This document shows, piece by piece, positions 1 through 52,024 of a stretch of 52,024 nt of DNA. This stretch comes from Gammaproteobacteria bacterium. GTDB lineage: Bacteria; Pseudomonadota; Gammaproteobacteria; UBA6429; Thiohalophilaceae. Under the pieces are notes generated by a model. That model was given only the letters and a program-made list of their open reading frames with translations, had not been told where the DNA came from and made no database searches. Numbering within the stretch: the first letter of the stretch is position 1; every line of letters begins with the position of its first letter. The stretch lies in assembly GCA_029881995.1 (NCBI GenBank), contig JAOULO010000020.1:1-52024 (forward strand), in the 5' to 3' direction. The position numbers and the translations under genes are program-made.

Positions 1-172
1 GAAGGTATTGAACATTTCGATCTTACATCATTGGGTGAATGATAACTACGGGCTACATGATGACCATCGATAAATAATTAGTTGATTACATATTTGTATT
101 TATTAATAAATTACAAAACACGAAGGTAGCGCTATTACTCCTTGCCTTTTCACGATGTTAGAGCTTACGTTC
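1..172. other. Left-edge region, possible 3' end of a truncated gene
   Basis: A plus-strand frame is open from base 1 to a TGA at 40-42 and could be the last 13 codons of a gene cut by the window edge (EGIEHFDLTSLGE). So short an open frame is expected by chance, so this is only a possibility. The remainder is AT-rich and holds no recognisable gene or clear hairpin terminator. Confidence 0.2.
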
Positions 173-892
173 TTAACACCTCTTTTGTGTTAATAAAAGT
201 CCAAATCCTCCTAGCAACATTAAAGCTAAAGTTGATGGCTCTGGAACTGAAACAGAAACAAGATTGACATTGTCTACCAGCAGACCAGAAGCACCACTGC
301 CGTCTATTGTATCAAACACACCAAAAGCTATGGTATGACTACCTGATTCTGCAATGTCAAATGAAAATGTATTATATCCTGTCTCTTCCAGAAAAAAACC
401 TGATGCCGATGAAAGCAAACTTGTTGATGCATCAGCCAAAGTGGTAAAAATACCGTCAACAATCACAAATGCTGTATCACCTGAATTACCGCCATCATCG
501 GTAAGGAAATTCCAGTCAAAACTGAGAATCTCTCCCGCACTGGCCGTAAAGGTCTGCATTATCGCTGAACCTTCATAAGCATCATAACTACCCAAAGTAC
601 CTACAGAGAGACCGAGAAAGCTCTCCATGCTTGCAGTATCTACTGCATCATTGAATGACAGTCCAGGTGTGAAATCACCCCAGTCACTCATGGTTGTCAG
701 TATGGCCTGTGAGCTTCCTTCGGTAGGACCACTGCCGCTGTAAAAGCCATCTTCTGTCATCACATCACCAGTAGAGGACCATGATGACAAACTTGTTTCA
801 AATCCACCATTGACAACAACGGCACTGGCATTAAAAGGTGACAGCGCCATCGACAAACAAAGATTAAAACCAATTAGTTTTATGACATTCAT
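173..892 (-). CDS. PEP-CTERM sorting-signal exported protein
   Basis: A 239-residue exported protein of unknown function. It starts with a signal peptide (basic MNVIK, hydrophobic stretch, Ala-rich cleavage region near residue 24). The mature part begins VVNGGFETSLSSW, a form common in secreted proteins with a galactose-binding-like or DUF642-type fold. The C-terminus is a PEP-CTERM signal: VPEPSTLAL, a hydrophobic span of about 13 residues, then a short basic tail (QKRC). In this family the tail is processed by an exosortase, which is not in this window. The start at 892 is chosen over an upstream in-frame ATG because AGAGGTG lies 6-7 bases before it. It lies 25 bases downstream of the beta-propeller gene and is probably cotranscribed. 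The ligand is unknown. Confidence 0.8.
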   Translation of the reverse strand: MNVIKLIGFNLCLSMALSPFNASAVVVNGGFETSLSSWSSTGDVMTEDGFYSGSGPTEGSSQAILTTMSDWGDFTPGLSFNDAVDTASMESFLGLSVGTLGSYDAYEGSAIMQTFTASAGEILSFDWNFLTDDGGNSGDTAFVIVDGIFTTLADASTSLLSSASGFFLEETGYNTFSFDIAESGSHTIAFGVFDTIDGSGASGLLVDNVNLVSVSVPEPSTLALMLLGGFGLLLTQKRC

Positions 893-917
893 ATACACAC
901 CTCTTACTGATATCAAT

Positions 918-2231
918 TTAGTTGGCCGTACCTTTTAACAGAATATCAATGCTTTCTCCCGGTAAAATTAGTAGACCAGCGTTCTCGCAATCGAATGAAT
1001 AAGTCGGCCCATAGATAATTACGCTCTGACGAGTAGTCAGATTCCTACAGATAATTCTATCCAACACCACTCTATCAACGCGCCCTTCAGAAGTATGTGC
1101 TTGTCTAGGAGCAACGAATCTCCCGATAGTGTATGAAACATCAAGACTTAAACTATTTTCTATCATATGCGTACTAGTATTGAATGTGAATACACGTTCA
1201 TTTCCGGGTGCTAAAATCAAAAGCTTACCGCCATCACTAGTTAGACCTAAGGAAGTATTGCCCATCGAAGGGACAGAAAAAGCAAGCGAAGTATCGATAT
1301 CAATTGCGTGGCTGGCCGTAACAACGCCATTTTCGATGTCTATGATCTCTAATATCCCTCCTACCCCATCAGTTGAGGCTCGCCTAATAATATATAGCGT
1401 ACTACCGTCAGGACTCATTGCTATATTGCTAGCAGGTGCAAGTGCTACCGGAAGAGAAGTTTGTACAGAGAGATTAGCCGCATCTCTAGTGATGATGAAA
1501 CTGTTACCATTGTTATGCCACAACTCATACACTTTCTCTCCACCTGGGCTGACTACGAGATCTTTAGTCGCCCCAGGAGTATCGTAATTGACTGTATCAA
1601 GAATTGGTGTGAGATCATCAGTCTGTAATGCTCTTGTGTACTCGGCTTGAGAACTGCTACAGGCACCAAAAAAGTTACAAGAATGTACATAAGTAAAAAA
1701 CCTCCGATGGTAAATAATACTGCCATCTGGAGACAAGGCCATTGCACCACTCAATCCACCATGTGTAAATGCAACTATCTCGCCCGTTGATGTGTTAATT
1801 TTTACAAGCTGATTTGTAAAGATACTATTACAGAGGTATTTTACTGTTGCATACAGTGCTTCCCCATCTGGAGAAACAAGCAAGCTACGGACAAGACCGC
1901 CAGTGCAACTCGTCGTAGGAAGTGTATCGATAGTGATTTCTCCCGCCACCTCGCCGCTGACAGCATCTATACGTCCTATGTTACCCCCTGACATATTAGC
2001 TTGATAGATTGTAGTGCCATCTGCCGTAATCGTCATCGTAGTACTTGAAGTGTTAATCACACTTGAGGGAACTTTTTTGATTATCGTATCGATCGATGTA
2101 TCTACATAAGTGAGTGCAGTTTTTCCGGAAGGGATATACGCCGTATCGGCGGCTAACACTGGAAATATGGGTCCAGAAACTAATAAAGCGCAAAAATAAA
2201 AAGAACGATATTTATTGATATGATAGTGCAT
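918..2231 (-). CDS. Exported YVTN-type beta-propeller protein
   Basis: A 437-residue secreted protein with an N-terminal signal peptide (MHYHINKYRSF, hydrophobic core, cleavage after FPVLAA). The mature region repeats blades of about 40-50 residues of the form 'SPDGSTLYI...I' (LLVSPDGEALYATV, ALSPDGSIIYH, AMSPDGSTLYIIR, LTSDGGKLLIL), typical of YVTN/lactonase-like seven-bladed propellers. The last ~60 residues (CRNLTTRQSVIIYG...SFDCENAGLLILPGESI) form a separate tail with two Cys, seen in some cell-surface proteins. The start at 2231 is preferred over a longer frame because AAGGAGGGG precedes it directly. It is followed by the PEP-CTERM gene, and both products are exported. Enzyme activity cannot be read from the sequence. 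Confidence 0.75.
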   Translation of the reverse strand: MHYHINKYRSFYFCALLVSGPIFPVLAADTAYIPSGKTALTYVDTSIDTIIKKVPSSVINTSSTTMTITADGTTIYQANMSGGNIGRIDAVSGEVAGEITIDTLPTTSCTGGLVRSLLVSPDGEALYATVKYLCNSIFTNQLVKINTSTGEIVAFTHGGLSGAMALSPDGSIIYHRRFFTYVHSCNFFGACSSSQAEYTRALQTDDLTPILDTVNYDTPGATKDLVVSPGGEKVYELWHNNGNSFIITRDAANLSVQTSLPVALAPASNIAMSPDGSTLYIIRRASTDGVGGILEIIDIENGVVTASHAIDIDTSLAFSVPSMGNTSLGLTSDGGKLLILAPGNERVFTFNTSTHMIENSLSLDVSYTIGRFVAPRQAHTSEGRVDRVVLDRIICRNLTTRQSVIIYGPTYSFDCENAGLLILPGESIDILLKGTAN

Positions 2232-2931
2232 ATGCCCCTCCTTAGTTATGCCCAACACAATAGTGCACAAAAATATGCTTTTTTGGATTGAATGAACAAT
2301 AAAGCCAACTCCCGTATGCAATCGATAAAATAATCGGAGCATAAAGATGGCAGTATGTAACACAACAACTCCAAGCCTTCCCAAACGCCAGAAGCTACTT
2401 GCTATTTATTACTATACATTGACATTGATACTGTCTATTTTGTAGATTTAGTATTCAAATACTACTACTTTACGAGACTTAACCTACCACTTTTAACATG
2501 ATTTTACAATAATCTGCTCCCGCTAGATACACCTTACTTAGTAGGGCTATGATGATGGTTTGATTCAACTACATTTGATTCAGTGCGTGTAACGACTAAA
2601 GCCCAACAGAAATATTCTTAACCTAAGACTCACAACAACCATATATTATTTTTATTTCATATCTTTGATTTTTATAGACAGCATCGAAGTTACTTCACTA
2701 ACAACTTAGAAAACTACTTCAGAATAAGTCATTTCTGTAAACCCCAGGTTTATAGAAAGAGAACAGTATAAGGGATGCGATATCTCATCCTTCACTTTTC
2801 CAAGGACAGCAAACGCTGCTAAACGGTAATACAAGAATCGAACAAGAATGTCAGCTTTGGAGTTGTAAGCTATAACCTTGAAATGTATGACCCTAAGCCT
2901 GAATTGAGCTATAGTTGTTTGCTAATATTTT
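2232..2931. other. 700-bp intergenic region
   Basis: AT-rich, without a convincing coding frame. It lies between the start of the beta-propeller gene and the end of the bat operon, so it should carry the promoter of the former and the terminator of the latter, but neither is clear by eye. A 9-nt direct repeat TTTGATTCA occurs at 2559-2567 and 2574-2582 (15 bases start to start). Confidence 0.4.
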
Positions 2932-4662
2932 CTAAGGATACATCGGAGCAAGTTCAGGTTTATTTTTCCCCAGTTTGTTTTTAGATTGTTGATTAGCTTG
3001 TTGCCATGCCTGCCATAATTCCCCACCTTGCCAGTTAATCTCATTTTGACTGTAGAGTGTCTGACTCAGCTTTGAGATGGCGATATCCAGTTCACTACCA
3101 AAGTAGCTACCTATGTCTGAAAGGGCATTGAGTTGTTGTTCTGGATGTATGACTCGCGCCCAATCTAGTAAGGCAGCCTTACAGGCTTGGGCATCATTTT
3201 TATCACAGGCCTGTTTGATCTGTTTTTCAAGTTGTTTAAGTGATGCCTGTTGCTGGTTTTGTTTTTCATTTTGCTGTTGCATGCCGGTTGTTTTTAGTCT
3301 GTTGAGTTTGCGCCACATGATGAACATGCTGCTTAACCAGGCGATGACAAGCCCTAAACTAACCCATGACCAGAAGTTGGATTGGGTATTTGGTATCACC
3401 ACGGCTTCTGGTTTTGCGTGTATGGTGTTTTCTGAAGGTGCCATATCAGGGATTACAGGTTCTGCTTTTGTAACAGGTCTTGAAACATTATCGGCAGCAG
3501 CGACCATAATCGTTCTTGCGGGTAAACTAACAACTTCGGCTTTATTGGTTTTAGTATTCCACCAGTTAATACTGATGGCGGGCAGGGTGAGCTTACCGGG
3601 TTTATTGGCGATCATGGCAATTTTTTCTGTGCGTTGGCCGGTGATGCCTTTGTTGTGTTTTAGATCTTCCAGTTGTGGCTGGTCGGGATAGGTTTTAAAA
3701 CCATCAGGGGTTGCTTTGCTGATCTCGGGAAGCTGTGCAGCGGTTAATCCATCGGCCTTGAGTGTTAATGTACGCGTAACGGCTTCACCTACCTTGAATA
3801 CTGGTGGGTCACTTGGCCAATGTTCACTTAATTCGATACGACTGGTGGGTAGCCATGTTGTACCCTGTTGCGATTTAGGGGCGGGTTTAACGTCAATCTC
3901 AATGGCCTTTGACTGCATGCGCCGGGTTTTACCCGTGAACTGATTAAAGGGGTTCATAAAGTTTGAAGCACCGCGAACGATCTGACCGGAAAACACAACA
4001 GGGTTAATGCGAAGCTTGCCGCTTTGTTGCGGAAAAATCGCATAACTGCGTTCAATCACCTGGTAGTGTCGCCCCAGATGTGTGGTCTGAAAACGTTTAT
4101 CTTCACCCAGGCGTTCAATCACGGCATCGGCAACACTGAGTTCCGGTTCGGACAGACTGGCGTTGTTGAGTCGAACGGCGACATAGATACGAATGGTGTA
4201 AAGGATCTGGGATTGAATATAGGCCTGATTGGGATCCACCGAAACCTGAAGAAACATATCTTCGGCCGTTTTACCTGCACTGGATGTTTTTTCCTTGCGG
4301 ACCTGTATCATGAGGTCGTTACTTTTGTCCTTGCCAAAATAAATGGGTGGGATACGTAATTGGCCCATCCGCTTTGGCATCAGGGTCAATATCCATTGTA
4401 CCTTGCTACTCATCTTGCCATTGATGAACTGCATGCTGCTACTTTTATTGCGTCCCAGGATATCAAAATCTTTTTCAATAGCAGTGAAGTCAGGTCGACC
4501 ATCGGCACTACCATGCACATCATAGGTGAGCGTGATGGATTCCCCTTCATAAACCGATGTGCGATCGGTATGGGCAATAATGTTGGCAGCATACGCCTTG
4601 CTGACAAGACCGATTAACAGTATCCATGATATTGACAGTAAGATGGACTTGATATTTACCAT
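2932..4662 (-). CDS. batD: BatD/BAM-repeat membrane protein of the aerotolerance operon
   Basis: A 576-residue protein of the BatD family: signal peptide (residues ~1-25), a long periplasmic beta-rich part starting ANIIAHTDRTSVYEGESITLTY (the standard BatD opening), a transmembrane helix at about 430-450 (FWSWVSLGLVIAWLSSMFIM), and a cytoplasmic C-terminal tail rich in Q/K. Bat proteins are membrane partners of MoxR AAA ATPases and are linked to envelope stress or oxygen tolerance in Bacteroides and Leptospira; the biochemical role is not established. The ATG overlaps the end of the preceding VWA-TPR gene by 7 bases, so it is translationally coupled. It is the last gene of the operon. Confidence 0.88.
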   Translation of the reverse strand: MVNIKSILLSISWILLIGLVSKAYAANIIAHTDRTSVYEGESITLTYDVHGSADGRPDFTAIEKDFDILGRNKSSSMQFINGKMSSKVQWILTLMPKRMGQLRIPPIYFGKDKSNDLMIQVRKEKTSSAGKTAEDMFLQVSVDPNQAYIQSQILYTIRIYVAVRLNNASLSEPELSVADAVIERLGEDKRFQTTHLGRHYQVIERSYAIFPQQSGKLRINPVVFSGQIVRGASNFMNPFNQFTGKTRRMQSKAIEIDVKPAPKSQQGTTWLPTSRIELSEHWPSDPPVFKVGEAVTRTLTLKADGLTAAQLPEISKATPDGFKTYPDQPQLEDLKHNKGITGQRTEKIAMIANKPGKLTLPAISINWWNTKTNKAEVVSLPARTIMVAAADNVSRPVTKAEPVIPDMAPSENTIHAKPEAVVIPNTQSNFWSWVSLGLVIAWLSSMFIMWRKLNRLKTTGMQQQNEKQNQQQASLKQLEKQIKQACDKNDAQACKAALLDWARVIHPEQQLNALSDIGSYFGSELDIAISKLSQTLYSQNEINWQGGELWQAWQQANQQSKNKLGKNKPELAPMYP

Positions 4663-6464
4663 GCGGGTTGTCCCTTGTTATTTTGCTCAACAGACCCTTC
4701 GGCCTGTTTGCGATGATGTTCATACTGGAACTTGCGTCTTAACAGACCTCCAGGGTCATCGGGAATTCGACGCAGCCATTGTTCCATAGCCTGTTGCTTT
4801 TCGTTTTGTTCACGTTGTTCGGCAGGGGAGAGCTGTTGTTGCTCTTTATCTTGTTCTTTGTCTTCTGATGGTTCCTGCTCGGCCTGTTGCGCCTCAGACT
4901 CTTCCTGCTCTTTATCCTGCTGCTGGTTTTGTTCTGCCTGTTGTTGTTCGGCGTCATCTTTGTTTTGTTGATCGTCTTGTGACTGTTGCTGATCTGATTG
5001 TTGTTGTTTACCTTGATCAGATTGTTGCTTGTCCTGGTTTTTATCAGAAGACTGTTGTTGATCATCACTCTGTTGATTTTGATCCGATTGCTGCTGCTGT
5101 AATAATTTTTCTACCTGTTCTTTATTGTATTTGGCATCTTCATGTTCGGCCTGTTTCTTTAAGGCAGCATCATAGGCCTGAATGGCTTCAGGATAACGAC
5201 CCAGTTTGGCCAGGGCATTACCTTTGTTATACAGGGCCTCGGCATTGTCGATTCCATTTAAACTCTCAACGGCCTGTTGATACTGGCCATGTCTATAATG
5301 AGCTGCGGCCTGCCATTCGGGATCGTTGAACACTTCAGCGGAGGGTGGTTTATCTGATTCGGGATTTTGTTGCAGTTGTTTTGCGGCTTGTTGATCTTTG
5401 CGTTGCCATAAGTCCGACCATTCAAAGGCCTCGGCAGTTTGTTCCATGCCTGGCAGGCTGATGAATAAAAAGATCAGTAAATATCCTTTGCGAAAGACCA
5501 GGGCAGCCAGTGGAAGCACGAGCAATAACAGCCATGGACCTTCTTCTCGCCAGCGGTCTGCTACCAGGGTGGTTTCCTCACGGTTCGCCTCCAGCTGGTT
5601 GGGCTCGAATGTAGACATGAGATTATTCAGATCCTGGTCATCATGACCTAGGGTCTGGTATCGGCCTCCAGCGGCGCTGGCGAGCTTATTGAGGGCATGG
5701 CTGTCCAGTTTTGGAATTACGATCGTTCCTGACGAATCCTTCAAAAAGCCACCATTTTCGACGCTGATCGGCGCACCTTCTGCCGTTCCTACCCCAAGTA
5801 CCGAGAGCTGGTGAGCGGCCTTGTTAACAAGTGAGGCAAGCGCATCGGCCTGATTTTCTGTTACCCCGTCGGTAATCAACAGGATGTGGCCATGGCGGAC
5901 GCCGGCCTGTTTCAATAATTCAATGGCACGATGGATAGCGTGTTGTGGTTGGCTACCCTGTACCGGCATAAGTCTGGTTGAGAGAGTTTTCACCATGGCC
6001 ACCATGGTATGGCTATCGTCGGTCAGGGGACTGACCACATAGGCATCGGCCGCATAGACGATAAGGGCTGTCTGGCCTTCCTTGCGTCGCTTTAACAGAT
6101 CGATTAGTTTTAAACGGGCCCGAGTTAGACGAGAAGGTTTACTGTCCGTCGCATCCATGGAACGGGACAGATCAAACACCACCACCAGGGCAGACTGTTC
6201 TTTAAAAACCGGTTGGTCGAGTTTTTTCCAGCTTGGGCCAGCCAGTGCGATGATAGATAAAGTCGTAACAAGACCCATTAAAAAAATTGGCCAACGTCGT
6301 TGTGCTGTCTGTGTGCCGACAAGTAAATGAGGTAATAGACGAGGGTCGCACACACCACGCCAGCTGCGACTTTGAGTATGACGATGCCAGAACATCCACA
6401 ACAGGACCAGCATGGGTAACAAGGCAATAAACCAGTAAGGGCGAAGGAAATGAAACTCAGCCAT
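4656..6464 (-). CDS. VWA-TPR protein, BatB/BatC fusion
   Basis: A 602-residue protein joining two usual Bat components. Two transmembrane helices (about 10-27 and 58-76) precede a von Willebrand A domain with a complete MIDAS start (DLSRS at 98-102). A third helix follows near 310. After ~375 come TPR units (…YRHGQYQQAVESL, ALYNKGNALAKLGRYPEAI), then a ~100-residue low-complexity tract of Q, D, K, S and E, and a basic end. In Bacteroides BatB (VWA) and BatC (TPR) are separate; fusion is common in proteobacteria. It overlaps batA by 8 bases with AGGAG before its ATG. Its MIDAS probably binds a partner via Mg2+ in the periplasm. Confidence 0.87.
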   Translation of the reverse strand: MAEFHFLRPYWFIALLPMLVLLWMFWHRHTQSRSWRGVCDPRLLPHLLVGTQTAQRRWPIFLMGLVTTLSIIALAGPSWKKLDQPVFKEQSALVVVFDLSRSMDATDSKPSRLTRARLKLIDLLKRRKEGQTALIVYAADAYVVSPLTDDSHTMVAMVKTLSTRLMPVQGSQPQHAIHRAIELLKQAGVRHGHILLITDGVTENQADALASLVNKAAHQLSVLGVGTAEGAPISVENGGFLKDSSGTIVIPKLDSHALNKLASAAGGRYQTLGHDDQDLNNLMSTFEPNQLEANREETTLVADRWREEGPWLLLLVLPLAALVFRKGYLLIFLFISLPGMEQTAEAFEWSDLWQRKDQQAAKQLQQNPESDKPPSAEVFNDPEWQAAAHYRHGQYQQAVESLNGIDNAEALYNKGNALAKLGRYPEAIQAYDAALKKQAEHEDAKYNKEQVEKLLQQQQSDQNQQSDDQQQSSDKNQDKQQSDQGKQQQSDQQQSQDDQQNKDDAEQQQAEQNQQQDKEQEESEAQQAEQEPSEDKEQDKEQQQLSPAEQREQNEKQQAMEQWLRRIPDDPGGLLRRKFQYEHHRKQAEGSVEQNNKGQPAW

Positions 6465-7470
6465 GGCTCACTCCTTCTGACTGCATGGTATGACCATTCA
6501 ATCTTGCCAGACTAAGCAGACCTGTCAGGCACAAGGCAATGGCCAGTGGCCAGAAGAACAGGGCGGTCGTGGGACGAAAAGTTTGTGCTTCTTTTTCCAG
6601 TGGTTCAAGTTTATCCAGTAGATGGTATATCTTGTTAAGCTCTTCTGTATCGCGAGCACGAAAATAACGACCACCGGTTTTTTCGGCAATGGCCTTCAGG
6701 GTTGTTTCATCAAGATCTGCTGAGGGATTGACCCGTTGACGACCAAAAAAAGATTGCACGATCATTTCATCGGCCCCGATGCCAATGGTATAGATCTTCA
6801 GCTTCTGTTGCGCGGCGAGTTCTGCGGCTTTAACTGGGTCCACTTCACCGGCCGTGTTGGCCCCATCGGTCAATAAGATTAATACGCGACTGCTGACATC
6901 TTTGTCTTTAAGTCGTTTGACGGCAAGACCAATGGCATCACCAATGGCAGTCTCCTTACCAGCCAGACCAATGACGGCTTCATGTAACAAAGTCTTTACC
7001 GTTTCACGATCAAAGGTCAGGGGCGTTTGCAGGTAGGCCTGTCGACCAAACAGGATAAGGCCGATACGATCCCCAACACGTCGTTGGATAAACTGTCCTG
7101 CTACCCATTTGGTGGCAACCAGGCGGTTCACGGTACGACCACGAACCTTAAAATCTTCCGCTTCCATACTGCCAGAGAGGTCCACCGCCAGCATCAGGTC
7201 ACGGCCGCTAACGGGCAACTCAATAGCTTCCCCCAGCCATTGTGGGCGGGCAGCGGCAGTAACAAGACAAAGCCAGGCTAATACGCCCAACCAGAAAGGC
7301 CATTGCTTAAAGCCACTCCTTTTCATATCTGCCGAATGGCCTGCAAGCTGATCGTAAAAGGGGACTCGTAACGCAGCTTCCGGTTGATCATTTCTGGAGG
7401 GTAATAACCACCTCACCAGGAAGGGTAATGGGAAAAAGGCAAATGCCCATAGCCAGACAAACTCAATCAT
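6457..7470 (-). CDS. batA: BatA-like VWA domain membrane protein
   Basis: A 337-residue VWA protein with one helix at the N-terminus (MIEFVWLWAFAFFPLPFLV), a second at ~58-74, the VWA domain with MIDAS DLSGS at 97-101 and a threonine in LQTPLTFD, and a C-terminal helix (ALFFWPLAIALCLTGLLSL). It probably acts as a membrane-anchored metal-dependent adhesion module together with the following VWA-TPR protein and BatD, under control of the MoxR ATPase. The start at 7470 is chosen because its ATG forms an ATGA overlap with the stop of the upstream gene; a longer frame reaching 7518 would overlap more without a better ribosome site. Confidence 0.88.
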   Translation of the reverse strand: MIEFVWLWAFAFFPLPFLVRWLLPSRNDQPEAALRVPFYDQLAGHSADMKRSGFKQWPFWLGVLAWLCLVTAAARPQWLGEAIELPVSGRDLMLAVDLSGSMEAEDFKVRGRTVNRLVATKWVAGQFIQRRVGDRIGLILFGRQAYLQTPLTFDRETVKTLLHEAVIGLAGKETAIGDAIGLAVKRLKDKDVSSRVLILLTDGANTAGEVDPVKAAELAAQQKLKIYTIGIGADEMIVQSFFGRQRVNPSADLDETTLKAIAEKTGGRYFRARDTEELNKIYHLLDKLEPLEKEAQTFRPTTALFFWPLAIALCLTGLLSLARLNGHTMQSEGVSHG

Positions 7471-7970
7471 GGTTTCACAGGCCTTTGTTTGGGCAGGCAC
7501 TGGAGCCAGTGCTGACAAATATTCAACAGATTGTCAGGATCAAAGTCGACGCTAGTTTGATAAGGGCCATGAATTAACTGAGTACCAGCCCCCTGGCTAA
7601 AACGCTCAGTTTGTTTTTTATCAATAAAACACTTATCGAGAAGTTCCAGCCACTGCTTACCAGTAAGACCGGCCACATCAGTGCGAGGATAAATGCTCAG
7701 ACAGACACGACGCAGCCAGATAGATAATGACCGGATGAGTACTTGCGGATCTGAATCCTGCTCATAAGCATGTTTGATTTTCTCCAGTTCCTGCCGGGCT
7801 GCCTTGTGCAGCTTTCGGGTTTGTCGATAACGATGAAAAAATATGCCAAGTCCGATAGTGATGATCAAAAGCAAAAGAACCAACCACCAGCCAGGTGCCG
7901 GTGGCCACCAACTGATGCCATCGGGCAGATGGATGTCACGCAGTTGTAATGCTTCACTGGCAGGATTCAT
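7467..7970 (-). CDS. DUF4381 single-span membrane protein
   Basis: A 167-residue protein with the DUF4381 pattern: a short N-terminal segment ending PDGISWWPPAPGWW, one transmembrane helix (LVLLLLIITIGLGIFFH, ~30-46), and a helical cytoplasmic part with SIWLRRVCLSIYPR and GLTGKQWLELLD. This family is found almost only between DUF58 and VWA genes in MoxR operons; the function is unknown. The ATG overlaps the stop of the DUF58 gene by 4 bases, and its own stop overlaps batA by 4 bases, indicating translational coupling and near-equal expression. Confidence 0.85.
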   Translation of the reverse strand: MNPASEALQLRDIHLPDGISWWPPAPGWWLVLLLLIITIGLGIFFHRYRQTRKLHKAARQELEKIKHAYEQDSDPQVLIRSLSIWLRRVCLSIYPRTDVAGLTGKQWLELLDKCFIDKKQTERFSQGAGTQLIHGPYQTSVDFDPDNLLNICQHWLQCLPKQRPVKP

Positions 7971-8953
7971 TTACGTTTGAACCCCATCTGTTTTTGCAGT
8001 GTGGCCAGCACATCATCATTGGTAACGGTGTTCAGTAAAAACATACCATGACGTCTGGATAATGATCGCAGATATTCCTGATGCTGTTGAAAACGATCTG
8101 CATGGGATTGAGCGATCTTTTTATCTGCGGTATTTAACAGGGCACGTTGTCGGCCATCACTGATGTGATAGGTGCCCTTAACCGGTAATTGACACTCCAG
8201 AGGATCATAAATGAAATTCAGAATGACATCGTTATGTCGGGCGATCTGTATGAGATGTGATTCAGCTTGCTCATCCATTCCCTGAAAGTCGCTGCACAGG
8301 ATAATCAGACTACCCGGTTTGGCCACGCGACGCAGGCGGGCCAATGGCTGAGTTAATGATTGATTGCTTTGTGGTAGTTTGTTTTGCCAGGCCGGGTGAT
8401 TGGCCAGTTTATTAATAAAGTGCAGGACGGCCTTGTCTCCCCGTTGGGGGCGAATCTCATCATGTTCATGCTCAGAAAAGATCAGGCCACCCAGACGATC
8501 CCCATGTTGAATGGCACTCCATGACAACAGCGAAGCGGATTGGGCTGCAATAACAGACTTAAATGCCCCTTGTGTGGCAAAAAACATGGGACGACGATAA
8601 TCTACCCAGAGAAACACGGCCCGTTCTCGTTCTTCGCGAAATACCTTGGTGTGGGCGGTACCGGTACGAGCTGTGACACGCCAGTCCATGTTACGAATGT
8701 CATCACCGGGTTGGTAGGTACGCGCCTCTTCAAACTCCATACCCCGTCCTTTAAAGGGTGAGAGGTAACTACCGGTCTGGTTAGAGAGAATCTTGTGAAC
8801 ATTAAGGGGCAGGGTCTCGGCCCGTTTGCGCAGGGCAATCAGGCTTTTACTACTGACACGCACCAGGCCATCGGCCGACTCATCGTTTAGGCGTTTATCC
8901 GATGAAGTGTTTTGCTCAGTGTGTCGATTGAATTGAAATAACTTCGCTATCAT
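7967..8953 (-). CDS. DUF58 domain protein
   Basis: A 328-residue cytoplasmic protein with the DUF58 hallmark at about residues 69-91 (GRGMEFEEARTYQPGDDIR followed by NMDW) and a VWA-like C-terminal half (SLIILCSDFQGMD). DUF58 proteins are constant partners of MoxR ATPases and may act as substrates or adaptors. No transmembrane helix is seen, unlike some longer members. Its ATG overlaps the moxR stop by 4 bases. Confidence 0.88.
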   Translation of the reverse strand: MIAKLFQFNRHTEQNTSSDKRLNDESADGLVRVSSKSLIALRKRAETLPLNVHKILSNQTGSYLSPFKGRGMEFEEARTYQPGDDIRNMDWRVTARTGTAHTKVFREERERAVFLWVDYRRPMFFATQGAFKSVIAAQSASLLSWSAIQHGDRLGGLIFSEHEHDEIRPQRGDKAVLHFINKLANHPAWQNKLPQSNQSLTQPLARLRRVAKPGSLIILCSDFQGMDEQAESHLIQIARHNDVILNFIYDPLECQLPVKGTYHISDGRQRALLNTADKKIAQSHADRFQQHQEYLRSLSRRHGMFLLNTVTNDDVLATLQKQMGFKRK

Positions 8954-9912
8954 GGCACAGCGATACGTTTAATAAGCTCCTTAATGACATGGTCTGGTGT
9001 GATACCTTCCGCCTCGGCCTCGTAACTCAGCAGGATGCGATGACGTAGCACATCATAGGCCATGGTCTGAATGTCTTCCGGACCCACAAAGTCTTTACCT
9101 CGTAGCCAGGCATGAGCACGGGCACAGCGGTCCAGTGAGATCGTTGCACGCGGGCTGGCGCCGTATTGAATCCACTGTTCAAGATCCTGACCGTATTTCC
9201 CTGCATGGCGTGTCGCCATGATTAACTGGATCAAATATTCCTCCAGTGTGTCGGCCATGTAGATGTCCAGCACCTCTTCACGTGCAGCAAAGATCTGTTG
9301 TTGGCTGATCTTGCTTGCCTCAGTCGATGTATCCTGCTGATGGGCCTCATTTCGAGCCAGATGTAAAATACTCTTTTCCGCCTCAGCATCTGGATAGTCG
9401 ATGTTTATATGCATTAAAAAACGATCTAGCTGTGCTTCGGGTAAGGGGTAGGTGCCTTCCTGTTCGATAGGGTTTTGTGTCGCCATGACCATAAAGAGTT
9501 GTGGCAGGGGATAAGTCACCGAGCCAACGGTGATCTGTCTTTCCGCCATGGCTTCCAGTAGTGCCGACTGGACTTTTGCCGGGGCTCGGTTGATCTCGTC
9601 GGATAAGACCAGGTTATGAAACAAAGGCCCTTTCTGGAATTTAAAAGTCCCGTCCTGTGGGCGGTATATCTCGGTACCGGTCAGGTCTGCAGGTAGCAGA
9701 TCGGGGGTAAACTGGACTCGGTGAAAATCACACTCGATGCCATCGCTAAGGACTTTAATGGCACGGGTCTTGGCCAGCCCCGGTGCCCCTTCGACCAGCA
9801 GATGGCCATCGGCCAGCAGGGCGATGAGTAGCCGCTCAACCAGTTGGGGTTGACCGATGACGTACTGATTAATATGGTTTTGAAGTTGTTGTATTGCTTC
9901 CTGATTACTCAT
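8950..9912 (-). CDS. MoxR-family AAA+ ATPase
   Basis: A 320-residue MoxR ATPase, probably a chaperone that remodels the VWA proteins encoded downstream. Visible motifs: Walker A GAPGLAKT (42-49), the family block FTPDLLPADLTGTEIY, Walker B LVLSDEINRAPAKVQ (D105, E106), sensor 1 ATQNP with N147, and the C-terminal lid with GASPRATISLDRCARAHA. It is the first gene of the operon moxR-DUF58-DUF4381-batA-batB/C-batD. The upstream small membrane protein gene lies 81 bases away on the same strand and may be cotranscribed. Confidence 0.92.
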   Translation of the reverse strand: MSNQEAIQQLQNHINQYVIGQPQLVERLLIALLADGHLLVEGAPGLAKTRAIKVLSDGIECDFHRVQFTPDLLPADLTGTEIYRPQDGTFKFQKGPLFHNLVLSDEINRAPAKVQSALLEAMAERQITVGSVTYPLPQLFMVMATQNPIEQEGTYPLPEAQLDRFLMHINIDYPDAEAEKSILHLARNEAHQQDTSTEASKISQQQIFAAREEVLDIYMADTLEEYLIQLIMATRHAGKYGQDLEQWIQYGASPRATISLDRCARAHAWLRGKDFVGPEDIQTMAYDVLRHRILLSYEAEAEGITPDHVIKELIKRIAVP

Positions 9913-9993
9913 GTTGTTGTAATTTCTTTTTAGTACATGATTGACTGATTTGGCTTTATTGACATATTTGCAAGCCGAAAGTTTCCCGAAAAT

Positions 9994-10176
9994 TTATACC
10001 ATGCTGATGAGCAGCATCACAAATAATACAACGCCCAGCAAAGGAATCAAAACGGCCTTCCAGTCACTGCCAGTTGCCTTGGGGGTGTTGGCGATCATGT
10101 GTTTTGCTCGTGGCCAGAGAAAAAGTACCATCATCCCAAGCAGGACGGCGTACATGATTTTCATCCACATTTCCAT
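9994..10176 (-). CDS. Small two-span membrane protein
   Basis: A 60-residue protein with two predicted transmembrane helices (about 4-21, KIMYAVLLGMMVLFLW, and 42-59, AVLIPLLGVVLFVMLLI) joined by a basic loop (PRAKHMIANTPKATGSDW). A good ribosome site (AAGGAG) lies 7 bases before the ATG, which supports a real gene. It sits between the YccA-like gene (after that gene's terminator) and moxR. The family is not recognised; it may be cotranscribed with the MoxR operon. Confidence 0.65.
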   Translation of the reverse strand: MEMWMKIMYAVLLGMMVLFLWPRAKHMIANTPKATGSDWKAVLIPLLGVVLFVMLLISMV

Positions 10177-10194
10177 AAATTACTCCTTACCATG

Positions 10195-10226
10195 AAAAAG
10201 CCCCGGCTGAATGGCCAGGGCTTTTG
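10195..10226 (-). terminator. Intrinsic terminator of the YccA-like gene
   Basis: The sequence AAAAGCCC CGGC TGAATG GCC A GGGCTTTT forms an 8-bp outer stem (AAAAGCCC/GGGCTTTT), one mismatch, a 3-bp inner stem and a 6-base loop. Read on the minus strand it ends in GGGGCTTTTTC. It lies 22 bases past the stop of the minus-strand gene. Confidence 0.75.
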
Positions 10227-10247
10227 ATTAACAGTTAACTATCTAAC

Positions 10248-10919
10248 TTAGTCATCACCACCCAGCGCACCTAACAGGTGAAGCAGGTGAACGAAGATGT
10301 TGTAGATACTCAGGTACAGTGAGACTGTGGCCAGGATATAGTTTGTTTCACCACCGTTGATGATACGACTGGTATCAAACAGGATAAAACCACTCATCAG
10401 CAGGATAACCACGGCAGAGATTGTCAGAGACAGGGCCGGGATATTCATGAAGATATTAGCCACGGCAGCCAGTAATACCACGATAAAGCCAACCATCAAC
10501 ATTCCACCGAGGAAGCTGAAGTCACGCTTGGTAGTCAGGGCATAAGCAGACAGGGCCAGGAAAATAACACCGGTACCACCCAGGGCAGTCATGATCACCT
10601 GTCCACCATTAGACATGGCCAGATAGGTATTCAATATTGGCCCGAGACCAAAGCCCAGTAGACCGGTTATACCGAATACAACAGCAATGCCTGCAGCGGA
10701 ATTAGCTGTCCGAGGGAGGACGAACCAAAGTAATACGATAGAACCACCAAAAGCGACCAGGTTAGCCATGAAACCCATGTTCATTGCCATGGATACACCA
10801 GCCATTACTGCACTGAATAGCAATGTTACGGAGAGTAGTGCATAGGTATTACGTAATACCTTGTTGGTTGCCAAAGCCGATTCTGATGAATGGCTGATTA
10901 CGCGTTCATTCTGGTACAT
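10248..10919 (-). CDS. yccA: Bax inhibitor-1/YccA family membrane protein
   Basis: A 223-residue protein with seven predicted helices, matching the BI-1/YccA/YbhL family. Recognisable parts are NKVLRNTYALLSVTLLFSA at the N-terminus and the conserved C-terminal block FILFDTSRIINGGETNYIL followed by ATVSLYLSIYNIFVHLLHLL. YccA in E. coli is a substrate and modulator of the membrane protease FtsH; others conduct Ca2+ in a pH-dependent manner. The aspartates of the C-terminal pore region are present (FDTSR). It is monocistronic, with its own terminator downstream. Confidence 0.9.
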   Translation of the reverse strand: MYQNERVISHSSESALATNKVLRNTYALLSVTLLFSAVMAGVSMAMNMGFMANLVAFGGSIVLLWFVLPRTANSAAGIAVVFGITGLLGFGLGPILNTYLAMSNGGQVIMTALGGTGVIFLALSAYALTTKRDFSFLGGMLMVGFIVVLLAAVANIFMNIPALSLTISAVVILLMSGFILFDTSRIINGGETNYILATVSLYLSIYNIFVHLLHLLGALGGDD

Positions 10920-11045
10920 GTTTGAAGTCCTCTTGTCTTCTTATGTGTTTTACTACCTTACAGGATACCTTATCCGGGCCTGATATCAACCCTGACAGTT
11001 ATCATGGAATTATGGGCGAAAGGGGCTGGAAACAAGACCCTGCTT

Positions 11046-11062
11046 AGGGTATGCTCCCGTTC
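11046..11062 (+). promoter_or_regulatory. Possible stable-RNA type promoter core
   Basis: GTATGCTCCCG occurs at about 11048 upstream of the tRNA-Ser region and again at about 11442 upstream of the RpfC-like gene. TATGCT followed by a GC-rich discriminator resembles stringently controlled -10 regions. No good -35 hexamer is seen for either copy, so this is tentative. Confidence 0.25.
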
Positions 11063-11124
11063 CTTCAGCATTCGCACCCCCATTAGATGGGTACAGATGC
11101 AGAAAGTTTCAAGTAAATCAATTC

Positions 11125-11225
11125 GGAGAGCTGGCTGAGTGGGTGAGCGCCGGGTTTAGGAGGCGCGAACGCGAGACAGGACGTCGAGCTGGGTGAGCCA
11201 CATGGATGTATAGTAGCAACGTCCT
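11125..11225 (+). pseudogene. Partial tRNA-Ser copy / structured remnant
   Basis: The first 18 bases (GGAGAGCTGGCTGAGTGG) and one preceding C are identical to the 5' end of the tRNA-Ser gene 119 bases downstream, including the acceptor 5' strand and a D-arm that can still close (GCT…AGC). After that the sequence diverges: there is no anticodon loop of 7 bases, no T-arm and no 3' acceptor strand. A third partial match (GAGCTGGGTGAG, 11186-11197) lies inside a perfect 7-bp inverted repeat, AGGACGT (11178-11184) and ACGTCCT (11219-11225). It is probably a decayed duplication, though a structured RNA is possible. Confidence 0.5.
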
Positions 11226-11243
11226 AGATTTGAAACACATACC

Positions 11244-11331
11244 GGAGAGCTGGCTGAGTGGTCGAAAGCGGCGGTCTTGAAAACCGTTGAGGGTTAAACC
11301 TCCGGGGGTTCGAATCCCTCGCTCTCCGCCA
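11244..11331 (+). tRNA. tRNA-Ser(UGA)
   Basis: An 88-nt gene with encoded CCA. The acceptor stem GGAGAGC/GCTCTCC is perfect, the D-arm is GCTGAGTGGTCGAAAGC, the anticodon arm CGGTCTTGAAAACCG carries TGA, the long variable arm (GAGGGTTAAACCTC) is that of a class II tRNA, and the T-arm contains GGTTCGAATCC. The discriminator is G as in tRNA-Ser. Confidence 0.95.
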
Positions 11332-11638
11332 TCTTCATTCACTTTATCCATCCCATATTATTAGCCATTTAATCTCTGTGGTTAAAAAAGATGCAATTTT
11401 AATTTAATCTGACTATCATCACATTTTCGAGCATTTAGTCGTATGCTCCCGGGGGATTCATAAACACAACTCAGGGTAGGGCTAAATGACTGTATTGATA
11501 TTCAACTTTCAATGTTTACCAATACGAATCACTAAAGTTCCTAATTGTTTTAATTATCTTCATTTTATCTTTTATTGTTGTTAAACAAATTGTTGTTTAG
11601 TTACTTATCAGGATGACGAAGGGAAAATAATTTTAAAA
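11332..11638. other. Leader region of the RpfC-like gene
   Basis: 307 AT-rich bases between tRNA-Ser and the hybrid kinase. It contains the repeated GTATGCTCCCG element near 11442. A 31-codon frame starting ATGACTGTATTG near 11485 has no ribosome site and is not called as a gene. No clear terminator for the tRNA is seen. Confidence 0.3.
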
Positions 11639-14188
11639 ATGGAACAATCCAGCTCATATCGGGAATTCGCACTTAATTGGTTTAAAAAAATTAATGATCG
11701 TTTTGGAAAAAATGATCTTGAGCAATTTCTTGTTAGGTTTGTCGTTGCTTCGATTATTCTTATTTACTCGGCATTTGGAGAGCATGGTAACGACATAAAT
11801 CTTTATGTGATTTCATTGTCCATTGGTCAGCTTTATGCATTTGGCTATTTCAGTTTATTGTTAATCGCATGTTACTCCATTGTCTCATTTGATGTAGATC
11901 GTCGAATTGTTCGGCTTGCAATGATGGTTGTGGATACGGTTTTGTTTTCAACTGCGATGAGTGCAATTCCTGATTCATCTGCACCATTATTTTTTGTGTA
12001 TTTGCTCATTATTCTGGGTTTTGGTTTCAGATTCGGTAATGGGTATTTATTTGCTGCCATGACATTAAGTATGGTTGGGTTTTCAACAGTTATTTTCAGT
12101 AGTGAGTATTGGCTGTCGAATAGTGAGTTTGGTTTTGGATACATGTTTGTAATGCTGATTGTATCTGTTTATGTCTCCCTTTTTATACGAAGACTTAATC
12201 GAGCAAAATTAAAAATGGAAGAGGCCGTTAAGAAAGCAGACGAGGCAAATGAGGCTAAATCTAAATTTCTTGCAAATATGAGCCATGAATTAAGAACACC
12301 ATTAAATGGTGTGATAACAGTCAGTGATCTTTTGTCTGAAACTGCAATGTCGGCTGAACAAAAAGAATATACGGATACAATTCAAACATCATCGCGGGCC
12401 TTGCTGGAGTTAATAAACGATGTGCTGGACTTTTCAAAAATAGAATCGGATAAAGTTATTCTAGATAACATATGTTTTGATTTGTATGCCTGCGTTGGTG
12501 ACGTGGTTAGAATCATAAAACCAATAGCTGACAATAAAAGTATTTCTGTTTATAACAACATAGCAAATGGGACTCCACGTTATATGTATGGTGATCCAGT
12601 TCGTTTGAAACAGGTGCTTATCAATCTTGCAAATAATGCTGTTAAATTTACTGAGCATGGACATGTAAGTTTACATACATATTTCTCCAAACATGAAGAT
12701 GGGAAAGTTGATTTGTATTTTGATGTGATAGACACAGGCATTGGTATAGCACTCGAAGCACAGAAAAGAATCTTTGATCGTTTTGTTCAGGAGGATGACT
12801 CAACAACCCGTCGTTTTGGTGGTTCTGGACTTGGTATTAGCATTGCCAAACAACTGGTTGAACTTATGGGAGGAGATATTGGAGTCAGCAGTGATGCTGG
12901 CAAGGGTTCCAGATTTTATTTCAATATTGAAGTTGAGGTGGCATCACCGGTGGAATATGAGTCACTTGAGACTGATGTTGTCATCATTTCCAAAAATCAA
13001 AAACTAGTAGAAAGTTGGAAGAAGCTTTTATCTGGATGGAATTATAGCAGCCTTGTTAGAACTGGGATAAAAGAAGTTATTGATATTTTACGCGTTTGGC
13101 AGCACAGCAAACAAAATTGCACAATTTTGATTGATGAAGATGTATTGCAGGTCTCTCCCGTCAGGGCCGCTCAACTTCTAAAGTCATCAGGTATAAAAAA
13201 TTTATCTCTAATGATCTCTACTGTTAACCCAATGCAGATTAGTAATCCTGGTGTTCGGATGTACTATGATCAAATTCTTGATACACCTGTCGATAGTCGG
13301 CAGTTATATAATGCATTAATGGGTGATCCGGACTACTCCAAGGATGATGATGTTATACCTTTCGCTTCACATCTTGACCATCGTAATACAAAAAACAGCA
13401 AGCCTTTACATATCCTGGTTGCAGAAGACCAACCAACAAATCAATTTGTGCTTAGACGGATTTTAGAAAGCAAAGGTCATACTGTGATTATTGTTGACGA
13501 TGGCCAGCAAGCCCTGGATGTGCTGGGTGTTGAACGATTTGATATGGCAATCCTTGATCTTAATATGCCTCATGTGAGTGGCCTTGAAGTTATTAAAATG
13601 TATAAGTATATGAGGCCTAATCACGGAATGCCTTTTGCTGTGGTTACAGCAAATTCAAGTGAAGAGATATTAAGTGAATGTCGAGAAGTAGCCGAAGCAG
13701 TTCTTGTTAAGCCAATTGAAAAGCAACAGTTGCTGAATGTGATAAACAAGATTACAACAAGTAAAGCTGCAATTAGCGGCTATAATAAGTCAAATGTTCC
13801 AACCTTTGATCATTTACCAATTATGGATACCGGCTCGTTGGATGACATGCTGGGTTCTGGCTGTGATGACGACTTTTTATCCGAGTTGTTTGAAGTATTT
13901 AATAAAGATGCCAGTCGACTGATAACAGAGCTTGCAGCTTATCTGCAGAATAAGGCTTTATTGCCAAAGGCCAAACAATGTATGCATGCCTTAAAGGGAA
14001 TATCTAATAATGTATCCGCTCTTCAATTAGCAGGAATTGCTAAATACTGTGAAGATGAAATCCAAACAAATCCCAAGATCATCCAACAGGCAGACAAACT
14101 AATGTTGAAATTGAATAGCAGCCTAATGGCTACACGAGAAGCCATGAAAACATACCTGTCATCTAAAAATTTACAGGTATTGGATTAA
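11639..14188 (+). CDS. rpfC: RpfC-like DSF-sensing hybrid histidine kinase
   Basis: An 849-residue sensor kinase with the RpfC architecture. Residues ~32-185 form about five membrane helices and include the stretch [14 protein letters not shown]…FSSEYW, which parallels the RpfC sensor of Xanthomonas. A short coiled linker ([16 protein letters not shown]) leads to HisKA with H216 ([11 protein letters not shown]), then HATPase with N box [12 protein letters not shown] and GSGLGISI. A receiver follows with acceptor D640 (ILDLNMP) and a C-terminal Hpt domain with H783 (MHALKG). In Xanthomonas RpfC detects the cis-unsaturated fatty acid DSF, phosphorylates RpfG and restrains RpfF. The gene converges on rpfF with a 4-base overlap of stop codons. 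No rpfG (HD-GYP) is next to it. Confidence 0.85.
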
Positions 14189-15018
14189 TGATTTAACAGA
14201 CTATTTTGTGAAGCTGCCAGTCGTTCCATAAGTGCCAGATCTTTTTCTGACAATCTAAGAACGGTATTAACCCAAAGTTCACCTATTCTTAAAAGCTCAT
14301 TATAATCAACAGGGTTGGCGGCCTGAAAAATCTGTTTTAATGCATCATAACTATTACTGTAGCGGTTATAGTTAGCAATATGATCATTTACCGCTTTTAC
14401 ACCTTCTCCTGCAGGTACGAGTTTATCTACAATTCCCATATCATACAGTTCTTTGGCAGTATATGTACGTGCGCTCCGTATTATTTTCTGAGCCATGGAA
14501 GGGTTGATTTTTCTGCTTAAATAACTATAGGCACCCATGCCTGGGAAGGAGTTAAACAATCTATCAGGAAAACCAAATGTGGCACATTCTTCTGCAATGA
14601 TCGTATCACAGGCTAAAGCCGTCTCAAAACCACCGCCAAATGCTGTTCCCTGGACTAATGCAATTCCTTCACATGCAGGCATGATACTTAAGCCATATAT
14701 CGCATCAATACACTGTTTCATATATTGATATAAAGATTTTCGGTTTTGTTGCAAAATTAGGTTTTTAAAAAGGACTAAATCTCCACCTAAGCTAAACACA
14801 GACTGATTTTCAGAGGAAATAACAAAAAAGTTATGGTTATGGTTGTTGGTAAAGTTATCTTGAGAAATAGATAGTTCATCCAGTAGCGCCTGAGTAAAAC
14901 AGGCTTGTTGTCTATTTTTAAATGCGCACCAGGTTACATTATTAACATCATCTAATGTAATTGTGAGTTGACTGTATTCACTCACGGGCTCGTTAATTAC
15001 ATTATGTTGAGTAATCAT
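14185..15018 (-). CDS. rpfF: RpfF-like DSF synthase (crotonase superfamily)
   Basis: A 277-residue enoyl-CoA hydratase-fold enzyme with clear RpfF signatures: SLGGDLVLF (76-84), IALVQGTAFGGGFETALAC (119-137), TIIAEE, FPDRLFNSFPGMGAYS (150-165), AQKI and MGIVDKLVPAGEGV. RpfF dehydrates 3-hydroxyacyl-ACP and cleaves acyl-ACP to give cis-2-unsaturated fatty acid signals. By alignment from memory, catalytic Glu141 of Xanthomonas corresponds to E132 here, but Glu161 corresponds to D152, a conservative change. AGGGGATAAAA precedes the ATG. A Fur-box-like site lies about 50 bases upstream. The gene follows the ACP-ketosynthase pair on the same strand. Confidence 0.87.
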   Translation of the reverse strand: MITQHNVINEPVSEYSQLTITLDDVNNVTWCAFKNRQQACFTQALLDELSISQDNFTNNHNHNFFVISSENQSVFSLGGDLVLFKNLILQQNRKSLYQYMKQCIDAIYGLSIMPACEGIALVQGTAFGGGFETALACDTIIAEECATFGFPDRLFNSFPGMGAYSYLSRKINPSMAQKIIRSARTYTAKELYDMGIVDKLVPAGEGVKAVNDHIANYNRYSNSYDALKQIFQAANPVDYNELLRIGELWVNTVLRLSEKDLALMERLAASQNSLLNH

Positions 15019-15064
15019 TTTTATCCCCTATTTTAATATAAGTATGATATTACAAACACACCAG

Positions 15065-15079
15065 TGGGAATGATTATCA
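15065..15079 (-). promoter_or_regulatory. Fur-box-like site upstream of rpfF
   Basis: On the minus strand TGATAATCATTCCCA matches the 7-1-7 Fur consensus (TGATAAT-C-ATTATCA) at 13 of 15 positions. It lies 47-61 bases before the rpfF ATG in the only non-coding gap between the ketosynthase and rpfF, so it could tie signal synthesis to iron. A single unaided match; chance cannot be excluded. Confidence 0.4.
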
Positions 15080-15107
15080 ATATTTGTTAGCGAAGATTCA
15101 AATCAAA

Positions 15108-16328
15108 TTATGAATAACATGTCACAGCGATCACTGCATTTAATCCACCAAATGCAAAATTGTGTGAAATTGCAGACTTAATTTTTTTATGCCTTGATTT
15201 GTTGGGGACATAATCAAGATCACAGCTTTCATCATTGCCTGTAAAATTTATAGTAGGAGGAATACATTCATTTGTCATGGCCAGAATTGTGGCTATAAGT
15301 TCTAATGAACCAGCGGCACCAAGTGTATGGCCATGCATAGATTTAGTAGAGGATATTAATAACTGGTCAGCATGCTCGCCAAAGACATCATGTATTATTT
15401 TTGTTTCTGCCTGATCGTTTATAATTGTTCCCGTCCCATGTGCATTTATATAGTCAATGTCTTCTGTTCTAAGACTAGCGTCAGACAGAGCTTCTCGGAC
15501 AGCACGAGCAGCACCTTCAGGTGAGACCTTCATGATGTCATAGGCGTCAGTCGAGAAACCATAGCCACTTAAGCGACAGTATATTTTTGCCCCGCGCTTT
15601 AGGGCATGTTGTTCTTCTTCAAGCACAACTATCCCTGAGCCTTCACCTAATACCAGACCCTGTCTATCTTTTGAGAATGGACGACAGGTAACAGGATCAA
15701 GAATTCGTAAGGCTTCCCATGCCTTGAAAAAAGGGACTGATAAAGGTGTTTCTGTTCCACCAGCAAGCATTATGTCAGCCCTGTTTTGCCTGATGAGTTC
15801 CATGGCCTGTCCGAAGGCATGATTTGATGATGCGCATGCAGTGTTAACTATCCAGCTGGGACCAGTTATACCGTATTTAATAGAAATGTTGCTTATAGAT
15901 GAATTATGAAGCCCTTTAGGAAGCGTGTAAGGGGGGATGGATTTGTTATGTTTGTAGTATTGTTCAAGAATTTCATCTGTGGATTCTCTTGAAGCCACGC
16001 CAGTACCAATGATGATTCCTGTACGACTGCCTGTGTCAGGTGTGAAGTTTATCCCTGCATGTTGAACAGCTTCATCTGCTGCGATAATGGCAAATTGACA
16101 GTTAGGATCCAATATTCGAATTGATTTTGCATCGAAATACTTCTTTGGATCGTAATCTTTGACCTCAGCAACGGGGGCGTCACCTAATTTCTGGCGAGAT
16201 GGATATGTGGTTTTGGAGATACCAGTTTGTCCAGCTTTGAGTTTGTCCCAAAACTGGCTTGAGTTATGGCCAAGAGCAGAAATGCAACCAAATCCAGTTA
16301 CTACAACTGAACGGGCTGTTGTGGCCAT
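15108..16328 (-). CDS. Beta-ketoacyl-ACP synthase (FabF-like), dedicated to the DSF locus
   Basis: A 406-residue condensing enzyme of the KAS I/II type. All catalytic residues are present: C165 in NTACASS, H297 in NAHGTGT, K329 and H334 in SSTKSMHGHTLGAAG. The His in KSMHGH replaces the usual Thr of housekeeping FabF and is seen in specialised synthases. It would elongate acyl chains with malonyl-ACP. The ATG overlaps the ACP stop codon (TAATG), so the two are made together. Its place directly before rpfF suggests that it supplies a particular 3-hydroxyacyl-ACP or extends a precursor for the signal. It is unlikely to be the housekeeping fabF, which normally sits with fabD-fabG-acpP. Confidence 0.85.
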   Translation of the reverse strand: MATTARSVVVTGFGCISALGHNSSQFWDKLKAGQTGISKTTYPSRQKLGDAPVAEVKDYDPKKYFDAKSIRILDPNCQFAIIAADEAVQHAGINFTPDTGSRTGIIIGTGVASRESTDEILEQYYKHNKSIPPYTLPKGLHNSSISNISIKYGITGPSWIVNTACASSNHAFGQAMELIRQNRADIMLAGGTETPLSVPFFKAWEALRILDPVTCRPFSKDRQGLVLGEGSGIVVLEEEQHALKRGAKIYCRLSGYGFSTDAYDIMKVSPEGAARAVREALSDASLRTEDIDYINAHGTGTIINDQAETKIIHDVFGEHADQLLISSTKSMHGHTLGAAGSLELIATILAMTNECIPPTINFTGNDESCDLDYVPNKSRHKKIKSAISHNFAFGGLNAVIAVTCYS

Positions 16329-16582
16329 TAGCTGGTCTCTAACTCATTCATGAGTAGATGGAGGTTATCAATGAGTTCCTTTACAGTTTTGATGTTGTAG
16401 ATTTCATCATCAGGAAGCTTGATATCCAGCTCTTCCTCCAGCTCAAAGGCAATTGTGACAACATCTAGAGAACTGATATTGAGGTCTTCGAAGCTACTCT
16501 GCAGGGTGATGTCACTGGCAGGTAATTCACATACCTGTGAGATAACACCTATAACCGTATCTGAAAGTGAATTGGTCGTCAT
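16328..16582 (-). CDS. Acyl carrier protein, dedicated to the DSF locus
   Basis: An 84-residue acyl carrier protein. The four-helix pattern is readable, with the phosphopantetheine serine S38 in the motif NISSLDVV (the usual DSLD is SSLD here) followed by the acidic helix AFELEEELDIKLPDDEI. It differs enough from housekeeping AcpP to be a specialised carrier. It is first in the operon ACP-ketosynthase-(rpfF). Its holo form should carry the intermediates handled by the neighbouring synthase and possibly by RpfF. Confidence 0.88.
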   Translation of the reverse strand: MTTNSLSDTVIGVISQVCELPASDITLQSSFEDLNISSLDVVTIAFELEEELDIKLPDDEIYNIKTVKELIDNLHLLMNELETS

Positions 16583-16626
16583 GTTTTGTTGTCATTATTA
16601 TGTTGAGGTGGTTATTAATCCGGATT

Positions 16627-16643
16627 TTTGACTAAAAGTCAAA
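16627..16643 (-). promoter_or_regulatory. Palindrome overlapping a likely promoter of the ACP operon
   Basis: TTTGACTAAAAGTCAAA is a perfect 7-3-7 palindrome. On the minus strand it contains TTGACT, a good -35 hexamer, with TTAATA about 18 bases further on. It lies 45-61 bases before the ACP ATG. It could be the operator of a repressor acting on the DSF locus; the regulator is not identified. Confidence 0.4.
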
Positions 16644-16752
16644 GGGAATAAGTCCATAATTTAATTCGATATTATTAATAAGTATTGTATTAAATAATTA
16701 AATTGAGAATACCTTCACAAATACAGCTATCTCTGAATCCTATACTTTTGGG

Positions 16753-17334
16753 ATGATTTGGAAAATTAGACATTTGATTTCAGGTTTACGCTATCGTTCA
16801 TCTCTCACCGGGCTTTGGTCAGGGTTCCGGTTTTACTGGATGAGTGGTGATCGTAGCAACCTTATGTTCGGTTTGGTTCTTGGAGGTCTTTTCCTGTCAC
16901 TAGGATGGCTGATCACCCAGACAATACTGAATCAGCAGCAATCAGAAGAATTACGCTGCCTGACCAAGAACATATATCACGAAGCCCGTGGAGAGCCTGA
17001 CGAGGGAAAATACGCTGTGGCAAGTGTGACCCTGAACCGGGTGGCCTCAAAGCATTACCCGGGTACTATTTGTAAAGTGGTCTATCAAAAGCGCTGGGAT
17101 TATCTACGGAAGCGATATGTCGGTGCTTTCTCATGGACGGAGCTGGATGAACTTGTTTCTACGGATAGCGAATCCTGGAAAAAAGCGGCCAGAATTGCCA
17201 AGGAGGTTTACCACAATCCGGAAGCCCAGAATCTGAAGCAGGCGCTTTTTTATCATGCCCGTCATATCCGGCCCAGTTGGGCACGCAAGAAGACCAGTGT
17301 GGCGAAAATTGGGCGTCACATTTTCTACAATTAG
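16753..17334 (+). CDS. SleB-like cell wall hydrolase (Hydrolase_2)
   Basis: A 193-residue protein with one membrane helix (about 37-55, LMFGLVLGGLFLSLGWLI) and a C-terminal SleB/CwlJ-type domain: CLTKNIYHEARGEPDEGKYA (Glu of YHEARGE is the catalytic candidate), VASVTLNRVASKHYPGTICKVVYQ, and FYHARHIRPSW. Family members are lytic transglycosylases or amidases acting on peptidoglycan. The first ATG lies only 6 bases after a TATACT box, so translation may instead start at M30 (16840). It is divergent from the DSF operon. Confidence 0.8.
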   Translation: MIWKIRHLISGLRYRSSLTGLWSGFRFYWMSGDRSNLMFGLVLGGLFLSLGWLITQTILNQQQSEELRCLTKNIYHEARGEPDEGKYAVASVTLNRVASKHYPGTICKVVYQKRWDYLRKRYVGAFSWTELDELVSTDSESWKKAARIAKEVYHNPEAQNLKQALFYHARHIRPSWARKKTSVAKIGRHIFYN

Positions 17335-17373
17335 GCCTATTTAACCAATCTGTTCATAATCTGGGCATTTCTA

Positions 17374-17434
17374 GGAAAATAGCCTGGTTTTTCCTAATAA
17401 CAGTCAGCAATAAGCTTCGTTTCAGGCTATTTCC
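17374..17434 (+). repeat. Large inverted repeat before uvrY, overlapping its promoter
   Basis: GGAAAATAGCCTG (17374-17386) pairs with CAGGCTATTTCC (17423-17434), 12 bp with one bulged A and a 36-base loop. The left arm can instead form a short hairpin with TTTTTCC just after it (GGAAAA…TTTTCC). The right arm abuts the -35 region of a TATAAT box at 17452-17457. It may be the terminator of the hydrolase gene, an operator, or both. Confidence 0.45.
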
Positions 17435-17451
17435 CATGTAGATGAATCAGG

Positions 17452-17457
17452 TATAAT
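17452..17457 (+). promoter_or_regulatory. -10 box of the uvrY promoter
   Basis: A perfect TATAAT at 17452-17457, 56 bases before the uvrY ATG. The -35 position (around TTTCCC, 17 bases upstream) is weak, which suggests activator dependence or an extended -10 context. Confidence 0.5.
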
Positions 17458-17512
17458 TGTTGAAAATACATCGTGACACTGGCACTGGAAGGCCTGATAA
17501 ACGGGGAACAAT

Positions 17513-18151
17513 ATGATAAAGATCATGCTGGTTGATGATCACGACCTGGTTCGAACAGGAGTCAGGCGCCTCCTGGAAGATAATCCTGACCTTGAAATTG
17601 TTGGCGAAGCCAGTAGTGGCGAAGAGGCCATTACTCTTGTTAAGGAATTAAGCCCAGATATTGTTCTCATGGACCTTAACATGCCGGGCGTCGGTGGCCT
17701 TGAAGCCACCAAAAAAATCAAACATCTCACTCCCAAGGTTCGTATCATCATTGTCACCATGGTCGATGACATCATGTTCCCACAACGCCTATTAAAGGCA
17801 GGAGCCAGTGGTTATCTGACCAAGGGAGCATCAGCCGATGAGATCATGCGCGCCATTCGTGATGCTATGGTCAACAAGCGTTTCATTAGCCCGGATCTGG
17901 CAATGAAAATGGCCACGGCCAGTGACGATGACAAATCTCCCTTCGATGAGCTCTCAGAACGTGAACTGCAGGTGTTGATGATGTTACTGGAAGGGCAACG
18001 GGTGACTGATATATCCAATAAGCTTTTTTTAAGTCCTAAAACCATCAGTACCTACCGTTCTCGCCTGCACGAAAAGCTCAATGTCAAAACCGATATTGAA
18101 CTGACGCGCCTGGCCATAGAATACGGTATTATTGCAGGCAATCCTCACTAA
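17513..18151 (+). CDS. uvrY: GacA/UvrY response regulator
   Basis: A 212-residue NarL/FixJ-family regulator: receiver with D8, D9 and phosphoacceptor D54 (VLMDLNMPG), T83 in IIIVTMVDD, K105 in YLTKGAS, and a LuxR-type helix-turn-helix at ~145-200 (LSERELQVLMMLLEGQRVTDISNKLFLSPKTISTYRSRLHEKL, read in pieces). It is the partner of a GacS/BarA kinase and in gammaproteobacteria drives CsrB/RsmY-type small RNAs. Linkage to uvrC is the classical arrangement. Two candidate ANGGA small RNAs lie about 6 kb downstream. Confidence 0.93.
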   Translation: MIKIMLVDDHDLVRTGVRRLLEDNPDLEIVGEASSGEEAITLVKELSPDIVLMDLNMPGVGGLEATKKIKHLTPKVRIIIVTMVDDIMFPQRLLKAGASGYLTKGASADEIMRAIRDAMVNKRFISPDLAMKMATASDDDKSPFDELSERELQVLMMLLEGQRVTDISNKLFLSPKTISTYRSRLHEKLNVKTDIELTRLAIEYGIIAGNPH

Positions 18152-18153
18152 AT

Positions 18154-18792
18154 ATGACCAGCCTGTCTTTTGATCTTGATTGCCGACAATGCAAACGGCT
18201 CGACAGCTTCCTTAAGAAAGTCAAAACGGAATATCCCGATTACCATGCTCGACCGGTGGCCCCGTTTGGTGTTGCCAAACCAGATTTGCTGATCGTCGGC
18301 CTTGCTCCAGGCATGCATGGGGCCAATGCCACTGGCCGACCTTTTACCGGGGATTATGCTGGCATCCTGTTATACGAAACGCTCTATAAATATGGGTTCA
18401 GTACCAAACCGGAATCGATCTCCCAGCAAGATGGTCTCAAACTCAAGCGCTGTCGTATTACCAATGCCGTTAAGTGCCTGCCTCCCGAAAACAAACCTAC
18501 CGGGGTTGAGATCAACACCTGCAATAGTTTTCTTGCCAATGAACTGGCTGGACTTAAAAAGGGTGCGATAATCCTGGTGCTGGGGGGAATCGCCCACAAG
18601 GCCGTGGTGAAAGCCTATGGCCTTAAGCAGTCAGACTATTCTTTCGGCCATGGCAAGGTCTATGATTTACCTGATAATAGTAAACTGGTGACGTCCTATC
18701 ACTGCAGTCGCTACAACACCTCAACCAAACGTCTCACCGAGAAAATGTTCCATCAAGTATTTGAAAAAATCCTCAAACTCATGGCTAAATAG
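18154..18792 (+). CDS. Uracil-DNA glycosylase, type 5 (UdgB-like)
   Basis: A 212-residue iron-sulfur uracil-DNA glycosylase. Features: an N-terminal CRQC pair, two further Cys (NAVKC, EINTC) giving a four-Cys 4Fe-4S set, motif A GLAPGMHGANATGRPFTGD (49-67) and motif C SYHCSRYNTSTKRLT. The lack of the usual Asp or Asn water-activating residue in motif A (GLAPG) points to the type 5/UdgB group, which removes uracil, hypoxanthine and other deaminated bases. It starts 2 bases after the uvrY stop and ends 3 bases before uvrC, so base-excision and nucleotide-excision repair are in one operon here. Confidence 0.85.
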   Translation: MTSLSFDLDCRQCKRLDSFLKKVKTEYPDYHARPVAPFGVAKPDLLIVGLAPGMHGANATGRPFTGDYAGILLYETLYKYGFSTKPESISQQDGLKLKRCRITNAVKCLPPENKPTGVEINTCNSFLANELAGLKKGAIILVLGGIAHKAVVKAYGLKQSDYSFGHGKVYDLPDNSKLVTSYHCSRYNTSTKRLTEKMFHQVFEKILKLMAK

Positions 18793-18795
18793 GCC

Positions 18796-20655
18796 ATGGA
18801 AAGCCAGGCTGGGCAGGCATCGTTCGATGCCAAAGCATTCTTAAAGACCCTCCCCGATAGTCCGGGTGTATATCGCATGCTGGATAAGCGTGAGCAGGTC
18901 ATTTATGTCGGCAAGGCACGCAATCTGAAAAAGCGGGTTAAGAGTTATTTTCTGAAAAATATTACCCATCCCAAGACCCGAACCCTGGTTGCGCAGATCT
19001 GCAATATCGAAATCACGGTCACCCATACCGAAAATGAGGCCCTGTTACTGGAAAACAACCTCATCAAGTCTCTTAAGCCGCGTTATAACGTCCTGTTTAG
19101 AGACGATAAGAGTTATCCCTATATATATCTGTCCCTGGACGCCTTTCCTCGCCTGGCCGTGCATCGTGGCGCACAGCGGGCCAAAGGACGTTATTTTGGC
19201 CCTTATCCCAGTGCCGGGGCCGTGAGAGAGACCCTGAACCTGTTGCAAAAATTATTTCCTATTCGCCAGTGTGAAGACAGTTTTTATAAAAATCGTTCCA
19301 GGCCCTGCCTGCAGTATCAGATCAAACGATGCACAGCACCCTGTGTCGGCCTCATTGATGAACAGGCTTACCAGAATGATCTGCGCCATGCGGTCATGTT
19401 TCTGGAAGGCAAAAGCACAGCGGTGATTGATGAGCTGGCCGATAAAATGGATGAGGCCTCAGTAGCTTTACAATATGAACAGGCCGCGCTTTATCGTGAT
19501 CAGATTGCAAATTTAAGGCGAGTACAGGAACGCCAGTATATCGAAGGAGAGCGGGGCAACCTGGATGTGATAGCCGCTGCTGTTCAGGGTGGTGTGGCCT
19601 GTGTACAGCTATTTACCGTGCGGGGTGGGCGTAATCTGGGTAATAAGACCTTTTATCCCAAAAATGTCGAGCAACAGGTGGTAGAAGAGCTGCTTTCAGC
19701 GTTTATATCGCAATATTACCTGATTTCCGGCGAGGCCAGGGCCTCAAAACATGAACTACCCGACGAAATATTGCTAAATGCCGAACTGACGGATGCCGAC
19801 ATATTGGCCTCAGTCCTGTCCGAACAGGCCGGCCGCAAGCTAGCTCTTTCTCACAAATTGCGTGGTGAAAGGGCCCGCTGGTTAAAAATGGCCGAGCAGA
19901 ATGCCAGGCAGGCACTGAGTATGCGCCTGAACAGTCAGGCAACCCTGATTCAACGCTATGAGGCCTTGCAGGATGTCCTTGGATTTGATGAACTACCGAC
20001 ACGTATGGAGTGTTTTGACATTAGCCATACTATGGGTGAAGCACCAGTGGCTTCATGTGTGGTCTTTGATCAAAACGGCCCCCTCAAATCCGATTATCGC
20101 CGCTTTAATATCGAAGGTATTACGCCTGGCGATGATTATGCAGCGATGCATCAGGCACTGACACGCCGCTATAAACGATTAAAAGAAGGCGAGGGAAAAA
20201 TACCGGATGTCCTGTTTATCGATGGTGGTAAGGGGCAGGTCAGTCAGGCCCGGGATGTCATGGAAGAATTACAAATTGAAGAGCTGACCATTATCGGTAT
20301 CGCCAAAGGCCCTTCACGCAAACCCGGTCTGGAAACACTCTGCTTGTCCGAACAAAAACGCGAGACTATACTGCCCTCTGATTCGCCCGCATTGCATTTA
20401 ATTCAACAGATTCGTGACGAAGCACATCGGTTTGCCATTACCGGTCATCGTCAACGTCGCCAGAAAAAACGCAATCAGTCACCCCTGGAAGAAATCCCAG
20501 GGCTAGGACCAAAACGTCGGCAGCAGTTATTACGCCAGTTTGGTGGTCTGCAGGAAGTGGCCAGGGCAGGGGTGGAAGATCTGGCCAGTGTGCAGGGCAT
20601 TAGTCGAGATTTAGCACAGTTAATTTACGATCGTTTTCATTCAGATAGACCATAA
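18796..20655 (+). CDS. uvrC: UvrABC excinuclease subunit C
   Basis: A 619-residue UvrC, normal in length. It has the GIY-YIG nuclease domain (PGVYRMLDKREQVIYVGKAR, residues ~16-35) for the 3' incision, the Cys-rich linker (CLQYQIKRCTAPCVGLI), a UVR motif (~205-240), the RNase H-like 5'-incision domain with RMECFDISHTMGE and DVLFIDGGKGQ, and C-terminal helix-hairpin-helix repeats (LEEIPGLGPKRRQQLL, LASVQGISRDLAQLI). It makes both incisions in nucleotide excision repair. It lies in the uvrY-udg-uvrC-pgsA operon. Confidence 0.97.
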   Translation: MESQAGQASFDAKAFLKTLPDSPGVYRMLDKREQVIYVGKARNLKKRVKSYFLKNITHPKTRTLVAQICNIEITVTHTENEALLLENNLIKSLKPRYNVLFRDDKSYPYIYLSLDAFPRLAVHRGAQRAKGRYFGPYPSAGAVRETLNLLQKLFPIRQCEDSFYKNRSRPCLQYQIKRCTAPCVGLIDEQAYQNDLRHAVMFLEGKSTAVIDELADKMDEASVALQYEQAALYRDQIANLRRVQERQYIEGERGNLDVIAAAVQGGVACVQLFTVRGGRNLGNKTFYPKNVEQQVVEELLSAFISQYYLISGEARASKHELPDEILLNAELTDADILASVLSEQAGRKLALSHKLRGERARWLKMAEQNARQALSMRLNSQATLIQRYEALQDVLGFDELPTRMECFDISHTMGEAPVASCVVFDQNGPLKSDYRRFNIEGITPGDDYAAMHQALTRRYKRLKEGEGKIPDVLFIDGGKGQVSQARDVMEELQIEELTIIGIAKGPSRKPGLETLCLSEQKRETILPSDSPALHLIQQIRDEAHRFAITGHRQRRQKKRNQSPLEEIPGLGPKRRQQLLRQFGGLQEVARAGVEDLASVQGISRDLAQLIYDRFHSDRP

Positions 20656-20662
20656 TAAGAAC

Positions 20663-21223
20663 ATGCAGTGGAACATACCCAATATCCTGACCTTATTTCG
20701 GATTGTATTAATTCCGGTTTTTGTTGTGGCCTTTTACTGGCCGGAATCCGGCTGGAACCATGTTATCACCACGAGTATTTTCTTTGTCGCCGGTATCAGT
20801 GACTGGTTTGATGGCTACCTGGCTCGCAAACTGAACCAGCAGTCAGCCTTCGGTGCCTTTCTCGACCCCGTAGCAGATAAGCTAATGGTCGCCGTGGCGC
20901 TTATTCTTCTGGTTGGAGCCGATCCTGGTGCCTTTACCGCTGTTCCAGCAGCCATCATTATAGGCCGTGAAATCACCATATCGGCCCTACGAGAATGGAT
21001 GGCCCAGGTCGGGGACAATGCCAAGGTGAAAGTCTCCAATATTGGCAAGATCAAAACAGCGGCTCAGATGCTGGCCGTTGGCTTCTTATTATATAGAGCG
21101 CCTGTAGGCGCATTCCCCACCACGGAAATCGGTTATGGGCTGTTATATCTGGCGGCTGCCCTCACATTATGGTCCATGGTGGTCTATCTAAGAGCAGCCT
21201 GGTCCAGCCTGACAAAGGCCTGA
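20663..21223 (+). CDS. pgsA: CDP-diacylglycerol-glycerol-3-phosphate 3-phosphatidyltransferase
   Basis: A 186-residue integral membrane enzyme that makes phosphatidylglycerophosphate, the first committed step to phosphatidylglycerol and cardiolipin. The CDP-alcohol phosphatidyltransferase motif is complete: SDWFDGYLAR…GAFLDPVADK (residues ~47-72), with all four Asp. NIPNILTLFRI at the N-terminus is the standard start. It follows uvrC by 7 bases, as in many gammaproteobacteria. Confidence 0.96.
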   Translation: MQWNIPNILTLFRIVLIPVFVVAFYWPESGWNHVITTSIFFVAGISDWFDGYLARKLNQQSAFGAFLDPVADKLMVAVALILLVGADPGAFTAVPAAIIIGREITISALREWMAQVGDNAKVKVSNIGKIKTAAQMLAVGFLLYRAPVGAFPTTEIGYGLLYLAAALTLWSMVVYLRAAWSSLTKA

Positions 21224-21242
21224 AATACCCTCACATTCCTGC

Positions 21243-21270
21243 TTGACAGAGAAAAACTCGCCGCTACAAT
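21243..21270 (+). promoter_or_regulatory. Promoter of the tRNA-Gly gene
   Basis: A consensus -35 TTGACA (21243-21248), a 16-base spacer and a -10 TACAAT (21265-21270), 12 bases before the mature tRNA. It gives the tRNA cluster transcription independent of pgsA. Confidence 0.75.
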
Positions 21271-21282
21271 AGCACCCTCTTT

Positions 21283-21358
<76 letters not shown>

Positions 21359-21365
21359 GATTTTG

Positions 21366-21396
21366 AAAACCTCGGTGAAAACACCGGGGTTTTTTT
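21366..21396 (+). terminator. Intrinsic terminator after tRNA-Gly
   Basis: A 12-bp stem (AAAACCTCGGTG / CACCGGGGTTTT, with one T-G wobble) and an AAAA loop, followed by three more T. It lies between tRNA-Gly and tRNA-Cys, so tRNA-Cys needs readthrough or another promoter. Confidence 0.8.
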
Positions 21397-21415
21397 GTAA
21401 GATAAGCACGAATAT

Positions 21416-21489
21416 GGCGGGATGGCAGAATGGCTATGCAGCGGATTGCAAATCCGTGGATCTCGGTTCGACTCCGGGTCCCGCCTCCA
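21416..21489 (+). tRNA. tRNA-Cys(GCA)
   Basis: A 74-nt gene including CCA. The acceptor stem GGCGGGA/TCCCGCC is perfect, the anticodon arm CGGATTGCAAATCCG carries GCA, the T-arm is CGGTTCGACTCCG, and the discriminator is T, as expected for tRNA-Cys. Confidence 0.96.
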
Positions 21490-21517
21490 TTTTAAAAAAT
21501 CTTAACTCACTTCTTTA

Positions 21518-21546
21518 TTTCCATTCACATTCTAAATCTGTAGAAT
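21518..21546 (+). promoter_or_regulatory. Possible promoter of the split tRNA-Leu gene
   Basis: TTTCCA (21518-21523), 17 bases, TAGAAT (21541-21546), then a GC-rich discriminator (AGCCGCG). The spacing is ideal but the -35 is weak. It would start transcription a few bases before tRNA-Leu. Confidence 0.4.
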
Positions 21547-21562
21547 AGCCGCGTCACTCATA

Positions 21563-21597
21563 GCCCGGGTGGCGAAATTGGTAGACGCAAGGGACTT
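21563..21597 (+). tRNA. tRNA-Leu(UAA), 5' exon
   Basis: The first 35 bases of a tRNA-Leu: acceptor strand GCCCGGG, D-arm, 5' anticodon stem AGGGA and loop bases C, T, T up to the wobble T34. It is interrupted after T34 by a group I intron; the 3' exon is at 22282-22333. Joined, the loop reads CTTAAAA with anticodon TAA, closed by AGGGA/TCCCT, and the product is 87 nt including CCA. Confidence 0.93.
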
Positions 21598-22281
21598 AAA
21601 TTTTTGAGCACTCAGTAGGGAAACCACTGATGTGAATGGAGTCAAATTCGGGGAAACCTCAGCATGTAAAGTTGGTGGCAATCCCGAGCTAAGCCTGAGA
21701 ACGGTTTTTACTTCGATATGTTGGAGTAAGAGCATGGCAGTTAGGACACAACATTCGAAGATTTTTGATTCGATTGTCCTGATTGTTACCGTTTATATGA
21801 TCAAGCTCTAGTGGAATAGGCTGATTGAGCCACACAGCGTTCTTACAATTCATACACTGATGGTCAAAAATACCTTCTTTAAGAAGCCTGTTTTTGAGTT
21901 TATAAGATTGAATTGGAATTTTGTTGTTTAAGTAATACTCAATCGGTTGTTTTGGGCCAAGTTTTTTGCCCTTGTTCCAGGCATGACCATGGAAATGTGA
22001 TGTATCAAGATCAAAGTGCTTAATTGCTTTTCTTAGAACGTCGTAATTTCCACCAAACGGAGAAACTGCAAGTTTTTGCAGAACCTGTCTCATTGAGGTA
22101 GAAGTTTTAATTGCCGATCTGAGTTGTGATTCTGAATACTTATGTAGTTTCATAGTCCTGTCCTTAGGAAAGTGTAGAGACTTGACGGCTCCTGCCTACG
22201 TCATTTTATATGATAGGGTAAAGAGAAAGTCCAGACCACAAATGCATTTATGATGCAGCGACGAAAGTCGTAGCGGGTAAG
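21598..22281 (+). ncRNA. Group I intron in tRNA-Leu(UAA)
   Basis: A 684-nt intron inserted between the first and second anticodon bases, the same site as the well-known cyanobacterial/plastid tRNA-Leu intron. Core elements are readable: P1 (exon CTT with intron GAG, a U-G pair at the splice site); P2 with a GAAA loop (CAGTAGGGAAACCACTG); the P4/P5 block TTCGGGGAAACCTC…GGCAATCCCGAGCTAAGCC; P7 GACTT/AAGTC; P3 GGAG/CTCC in GACTTGACGGCTCC; P8 CCTA…TAGG; P9 with CGAC-GAAA-GTCG; and terminal G at 22281. It should self-splice. The HNH gene occupies the P6 extension on the opposite strand. Confidence 0.92.
21689..22153 (-). CDS. HNH homing endonuclease inside the tRNA-Leu intron (antisense)
   Basis: A 154-residue HNH nuclease. 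The C-terminal half has the zinc pair CMNC, the catalytic LELDHINGNNQDNRIKNLR and the second pair CPNCH, the pattern of HNH homing endonucleases; the N-terminal half (YSESQLRSAIKTSTSMRQVLQKL, read in parts) looks like a DNA-binding helical domain. It lies in the P6 extension of the group I intron but is read from the opposite strand. AAGGACAGG precedes its ATG. Its stop codon lies within P4'/P6 core sequence, so the two constrain each other. It probably cuts intronless tRNA-Leu genes and mobilises the intron. Confidence 0.88.
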   Translation of the reverse strand: MKLHKYSESQLRSAIKTSTSMRQVLQKLAVSPFGGNYDVLRKAIKHFDLDTSHFHGHAWNKGKKLGPKQPIEYYLNNKIPIQSYKLKNRLLKEGIFDHQCMNCKNAVWLNQPIPLELDHINGNNQDNRIKNLRMLCPNCHALTPTYRSKNRSQA

Positions 22282-22333
22282 AAAATCCCTCGGTGGCAAC
22301 ACCGTGCCGGTTCGAGTCCGGCCCCGGGCACCA
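22282..22333 (+). tRNA. tRNA-Leu(UAA), 3' exon
   Basis: The 52-base 3' exon: AAAA of the anticodon loop, TCCCT closing the anticodon stem, the long variable arm CGGTGGCAACACCG, the T-arm CCGGTTCGAGTCCGG, acceptor strand CCCGGGC, discriminator A and an encoded CCA. The acceptor pairs fully with the 5' exon at 21563-21569. Confidence 0.93.
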
Positions 22334-22393
22334 TTCACATTAGTCGTTTATTTTTTTATCGAGGTAAACCAGCACAGTATCCGTGCAGATGGA

Positions 22394-22415
22394 TGAAGCA
22401 CTTCCCTGTGCTTCA
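22394..22415. repeat. 8-bp hairpin between tRNA-Leu and the DUF900 gene
   Basis: TGAAGCAC-TTCCCT-GTGCTTCA, a perfect stem with a 6-base loop between the converging tRNA-Leu and DUF900 genes. No T-run follows on either strand, so an intrinsic terminator is not proven, but the position fits an end of transcription. Confidence 0.4.
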
Positions 22416-22425
22416 CCTTGGTGAA

Positions 22426-23580
22426 TTAATCGCTTGTGTCTATTATCTCTTCGAGTTCTTCTAATTTGTATACATTGCTACCCAGCTCCGACTTTTCAAA
22501 ATCCAGTTGTGAATAATCAAGTCCTGTCTGACCTTTTAACAGGTTGCCAAACAGATTATGAATAGATGCATTCTGTGATTGAGTCATGTGGAAGAAATTA
22601 TGCAGGTTTTCGACATTTGTTCCCTGAGTGAAATCGAAGTAGGTCACATTGAGGGCATCCAGATTTTGTCGGTACATACCCAAGCGCTCTTTGCCATTGG
22701 CCAGGTTCGAGAGAAAGAGTACCCAGTCATAATAATTGATGGTTACATAGCCGTGCTGGCCTACATCAGTCATGCGTTGGTGTATCCAGCTGGCATGATC
22801 ATCTCCTTGTACATCTGCCTGATGCATAATGACATTGGTAAACATATCATTGAGAGAATTATCAGCTGGAAAGTTTGAATGCTGGAATACCTGGTTGCCC
22901 AGACTATGTACCAGCAAATTGAAGGGGGCTGCTTGATTTGGTGCGTTTAGTTTGTCGAGAAACAGCTTTTTGACCATACTCAGCGATTCAACAAATGCCG
23001 GCGCGGTTGTTTTAGCTCGTCTTTTGGCTTCTTCATAAGCCTCTCTCTTTTCATCAATGAGATTTACCAGAAACTTAAGGCCTAAAGTGGCAGGATCAGG
23101 AACTATTCCATCCATCAAATTTTTTAAGTCATCTACAGTTACTGAATTGAGAGCAGATTCTTTTGCATCTTTAACAAAGGTATTTGGCTGTGATGGCCAG
23201 GAGAATGCGATGACATTAACATTGTGAACTTTACTGAGTTTGCGGCATTTGACCAGATTGGATTGCATGTCCTGATTGTTTCCGTGTAGAAACATCATCC
23301 AGGGCCGATTGGCCTCAACGTCTCCAGATTGAATTGTCTGAATAATTTTATCAAAGCAATCGTTTTCCTTACCTTTTTCATAAAGGGTTGCCGTCCATTT
23401 CTCTACAGGATCGGTGTCATCAAAATCATCTGTAACTAGCCAGTCAAACTCATTCTCCGGTTTTGTTATTTCATATTTATACTCAGCCACTCTAAGACCA
23501 TCGTCTGACATATCATTGCCAAACAGTGTTTCATCAGTTTTTCCGGGGTTTATGTTTCGGTTTGTGATAATAACAATCAT
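22426..23580 (-). CDS. DUF900-type alpha/beta hydrolase
   Basis: A 384-residue protein with alpha/beta-hydrolase features typical of DUF900: the oxyanion-hole strand PWMMFLHGNNQ (~93-103), VIAFSWPSQP (~124-133) and the nucleophile elbow LLVHSLGNQVFQH (Ser in HSLGN, ~226). A His for the triad may be in the C-terminal part (ENLHNFFH). There is no signal peptide, so it is probably cytoplasmic. The substrate is unknown; relatives are annotated as lipases or esterases. It is downstream of the two small-RNA modules on the same strand. Confidence 0.7.
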   Translation of the reverse strand: MIVIITNRNINPGKTDETLFGNDMSDDGLRVAEYKYEITKPENEFDWLVTDDFDDTDPVEKWTATLYEKGKENDCFDKIIQTIQSGDVEANRPWMMFLHGNNQDMQSNLVKCRKLSKVHNVNVIAFSWPSQPNTFVKDAKESALNSVTVDDLKNLMDGIVPDPATLGLKFLVNLIDEKREAYEEAKRRAKTTAPAFVESLSMVKKLFLDKLNAPNQAAPFNLLVHSLGNQVFQHSNFPADNSLNDMFTNVIMHQADVQGDDHASWIHQRMTDVGQHGYVTINYYDWVLFLSNLANGKERLGMYRQNLDALNVTYFDFTQGTNVENLHNFFHMTQSQNASIHNLFGNLLKGQTGLDYSQLDFEKSELGSNVYKLEELEEIIDTSD

Positions 23581-23663
23581 GGCTCCATCCTTATTGGTTA
23601 TTGTGGTTTGTTTACTTTATTTGAATTACAGAATTTATACAAATTAGCCTGGTTTAGGAACAA

Positions 23664-23773
23664 TAAAAAAGCCGGCCATAGGCCGGCGAAGGTAGAGGAG
23701 TCTCACTACTAAATGATTACAGGGGAGAGAAGATAATTGCGTGGCCATCCATGACCACTATCTTCCTCCCTGT
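23664..23773 (-). ncRNA. Candidate small RNA, copy 1
   Basis: On the minus strand: a -10-like TATTCT (23785-23780), then a ~110-base transcript with a GGGAGGA stretch, a 6-bp hairpin GTGGTC-ATGGAT-GGCCAC (23758-23741) nested in a longer stem (CAGGG…CCCTG), and an intrinsic terminator GCCGGCC-TAT-GGCCGGC followed by six T (to 23665). The loop ATGGAT fits the ANGGA signature of CsrA/RsmA targets. A paralogous copy lies exactly 200 bases upstream. No coding frame of note is present (13 codons at most). Transcription is inferred. Confidence 0.5.
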
Positions 23774-23828
23774 GACTTTAGAATAGAAAAAAACCGTTTT
23801 AATAGCAGTGAAATATATGCCTGTATTT

Positions 23829-24040
23829 TGTGAAAAATTACCAATCTGATAAGTAGAGGAAAAAAAGCCGGCATCATGCCGGCTTAAAAGGGGGAGTCCC
23901 AAAATGATAACTTAGGCAAATTATCATTGGGTCTATACGTGGCTATCCTTAGCCACTGTTCACTGTCCTTACAGTTACTACAATACTTAAACTATAAGTT
24001 AGTTTCTGTGTGGTGATGCCTTGGGAAATGTGAAAAATTA
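23829..24040 (-). repeat. Shared upstream element of the two small-RNA modules
   Basis: TAATTTTTCACA (minus strand) occurs at 23840-23829 and 24040-24029, exactly 200 bases apart, each followed after 6-7 bases by AGGCAT. Each copy is about 44 bases before the -10-like TATTST. This is the position expected of an activator site. It does not match the GacA box consensus. Confidence 0.5.
23860..23973 (-). ncRNA. Candidate small RNA, copy 2
   Basis: A second module of the same plan: -10-like TATTGT (23985-23980), AAGGACA, hairpin GTGGCT-AAGGAT-AGCCAC (23956-23939), a stem CCCAATGATAA…TTATCATTTTGGG (23931-23898), and terminator GCCGGCA-TGA-TGCCGGC followed by seven T (to 23860). The first hairpin differs from copy 1 by changes that keep both stem pairs (T-G to C-G and C-G to T-A), which is evidence for selection on RNA structure. 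The loop again contains ANGGA. Confidence 0.5.
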
Positions 24041-24042
24041 AC

Positions 24043-24068
24043 AAAAAAAGCCGGCTTAATGCCGGCTT
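24043..24068 (-). terminator. Intrinsic terminator of the lipoprotein gene
   Basis: AAGCCGGC-ATTAA-GCCGGCTT (minus strand) with seven T following. It is the third GCCGGC terminator in 400 bases, 26 bases after the lipoprotein stop codon. Confidence 0.8.
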
Positions 24069-24093
24069 GTTAGTTTTGACTATAGTGTTAGGA

Positions 24094-24513
24094 TTAGGGA
24101 CAACCTGCTGGGTACCAGATGATATTACCTGATCCGTCCCCGATCCAATTGCACCCTGGGCTATTAACAATTGTCTGAATTCTAAAATCATTAACTATAT
24201 TTGGCTCCTTGCCCATCTTTTTGAGTTTGGAAATATGGCTATCTACTTCTGTAGCTAACCCCTTCTTGAATTTTTTTCCAGGCATACCATATAAAATACT
24301 TTTACCGCTTTCTTTTACAACAATGACAAGATCGTCACCAGTTACACCAAGTGCTTTAAGTGCTGCTTTATCTAAGGTTTCAGTTTTAAACTTCTTAAAT
24401 GTGGCGTTTGGTGGAACAGTTTCGGCAGGTTGTGGGTTGATTGGTGGATTGTCCGCTAACTTGTTACAAGCAGTTAAAACCACCACAGTTAATAATACTG
24501 ATAAAATACGCAT
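24094..24513 (-). CDS. Small lipoprotein of unknown function
   Basis: A 139-residue protein with a lipoprotein signal (MRILSVLLTVVVLTAC, Cys16 as the modified residue), a Pro-rich linker (NPPINPQPAETVPP), and a compact domain ending in a Cys pair (SPGCNWIGDGSG…WYPAGCP). Position +2 after Cys is Asn, so outer-membrane sorting is likely. GGAGGAAAT precedes the ATG. It lies 45 bases after the FecR-TPR-barrel gene on the same strand and may be its partner. The domain is not recognised. Confidence 0.75.
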   Translation of the reverse strand: MRILSVLLTVVVLTACNKLADNPPINPQPAETVPPNATFKKFKTETLDKAALKALGVTGDDLVIVVKESGKSILYGMPGKKFKKGLATEVDSHISKLKKMGKEPNIVNDFRIQTIVNSPGCNWIGDGSGNIIWYPAGCP

Positions 24514-24558
24514 ATTTCCTCCTGGTGTGTATTATTTAGTTGACATCAAATAAATAAT

Positions 24559-27500
24559 TTAATAATTAATTGCAATATTCCCTGTTACTATTCTTTCTGG
24601 GGTATATAAGTTGTTGTAATAAAAATCATTTGCAGAGATATAATTGTAGTCTTGGTATATAAATTCTTTGTTGGTTATGTTGTGTATTTGTAAGCTCATA
24701 TTTCCAAGCTGTTTTGGAAGTTTATAGCCAATGCTGAGGTCTATGATTTCAAATTTTTCACTTCGTTTATCAAAAGCAGGGGCTGTAGTAAAACTAGACC
24801 TTTGGCTTACTTTTGTATAAGTTAAAGTGCCATACAGGCCATTGGGTGAAAAATATTTTATTCCAATCGGTAAACTTCTGGTGGTTAGCTCTGTAGGTTC
24901 TCGTTTTTCCGTTTTATATTTTTCATAGATATAATTCATATTGAATTGCCAGTGTTTTGAAATGGATGTGTTGAAATATATATCATGCGTTGTTTCATTT
25001 TGATCGGTAAGAATGAATGTGGCTGGGGATGTGGTTTCAGGTGTTTTAACATCTCTTTGAAATGCCTCTATACCAAGAGATGAGCTACTGCGTGAAGAAT
25101 AATCAAAGGCAACCCCATAGGCATCATATGTAGATCCATTTGGATCATCGAAAAATTGATTAAAACCAGCAATTTGAGTTGGCTCTATAGTCTGATTTAC
25201 AACAAAATGCCTTTTAACCCCTTCAAATGCAGCTGCACGGAATCTAGTGTTCTCGCTTATATCCCAAAAGATTCCAATTTTTCCGCTGTTCTCCTTGATA
25301 TCACGGAAAGGGGAGAGACTTTTAACATTGTCGTGACTTAATCCTAAGGTAATTGTCGAACTGCTTCCAAAAAGAAAATGGTTGTATACGTATGCGTTTT
25401 CCTGTTTGTTTTCAGGTTTGGTATTGGTGATGGATATTGGTGTGCCAAGAAAAGAAACTGTTGTAGTTGACTCACTATCGACTTCATTTTTGCCTATTCC
25501 TAGAATAAGTTTATATGAGTCAAGAGACAAAAGGTATTGTAATTGTTGATCTTTCCCTTTTTCTTTAGTTTTAATGGTAATACCGATTGGGCTTGTTGGT
25601 CGAAAAGTTTGCACATCTCGAAAGTTTTCCAGATATGAGAAAATTATGTCGTGATTTTGTGATGGGTAGATATGACCGCCAATTCTTGTTATTTCATCGT
25701 CAAGTGTTCTCATGTCTGTTGAAGTAAAACTAGGATCAAAGTTGAGTCGCTGATCACCAATAACTGTTGAGAAATTTGTGTGCTCAATTTGGATGTCTAA
25801 GCTATTAGAGATTTTTGTGTGTATAAAAGCATTTCTGAGATCATTGTTAACAGCGCTATTTTTTCTAAATCCATCAGTATTATAACTATATTGACTCAGA
25901 CTCCAGGAGAATTGATCCATAAGACCCGATATATTAAGTTCGTCACCTTCGGTATTATTATTACCAAAAAAGACGGCGGTCTTGAGTGCTGTTTGATTTT
26001 GGACGAATAGAGGGGAATATTCATTAAAACTAGTTTGAGCAGGACCTGACCATACTGGTGCATTTATGTACGCAATTGATAAATGTGGTTGAACAGTCGT
26101 ATTGCCAACAGGCTGTAACAGTTGACTTTGCAATAACTCACTTACACGAGCAATTTCATGACGTTGACGTGCTCCATTGTTGTCGGAAAAAAACCGATGG
26201 GCCGATGAATTAGCAGGATCAAACATTAATGATTTTGTAGCCTCATTTAGAGCTTTTTGTGTGAGACCTAAATTATTATATGTATGGGCTAAACTAATAC
26301 TCCTTGCAGCTTCATCCTGGTCCAGCTGTAAACTGGACCGATACACCGCCCGGTTATCATTCAACTCAATCGATTTCTGTAGACTGTCCAATGCTTCTAC
26401 AGGACGATTTTCTGATTGCTTGGCAATAGCATCATAGAACCAGGGAGTGGGGTCATTGGGATCCAGCTCTTTGGACATGTCGAATTGTTCAAAGTCCAGT
26501 GGGCTGCGTTTTTCTTCGAAATAGGCTTTACCGAGGTAGCTTCTGACAATGGCGTTGTTTGGATCCAGGCTGGCTGCGATTTCGATTTCGCGTCGGCCTT
26601 CGGCCAGTTCATTATCACGAATCTTTGCCAGTCCCATACCCAGACGGGGCAGAGGGTCGGTTTGATCCAGTTTGATGGCTTTGGTAAAGGCCTGTTTGGC
26701 TTTTTCGATGTCTATCTGTAAGAGATGGGCATAACCTAAAATGGATTGGGTGCGTGATAGTTTGTTGTTTTTGTCACTGGCCAGCTTTGCTGAGTCCAGG
26801 GCATCATCCAGCATACCAAGTGACAACTGTAGCTCGGCAACACGAGCCCAGGCGAGTGCCGATGAACTGTCTTTGATTGTTGCCTGCTGTGATGCAATCA
26901 AAGCGGCATCAAGATTAAAATTGGCCTGGTGTGCATAAGATAGGGCAATGTGTGTTGCGACTTGATTTGGTGAAGTCTTAACAGCCTCTTTTGCCAGTTT
27001 AAGTGCATTCTCTTTTTCGTTATTGACCACGGCAATGATCGACTGCAGGGCCTTGCTGATACCTGAATGAGGCTCTTTGTTTAAGATAGCACTGGCTTCT
27101 TTGGCGCGGCCTTTATTCAACAGAGTAGCAGCACGATACATGTTGTCATTGCGTTTAATAGCAGGGTCGAGGATCGGTGGATAATAGAGCGCCCATTGCA
27201 CGGCATCGCGGGGTTTGGCCAGAATGCGTTTAACCGGAGCACGGTTTTGTGAGGCTACAACCGACTCACCATTGGTGAGTTTGACCTTACCTGATTTATT
27301 GGATGCCAGCACGGTGCCTTCAAATACCGTTAAGCGAGTTTCATTACCGTAAATGGCAACGACAAATTCGGTTCCTTCAATCGCGGCGTTCATGGTGGGT
27401 GTTTCTACCTTGAGACTGCGGGGGACACGACTGATAAAGTGACCGATACCTTTGAATAGATCGATGATCGAGGTTTGTTTGGGTTTAATCGCTGTTAACT

Positions 27501-27783
27501 TGATGGCTGAATTCTGATCCAGTCGCAATAATGTTTCATTGGTCAGCACGATGGCTGCACGACTGTTTGTACTGACTCGGATCTGATCACCAGCACAAAA
27601 GCTGTCATTGAGTTTGACTATTTGCCAATTGGTTGTTTTTGATCGTTTCGCTTCAACCTTACCCTGTACAGATGCGATCTTTGCCGCCCACTTTTCACAG
27701 GCAGCAAATGCAGTGTTGCTTGAAAGCAACAGGCAGGCAAGCGTAACAACACATCCTGCTATTTTACGATTCCGGTCTCCCAT
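24559..27783 (-). CDS. FecR-TPR-outer membrane beta-barrel protein
   Basis: A 1074-residue exported protein with three parts. A signal peptide (1-27) precedes a FecR domain (~35-175: IASVQGKVEAKR, GDQIRVSTNSRAAIVL, VETPTMNAAIEGTEFVV, LTVFEGTV). TPR repeats (~215-540) follow (e.g. ALAWARVAELQLSLGMLDDAL, AKQAFTKAIKLDQTDPLPRLG). The last ~490 residues are a beta-barrel like those of TonB-dependent receptors, ending in the strand ERIVTGNIAINY with a terminal Tyr, but no plug domain is seen. It probably sits in the outer membrane with periplasmic FecR and TPR modules. It lies downstream of the CHASE2 cyclase gene. The role is unknown; sensing or transport is an inference. Confidence 0.8.
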   Translation of the reverse strand: MGDRNRKIAGCVVTLACLLLSSNTAFAACEKWAAKIASVQGKVEAKRSKTTNWQIVKLNDSFCAGDQIRVSTNSRAAIVLTNETLLRLDQNSAIKLTAIKPKQTSIIDLFKGIGHFISRVPRSLKVETPTMNAAIEGTEFVVAIYGNETRLTVFEGTVLASNKSGKVKLTNGESVVASQNRAPVKRILAKPRDAVQWALYYPPILDPAIKRNDNMYRAATLLNKGRAKEASAILNKEPHSGISKALQSIIAVVNNEKENALKLAKEAVKTSPNQVATHIALSYAHQANFNLDAALIASQQATIKDSSSALAWARVAELQLSLGMLDDALDSAKLASDKNNKLSRTQSILGYAHLLQIDIEKAKQAFTKAIKLDQTDPLPRLGMGLAKIRDNELAEGRREIEIAASLDPNNAIVRSYLGKAYFEEKRSPLDFEQFDMSKELDPNDPTPWFYDAIAKQSENRPVEALDSLQKSIELNDNRAVYRSSLQLDQDEAARSISLAHTYNNLGLTQKALNEATKSLMFDPANSSAHRFFSDNNGARQRHEIARVSELLQSQLLQPVGNTTVQPHLSIAYINAPVWSGPAQTSFNEYSPLFVQNQTALKTAVFFGNNNTEGDELNISGLMDQFSWSLSQYSYNTDGFRKNSAVNNDLRNAFIHTKISNSLDIQIEHTNFSTVIGDQRLNFDPSFTSTDMRTLDDEITRIGGHIYPSQNHDIIFSYLENFRDVQTFRPTSPIGITIKTKEKGKDQQLQYLLSLDSYKLILGIGKNEVDSESTTTVSFLGTPISITNTKPENKQENAYVYNHFLFGSSSTITLGLSHDNVKSLSPFRDIKENSGKIGIFWDISENTRFRAAAFEGVKRHFVVNQTIEPTQIAGFNQFFDDPNGSTYDAYGVAFDYSSRSSSSLGIEAFQRDVKTPETTSPATFILTDQNETTHDIYFNTSISKHWQFNMNYIYEKYKTEKREPTELTTRSLPIGIKYFSPNGLYGTLTYTKVSQRSSFTTAPAFDKRSEKFEIIDLSIGYKLPKQLGNMSLQIHNITNKEFIYQDYNYISANDFYYNNLYTPERIVTGNIAINY

Positions 27784-27826
27784 GCCGTTATCTACTCCCT
27801 TTTAGTTTTTTACTATTATGTTCTGT

Positions 27827-27872
27827 ACATCATTCCATGATGTTTTAAGTGGTTTGCTAACTAGATTAGCAA
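27827..27872 (-). promoter_or_regulatory. Tandem palindromes upstream of the FecR-TPR-barrel gene
   Basis: Two perfect palindromes lie before the start at 27783: ACATCAT-TCC-ATGATGT (27827-27843) and TTGCTAA-CTAGA-TTAGCAA (27854-27872). Neither is a CRP site. The second is followed on the plus strand by GCAGCTTTTTT, so it could instead act as a plus-strand terminator, although no plus-strand gene ends here. Confidence 0.4.
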
Positions 27873-27960
27873 GCAGCTTTTTTATAATGATTTAACTGCT
27901 TATAGCGGTTTACATTATACCGTGTTATAAAATAATTTGTTAAATTTTTATTTCTGCATA

Positions 27961-27974
27961 ATTCACATGTGAAT
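27961..27974. repeat. Perfect 14-bp palindrome at the end of the cyclase gene
   Basis: ATTCACATGTGAAT, touching the cyclase stop codon. It contains TCACA and TGTGA in the reverse order of a CRP site. It could be an operator or a transcription-end hairpin. Confidence 0.3.
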
Positions 27975-30211
27975 TACTTTTGTGTCAGTTTAATGACCTC
28001 ATATGTTTCTTCGGGTTCGTTAATTTTATTTTGTTCAATTAGTCCAAGGTAATATTCTGATGGACTATCCGAACCATACATATCAATAAATCGCTTAAAG
28101 CCCTGTTCTGCCAAATCGAAATGGCTTGTCTGATAGTGATGAACGGCATTTTCAAATTGCGTGTAATCGATAAATTGATCTGCGTCATTATTTTGCGCAA
28201 CGAGTTCATAAAGCTTGAGTGCCTGTTGTTTGCCAACCAGCACAAAATTACCCAGCTCTCTTGTCGTAAATCCAACAACACCTTGCAATACCTGTTCAGA
28301 TACAATGACGCGTGTACCGAGCAATTTGTTTAATCCTTCTATGCGCGTCGCCGTGTTGACGATGTCACCTACAGCACGATATTCATAATGATCTACTGCA
28401 CCCACATGACCCATGACCATCTCACCAAAATGCAGTCCAAGTCGAGTCGGCAGGGCATGGCTAATGTTTGATTTATTGAAACGATCGATGGCCTGCACAA
28501 TATCCAGTGCTGCCTGACAGGCCTGTTGACGTTGTTGTTGATCCGGTTGTGGTGATGCCCAGAAGGCCAGCGCAGCATCACCGATAACATCGGAAACAAC
28601 ACCTTCGGCCTGACGAATGGGGGTAAATAGAATCTCATAATATTGATTCATCATGGTGCGTAGTTCTGCAGGGGCCATGCTTTCAGACAATTGCGTATAC
28701 TGTGCCGCATCCGTGGCCATGACAATACCATGCACATGTTGTCCGGTTTCGGTGATGTGTTCCATGCCGCGTGCGAGTTGATCCACCACCTTGATCGGCA
28801 GGTGATAACCAAAAGCCTGTCGGATATTGCGTCGTTCTTTTTGAACGTCCTGATATTTCCAGATAAGACTGCCTACAACTATCAGTGGTGTCTGAATTAA
28901 TAAAGGTATAGCCAGCGGTAGCCAGTGATGTTGAATGGCGAACTGTTGATAAACCAGCCAGCCATAAACTGCTGATGCTATTAAGGCAACAGGTAAAACA
29001 AATTGACCTGACACCATGCGCAGGCCAATGCTAAGCAAAAGCCCCCATGCTAATAAAATAAGAATATCTGTTGATGCTGTGGGTATCTTGAGATAACTGT
29101 TTTCCAGCAGATTTGCGAATGCCGTTGCGGCAATTTCTACACCGCTGATATCAAGACCACTTTGCGAATCGGTAAAGACGGTATAAAACGCATCGGCCTG
29201 TTCAGGTTGAAACTCTTCGGCAAACCCAATGAAGACGGCTTTGCCTTTCAGATCCAGCTCGCCGGGTTTCGCTGCCAGAATCCTGTAATAGGGGATGGTG
29301 TTAATACTTCCTGCCGGGCCATAAAAATTCAGATAGGCGCTGTCGGGCATGGCCAGGGCATTGATGAGAGCAGGAAGTTTTTGGGGGGCATTCTGTGCTT
29401 TCAACTGCGTGATTAATCTAGAAGCCAGATCCTGCTGTGCCAGAAACAGATTTCGTAAGCGACTGGCCAGACCATGGAGGTCTTTTTGGGCCAGGATTTT
29501 GGCCCGGCTTTGAGGTAACTGGAAAGGGAGTGACTCGAGCTCAGCCTTGAGTAGACGGTTGATTATTTCGTATTGATCCAGGCTGTGGGCAAGCAGGGCC
29601 ATCACCGGCATGGTAGCCGCATTCCCCAGGGCAGGAGAGTACAGCTGGAAGTGATTGACCCGGGCGGGTACCTTGGGCAGGGGGAACAGAGTCAGGCCCA
29701 GGGCCGCCTCCTGCAACACGCTGACAGGGGGAATTAGACGTTCCGTGATCCCGATAATTTGCTGTTTACGATTACTATCTTGCTGATAAACAGGAAATTT
29801 TTTCAGGTACTGAAATAGAATGACCTTTTTGGCCCTTTGTATTGAATCAGCAAAGACAGAATTTTCTAATTTGTTGCGTTCTTCGTCAAATATGACGTCA
29901 AAAGTAATTGAACTGACATCATTTTCACTTAACTTATCAACAACTCTGCCATGTAATGATCTTGGCCACTTGCGGGGCTTGTTGGGTAGGCCCAGCTCCT
30001 GAGAAGAGCGACTGTCGATGCTGATGACGACCACATCTTCAGGCGCCACTCGATGCCCCCGGGCTTTGAATAACCAGGGCAGGCCGAGTTCTTCTTCCAA
30101 CCAGCGACCGGCTGGGCTGCTGGCTAACCCAACACCAAGTAGGGCGATCACCAGGCCCAGGCCGAGACCTTTATATAGTTGTGTTTTTATATAGTGGCTG
30201 ATTCGCAGCAA
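27974..30211 (-). CDS. CHASE2-domain class III nucleotidyl cyclase
   Basis: A 745-residue membrane enzyme: an N-terminal helix (~17-33), a periplasmic CHASE2 domain (DVVVISIDSRSSQELG…KWPRSLHGRVVDKL…SSITFDVIFDE), three helices at ~385-450, and a class III cyclase domain (~490-670). The catalytic metal-binding Asp are present (MATDAAQYT and VIGDAALAFW) and the transition-state Asn/Arg in DIVNTATRIEG. The Lys that usually precedes the second Asp motif (DKxxGD) is not present (SDVIGD), as in several CHASE2 cyclases, so the product (cAMP or cGMP) is uncertain. It is divergent from a CRP-like gene, which suggests cAMP. Confidence 0.87.
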   Translation of the reverse strand: MLRISHYIKTQLYKGLGLGLVIALLGVGLASSPAGRWLEEELGLPWLFKARGHRVAPEDVVVISIDSRSSQELGLPNKPRKWPRSLHGRVVDKLSENDVSSITFDVIFDEERNKLENSVFADSIQRAKKVILFQYLKKFPVYQQDSNRKQQIIGITERLIPPVSVLQEAALGLTLFPLPKVPARVNHFQLYSPALGNAATMPVMALLAHSLDQYEIINRLLKAELESLPFQLPQSRAKILAQKDLHGLASRLRNLFLAQQDLASRLITQLKAQNAPQKLPALINALAMPDSAYLNFYGPAGSINTIPYYRILAAKPGELDLKGKAVFIGFAEEFQPEQADAFYTVFTDSQSGLDISGVEIAATAFANLLENSYLKIPTASTDILILLAWGLLLSIGLRMVSGQFVLPVALIASAVYGWLVYQQFAIQHHWLPLAIPLLIQTPLIVVGSLIWKYQDVQKERRNIRQAFGYHLPIKVVDQLARGMEHITETGQHVHGIVMATDAAQYTQLSESMAPAELRTMMNQYYEILFTPIRQAEGVVSDVIGDAALAFWASPQPDQQQRQQACQAALDIVQAIDRFNKSNISHALPTRLGLHFGEMVMGHVGAVDHYEYRAVGDIVNTATRIEGLNKLLGTRVIVSEQVLQGVVGFTTRELGNFVLVGKQQALKLYELVAQNNDADQFIDYTQFENAVHHYQTSHFDLAEQGFKRFIDMYGSDSPSEYYLGLIEQNKINEPEETYEVIKLTQK

Positions 30212-30392
30212 AACATCCTGTCCCCTGTTTCAGGTGTTATAACATGAACGGTCTTTAGGCAAAAAGAATACAATTTCTAAGTTAATGTGTGTTGACTTGT
30301 TCAAGTCTTCTCCCTTATCTTCTTATGTGTGTTGTATAGTTAATAATCAGCTGTAAACACACGACGCTAATAAAATATATAAAGAGGGACGT
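30212..30392. promoter_or_regulatory. Divergent promoter region between cyclase and CRP-like gene
   Basis: 181 bases. TATAGT at about 30336 is a good -10 for the CRP-like gene, 52 bases before its ATG; TTGACT near 30291 is too distant to pair with it. TGTGTGTT occurs twice and AAACACAC once, but no proper TGTGA-N6-TCACA site is seen. Confidence 0.35.
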
Positions 30393-31040
30393 ATGCTTAA
30401 TCGAATGCATCTTTTTTCAGAACTCAATCCTTCTGACTCCGACATTCTGACGCAACACAGCACTACCCGAACCTATCCGGCTAACAGTATCCTGATTAAT
30501 GAAGGTGATGACACCGACTCTCTTTATGTAGTCCTGCAGGGTGAGGTCAAGGTGTATGCCAGCGATGAGAATGGCAAGGAGGTTATCCTGAACATTCTTG
30601 GCCCCGGCGAGTACTTTGGTGAGCTTGCCCTGGTAGATAATGAACCGCGTTCCGCTTCGGTCAAGACCATCCAGCCCACTAAAGTGATGATAATCGCCAA
30701 GGCAGAATTTAAAAAGGTGCTGGCAGATAACCCGGATATGGCCTTTAACATGATCCAGTCCCTGGCCAAACAGGTTCGTGATCTGACCAATAATGTAAAA
30801 AGTCTGGCACTGATGGATGTCTATGGACGTGTAGCACATACCTTACTGGACCTCGCTTCAGAAATGGAAGATGGAAAAATGGTGGTGAATCAAAAGCTGA
30901 CCCACCAGGACATTGCCGATATGGTGGGAGCCTCCCGAGAAATGGTCAGCCGCATTCTCAAAGATCTGGTTAATGGTGGATACATATCCATCAAAAGCAA
31001 AATTGTCACCATCAATGAAAAACTACCGGCGGGTTGGTAA
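30393..31040 (+). CDS. CRP-like cyclic nucleotide-responsive regulator
   Basis: A 215-residue CRP/FNR-family regulator close to CRP/Vfr. The phosphate-binding cassette is FGELALVDNEPRSASV (75-90), with E77 and R86-S87 matching the cAMP-binding residues of E. coli CRP. The C-helix (KSLALMDVYGRVAHTLLDLA) is normal. The recognition helix has SREMVSR (181-187), with R182, E183 and R187 at the positions that read TGTGA in CRP. GAGGGACGT precedes the ATG. There are no N-terminal Cys, so it is not an FNR. It is divergent from the CHASE2 cyclase, a likely signal source. Confidence 0.9.
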   Translation: MLNRMHLFSELNPSDSDILTQHSTTRTYPANSILINEGDDTDSLYVVLQGEVKVYASDENGKEVILNILGPGEYFGELALVDNEPRSASVKTIQPTKVMIIAKAEFKKVLADNPDMAFNMIQSLAKQVRDLTNNVKSLALMDVYGRVAHTLLDLASEMEDGKMVVNQKLTHQDIADMVGASREMVSRILKDLVNGGYISIKSKIVTINEKLPAGW

Positions 31041-31050
31041 AACCAACCGG
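31031..31050 (+). terminator. Weak hairpin at the stop of the CRP-like gene
   Basis: GGTTGG-TAAAA-CCAACC, with the TAA stop codon in the loop. No T-run follows directly, so termination is uncertain. It lies between two converging genes. Confidence 0.35.
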
Positions 31051-31068
31051 AAGAATTTCTCCCCTTTG

Positions 31069-31977
31069 TTATACAGCCACTTGTAACTGATCCAGGCGGG
31101 ATTCATCCCTCACTGGTCGTACAGGTGTACACTGCCGCATTGCGGCATCAGACTTTTGCTTTTTTGCGACATACATCCTATGGTCGGCTTCCTGGATTAA
31201 CTGATGAACATTAAATAAGTGATTGGCAGGATGGCGACTGACTCCAACACTGACAGATAGTTCATAACACCGGTCTGCCATAGTGTTGCGTCGTTCGATT
31301 TCCTTTTCCAGTCGAGCCAGGATCAGATCAACCGGCTCATTGACATCATCAAGAGTTAGAACGACAAATTCATCACCACCGACTCGGGCACTAACATCGG
31401 CATTGCGAAAGCAGTGGTTGATAATCTCAGCTGTTTCGATAATGGCTGTGTCACCCATGCTGTGACCATAATCATCATTGATACGTTTGAGATTATTTAC
31501 ATCGATATAATAGGAAGTGATGCTCTGCTTGTTACGGGTAGCAATGCTTCTGACATGAGCAGACAGGACTTCAAGCCCACGGCTGTTATAGAGCCCGGTC
31601 ATGTGGTCACTGTAAACCAGTTGTTCCAGTTCATTGCAATACAGTTTATGAGTGGTAATATCATGCAGGCAGTACATAATGGCGACTTCATTGTTCCACT
31701 GAATTTCAGTGCGATTGACATCAAAGCTAAGTACCTCACCGTTCACATCATCCACATTGACGATGTAACTGTAATTGAGTTCCTGATTAATCTCTCGATG
31801 AAGATATCCGTTATTGCTGGGTAAACGGCACAATAACCGGGCACCCGCAGTATTGGTATAAACAATCTCTTTATACTCATCGGTCACCAGAATGGGATCC
31901 GGATGGCGTTGTAACATTGTCGCCACATCTGTCTGATTAACATAATGAGCGAGAAACCCACTTCTTAACTGATTCAT
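31069..31977 (-). CDS. PAS-GGDEF diguanylate cyclase
   Basis: A 302-residue cytoplasmic protein: an N-terminal PAS domain (RHPDPILVTDEYKEIVYTN, ~24-110) and a GGDEF domain (~115-285) with an intact active site GGDEF at 200-204, the DxLKxIND segment as DVNNLKRINDDYGH, and an inhibitory site RxxD (RNAD, 191-194) five residues before GGDEF. It should make c-di-GMP with product inhibition. The PAS ligand is unknown. It converges with the CRP-like gene, 28 bases apart. Confidence 0.92.
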   Translation of the reverse strand: MNQLRSGFLAHYVNQTDVATMLQRHPDPILVTDEYKEIVYTNTAGARLLCRLPSNNGYLHREINQELNYSYIVNVDDVNGEVLSFDVNRTEIQWNNEVAIMYCLHDITTHKLYCNELEQLVYSDHMTGLYNSRGLEVLSAHVRSIATRNKQSITSYYIDVNNLKRINDDYGHSMGDTAIIETAEIINHCFRNADVSARVGGDEFVVLTLDDVNEPVDLILARLEKEIERRNTMADRCYELSVSVGVSRHPANHLFNVHQLIQEADHRMYVAKKQKSDAAMRQCTPVRPVRDESRLDQLQVAV

Positions 31978-32154
31978 AATAAACCCCCTGAGTATTCACC
32001 AAAAAAAAATAACAGTGTCAAGCTGTCAAAAAAGGTAATTCACCATGGCTTAACTATAAATCTGGTGAAATTACATACAGTGAACAAAGATCGGGAAAAA
32101 TTGTGAATATTTCACTTTTTTGAGTTTTTTTGCCTTAATTGGCCAGTTTTAGCG

Positions 32155-33927
32155 TTAAAAATAATAATGGTATGAGAGATTCATGCTTTCCTGCTCAAGA
32201 TGAGGTAACTGTGAGTATTCCAGAGTGAGACCATGATTCCCGGTCGTAAAACTTACAAAACCACTACGAGTGATGAATTGATGATGTTCATAATATTTTT
32301 CACTGGCCTCTATGCCGATTTTGAAATTGTCACCTAAGCGGAGCAGGGCAGTGATATTGGGTTTGTAATAATAATCACCCAGGCTTAGATCGCTGCCAAT
32401 ATTTATCGAATAGTTCATGCTAAATAAGGAAAGCTGGTAACTAAGACCCAGGCCAAATTCAGTTTCATAATTCAAGCTTTGTTTCAGGTTATTCCGATTA
32501 AAGCCGGTGTAAAACTGCCAGGATAGAGGTTTGTATAAATAGCTACGAGTAGGGAATGATTTAAGGTTTATAAAATCAAACTGATGTAAATAACTGGTGT
32601 TGTCCTGAATACGTACCATGGGCTGAAACAGAGACAGCTCAAAGTCCTGTTGTTCAGTAATCAGAGTGTCACGCAAACCTTGTAAAACCGGGCGGTATGA
32701 TAGTAGTGCACTTTCCTGACCATCCTGTTTTAAGTGTCCAATCGATATTCGATGAGCACCGGGTTTATCCATGGGTTGGGGTGATGGGATATCCAGTTTT
32801 TCTCGCTGGTATTTGAGTCGTAGTACCTTCTGATAGTTGGGATGCTTAATGCGCTGACTGCGGTATGCATGATCATAATATAAGTATAAGACTTGTTTGA
32901 CATGATTGGGGAGAGTGTTGTCTGGGTCAAGTTCTCCAGCCAGCACCTGCTCAAACTGCCCCAGATCCCTTTCCGGCATGTCTTTCAGCAGAAATTGAAT
33001 TTTACGTGTGACAGGTTGAAGAACGGTGTGCCTTGTATACTGTGTTTTATATCGTTTAATAACATCTATCGGCAATACAAAACCATCACTGGAAAAACTG
33101 ATATCATCACTGGCAATGTCGAGTAAATTTGCTATTTGATAAGCGCAATTTTGGTTGACGTAATAATATTTAAAACGGGCGTTTCGTAGTTCATACAGAT
33201 GGTGAATAATTTTTTCGATCTGCTGTTTATTAAAATCAAGTGTATAAAGATGGATGTATCGTTGTTCCTGAATAGTGTATTGCAGTTGTTTTTTGAAAAA
33301 CGGATCACGGTGAAAATAACCTTGATACCCCCCCGTAAATCCTTTCCATGTATAAGTCAGGAAACCATCATCTGCTTGTGTCTCTGCAGCAAAATGAATG
33401 GTGTCGGCCGACAATAAAGGTTTGTCCTCATCATAAAACACCAGCAGGGTATGGCCAAAAGAGGAAACCGGCTTGTTCAGGTATTCAGAGGCAAATACCA
33501 GTTTAAGGGTCTGATGCTGGAATGACTGCTTAAATTTCTGAATTTCCCGACATTGGTGCAGATCATATTGGGGTACGGCCTTTTGGGTTTGTCTGATCCA
33601 CTGATAACGGGCCGGGAACCGGCAGGCAATGGTTCTGCCCTGTGGGCTATTCAGCAATTGAATCGTATGTGCTAATTCGGCATCAGGGTCAGCGTTACCA
33701 TTTTTAGCAAGAAAAAAGTCTTGTGATATGACCTGACTGTGGGTTTCACCAAAATGCAATAGCTTCTTCCAGTATTGCAGTGGATCAGCCTGTTTTGCTG
33801 CCCAGGCCGGGGACCCAAGGGAAAGACAAAGAATTAGTAGCGAATTTCTCAAATTTTTCTTACTATTATGTTTAGCCACAAAATTGGTGACATTCCTGAA
33901 ACAGTATTTGATGAATAGATTAATCAT
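32155..33927 (-). CDS. DUF4105 (Lnb-type) exported protein
   Basis: A 590-residue protein with a signal peptide (hydrophobic SLLILCLSLGSPAWA at ~29-43, after an unusually long basic lead). The central DUF4105 region is clear: FASEYLNKPVSSFGHTLLVF (Ser/His), TWKGFTGGYQGYF, and YYYVNQNCAYQIANLLDIA with a conserved Asn-Cys. The pair of His (SFGH) and Cys (QNC) resembles a papain-like site, which is a family hypothesis. The last ~180 residues are beta-rich (YKPLSWQFYTGFNR…LSYQLSLFSMNYSI) and may insert in the outer membrane. The ribosome site before 33927 is weak, so the start is uncertain. Confidence 0.78.
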   Translation of the reverse strand: MINLFIKYCFRNVTNFVAKHNSKKNLRNSLLILCLSLGSPAWAAKQADPLQYWKKLLHFGETHSQVISQDFFLAKNGNADPDAELAHTIQLLNSPQGRTIACRFPARYQWIRQTQKAVPQYDLHQCREIQKFKQSFQHQTLKLVFASEYLNKPVSSFGHTLLVFYDEDKPLLSADTIHFAAETQADDGFLTYTWKGFTGGYQGYFHRDPFFKKQLQYTIQEQRYIHLYTLDFNKQQIEKIIHHLYELRNARFKYYYVNQNCAYQIANLLDIASDDISFSSDGFVLPIDVIKRYKTQYTRHTVLQPVTRKIQFLLKDMPERDLGQFEQVLAGELDPDNTLPNHVKQVLYLYYDHAYRSQRIKHPNYQKVLRLKYQREKLDIPSPQPMDKPGAHRISIGHLKQDGQESALLSYRPVLQGLRDTLITEQQDFELSLFQPMVRIQDNTSYLHQFDFINLKSFPTRSYLYKPLSWQFYTGFNRNNLKQSLNYETEFGLGLSYQLSLFSMNYSINIGSDLSLGDYYYKPNITALLRLGDNFKIGIEASEKYYEHHQFITRSGFVSFTTGNHGLTLEYSQLPHLEQESMNLSYHYYF

Positions 33928-33989
33928 CTAATTTTATGGTCGGTTTGACAAGTGAAACTCCGAAACAGTCAGTTCATTAGAAGAATAAT

Positions 33990-34649
33990 ATGTTAAACAG
34001 ATATCTACCTTTACTGATTCTACTATCTGCACTTGCTTCTGGCTGTGCCAGCATGTTCAGTGGCACAGAACAGAAAATGAAAATCACAAGTGATCCAGAA
34101 GGTGCCAGTATTTATGCAGATGGCCTGTTGGTAGGGAAGACACCGGCTACCATCAAACTTTTAAAGTATGAATATAAAACCATCACTCTGAAAAAGCCTG
34201 GCTACCAGGATGAAAACATTAAATTGGAACTGGATTATGATGGAATAAATATGCTCAATCTTCTTAATCTTCAACTGGGGGGAATTGGTTTTACCGTCGA
34301 TGCTTCCACAGGGGCTATGTACGAGTATGAACCTGGCAAATTCCAGATCAACATGCAAAAACGGGGCAGGGCTACAAATGAAGGGCTTGAAAGGAATCCC
34401 CGTTCAGAGCTAACGATGTTTGTTAATACCCATTTCTATCAAATCAAAAGCCAATGCGACAGCCAGTGCAATAATACTCAGTTTGATACACTTGTCCTTA
34501 TGTCTGTGAAGTCTTTTGAATTAGATGAAAAGTCTGCACGGCAATCGATTCAAAAATTGTTGAATGAATCAAATACACCTGATGAGTTTGTTGCCCAACT
34601 TAAAACATCAGTAACAAATCAGCAGGCAAGGCTTGCTAAGACTTTATAG
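33990..34649 (+). CDS. PEGA-domain lipoprotein
   Basis: A 219-residue lipoprotein: signal with lipobox LASGC (Cys19), then a PEGA domain (MKITSDPEGASIYADGLLVGKTP followed by KLLKYEYKTITLKKPGY, read in parts) and a short hydrophobic segment (MLNLLNLQLGGIGFTVD). PEGA domains are small beta-sandwich units on cell-surface proteins. The C-terminal ~90 residues are not recognised. It is divergent from the DUF4105 gene and overlaps the end of the converging integrase-like gene by 14 bases. Confidence 0.8.
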   Translation: MLNRYLPLLILLSALASGCASMFSGTEQKMKITSDPEGASIYADGLLVGKTPATIKLLKYEYKTITLKKPGYQDENIKLELDYDGINMLNLLNLQLGGIGFTVDASTGAMYEYEPGKFQINMQKRGRATNEGLERNPRSELTMFVNTHFYQIKSQCDSQCNNTQFDTLVLMSVKSFELDEKSARQSIQKLLNESNTPDEFVAQLKTSVTNQQARLAKTL

Positions 34650-35844
34650 TCCCAATGATAAAAAACATATTCAGGAAAACTCTTTCCTGAATTTCTCTTA
34701 ACTCAAGATTGTCCTGGTCAGAAACGATCACTTTTTTACCTTTATATACATCGGATAGCAAATGTAGCTTTGGAGTGTGCAACTGGGTCAGTTTTGCAAA
34801 CTCCATAAATGCCCAGTGCAGATCCTTCAGACCAAAAGAGATATCGGATGCACTTTGTATTTTTTTGATGGCCGTTCTGGGGTCGCTAATGGGTTTACCA
34901 TTCAGACCTGGAAAGATATGTTGGGAATCATTGAACACTCTTTCAGGCCTGGAATAAAGTTCATCACATAGGTATTTGCAAACCGGTAAACATAAGGGAA
35001 TTTCTGAATAGTCACCCTGTTTGTAAATCAGGAGTTTCTTATCATAATCAATATCTTTATATCTCAAGCCTGAAACGATTGATGGTGGATAACCGGTTAG
35101 TAATAAAAAGTGCAGGTATTTACGAGTAGTGGCTTTCTTGAGTGATAATGAGGCCTGCCACCATTGTTTTAATTGCTCTGACGCGAATCCGCGGGGTTTT
35201 GAAGAGGCATTAATGGCGTACCAAAGACCCCGCTTGTTAAGGATATCAACTGGGTTTTGTTTCAGTATGGGGTGATGGTCAACGGTACGCATGTGCCACT
35301 GCACATAATTTAAAACGGCCCTAAGCAAACGCATGGCATTATTGCTGCGGGCTGGATGATGTTGTCCGATTTCCTTGTGCTTTTCAACAATAAGATGACT
35401 ATCAATTTCTCGAACAGGAATAGCATGCCAGTCATGTAATGGGCCATCTATCGAACGCTGATAATCAGCCAGTGTAGAAGCGTTCAGGTCTTTGTGTGTG
35501 TCCAGATAGTCATAGTAAGCGGTTAACAGGCTAATCTCTTCATCCACGATTTTGCCATTGATAATTCGTGGGGCATTTTCCCGTTCGACTTCACTTATTA
35601 ATTTTTTGGCACGGGCCTGTGCCTTGTTGAAAGACATTTTTTCACACCGTCCCAGGGTGATTCGTTTTACCTTACCCCTTATGCGTCTTTCTAATATGTA
35701 GGACTTGGTGCCCCCACTGGAGATTCTTACTGCAAAACCGGTTAAGCGTGAATCCCGATAAAAAGCCTGACGCCCCCGACCATCTGTAGCAGGTTTGGGT
35801 GGTATCAGTTCTTTTATCAGGTTTTCGGTTAATTCAAGGAACAT
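34636..35844 (-). CDS. Degenerate tyrosine-recombinase-like protein
   Basis: A 402-residue protein built like a phage-type integrase: an N-terminal DUF4102-like arm domain (LTENLIKELIPPKPATDGRG…LTGFAVRISSGGTKSYILERR…ITLGRCEKMSFNKARAKKL, in pieces), a core-binding domain (~105-205), and a catalytic-like domain. The catalytic residues are gone: the first Arg position reads TGYPPSIVSGL where active enzymes have TGxRxxE, the HxxR box reads LHWAFME, and there is no C-terminal Tyr in context. It cannot recombine DNA by the usual mechanism. The frame is intact, so it may be a domesticated DNA-binding protein. No attachment site or mobile cargo is adjacent. Confidence 0.72.
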   Translation of the reverse strand: MFLELTENLIKELIPPKPATDGRGRQAFYRDSRLTGFAVRISSGGTKSYILERRIRGKVKRITLGRCEKMSFNKAQARAKKLISEVERENAPRIINGKIVDEEISLLTAYYDYLDTHKDLNASTLADYQRSIDGPLHDWHAIPVREIDSHLIVEKHKEIGQHHPARSNNAMRLLRAVLNYVQWHMRTVDHHPILKQNPVDILNKRGLWYAINASSKPRGFASEQLKQWWQASLSLKKATTRKYLHFLLLTGYPPSIVSGLRYKDIDYDKKLLIYKQGDYSEIPLCLPVCKYLCDELYSRPERVFNDSQHIFPGLNGKPISDPRTAIKKIQSASDISFGLKDLHWAFMEFAKLTQLHTPKLHLLSDVYKGKKVIVSDQDNLELREIQERVFLNMFFIIGTIKS

Positions 35845-35921
35845 AACAATGCACTTTATTGTATGTCTACATAGCGACCCTGGAGAAAAATGTTTTAGCT
35901 GAATCGGTTTGTGAAATGAAT

Positions 35922-36278
35922 TTAATCTTTTAATTTCTCACTAATCATTAGCTTAAGTGTATCAATACTCTGGCAGTCATTTATTTCTTTGGTAGATATC
36001 CAGGTGCTCAATTGAGCATCATTCTTCAGCAAGATGACAGGTAGTGTTATTTCTTTAATGCCATATTTTTTTTGTAGCTCATCACGATGCAAAAACTCAA
36101 GCTCGGCATCAAGTTCATCTAAAAATGGAGTCCATTCTTTTCTTGCGGTGAAGTAGGAATGGGTGAGGGCGCAGAGCTGACAGGAATAGGTCGAAGGGGA
36201 AATAATTTTGTGGGCAATGTCCGCCATGGTATTAAACAGCCCACTATCTGCGTTATAGACAAACACCAGGTGTTTCAT
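35922..36278 (-). CDS. Conserved CxxC protein of unknown function
   Basis: A 118-residue cytoplasmic protein beginning KHLVFVYNADSGLFNTMADIAHK, with the motif CQLCALTHS at ~33-41 and an alpha/beta pattern that could be thioredoxin-like (LPVILLKND, cis-Pro position). It might bind a metal or act in thiol exchange, but no family is certain. It follows the small membrane protein gene by 20 bases on the same strand. Confidence 0.6.
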   Translation of the reverse strand: MKHLVFVYNADSGLFNTMADIAHKIISPSTYSCQLCALTHSYFTARKEWTPFLDELDAELEFLHRDELQKKYGIKEITLPVILLKNDAQLSTWISTKEINDCQSIDTLKLMISEKLKD

Positions 36279-36298
36279 ACCCTCTCCTTATTCCATAA

Positions 36299-36538
36299 TT
36301 AATCAGATTTTGAGACACCACCCATACGAATGAGTTTCAGGCCAAGTAATATCCAGGGTGTTCCATGCAGCAACAGATCGAAAATATCCAGGGGTTTACT
36401 CAAATTGCCTGCAGAGAGCATTTTGAGTTTTTCCCACACATGGGGTTCGGGAACAAATGGGGCAAGCCCCAATAAACCTGCGATAATCAACAGGGGAGGC
36501 AATGAAATATTATCTAGCCAGGCTAATTTATTTTGCAT
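36299..36538 (-). CDS. Conserved small membrane protein
   Basis: A 79-residue protein with two hydrophobic segments (LPPLLIIAGLLGLAPFV, ~13-29, and FDLLLHGTPWILLGLKLI, ~53-70) and the conserved middle EPHVWEKLKML..GNLSKPLDIFD. Homologues of this pattern occur in many proteobacteria, often mislabelled as RND transporter; no function is known. It is divergent from the ArsS operon and precedes the CxxC protein gene. Confidence 0.6.
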   Translation of the reverse strand: MQNKLAWLDNISLPPLLIIAGLLGLAPFVPEPHVWEKLKMLSAGNLSKPLDIFDLLLHGTPWILLGLKLIRMGGVSKSD

Positions 36539-36619
36539 AGGATAAGACCAACTCTATTAGAAAATAATGATATAGCTATTTAACCTGATTTATTTCAGCA
36601 TGACAACAAACAAACTCAG

Positions 36620-37129
36620 ATGACGCTGAATAACCCTTTACAAAATCTGTTACTCAACTGGTACGCTGATCCGCCATCTTCGGAAGAAATTACCGCTTTG
36701 TGTAGAATAGCCATCCAGCGACAGGAAAAATTCGGTCAGCTGGCCAAATCATCTTTCCTGAGTGTCATGATGCAAATGATCGCAGATTGGTGGTTGGATG
36801 AATCTTGTACATCATTTCCCAACCGTGGGATGCACTATGCAACCAGTCGTCGTAAACAGGCCCTGTATCATCTTATTGCTGGGCAGTTATTAATGAGTTG
36901 TAAAATGCAATCTGCTATGGATTATCTCGATATCGGGCTACGATATGCCGATGGGATCATCAGTTCTGATAACTACTTCATATTATATAACCGGCATGAA
37001 GAGCTACGATTCCTTCACTTGGCGACTGAACGACAGAAACCCTATCGGCTTACTGAACTATTGAATGAATCACGGGTAATGCGTAAACTGGATCCCAGAA
37101 GCGGTTATTCCTTACCAAGAAAAAAATAA
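36620..37129 (+). CDS. Uncharacterised protein at the head of the ArsS operon
   Basis: A 169-residue, probably all-helical cytoplasmic protein without a recognised family. Noticeable parts are SVMMQMIADWWLDES and ALYHLIAGQLLMSCKMQSAMDYLDIGL. The ribosome site before ATG 36620 is weak (AACTCAG). It ends 15 bases before arsS, so it is cotranscribed with the arsenosugar-type genes and may act with them. Confidence 0.55.
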   Translation: MTLNNPLQNLLLNWYADPPSSEEITALCRIAIQRQEKFGQLAKSSFLSVMMQMIADWWLDESCTSFPNRGMHYATSRRKQALYHLIAGQLLMSCKMQSAMDYLDIGLRYADGIISSDNYFILYNRHEELRFLHLATERQKPYRLTELLNESRVMRKLDPRSGYSLPRKK

Positions 37130-37144
37130 TATTAGAGAATAATA

Positions 37145-38107
37145 ATGCATGCAACACTACCACTGCTTAAGACCTCTGACTTTCCATTAATTACCCGCGG
37201 CAGACTAGAAACCCTGCAAGTCAATCTTGGTTATCGCTGTAATCAACAATGCCTGCATTGTCATGTTAATGCTAATCCCAAACGCAAAGAGATGATGACG
37301 GCTGAAACGATTGCAGAGATCATTCAGTTTATCGAAAACAATGATGTAAAGATTCTAGATCTTACTGGAGGAGCTCCAGAGTTAAACCCGGGTTTTCGTC
37401 AGCTGGTAAGTTCAGCCGTGAATGCTGGTGTACATGTGATGGATAGATGTAACCTGACAATTCTGCTTGAATCGGGAAACGAAGACCTGGCTGACTTTCT
37501 GGCGCAACATAATGTCGAAATACATGCCTCCTTACCCTGTTATCTGGAAGAAAATGTTGATGGGCAACGGGGTAAAGGGGTTTATCAAAAAAGTATCCAG
37601 GCCGTACGGCACCTAAATAAATTGGGATACGGTATGCCTGGCTCGGATCTTAAACTTAATTTTGTTTATAACCCGACGGGACCTTATCTGCCACCTTCAC
37701 AGCAACAACTTGAAGCGGATTATAAACGTGAATTAAAAGAGCGATATGATATTTCCTTTAACCAATTGTTCACCATTACCAATATGCCCATAATGCGTTT
37801 TGGTAGCCAGTTGGTTTCAAAAAACGGTTTTGATGAGTATATGTCATTATTGAAATCGGCCTATCAGGAAAGCAATGTCTCAACAGTGATGTGCCGTTCC
37901 TTATTAAGCATTAGCTGGCAGGGATATCTCTATGACTGTGATTTTAACCAGATGCTGGGAATGCCTACCATGCTGGGAATGAGACCCAAAACCCATATCC
38001 GCGATATTACAGCAACACAATTAACAGGATTGCCGATTAGTGTTGCCGATCACTGCTATGGCTGCACGGCAGGACAGGGAAGCAGCTGCGGTGGTGCATT
38101 AAACTAA
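37145..38107 (+). CDS. arsS: ArsS-type radical SAM protein (arsenosugar biosynthesis)
   Basis: A 320-residue radical SAM enzyme of the ArsS/DUF3641 type. The 4Fe-4S motif is CNQQCLHC (C32, C36, C39) in LQVNLGYRC…HCHVNANPKRKEMM, then DLTGGAPELNP, and a C-terminal Cys-rich end CYGCTAGQGSSCGG (C304, C307, C315) that could hold a second cluster. The family is proposed to transfer the 5'-deoxyadenosyl group of SAM to dimethylarsinite, the first sugar step of arsenosugars. It is followed by two glycosyltransferases of the same pathway type. No arsM methyltransferase is present in the window. Confidence 0.87.
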   Translation: MHATLPLLKTSDFPLITRGRLETLQVNLGYRCNQQCLHCHVNANPKRKEMMTAETIAEIIQFIENNDVKILDLTGGAPELNPGFRQLVSSAVNAGVHVMDRCNLTILLESGNEDLADFLAQHNVEIHASLPCYLEENVDGQRGKGVYQKSIQAVRHLNKLGYGMPGSDLKLNFVYNPTGPYLPPSQQQLEADYKRELKERYDISFNQLFTITNMPIMRFGSQLVSKNGFDEYMSLLKSAYQESNVSTVMCRSLLSISWQGYLYDCDFNQMLGMPTMLGMRPKTHIRDITATQLTGLPISVADHCYGCTAGQGSSCGGALN

Positions 38108-38120
38108 GAGTCGTACAGAT

Positions 38121-38801
38121 ATGCATCGTGTTACCATTATCATCCCAGTCCTGAACGAAGCCGGCTCCATTCAAAATACATTACTGCCTCTTCAATCTTA
38201 TCGACAGCAAGGGCATGAAGTCATCGTTGTCGATGGTGGTAGCGAGGATTCAACCGTATCCATTGCTGAACATCTGTGTGATAAATTAGTTCATGGACCA
38301 ATAGGTCGGGCCAGACAAATGAATGCGGGTGCCGAACAGGCAAAAGGCGATATTTTATTGTTTCTCCATGCCGATACCATATTGCCTGAAAACGCAGTAC
38401 AGATAGTCAATACTAAACTCCAGTCAACTAGCAGTGTATGGGGGCGATTTGATGTGAGTCTGTCTGGGAATCATCCTGTATTGCGTATTGTGGCTTTTTT
38501 TATGAATCTTCGCTCAAGATTTACTGGAATTGCCACAGGGGATCAGGCTATTTTTGTCAGAAGCAAAGAGTTTAATCAGCTGCGTGGTTTTCCCGATGTC
38601 GCATTGATGGAAGACATTCGCTTCAGCAAATCTTTATTAACAATCTCACATCCAATCTGTCTTCGTCATAAAGTCACTACCTCGAGCCGACGTTGGGAAC
38701 AAAAAGGTATCCTCCGTACAATTATATTAATGTGGTATCTGAGGCTGGCTCACTTTTTTGGTAAGTCACCCAAGGAACTGGCACGCATTTATTCCAGATA
38801 A
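38121..38801 (+). CDS. Family 2 glycosyltransferase, arsenosugar type (TIGR04283-like)
   Basis: A 226-residue GT-A enzyme. It has the start RVTIIIPVLNEAGSIQ, the nucleotide site VIVVDGGSEDST, the DxD-like FLHADTILP, and RFTGIATGDQAIFV…FPDVALMEDI with the ED acceptor motif. Short members of this form are the TIGR04283 group that accompany ArsS. No membrane anchor is seen. The stop overlaps the next gene (TAATG). Confidence 0.85.
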   Translation: MHRVTIIIPVLNEAGSIQNTLLPLQSYRQQGHEVIVVDGGSEDSTVSIAEHLCDKLVHGPIGRARQMNAGAEQAKGDILLFLHADTILPENAVQIVNTKLQSTSSVWGRFDVSLSGNHPVLRIVAFFMNLRSRFTGIATGDQAIFVRSKEFNQLRGFPDVALMEDIRFSKSLLTISHPICLRHKVTTSSRRWEQKGILRTIILMWYLRLAHFFGKSPKELARIYSR

Positions 38802-39436
38802 TGACCTCCAGTTTGTGTTTGGATGCCAGCCTGCTCATTTTTGCCAGAGCACCCGTTCCCGGACATTGCAAAACTCGTTTGATCCCATTGCTTGGTGATG
38901 CTGGTGCGGCTGAGCTACAGCAGGAACTCATCCTTAGTACCGTTGATACACTGTGTCGCGCACATATCTGTCATACACAGTTATGGTGTTCCCCTGATAT
39001 AAACCATCCCTGTTTTGAATTCATGAGTAATAAATACGGGATCAATTGCTTTCAACAGCAGGGAGCGGGGCTGGGTGAAAGAATGCATGATGCCTTATCA
39101 AAACAAACAACAGATTTTTCTATTATCGTAGGTACTGACATTCCTGAGCTACAAGCAGAACACATTACTCAGGCGATTAAAACCCTGCAACAGGGACGGG
39201 ATGCTGTGATTGGACCGGCTGAAGATGGTGGATATTACCTGATTGGCATAAAAAGAGATCGATTATCAGAAGGCCTGTTTCAAGGAATTCAATGGGGTAG
39301 ACCTGAGGTTTTTCAACAAACCATAGAAAAGTTGAACGCATCAGGACTTGCCTGGGAGTCGATTTCAAGCCTGTGGGACCTGGACAATGCCGAGGATTAT
39401 AAGCGTTACAAACGTCTGAAAAATCTCCGGGGATAA
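38801..39436 (+). CDS. DUF2064 glycosyltransferase, arsenosugar type (TIGR04282-like)
   Basis: A 211-residue nucleotidyl-/glycosyltransferase-fold protein: LLIFARAPVPGHCKTRLIPLLGD (N-terminal nucleotide loop), FSIIVGTDIPELQ (DxP) and GPAEDGGYYLIGI, the DUF2064 signature. It is regularly paired with the preceding family 2 enzyme and ArsS. Its ATG overlaps the previous stop codon, indicating coupled translation. Confidence 0.87.
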   Translation: MTSSLCLDASLLIFARAPVPGHCKTRLIPLLGDAGAAELQQELILSTVDTLCRAHICHTQLWCSPDINHPCFEFMSNKYGINCFQQQGAGLGERMHDALSKQTTDFSIIVGTDIPELQAEHITQAIKTLQQGRDAVIGPAEDGGYYLIGIKRDRLSEGLFQGIQWGRPEVFQQTIEKLNASGLAWESISSLWDLDNAEDYKRYKRLKNLRG

Positions 39437-39526
39437 TTATTCTTTTGATATTAGTGACTTAAGGTAAGGCCCAAATTCACTAAATAGAGTATAATGAATA
39501 CGTTTTTAAAACGATGCAGGTAAGTG

Positions 39527-39964
39527 ATGATTATTTATGACCTGGAATGTGGTGCAAAACACCGATTCGAAGGCTGGTTCAAAAATGCCAACGAGTACAC
39601 TGAGCAACAACATAGTGGCTTATTAATCTGTCCCGTCTGTGGATCAGAAAGAATTCGTAAAATACCCAGTGCAAGTTATATTAATAAATCAGGTTCATCT
39701 TCCGATAAGTCAGAAGGTACAAACCTGGAAAAAGAAGTTGTCCAGCATCAGGTAGTCAAGATGTTTCATGAATACATCAACAAAAACTTCGATGATGTAG
39801 GAAGCAAGTTTGCTGAAGAAGCCAAGAAAATGCACTATGGTGAAACTGAAGAACGAAATATTCGTGGTACGGCAACCTCTGATGAAATAAGAGAACTAAA
39901 AGACGAGGGAGTTTCAGCCGTGCAGTTACCTCCTGCACCTTACGATAAAGATAAACTCAATTAA
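39527..39964 (+). CDS. DUF1178 zinc-ribbon-like protein
   Basis: A 145-residue DUF1178 protein: MIIYDLECGAKHRFEGWF, then CPVCGS (a Cys pair with the earlier Cys), and KMHYGETEERNIRGTATSDEI, all family hallmarks. The function is unknown. ATG 39527 is chosen over GTG 39524 because AGG lies 6-7 bases before it. A strong terminator follows. Confidence 0.88.
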   Translation: MIIYDLECGAKHRFEGWFKNANEYTEQQHSGLLICPVCGSERIRKIPSASYINKSGSSSDKSEGTNLEKEVVQHQVVKMFHEYINKNFDDVGSKFAEEAKKMHYGETEERNIRGTATSDEIRELKDEGVSAVQLPPAPYDKDKLN

Positions 39965-39968
39965 CATG

Positions 39969-39990
39969 ACGGGGCCTGGCCCCGTTTTTT
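39969..39990 (+). terminator. Intrinsic terminator after the DUF1178 gene
   Basis: ACGGGGC-CTG-GCCCCGT followed by TTTTT, 4 bases past the DUF1178 stop. It ends only 2 bases before the patatin ATG, so it leaves no space for a promoter or ribosome site of that gene. Confidence 0.85.
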
Positions 39991-39992
39991 AT

Positions 39993-40907
39993 ATGAAAAA
40001 GTTTAACAATAAAATTGGACTTGCTCTAGGTGGTGGTGCCGCCAGGGGTTGGGCACACTTTGGTATTATTCGTGCGCTGCGAGAGCAGGGTATTCAGCCA
40101 GATATTATATGCGGAACTTCCATTGGTGCGCTGGTTGGTGCCAGTTATGTCACAAACTGCATGGAAGATTTTGAAAAATGGGTGCTTGGACTTCGTAAAC
40201 GAGATATTGCCGGCATGCTGGACTTTACACTTGGCGGTGGATTGATCGAAGGTGATCGATTGATGAATTTTCTTCGTCAGGACATGTCCATTGACATCCC
40301 CATAGAACAACTTGATATTCCCTTCGCTGCGATTGCCACCGATCTGGAGACAGGTAACGAGGTCTGGTTTCAGGAAGGCGATCTATTAGATGCCGTTCGT
40401 GCGTCGATATCTCTACCTGGCCTGTTTACACCAGTATGTTTAAAGCACAAGTGGTTGGCCGATGGTGCTCTGGTTAACCCAGTGCCGGTATCCGTCTGCC
40501 GCGCGCTTGGAGCCGAACAGGTAATTGCTGTTGACCTTAATGCTTATATTATTGGTAAATCGTTCCGAAAGGAACCAGCAAAAAACACACAGTCAAAGTC
40601 ATCAAGCATTTCTGAAATTACAGATAACAATTTATTAAAGTGGATTAAGAACACATTAAGCTCTGTTATTAATAGCGATAATAAGCCAAATGATGAACCT
40701 GGCCTGTTTGATGTAATGAATAGCGCCATTATTATTATGCAGGACAGAATTACCCGTACCCGAATGGCAGGCGATCCTCCCGATGTATTGCTCAGACCAA
40801 ATCTGTCAGACATTGGCATGCTGGATTTTCATCGAGCAAAGGAAGCCATTGACAAGGGCATGGCATGCGTAACCAGACATATCCCATCGCTGGATATTCT
40901 TGAATAA
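39993..40907 (+). CDS. Patatin-like phospholipase (RssA type)
   Basis: A 304-residue acyl hydrolase: the glycine-rich oxyanion loop LALGGGAARGWAHFG, nucleophile Ser in GTSIGAL, and the catalytic Asp in WLADGALVNPVPV. It is probably a cytoplasmic or membrane-associated lipase. ATG 39993 (MKKFNN) is the first start after the terminator; a start at 39966 would translate the terminator hairpin itself (MTGPGPVFY) and is rejected. No Shine-Dalgarno is visible before 39993. Confidence 0.85.
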   Translation: MKKFNNKIGLALGGGAARGWAHFGIIRALREQGIQPDIICGTSIGALVGASYVTNCMEDFEKWVLGLRKRDIAGMLDFTLGGGLIEGDRLMNFLRQDMSIDIPIEQLDIPFAAIATDLETGNEVWFQEGDLLDAVRASISLPGLFTPVCLKHKWLADGALVNPVPVSVCRALGAEQVIAVDLNAYIIGKSFRKEPAKNTQSKSSSISEITDNNLLKWIKNTLSSVINSDNKPNDEPGLFDVMNSAIIIMQDRITRTRMAGDPPDVLLRPNLSDIGMLDFHRAKEAIDKGMACVTRHIPSLDILE

Positions 40908-40908
40908 A

Positions 40909-41574
40909 ATGCAGCTCCACCACCAGCATCCATGGGATGTCTCGCCGCAACAGGCCAAAGAAATACAGAACGACCTTAAAACTAAAGTCATCCTTTATGA
41001 TCAATTGCCTGATATACACTATGTAGCCGGCATTGATGTTGGATTTGAAAATAAAAACACGATCACAAGGGCTGCCATCGCCGTTCTAAAATTTCCAGAA
41101 CTGGAGCTGCAGGAATCAGTCATTGCCAGAAGTCCCACCCAGTTTCCCTATATCCCTGGTTATCTGTCATTCAGAGAAGTCCCCACCATCCTGCAGGCGT
41201 TTGAACAATTAAAACAATTACCCGATGTTTTATTATGTGATGGACAGGGCATTGCCCATCCCCGCCGGTTTGGCATTGCCTGTCATTTGGGTGTCCTGAC
41301 GGATTTGCCTGCTATTGGTGTAGCCAAATCACGACTGATAGGTGAGTACGCAAAGATACCAGTTAACAAAGGTGATTATGTTGAATTGATTGATGGTGAT
41401 GAAGTGATCGGAGCCGTATTATGTACACGCAACAACGTGAAACCGCTTTATATTTCAAGTGGACATAAAATAACACTTTCTTCGGCAATAAAGCTGGTTA
41501 TGCAGTGTGTAATCAAATATCGTCTTCCCGAGACCACTCGCTGGGCACACCGACTGGCTTCTCAGGTAGCTTAA
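40909..41574 (+). CDS. nfi: Endonuclease V
   Basis: A 221-residue endonuclease V, which nicks DNA one base 3' of deaminated adenine (hypoxanthine). Family blocks: VAGIDVGF (Asp), YIPGYLSFREVPTIL (the damage-wedge PYIPGYL), LLCDGQGIAHPRRFG (Asp) and IGVAKSRL. It starts 2 bases after the patatin stop; an in-frame TTG at 40900 overlaps that gene and is less likely. With the glycosylase at 18154, it is the second deamination-repair enzyme in the window. Confidence 0.93.
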   Translation: MQLHHQHPWDVSPQQAKEIQNDLKTKVILYDQLPDIHYVAGIDVGFENKNTITRAAIAVLKFPELELQESVIARSPTQFPYIPGYLSFREVPTILQAFEQLKQLPDVLLCDGQGIAHPRRFGIACHLGVLTDLPAIGVAKSRLIGEYAKIPVNKGDYVELIDGDEVIGAVLCTRNNVKPLYISSGHKITLSSAIKLVMQCVIKYRLPETTRWAHRLASQVA

Positions 41575-42006
41575 TCAGATTTTCACCGCATAAACATCAC
41601 AGGGAGTACCATGTAGTACGGATGTTGCTGTTGAACCCAGCAGGATGGCAATACCATGACGACCATGAGTTCCGACCACAATTAGATCAATGTTGTTGTC
41701 CCTGGTTGATTGAAAAATCTGCTGTTTAATAGAACCCAGGCTGACTATCTTACGTGCTTCTGACAGTTCAAACTCCTTCACCAAATTATCCATAAAATTA
41801 TTTGCCCGATCTTCAAGCAGTGATTGCATATTGTCCGGCAGACCGGGAGATAATTCATATGGCGAATTCAGACCCACTGGCTCAATAACGTGTATTAGAT
41901 AGATATTAGCCTGATAGAAACTCGCCAGAACCAACGCCTTTCGTGTTACCATTCTAGCTTCTTCTGATAAATCAACAGCGATCAAAATATTGTTGTAAGT
42001 ATCCAT
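41575..42006 (-). CDS. Universal stress protein (UspA family)
   Basis: A 143-residue UspA-fold protein: NILIAVDLSEEARMVTRKAL at the start and the ATP-binding pattern VVGTHGRHGIAILLGSTATSVL (G-2x-G-9x-GST) at the end, so it probably binds ATP. Genes of this type in anaerobes are often FNR/ANR-controlled; a TTGATACAAGTCAT site lies at 42140-42153 upstream. Its stop abuts the endonuclease V stop (convergent). Confidence 0.92.
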   Translation of the reverse strand: MDTYNNILIAVDLSEEARMVTRKALVLASFYQANIYLIHVIEPVGLNSPYELSPGLPDNMQSLLEDRANNFMDNLVKEFELSEARKIVSLGSIKQQIFQSTRDNNIDLIVVGTHGRHGIAILLGSTATSVLHGTPCDVYAVKI

Positions 42007-42139
42007 GGCTGTTAACTCCTAAGTGTAAATGCTTTATTTACATATATTTGAATATCCAGTTGTTTTTTTGTAAATGTGCACGATCAAATTTATTGAATAT
42101 TGATGATTGATAAAATTAATCATTCTGATTAGTCATGCT

Positions 42140-42153
42140 TTGATACAAGTCAT
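42140..42153. promoter_or_regulatory. FNR/ANR-like box upstream of the universal stress gene
   Basis: TTGATACAAGTCAT matches TTGAT-N4-ATCAA at 8 of 10 positions. It lies between the divergent universal stress protein and DUF3175 genes. Confidence 0.35.
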
Positions 42154-42181
42154 TGCAGTGAGATGATGATTGTTGCTAAAT

Positions 42182-42220
42182 ACCCGAGGCGTAAGATGCT
42201 TTAAGCTGCAGCTCGCGGGT
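42182..42220. repeat. Imperfect hairpin before the DUF3175 gene
   Basis: ACCCG (42182-42186) pairs with CGGGT (42216-42220); inside lie the palindromes GCTTTAAGC and AGCTGCAGCT. No T-run follows. The meaning is unknown. Confidence 0.25.
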
Positions 42221-42314
42221 TATGTTTTATTTGTTGAATCAGCGATTCTTTCTGAAAGATAATTATATGTCTCAGACTGAATATAAATATGTAATAACTT
42301 GAAGGTTGTTTTAT

Positions 42315-42614
42315 ATGATTGTATTGACAGAAAGACGCACCTCTAAAAAATGGTCGCGGCAGGTAACGTTGGATAGCAATGCTCTGAATCTTGAGGAAGG
42401 CATATTCACCTGGCACGATCCAAAGAGAATTGCACAGTCCTTGCGAAATTCAGCTGAACGAAGTGTTCGACGTAAGTCAACCCCATTCCGCTCGGCTATG
42501 TCTATGTTAGTGTTGTACATCAACCGGTCAGGAAAAAAACTAGATCATGATCAGAAGATAATATTAGAACAGGCCAAGGTGGAATTGAGACGGCTGTATG
42601 GGAAGGAGGCATAA
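42315..42614 (+). CDS. DUF3175 protein
   Basis: A 99-residue basic protein of the DUF3175 family: KKWSRQVTLDSNALNLEEGIF, DPKRIAQSLRNSAERSVRRKSTPFRSAMSMLVLYINRSGK (read in parts). The function is unknown; the high charge suggests nucleic acid binding. ATG 42315 is chosen because GAAGG lies 9 bases upstream; a TTG at 42306 is too close to it. Confidence 0.8.
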   Translation: MIVLTERRTSKKWSRQVTLDSNALNLEEGIFTWHDPKRIAQSLRNSAERSVRRKSTPFRSAMSMLVLYINRSGKKLDHDQKIILEQAKVELRRLYGKEA

Positions 42615-42712
42615 TTTAACTATATAAGAAAACCAATATTGCCCTTTATGATTTCCAGAAACAGGATTAGTTACTAAACTAGTCTTAATACAACAGTGAA
42701 AAAGGGGCAATT

Positions 42713-42982
42713 ATGGGGCGTAAGCATAACAGGGTTCTTGCCGCTATTCTCGAAGGCCCAACCAGTGGCAACATTCATTGGCGCGAAGTGGAATCTATGC
42801 TGAAACATCTGGACGCCATTATTCAACCCGGTCATGGAGCAAGAATGAGGGTGCTACTGAACGGTGTAGAAGGGACACTCCACGTCCCACATCATAGCGG
42901 TGTTTGCGATAAAAACGATGTTCGCCATTTGCGTGAATATTTGCTCAGTGCCGGTATCAAAATGTCGAGTATGAATAAATAG
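42713..42982 (+). CDS. HicA-like protein without a HicB partner
   Basis: An 89-residue protein resembling HicA mRNA-interferase-like proteins: PTSGNIHWREVESMLKHLDA, RMRVLLNGVEGTLHVPHHS and VRHLREYLLSAGI. The His that is catalytic in HicA (GSH motif) is not clear; HVPHH may serve instead. AGGGG precedes the ATG. No HicB antitoxin gene is adjacent, so this is either an orphan or a non-toxin RNA-binding member. Confidence 0.7.
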   Translation: MGRKHNRVLAAILEGPTSGNIHWREVESMLKHLDAIIQPGHGARMRVLLNGVEGTLHVPHHSGVCDKNDVRHLREYLLSAGIKMSSMNK

Positions 42983-43143
42983 GCGAACCTGCAACACAAT
43001 AGGTTACAGCGCTACATTCACACAGCCCTCTGTACGTTTCCTAAGTCTAAATCTATCTAATTCATAAATAAGTAGCATGCAGTATCAACTGTGTTTGATT
43101 CTGGCAGTGATATTCTGTGGTAAACCGAATCATCGTCCTGTGC

Positions 43144-43157
43144 TTGATCATGATCAT
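43144..43157 (+). promoter_or_regulatory. FNR/ANR-like box upstream of the PAS-LuxR gene
   Basis: TTGATCATGATCAT matches TTGAT-N4-ATCAA at 9 of 10 positions and is centred about 80 bases before the PAS-LuxR ATG. A TAGAAA box at 43180-43185 sits at class II distance from it. It suggests oxygen-responsive expression of the downstream sulfur-related genes. Confidence 0.5.
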
Positions 43158-43230
43158 TGCTGAGACTATCTGTTTGGGTTAGAAACATAATGTATTTACA
43201 TCATATAGCCAAAACGGGGCACAGTGGGAT

Positions 43231-43890
43231 ATGCCTACTCTGGAAGATATCTTATATAAAACTGTCGATGGCGTGTTTGCTGTTGATGGTAAGCAACGGA
43301 TTATTTTCTGGGATCCGGGATGTGAAGAGTTGTTCGACCGTTCATCCCACTGGGTGCTGGGGCGTCCCTGCCATGAAGTGATTTGTGGTAGAAACCGGAT
43401 TAATAGCACAGAATTCTGCAAACCAGATTGTCCGGTGGCAAAGCTGTCACAACGGGACAAGGCACCTAACAACTTTTCAATTAAAACCAAAGATGGGGAG
43501 GGTAAGCCTATCGACCTGTCGGTCAATATTGTCCTTATCCCATCTTTCTGTAAGAAAAAATGGATTGTGACGCATCTACTACATCGCTTTGCTAATCAGG
43601 ATGTACTGACGGCGATAGATTCGGCATTCGGACAGACCAAGAGACCCAAAGCCAGAAGCCTGGCCACCAGCCTGGGTCAATGTTCTCAACATGTTGATCG
43701 GCTTTCCCCCCGTGAGAAAGAAGTATTACAGCTAATGACCGAGGGGCTTAGTAGTACTGTAATTGCAAAACGGCTTGGTATCAGTCATGTCACTATTCGC
43801 AATCACATTCAACACATTCAGAACAAACTCAATGTTCACAGCCAGGTCGAGGCAGTCGCCTATGCCTATCGGCATAACCTGGTACATTGA
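43231..43890 (+). CDS. PAS-LuxR type transcriptional regulator
   Basis: A 219-residue regulator: a PAS domain (LEDILYKTVDGVFAVDGKQRIIFWDPGCEELF, read in parts) with a Cys cluster (C50-ish in GRPCHEVICG, then EFCKPDCPVAKL) and a C-terminal LuxR helix-turn-helix (LSPREKEVLQLMTEGLSSTVIAKRLGISHVTIRNHIQHIQNKL, in parts). The CHEVICG…FCKPDCP pattern recurs in PAS-LuxR proteins and may be redox-active or metal-binding. It precedes DsrE, YeeE and TusA genes and may control them. The ribosome site is modest (GTGGGA). Confidence 0.82.
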   Translation: MPTLEDILYKTVDGVFAVDGKQRIIFWDPGCEELFDRSSHWVLGRPCHEVICGRNRINSTEFCKPDCPVAKLSQRDKAPNNFSIKTKDGEGKPIDLSVNIVLIPSFCKKKWIVTHLLHRFANQDVLTAIDSAFGQTKRPKARSLATSLGQCSQHVDRLSPREKEVLQLMTEGLSSTVIAKRLGISHVTIRNHIQHIQNKLNVHSQVEAVAYAYRHNLVH

Positions 43891-43907
43891 TTCTTAGGGG
43901 CAAAACC

Positions 43908-44180
43908 ATGAGCAAAAAAATTGCAGTACTTGTGAGGGGGCGTCAGGAAGAAGCACTACGCATGGCTATCGGGCTTACATTGTTGGATGATACTATCGAC
44001 ATATTCCTGCCTAACCAGAAACTGATCCGTACGGATAAATCAACACTCAATATTGATACGATCCAGGAAATGGAAATGGATCTGTATTCTAATATAGAGC
44101 AGGGTTATGAGGTAAAAATCCTTTCTTCCCATGAGCTGGCAAATCGTTTACTGGATTACGATCACGTTTTACCCTATTAA
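43908..44180 (+). CDS. DsrE-like small protein
   Basis: A 90-residue cytoplasmic protein (MSKKIAVLVRGRQEEALRM… and VKILSSHELANRLLDYDHVLPY) with an alpha/beta pattern close to DsrE/TusD-fold proteins. No conserved Cys is present, so sulfur carriage by this subunit is doubtful. ATG 43908 is chosen for AGGGG upstream; it lies 17 bases after the regulator gene. Confidence 0.6.
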   Translation: MSKKIAVLVRGRQEEALRMAIGLTLLDDTIDIFLPNQKLIRTDKSTLNIDTIQEMEMDLYSNIEQGYEVKILSSHELANRLLDYDHVLPY

Positions 44181-44204
44181 TCTGCCTGTTTATTGAACCA
44201 CATA

Positions 44205-44227
44205 GGGTGAGCTTTCATGGCTTACCC
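44205..44227 (+). repeat. 8-bp hairpin between the DsrE-like genes
   Basis: GGGTGAGC-TTTCATG-GCTTACCC with one G-T pair, 24 bases after the stop of the first DsrE-like gene. There is no T-run, so it may be a processing or mRNA-stability element. The rest of the 167-base gap (44181-44347) shows nothing else clear. Confidence 0.35.
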
Positions 44228-44347
44228 AAAATGATGCAAACACATCATTCCGACAAAACCTTATACCGTGTATTTCTGTACAAAATCCCCAAGAGTTTAT
44301 TTAGGGCTCAGCCAACATTCAAATGAATATGGTTAAACAGTAATACC

Positions 44348-44650
44348 ATGAAACTCGGAATCTTGGTCAATACAGATAGGCATTTGAAGCATGTGGTGGG
44401 TATCACCCATGCCGCCGATAAGCTGGGCCATGAAGTCAGCCTGTTTGCCATGGATGAGGGAACCCGTTTATTACAATCGGCTGAATTTATTGCCCTTTGT
44501 CAGCTTGAAAATGTCAGCATGAGTCTGTGTCACCACAGTGCTGATGAGCAGGGGGTGGATACCAGTGGTGTCAGCAAGGAGATCATTATTGGCAGTCAGT
44601 TTAATAATGCCATGATGAATAACCAAGCTGACAAGGTAATCGTGCTTTAG
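44348..44650 (+). CDS. DsrE family protein
   Basis: A 100-residue protein of the DsrE/DsrF-like fold: MKLGILVNTDRHLKHVVGITHAADKLGHEVSLFAMDEGTRLL (in parts) and a C-terminal IGSQFNNAMMNNQADKVIVL. It has two Cys (ALCQLE and SLCHH) that could carry persulfide. Members of this family are partners of TusA in sulfur trafficking; a TusA gene lies downstream. Confidence 0.75.
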   Translation: MKLGILVNTDRHLKHVVGITHAADKLGHEVSLFAMDEGTRLLQSAEFIALCQLENVSMSLCHHSADEQGVDTSGVSKEIIIGSQFNNAMMNNQADKVIVL

Positions 44651-44670
44651 CGGTAATACAGGAGATCATG

Positions 44671-44841
44671 ATGGATGTGCTTCATATTCTGAATGATGGT
44701 CCATGTGAGGATGCCAGCTTTATTATTGACGAACAATCAAAGGAACATACCATCACGGTCATCGATCTCGACAAGGATGAAACAGGTTATGAAGAGCTGG
44801 TTAAGTTAATTGATTCGTGTGACAGGGTTTTTTCATGGTAA
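44671..44841 (+). CDS. 56-residue protein, TusB/DsrH-like size and position
   Basis: A short gene with AGGAG 6 bases before its ATG. The product starts MDVLHILNDGPCEDASFIID and ends LIDSCDRVFSW. It has two Cys (C12, C50) and an acidic surface. The ending CDRVFSW and the alpha/beta pattern recall the small DsrE-superfamily subunits (TusB/DsrH), but this is weak. It lies between the DsrE gene and the glycosyltransferase gene, in the same direction, and would complete a three-subunit set. Confidence 0.6.
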   Translation: MDVLHILNDGPCEDASFIIDEQSKEHTITVIDLDKDETGYEELVKLIDSCDRVFSW

Positions 44842-44873
44842 CAGATTAACCCTGTTTAAATCACGAGGTGTGT

Positions 44874-46679
44874 ATGCAGATTCCGCAGTACAGTGATTTT
44901 AAAACCAATACATCCGATAAGCTGTTGTACAGTACAAAACAGCAGGATACGGTAAATGGTGTGCGTTTGTGTATTGCCTTGATTACGGCAATAAACCTGC
45001 TGCTTATAGTATTGCTGTTTACCTTCCGCGAGTTTGATGATAATCGTCTAACCAGCTGGCAATGGCTGATGGATGGACAACAGGTGCTGGTACTAAGCCT
45101 GATCCTGACGGGTGTTCTGATGATTAGCTGGCACACCCATCTACATCGTATCCGACTCAATGCACCCCTGAGCCTGCTTATTATGAGTATGTTAAGTGGG
45201 CTGGTTCTGTGGTCTGAACCGGAAGTGATCGTGGACAGTGCCCGATACTTCAGTCAGGCCAAATACCTGTCTGAATATGGCTTCATCTATTTTGTCCAGC
45301 AATGGGGCTATGGTATCAGCAGCTGGACCGACCTGCCATTGATACCATTTATCTATGGCACGGCCTTTAAACTGTTTGGTGAATCCCGCCTGGTGATCCA
45401 GTGCCTGACCCTGTTAATGATGACGGGCACAGTGTTACTGACCTACCTGATCGGCAAGGAGCTGTGGGACAGTGCAACTGGTTTTTATGGCGCTGCACTT
45501 CTACTGGGGATGCCTTTATTATTAAGCCAGGTACCACTGATGCTGGTGGATATCCCCAGCATGTTCTTTCTCACATTATCCATTTGGACCTGTCTGCACG
45601 TCATGCGCATGGGGAGCGGCTACTGGATCATCCTGGCAGCTTTCAGTGTCGCCATGGCCATGCTCAGCAAATATTCTGTCTGGTTGATGTTAACGGTGAT
45701 ACCGGTGTTATTACTGACCTGTCATCAATTCAACTGGAAACGGGACGCAAAACACCTGTTATGGGTCGTTTACGGTGCAGCGCTATTACTTGCCCCCTTC
45801 GTGGTGATGAAGATCGATCTGATACTTGATCAAATACGCTTATTGGCCAGTTATCAGTTACCTGCACTGGGTCGTTGGCAGGAGAGTCCGGTATCCACCT
45901 TTTTCTTCCAGATCCATCCATTAATCAGTCTGGCTGCACTGGCTTCTATCTATCATGCCATTCAACAGCGGGACTGGCATTATCTACCCATCATCTGGAT
46001 GTGGTTGTTGATTTTTGCCATCGGGGTCAATCGTAGTCGTTATATCCTTATCGCTTTGCCCATGCTGGCCCTGATGGCAGCCTATACTTTGCGCTGGATC
46101 CAGAACCAGGAAGTCCGTCATTATTTATTACTCTCCATTATCGTCACTTCACTGGTGTTGACCGTAGGGGCCTACCGACCCTTTATCCAAAGTACCAGTG
46201 CCTCCAATCTGCAGGCTGCTGGTAAATATCTTGATCAGTTAAACGTCGATGCTGTTGAAGTCATAGTTCTGCCACAACAGCTTTCGATCATTAACCCGGA
46301 AATCAGCATCCCCATCCTGGATCTGTATACCCAGAAGACACTGTTATATCAACGCGACACGGTCAAGCCATCAGGCAAGCAAGACCCTGCAATCAAAAAC
46401 GCCTCACTGCGCTTTACCTGGGAAGTGCCATTACCAGATTTTTATAATAATGATGACCGAATAACCCGACGCGCCATTGCCGTCATCAGCAGTCATCCAC
46501 AACAGGCCTTGCCGACCGACCTGGAAATTCATCTAAAGGATTATCAAGCCACTGCGCAATTCAGCCGCACCGAGGCTGTGTTTCGCTATCGCACGGATGT
46601 GACTGTCTATGAACCTTATCCTGCCTTATTAAAAGGCAGAGACAATCTTCCGCCACGGGGTAGTCACGATGGACAATGA
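44874..46679 (+). CDS. GT39-type membrane glycosyltransferase
   Basis: A 601-residue integral membrane enzyme with about 11 helices, of the ArnT/PMT-like GT-C fold. The first large loop has the catalytic-type Asp in IVDSARYFSQAKYL, then TYLIGKELWDSATGFYGAALL and QVPLMLVDIPSMFFLTLS, features of lipid-phosphate-linked sugar transfer to periplasmic acceptors. ATG 44874 is preferred to GTG 44868 because of GAGG upstream. It overlaps the YeeE gene by 11 bases. The acceptor is unknown. Confidence 0.83.
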   Translation: MQIPQYSDFKTNTSDKLLYSTKQQDTVNGVRLCIALITAINLLLIVLLFTFREFDDNRLTSWQWLMDGQQVLVLSLILTGVLMISWHTHLHRIRLNAPLSLLIMSMLSGLVLWSEPEVIVDSARYFSQAKYLSEYGFIYFVQQWGYGISSWTDLPLIPFIYGTAFKLFGESRLVIQCLTLLMMTGTVLLTYLIGKELWDSATGFYGAALLLGMPLLLSQVPLMLVDIPSMFFLTLSIWTCLHVMRMGSGYWIILAAFSVAMAMLSKYSVWLMLTVIPVLLLTCHQFNWKRDAKHLLWVVYGAALLLAPFVVMKIDLILDQIRLLASYQLPALGRWQESPVSTFFFQIHPLISLAALASIYHAIQQRDWHYLPIIWMWLLIFAIGVNRSRYILIALPMLALMAAYTLRWIQNQEVRHYLLLSIIVTSLVLTVGAYRPFIQSTSASNLQAAGKYLDQLNVDAVEVIVLPQQLSIINPEISIPILDLYTQKTLLYQRDTVKPSGKQDPAIKNASLRFTWEVPLPDFYNNDDRITRRAIAVISSHPQQALPTDLEIHLKDYQATAQFSRTEAVFRYRTDVTVYEPYPALLKGRDNLPPRGSHDGQ

Positions 46680-48096
46680 TCTCATAAAAAAACGTAACTG
46701 GGCATTCGGTATAGTGGCTTTCTTTGGCCTGATCAGTATCGCTACCTACACCTATAACGAATACTACATCTATCTTTCAGTCTATCTCTGGTTCGGTTTT
46801 ATCTATGGCATGTGTTTGCAATACGGTCGCTTTTGTTTTTCCTCTGCATTTCGTGATCTGTTTGCCGTTGGAGTACCACGAATGGCCGTCGGGGTGATGT
46901 TGGCGACCGTGTTGTTTGCCCTGGTCAGCGCCTTTGTCACAGCCACCGGTTTAAGTACCTTTCATGCCGCACCCACCAGTTTACATGCAGTGGTGGCCGG
47001 TTTTATCTTTGGTGTAGGTATGGTGTTTGCCGGTGGTTGTGCATCAGGTTCACTCTATAAAACCGGCGAGGGCAACGGGGTGGCCCTGTTGGTGATTCTG
47101 TCGATCAGTGTCACCCAGGCCCTGTTTGCCGATGTGGCCGGCTGGACCAATAAACTCGTTCCGCAAAGCTGGCATGAATCAGCGGTCAGCAAAGGACTGC
47201 CACCAACCATCAACGCCGGTGACGGTTGGGTCGATCAGTACCTGGCCGGTTATGTCTGGGATCAACCGGTCATGACCTATGCCACCATGATGGGGCAGAC
47301 CGATGAATCCATCACCGGTGCCTTTTTCAGTAATGCCTTTCTTGGTGTGATTGTCCCAGCCGCGATTTTATTATTGTTTGTCTACCTCATCTGGTCACGG
47401 CGTTCTTTCTTAAGAAAACGCAAAAAAGTAAAAGAAAATCTCAATTTTAAAGACGACTTGCTGGGTTACTGGACCATGATCGTCGCTTCAAAACGAACCG
47501 CCATTGCCGGTTTGATCCTTGGCATCTTCTGTGGACTGCAGATGTTTGTCACCCAGGGATTGCGCGTCAAGTTTGGTATTCAAAATGCCGGCACCTTACT
47601 TGAACGCATGGGGCATGACTATGGTATCTCGGTCAATGGCACGGTGTTCGATCCCGGTTACTGGTATGTCACCACCCAGGAGGCCCAATGGGTCGGTTGG
47701 GTGTTTGCCAAGGCCGGGGCCGACAACATGGACAACATCTACTTCGGCTTGGTCAACGGCATACCCAATCCCGCCATCAATCCAGCCGACTGGATGTCGC
47801 TTGCTTTAATCGGTGGTGCTGCGGTGATGGCCCTGCTGCATAACGAATTCAAATTTAAAAAACCCACCCTTGAACTGGCCACCTGGGCCATCATCGGTGG
47901 CGCACTCATGGGGATCGGTTCGCGTTTGGGACTGGGCTGCAATGTGGGGGCCTTTTTTGTTCGCGTCGCGCAGGGGGATGTTTCCGGCTGGTTGTTTGGC
48001 ATCGGCATGATCGCCGGTGCCTATATCGGTGTGAAATTCTTTAACTGGTGGACCGAACGACAAATGGCAAAAGAATTTGAAGCCTGTGATATCTGA
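46669..48096 (+). CDS. YeeE/YedE-type sulfur compound transporter
   Basis: A 475-residue membrane protein with two YeeE/YedE halves (about 10-12 helices). The Cys-containing motifs known to relay thiosulfate in TsuA/YeeE are present: QYGRFCFSSAF (~52), FAGGCASGSLYKTGEGNG (~124) and GLGCNVGAFFVRVAQGD (~424). It probably imports thiosulfate or a related sulfur compound. It is followed by a TusA-like gene, as with E. coli yeeE-yeeD. A ~60-residue loop between halves (~180-240) is longer than in TsuA. Confidence 0.88.
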   Translation: MDNDLIKKRNWAFGIVAFFGLISIATYTYNEYYIYLSVYLWFGFIYGMCLQYGRFCFSSAFRDLFAVGVPRMAVGVMLATVLFALVSAFVTATGLSTFHAAPTSLHAVVAGFIFGVGMVFAGGCASGSLYKTGEGNGVALLVILSISVTQALFADVAGWTNKLVPQSWHESAVSKGLPPTINAGDGWVDQYLAGYVWDQPVMTYATMMGQTDESITGAFFSNAFLGVIVPAAILLLFVYLIWSRRSFLRKRKKVKENLNFKDDLLGYWTMIVASKRTAIAGLILGIFCGLQMFVTQGLRVKFGIQNAGTLLERMGHDYGISVNGTVFDPGYWYVTTQEAQWVGWVFAKAGADNMDNIYFGLVNGIPNPAINPADWMSLALIGGAAVMALLHNEFKFKKPTLELATWAIIGGALMGIGSRLGLGCNVGAFFVRVAQGDVSGWLFGIGMIAGAYIGVKFFNWWTERQMAKEFEACDI

Positions 48097-48130
48097 TTTA
48101 ACGCACAGTCAATATTGACGGAGGTGTGAC

Positions 48131-48376
48131 ATGAAATTTGAAAAAGTATCCGATGGACACTACCAGCTTGATGTCAAAGGTTATGTCTGTCCTCACCCAC
48201 AGATCTATACCAAAAAGGCCCTGGCCAAGCTGGCCGTTGGGGATCACCTTGAAGTGATTTTTGATAATCCTTCATCCGGTGAATCCATCTCCACCATGTG
48301 TGATATCACCGGTGATGAAATCGTCTCCCAGAAACAGGAATCCGGTAAATTTGTCTGGGACATCGAAAAAGGCTGA
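48131..48376 (+). CDS. TusA-family sulfur carrier
   Basis: An 81-residue TusA/YeeD protein with the CPxP motif (YVCPHPQIYTKKAL, Cys ~20) that carries persulfide sulfur. The second Cys (TMC) is not conserved in the family. It is 34 bases after the YeeE gene with GGAGG before the ATG. It probably accepts sulfur from the transporter and hands it to the DsrE-like proteins or to a downstream enzyme. Confidence 0.9.
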   Translation: MKFEKVSDGHYQLDVKGYVCPHPQIYTKKALAKLAVGDHLEVIFDNPSSGESISTMCDITGDEIVSQKQESGKFVWDIEKG

Positions 48377-48401
48377 TACTGAATAGTAAAGGGGCAGACA
48401 A

Positions 48402-48587
48402 ATGAAAGACGAATTATGGGGCGTGATCCTGGTGGTGGCCATTTTCATGGGCTTCATGATGGGCTATAGCCTGCCACCCATGTTTGAGGTGGGCATGATC
48501 GGCGCAAAACCGGATCAGTCTATAGGTATCAAAACCGATGTTAATGAAGACATGCAACAGTACTACAAAGAGTTGCAGGAAGATTGA
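48402..48587 (+). CDS. Single-span membrane peptide, related to the next gene
   Basis: A 61-residue protein: an N-terminal helix (LWGVILVVAIFMGFMMGYS, ~5-23), a short loop with GVGxIG-like residues, and an acidic tail DMQQYYKELQED. AGGGG precedes the ATG. The tail resembles that of the next protein. It is likely anchored in the inner membrane with the C-terminus in the periplasm. No family is recognised. Confidence 0.7.
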   Translation: MKDELWGVILVVAIFMGFMMGYSLPPMFEVGMIGAKPDQSIGIKTDVNEDMQQYYKELQED

Positions 48588-48601
48588 TAAGAGGGCAAGA
48601 C

Positions 48602-48808
48602 ATGAACACTCGAATCTGGGTCAGTCTGGTAACAGTGAGTTTTCTGTTGGCCTTTTTGGCAGGTTATAACGTGTCAGTCAAAACCGGTGTTGAACCGGGC
48701 TACTTCGAAGCACCAGAGGCAGGGGGCTATGGTGCCGGTGCAGAAAAGAAGGCACCAGCCGGTATTAGTGAGGAATTGCAGGATTATTACAAGGATCTAA
48801 GTGAATAA
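48602..48808 (+). CDS. Single-span membrane peptide, related to the previous gene
   Basis: A 68-residue protein: MNTRIW, a helix (VSLVTVSFLLAFLAGYNV), a Gly/Ala/Pro-rich linker (EAGGYGAGAEKKAPAG) and a tail ELQDYYKDLSE that parallels the DMQQYYKELQED tail of the previous gene. ATG 48602 is chosen for GAGGGCAAG upstream. The two are probably an ancient tandem duplication and may be small subunits of the transporter or of the following enzymes. Confidence 0.7.
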   Translation: MNTRIWVSLVTVSFLLAFLAGYNVSVKTGVEPGYFEAPEAGGYGAGAEKKAPAGISEELQDYYKDLSE

Positions 48809-48825
48809 ATGGATAAGGAAACAAA

Positions 48826-50235
48826 TTGGATATCGGGCATAACAATCCGCAGCACATCCTGGTACTGGGCGCTGGTCTGGCCGGTCTTACTGCCGCCGAC
48901 CATTTAAGTAAGGCCGGTTATTATCTTAAAGTCCTGGAGGCCGAAGCGCATGTCGGTGGACTAGCCCGCACCTTAAAGCACCATGATTTTCGTTTTGATG
49001 TCGGTGGCCATCGCTTTGTCACCAACAATACCCAACTGGAAAAACACGTTCGTCATATGCTCGGTGATGATTGCCTGCAGGTCACCCGTTCCAGCAAGAT
49101 CTTTTTACGCAATCGTTATTTCGATTATCCCTTAAAGCCTTTCAATGCCCTGATGGGTTTTGGCCCATGGACCAGTACGCGCATCCTGTTTGACTACGCC
49201 CGTGAACAACTCAAAAGCCGATACGGCCGACAGGCAACACCGGTCTCCCTGCAGGACTGGGTCATACAGAATTTTGGCCGACGCATGTTTGATATCTATT
49301 TTAAAGATTACAGCGAAAAGGTCTGGGGCATCGACTGCACCCGAATTGACATGCGTTGGGTAGAACAACGTATCCAGGGTCTGTCCCTTGGCAAGGCGAT
49401 TAAAACCGCGCTTAAACTCAACAAGACCGAAGCGCTACCGACCCTGAGCCGAGGTTTTCTCTATCCACGATGGGGAATTGGGCAAATTGCCGAGACAATG
49501 GCAAATGAAATTCGACAGGTCAATCCAATCCTGACCCAGTGCCGGGTGACCCGCATTCATCATAAATCCCGGCATATTCACAGTGTAGATATTCAACAAA
49601 ACGCCTTTAAAACGACTTTAAATGCGGAAGAATTTATCTCAACTATCCCATTACAGGCACTGATAAAAACCCTGCGGCCACTTCCTCCAGGCCGTGTCCT
49701 AGCAGCAGCAAATCATTTACGCAGCAGAGACCTCGTTACCGTTACGCTAATGCTGAATTTAGACAAGGTGACGGATCATACCTGGATCTATACACCGGAA
49801 AAATCCATCCCCTTTGGTCGCATCCATGAACCCACCAACTGGAGTCGTGCCATGGCACCAGCAGGAAAAACACTTTTAGTAATAGAATATTTTTGCTTCC
49901 GGGGTGATGCCATCTGGTCTAACAGTGATGCGGCCCTTGTTGAATTAACGATCAAACATTTACACAAGCTCGGTTTTATCCAGCCGCAGGATGTCATCGA
50001 TAGCGTAGTGACTCGCATCCCCAATGCCTATCCACTTTTTGAAGTCGGCTATGATGAATATTGCCAGATCATCTATGACTACTTGGCCGGGTTTGACAAT
50101 CTCTTCACCGTGGGCAGAGGTGGTTTGTTTCGTTATTACAATATGGACCACACCATGCTGGCCGGTGCCTCTGCCGCACGTCATATTACGCAAAGTTCAT
50201 TGATCAAAACCGTCAACACCGGTCTTGTCGCATGA
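48826..50235 (+). CDS. FAD-dependent oxidoreductase of the amine-oxidase/UDP-galactopyranose-mutase-like type
   Basis: A 469-residue flavoprotein with an N-terminal dinucleotide fold (ILVLGAGLAGLTAADHLSKAG, ~11-31), E-rich strand end (LEAEAHVGGLARTL), GGHRFVT, and a C-terminal FAD contact (FTVGRGGLFRYYNMDHTMLAG). The block YFDYPLKPFNAL resembles UDP-galactopyranose mutase-like proteins that act on sugar nucleotides. It begins at a TTG (48826) with AAGGA 6 bases before it; no in-frame ATG is available near it. Its stop overlaps the next ATG (ATGA). The substrate is unknown, but neighbours suggest glycan or lipid modification. Confidence 0.8.
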   Translation: MDIGHNNPQHILVLGAGLAGLTAADHLSKAGYYLKVLEAEAHVGGLARTLKHHDFRFDVGGHRFVTNNTQLEKHVRHMLGDDCLQVTRSSKIFLRNRYFDYPLKPFNALMGFGPWTSTRILFDYAREQLKSRYGRQATPVSLQDWVIQNFGRRMFDIYFKDYSEKVWGIDCTRIDMRWVEQRIQGLSLGKAIKTALKLNKTEALPTLSRGFLYPRWGIGQIAETMANEIRQVNPILTQCRVTRIHHKSRHIHSVDIQQNAFKTTLNAEEFISTIPLQALIKTLRPLPPGRVLAAANHLRSRDLVTVTLMLNLDKVTDHTWIYTPEKSIPFGRIHEPTNWSRAMAPAGKTLLVIEYFCFRGDAIWSNSDAALVELTIKHLHKLGFIQPQDVIDSVVTRIPNAYPLFEVGYDEYCQIIYDYLAGFDNLFTVGRGGLFRYYNMDHTMLAGASAARHITQSSLIKTVNTGLVA

Positions 50236-51695
50236 AATGCGCCCTGATCATTCCCGCCTGGACACCGAATGAATTGTTTCCTGCTAGTACTGCCGGTGCC
50301 CAGATCAATTACTGGCAACCCCTGGGTACCCTGTATGTCGCCGCCAGTCTGCAACAGGCGGGGCATAATGTGCAGTTTTATAACGGGGCCTTTTTGTCAC
50401 AGACCGATATCCTGCAACACATAAAAACGTTTCAACCGGCCTTTGTCGGAATCTATGCCACCACCTTCGGTTGGTACAAGGCTATGCATACCGCAGCCGA
50501 CATAAAACGACTGAATGCAAACATCTTCATCTGCGTGGGTGGGCCGTATCCCATTGCCAAACCGGAACAGTGTCTGCTGGATGGTGATGGCAGCATCGAT
50601 GCTGTGGTGACCGGAGAAGGGGAGATCACTGTATCTGAAATCGTCACACATCTTGATAAAGGTCATAACCTGAATGGCATACAGGGAGTTATGTATCGAG
50701 CAAACGAACAGATTATCAAAAACCCACCAAGGCCACTCATCGAAGACCTGGACAGCCTGCCATTCCCGGCCCGTGATCTACTGGAAGACATCGAACGCTA
50801 TGTCCCACCCCCAGCCACCTATCGACGCAAACCCGTTGCCGTGATGATCACCTCACGAGGTTGTGATCGACGTTGCATCTTTTGTTCACAGATCGACAAA
50901 GCACGAAAGGGCGGTATACGGGGTATTCGTTATCGAAGTGTAGAAAACGTGTTGCAGGAGATCGAAGCCTGTCTGGCAAAAGGTTACAAGGAGATCAAAT
51001 TCATCGACGATACACTGGCAGCGGATCGCGAACGACTAATCAACTTGTGTAAAGAAATTATAATTCGAAAACTCGACTTTAGCTGGTTCGCCTCAGCCTG
51101 TGTCAACCAGGTGGATGAGGCATTATTAAAAGTGATGCAGCAGGCCGGTTGCTGGGCCATCCTGTTGGGGGCAGAGAGTGGGGTACAGAAAAACCTCAAC
51201 ACCTTGCACAAAGGTATCACCCTCGAACAAACCCGACAGGCCGTCAAAGCCGCAAAGGCCGCAGGCCTGTTTGTCAGCACACCTTTTGTATTCGGCATCC
51301 CCGGTGAAACCTATGAAGATGCCCTCAAGACCATCGACTTCGCCATCGAACTCAATCCAGACATCGCCAACTTTCATGCCCTGACTCCTTTTCCCGGCAC
51401 ACCCTTATACGAACAACAGCAAAAATATGGTCGAGTCTCAACCCGGCTAAGTGACTACACCTACCAGGGTGCAGCCTTCACAACCAATAGTCTTAGCCGA
51501 ACCCAGATCCACCAACTACGACAACTGGCCCTGCGCCGGTTCTATTCACGACCGTCTTATCTATTCAAACGACTCCTGCAAATCCGCAGCCTGCATGACT
51601 GCAATATCGCAGTGCAGGGCATCAAAGCCCTGTTCGGTCTTATTGGGCAAAAAACACTCTTTCAGCGTCAGCCGCAAATACAAAATCACGTATAA
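50232..51695 (+). CDS. B12-binding-domain radical SAM protein
   Basis: A 487-residue radical SAM enzyme with an N-terminal cobalamin-binding-type domain (KCALIIPAWTPNELF…PLGTLYVAASLQQAGHNVQFYNG…PAFVGIYATTFGWY, in parts) and a radical SAM core with CDRRCIFC (C211, C215, C218), KEIKFIDDTLAADRERL, ILLGAESG and FVFGIPGETYEDA. Members of this class methylate unactivated carbons or form carbon-carbon bonds in lipid, hopanoid and chlorophyll pathways. The usual DxHxxG cobalamin loop is not obvious, so B12 use is uncertain. It is translationally coupled to the FAD enzyme. Confidence 0.85.
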   Translation: MKCALIIPAWTPNELFPASTAGAQINYWQPLGTLYVAASLQQAGHNVQFYNGAFLSQTDILQHIKTFQPAFVGIYATTFGWYKAMHTAADIKRLNANIFICVGGPYPIAKPEQCLLDGDGSIDAVVTGEGEITVSEIVTHLDKGHNLNGIQGVMYRANEQIIKNPPRPLIEDLDSLPFPARDLLEDIERYVPPPATYRRKPVAVMITSRGCDRRCIFCSQIDKARKGGIRGIRYRSVENVLQEIEACLAKGYKEIKFIDDTLAADRERLINLCKEIIIRKLDFSWFASACVNQVDEALLKVMQQAGCWAILLGAESGVQKNLNTLHKGITLEQTRQAVKAAKAAGLFVSTPFVFGIPGETYEDALKTIDFAIELNPDIANFHALTPFPGTPLYEQQQKYGRVSTRLSDYTYQGAAFTTNSLSRTQIHQLRQLALRRFYSRPSYLFKRLLQIRSLHDCNIAVQGIKALFGLIGQKTLFQRQPQIQNHV

Positions 51696-51926
51696 GAGAC
51701 TAAAAACTATCAAATTTGACAGGGTAGAGTGGTATTTAGCCGGTTGTCATTACGTGTTGGAAGGGAGTATTCTGGGGTTAATAAATTTAAAAATTGGTGA
51801 TTAAAAATTCATCAGTTTGAATAAATAAAATAGAGGAAGTTTCCAGTATTGGGAATAAGTTTCCATATATGGATATTTCCAATAATGGAAGTGTCGTCTA
51901 AATAACTGTTATGTGTGTAAATAAAT
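51696..51926. other. Intergenic region with no gene, regulatory repeats near the end
   Basis: 231 bases, AT-rich. TTGACA at 51716-51721 has no good -10 at the right distance. The only clear structure is the triple CCA-N4-TGG element at 51840-51890. Confidence 0.4.
51840..51890 (+). promoter_or_regulatory. Three tandem CCA-N4-TGG palindromic elements
   Basis: TTTCCAGTATTGGGAA (51840-51855), TTTCCATATATGGATA (51860-51875) and TTTCCAATAATGGAAG (51876-51891). The cores CCAGTATTGG, CCATATATGG and CCAATAATGG start 20 and 16 bases apart. They lie 36-87 bases before the next start codon. Repetition and symmetry suggest binding sites of a dimeric regulator. Confidence 0.5.
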
Positions 51927-52024
51927 ATGAATAAAACAATAGCAAAGGTGGGATTTCAAGATTTGGTAATAATTACCATCTTTTTGTTTTTGTCATGCGG
52001 CATTGAAAAGGCCAGCTCACTAAT
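51927..52024 (+). CDS. Start of an exported protein, cut by the window end
   Basis: ATG 51927 opens a frame that continues to the end of the window (32 codons). The product begins MNKTIAKVGFQ, followed by a hydrophobic stretch (LVIITIFLFLSC) and GIEKASS, which looks like a signal peptide. The Cys in LSCG could make it a lipoprotein. There is no obvious Shine-Dalgarno. The family cannot be told. Confidence 0.45.
   Translation, partial: MNKTIAKVGFQDLVIITIFLFLSCGIEKASSL

Follow-up and report, generated by a model that had tools for sequence, protein, structure and literature searches.

An HNH endonuclease family tied to tRNA-Leu genes, with and without a group I intron, in a gammaproteobacterium and in phages

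Known group I introns of tRNA-Leu(UAA) genes share with the intron described here the tRNA itself, the position after U34, the core layout and a variable P6. The present intron, which lies in the window (the whole 52,024-nt stretch of gammaproteobacterial DNA that was analysed), differs from them in carrying an antisense HNH gene in P6, in its gammaproteobacterial host and in its phage relatives. In Beggiatoaceae, also Gammaproteobacteria, tRNA-Leu-TAA is likewise interrupted by a presumed group I intron (PMC4853749), where, unlike in the window, no HNH gene is described in the available text. Group I introns occur in other bacterial tRNAs as well (PMC8450103), and those of phages tend to sit in conserved protein-coding genes (2014 review). 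Antisense homing endonuclease genes (HEGs) in nuclear rDNA introns, for example I-DsqI, likewise lie opposite a group I ribozyme in a peripheral loop (PMC9548176). The HEG of the window differs in being of the HNH rather than the His-Cys type, in residing in a bacterial tRNA gene, in occupying P6 and not P9, and in having no separate compartments that keep the two transcripts apart.

In the models of collaborative homing and HEG invasion, a free-standing HEG lies beside a HEG-less intron, the two are thought to have a common target, and the HEG enters the intron (available parts of PMC3984707 and PMC10448857). How a ribozyme and an endonuclease gene become one mobile intron is posed there as an open question (PMC3984707, section 12), and the origin of the collaborative arrangement is called unclear in the part of PMC10448857 that was available. 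Unlike these models, the present case has one HEG family in all of the states, at one tRNA gene, in phages as well as in chromosomes, with a putative target. SegB of the T-even phages is reportedly an enzyme of the GIY-YIG rather than the HNH type. It is likewise a phage homing endonuclease, cuts within adjoining tRNA genes and, unlike the tRNA-Leu-linked HNH, acts without an intron, as far as the available text of PMC13096335 goes. HNH genes have also been described among phage tRNA genes and proposed to spread them; the available text (PMC6409571) names no single partner tRNA and mentions no intron, unlike what is found for the HNH family here. Taken singly, the elements all have precedents, among them introns of tRNA-Leu, homing enzymes of the HNH type, HEGs antisense to their intron (in nuclear rDNA), collaborative homing and tRNA-cutting phage enzymes. 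Their combination in a bacterial tRNA gene, above all a tRNA-Leu-bound HNH family with the full range of states across phages and chromosomes, was not found in the literature searched. Specifically, that literature, consisting mostly of papers outside subscription and including the available parts of PMC11835236, PMC6409571 and PMC6293099, holds no description of a phage tRNA-Leu intron, a tRNA-Leu-linked HNH or a bacterial antisense HEG.

Positions 21563-22333 (+) of the window form a tRNA-Leu(UAA) gene of 771 nt, interrupted between U34 and A35 by a 684-nt group I intron. The junction, placed after U34 in the preliminary description, follows exactly from intronless relatives at the same locus, which read AGGGACTTAAAATCCCT where the window reads AGGGACTT[684 nt]AAAATCCCT. 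Together, sequence and intronless homologues define a 5' exon at 21563..21597 (+), the last base of which is U34, and a 3' exon at 22282..22333 (+), in which CCA is encoded; the intron between them (21598..22281, +), placed by sequence, intronless relatives, Rfam and alignment, has G as its final base. Closely upstream lies a native tRNA cluster of tRNA-Gly(GCC) and tRNA-Cys(GCA) (21283..21489, +; ARAGORN), preceded by genes that we take to be uvrC-like and pgsA-like. The split tRNA-Leu(UAA) of the window was not called by ARAGORN. A second, intact copy of tRNA-Leu(UAA) would have counted against the preliminary description, and none was found among the RF00005 loci and ARAGORN calls of the assembly (completeness 97.3%). 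This search, RF00005 followed by ARAGORN, returned 28 distinct tRNAs with the Leu anticodons TAG, CAA, CAG and GAG only, a number so low that the assembly or the tRNA search probably misses some.

Elsewhere in the family, an uninterrupted tRNA-Leu(UAA) was called by ARAGORN at 18 of the 30 loci scanned, with tRNA-Gly and tRNA-Cys alongside in 16. The intron is patchily distributed, being present at the locus in 9/40 family genomes and missing from the congeners G001 and G002, and five of the nine intron-bearing genomes lack a match to the HNH. Across the class, intron DNA was matched in 33 of 369 genomes; 22 of the 30 loci returned were solved as tRNA-Leu introns (L453 doubtful), and six of these 22 hold an HNH gene in P6, one copy being decayed. 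Intron-core-like DNA that gave no tRNA-Leu solution was seen at further gammaproteobacterial loci (L468, L470, L471 and L474-L477), two of which, L475 and L476, exceed the Rfam group I cut-off. In addition, four records of Bradyrhizobium plasmids (e.g., NZ_CP094524.1 6509-6792) show ~69-70% identity to the whole of the tRNA-Leu and intron.

The group I core proposed at the outset is borne out by pairing, with P3, P4 and P7 kept in 32 introns, but the window itself falls under the Rfam gathering score (22.4 versus 50). RF00028 matches the 5' half of the intron (22.4 bits, E 0.0026), and the shortfall in score most likely reflects the splitting of the core by the HNH insert; in a family member whose intron lacks the HNH, the score is 56.7 bits, above the gathering score. 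In an alignment of 32 intron rows from which inserts had been removed, all of the cells counted were paired in P3 (5' strand 21638..21641, +, partner 22189-22192; 128/128, with a double change in one pair), in P4 (5' strand 21648..21652, +, partner 21683-21687; 159/159) and in P7 (5' strand 22179..22183, +, partner 22227-22231; 160/160). Since P4 and P7 are invariant, covariation is confined to P3 and the peripheral helices. Among the 76 pairs given by RNAalifold, which include tRNA arms and some non-native pairs, 30 show changes in both partners, most of them in P2, P8, P9 and the variable arm of the tRNA. The P6 stem (5' strand 21694..21698, +, partner 22164-22168), with the HNH gene in its loop, was read from the sequence and stands outside these pair counts.

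The P6 loop is filled by an HNH endonuclease ORF of 154 aa on the opposite strand (21689..22153, -; ORF list and profile searches), as the preliminary description had it, running from ATG to TAG without an internal stop. Its nearest profile families are phage HNH endonucleases (phrog_10822, E 4.9e-48); the Pfam HNH_3 score of 21.4 lies under the cut-off of 24.8, and NCBIfam matches to the protein fall far below cut-off. Residues C100, C103, H119, C136, C139 and H140, representing the HNH motif and the zinc-binding cysteines, are invariant in 39 rows. A structure model (mean pLDDT 89.9, pTM 0.59) has N-terminal helices and places the HNH residues in the C-terminal region; a PDB fold search with it gave no match at E <= 0.001 and weak matches to McrA-type HNH folds. 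Identification with a solved structure through the HNH region of IscB was also considered and was not used, the sequence match being weak (E 0.075). Against L035, the nearest relative, dN/dS is about 0.12 with dS near 1, and values of 0.06-0.14 were obtained in seven other computable pairs, some near saturation, with 12 of the 17 window pairs saturated. The ORF is intact and conserved and, as judged from these ratios, is under purifying selection. The reading frame also holds in most relatives and is broken in L048 (an in-frame stop), G279 (split by stops) and G282 (a remnant); such decaying copies fit the life cycle of a homing gene.

The ORF was correctly said to end inside core sequence: in the alignment of inserts, its TAG stop (21689..21691, -) is the reverse complement of the CTA in the core segment GAGCTAAG. 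The same stop is used by 22 of the 23 chromosomal P6 inserts examined (L048 giving no reading, and L203 and L204 resembling second copies of L040 and L045) and by none of four phage P6 antisense inserts. The overlap between ORF and ribozyme is real and small, comprising the stop and the last codons on the 5' side of P6. Because the nuclease gene of chromosomal P6 forms stops within core sequence, ribozyme and nuclease functions share bases. The further suggestion that the tRNA transcript and the mRNA of the nuclease control each other found no support, with evidence pointing neither way; no promoter-like site was seen upstream of the ORF on its strand, and the TATA-like stretches visible by eye in the P8 loop of some members are not consistent across members. 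The ATG is preceded by AAGGA in the window, and other members vary in this respect.

Two features that were absent from the preliminary description emerged from wider scans, namely the tie of this HNH family to tRNA-Leu irrespective of an intron, and its occurrence outside the intron and in sense orientation. A scan of GTDB by the HNH protein alone, blind to tRNA, returned 23 loci, and all 23 are at tRNA-Leu(UAA): 18 in P6 and antisense, four just 3' of an intron-containing tRNA-Leu, and one 5' of an intact tRNA. At L051, L054, L055 and L056, the intron is HNH-less and a free-standing, convergent HNH gene lies just 3' of tRNA-Leu, the layout of a collaborative homing pair, which phage loci show as well; a Parcubacteria HNH of 51% identity lies directly 5' of an intact tRNA-Leu(UAA). 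The record titles of L037 (Alphaproteobacteria) and L044 (Klebsiella pneumoniae) are doubtful MAG labels. Near the weak gammaproteobacterial HNH matches L208-L212 (19.7-27.5 bits), no tRNA was called.

Two IMG/VR scans returned 25 and 80 loci, the latter being the best 80 of 512, with 10 contigs in common and 95 loci distinct by contig. Linkage was counted where a tRNA-Leu lay <=300 nt away or the HNH gene lay inside or beside a tRNA-Leu intron. By this measure tRNA-Leu accompanies the HNH in 94 of 94 testable distinct viral loci, the second scan entering with its best 80 of 512; L073, whose contig is also that of L311, was left out, its sequence beginning within the HNH gene. The anticodon is mostly UAA, with UAG in L077, L080 and L081 and CAA in L253. 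Thirteen of the 80 second-scan loci were placed by eye or hand (12, plus L328): the junction was given by script in nine, L310 was read fully, L317 was read by eye, L292 has the 3' exon only, and in L319 the tRNA-Leu contains, between U34 and A35, an odd insert of 46 nt unlike a group I core. In 25 viral rows the HNH adjoins an intron; scripts solved the junction in 17 of them and reading by eye in seven (four sharing the L059 sequence type and three the L295 type), and in L325 the 5' exon is cut off.

The positions found for the HNH gene comprise the 3' flank, codirectional or convergent, the 5' flank, P6 in antisense, P6 in sense (including L214, a 595-kb phage) and the P1 loop in sense, and the phage copies adjoin mostly intronless tRNA-Leu. 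Further introns with the HNH in P6, in both orientations, came from a scan selected by intron core, along with several broken pieces of HNH genes on the 5' side of the tRNA; none of these enter the linkage counts. Among named phages with 35-49% identity, sampled as 10 records out of 235, tRNA-Leu lies beside or around the HNH in six, other tRNAs in three and none in one. One HNH family at one tRNA gene presents the states expected of such a system, next to a target without the intron, next to one that contains it, and within the intron at two places, P6 being occupied on both strands, a series that makes the origin of composite mobile introns testable and that also shows phages carrying tRNA-Leu introns.

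The anticodon stem bears on the candidate target. Phage tRNA-Leu(UAA) genes without a nearby HNH carry G30-C40/A31-U39 in 99 of 110 cases, as against 10 of 39 distinct HNH-adjacent intronless genes, a contrast that is confounded because the controls were chosen on a canonical D-arm, present in one of the 39 adjacent tRNAs. A non-canonical D-arm is also seen in several intron-containing HNH-linked tRNAs. The intron-containing HNH-linked set, 53 loci that were not deduplicated and 16 of which were unsolved or had an implausible junction, shows the G30-C40/A31-U39 pattern at 36 of 37 script-solved junctions (the exception, L272, has U40); among the 16, L059, L295, L310 and L317 show the same pattern by eye. 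The stem pattern fits a putative target at about positions 30-40, with the intron or a stem change serving as protection, the control being confounded by tRNA type.

We hold with good confidence, from comparative sequence evidence, that the HNH is a homing endonuclease dedicated to tRNA-Leu, living with and without the intron in phages and having moved many times around one target. The intron of the only tRNA-Leu(UAA) found in the assembly would have to be removed for the tRNA to form, as its intact core implies. The target would be the tRNA-Leu gene, most likely the intron-split region of the anticodon arm, the linkage being observed and the cleavage presumed. Cleavage of an intronless allele by the enzyme would lead, through repair, to intron and gene being copied into the break. 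Phages carry the same family next to tRNA-Leu genes, whether or not these contain the intron, and the HNH gene would have moved between the 3' flank, P6 and the P1 loop many times. The chromosomal antisense orientation matches the convergent 3'-flanking form of related phages, and so was probably inherited from arrival rather than being a regulatory design. Counting against this reading as a whole, many HNH genes adjoin intronless tRNA-Leu genes that would have to be resistant, and the neighbour in distant named phages is not always tRNA-Leu. The Pfam and Rfam scores below their cut-offs, the lack of a PDB fold match at E <= 0.001, the HNH and intron distances that fail to correlate in P6 forms and the negative search for a target-like sequence in P6 (the last two described below) weigh on the same side.

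On a quickly built maximum-likelihood tree of 115 HNH proteins, part of them taken from the scan selected by intron core, position must change 28 times, intron presence 20 times and orientation six times; the tree carries SH-aLRT values only, 42 of its 111 inner branches are open, and several branches are long. Chromosomal flanking forms fall twice among P6 forms, L051/L054/L055 with L049/L050 (98, starred) and L056 with L045 (92). This nesting speaks for a quite conceivable course in which the HNH in P6 is ancestral and a flanking gene is a new free-standing copy beside the tRNA, the intronic copy having been deleted. The P6 of L051, HNH-less yet keeping arms like those around the HNH in the P6 of L049, speaks for it as well, as does the single junction common to the chromosomal P6 forms (22/23 examined), and such replacement is proposed for other loci in the available part of PMC10448857. 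However, most phage forms in that region of the tree are of the convergent 3'-flanking kind (8/11 rows), and the P6 arms could equally predate the insertion. Invasion of P6 by ectopic cleavage at a fortuitous target-like site was considered separately and is unsupported: in 0/23 HNH-less introns did the P6 match GACTTAAAATC more closely than shuffled sequence did (p<0.05).

Identical or nearly identical HNH proteins stand beside intron-plus and intron-minus tRNAs in the pairs L059/L061, L161/L299 and L069/L064. In the first, the HNH is identical in kept columns, the tRNA of L059 having the intron and L061 having a different, intronless tRNA(UAA); in the last, the flanks are common, and intron and anticodon stem differ. 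Where the HNH lies in P6 and PgsA is available (n=14), distances between HNH proteins do not follow those between introns (Mantel r 0.16, p 0.21), so that HNH and intron are not moving strictly as one unit; with flank forms added (n=18) the correlation is r 0.37, p 0.002, and intron distances correlate with those of host PgsA in the P6 forms (n=14; r 0.43, p 0.002). As far as such sequence distances can tell, this suggests that the HNH moves partly independently of the intron. It would also suit a passenger HNH that homes beside tRNA-Leu alone, with the intron spreading separately (e.g., by reverse splicing) and the target merely common, as would the many introns without HNH (5/9 intron-bearing family genomes) and the mostly intronless neighbours of phage copies. 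We regard this as rather unlikely, as the repeated entry into the intron (P6 on both strands, P1 loop) and the pairing of the same HNH with intron-plus and intron-minus neighbours suggest interaction. HNH folds occur in defence nucleases, and the model of this protein has weak fold matches to nucleases of that type. With the intact, conserved state of the gene, these matches could be taken to mean that the HNH acts elsewhere, for example in cleaving RNA or in defence against phages, and is retained because it benefits the host; this is very improbable, given that its nearest families are the phage HNH endonucleases of phrog_10822, that in phages and bacteria alike it is the tRNA-Leu gene to which the HNH is linked, and that the HNH decays in some lineages.

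Returning to the homing endonuclease dedicated to tRNA-Leu, we tentatively propose that the tRNA-Leu group I intron and a tRNA-Leu-specific HNH have an active reservoir in phages, which deliver both to bacterial chromosomes, with intron occupancy and anticodon-stem mutation as alternative routes by which a tRNA-Leu gene becomes immune to the enzyme. The trnL intron of cyanobacteria and plastids may have spread in the same phage-borne way.

Several phage loci deserve mention in their own right. The phage contigs L064 (949-1025) and L066 (2370-2446) carry UAA-anticodon tRNAs of ~73-77 nt beside the HNH, with an apparently short variable arm. In L310, after position 1944, a phage tRNA-Leu intron appears to contain a second insert besides the HNH of its P1 loop, a coding-like stretch in the P8 region. 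Second, partial HNH relatives lie near tRNA-Thr(UGU) or tRNA-Gln in L289 (2698-2937), L317 (440-775), L290 and L302, as if sister enzymes were tied to other tRNAs. In Pelagibacter phage HTVC120P (MH598807.1 19653-19807), a gene annotated as capsid protein overlies DNA that resembles the core of the tRNA-Leu intron. The cultured Agrobacterium phage Atu_ph07 has an unannotated tRNA-Leu(UAA) with a group I intron (L482, 112030-114135), and elsewhere in its genome an HNH of the wider family adjoins tRNA-Leu(UAG) (L221). Finally, a Pistol ribozyme (Rfam RF02679) lies at 519-581 of L075, in the same phage contig stretch as the HNH/tRNA-Leu pair.
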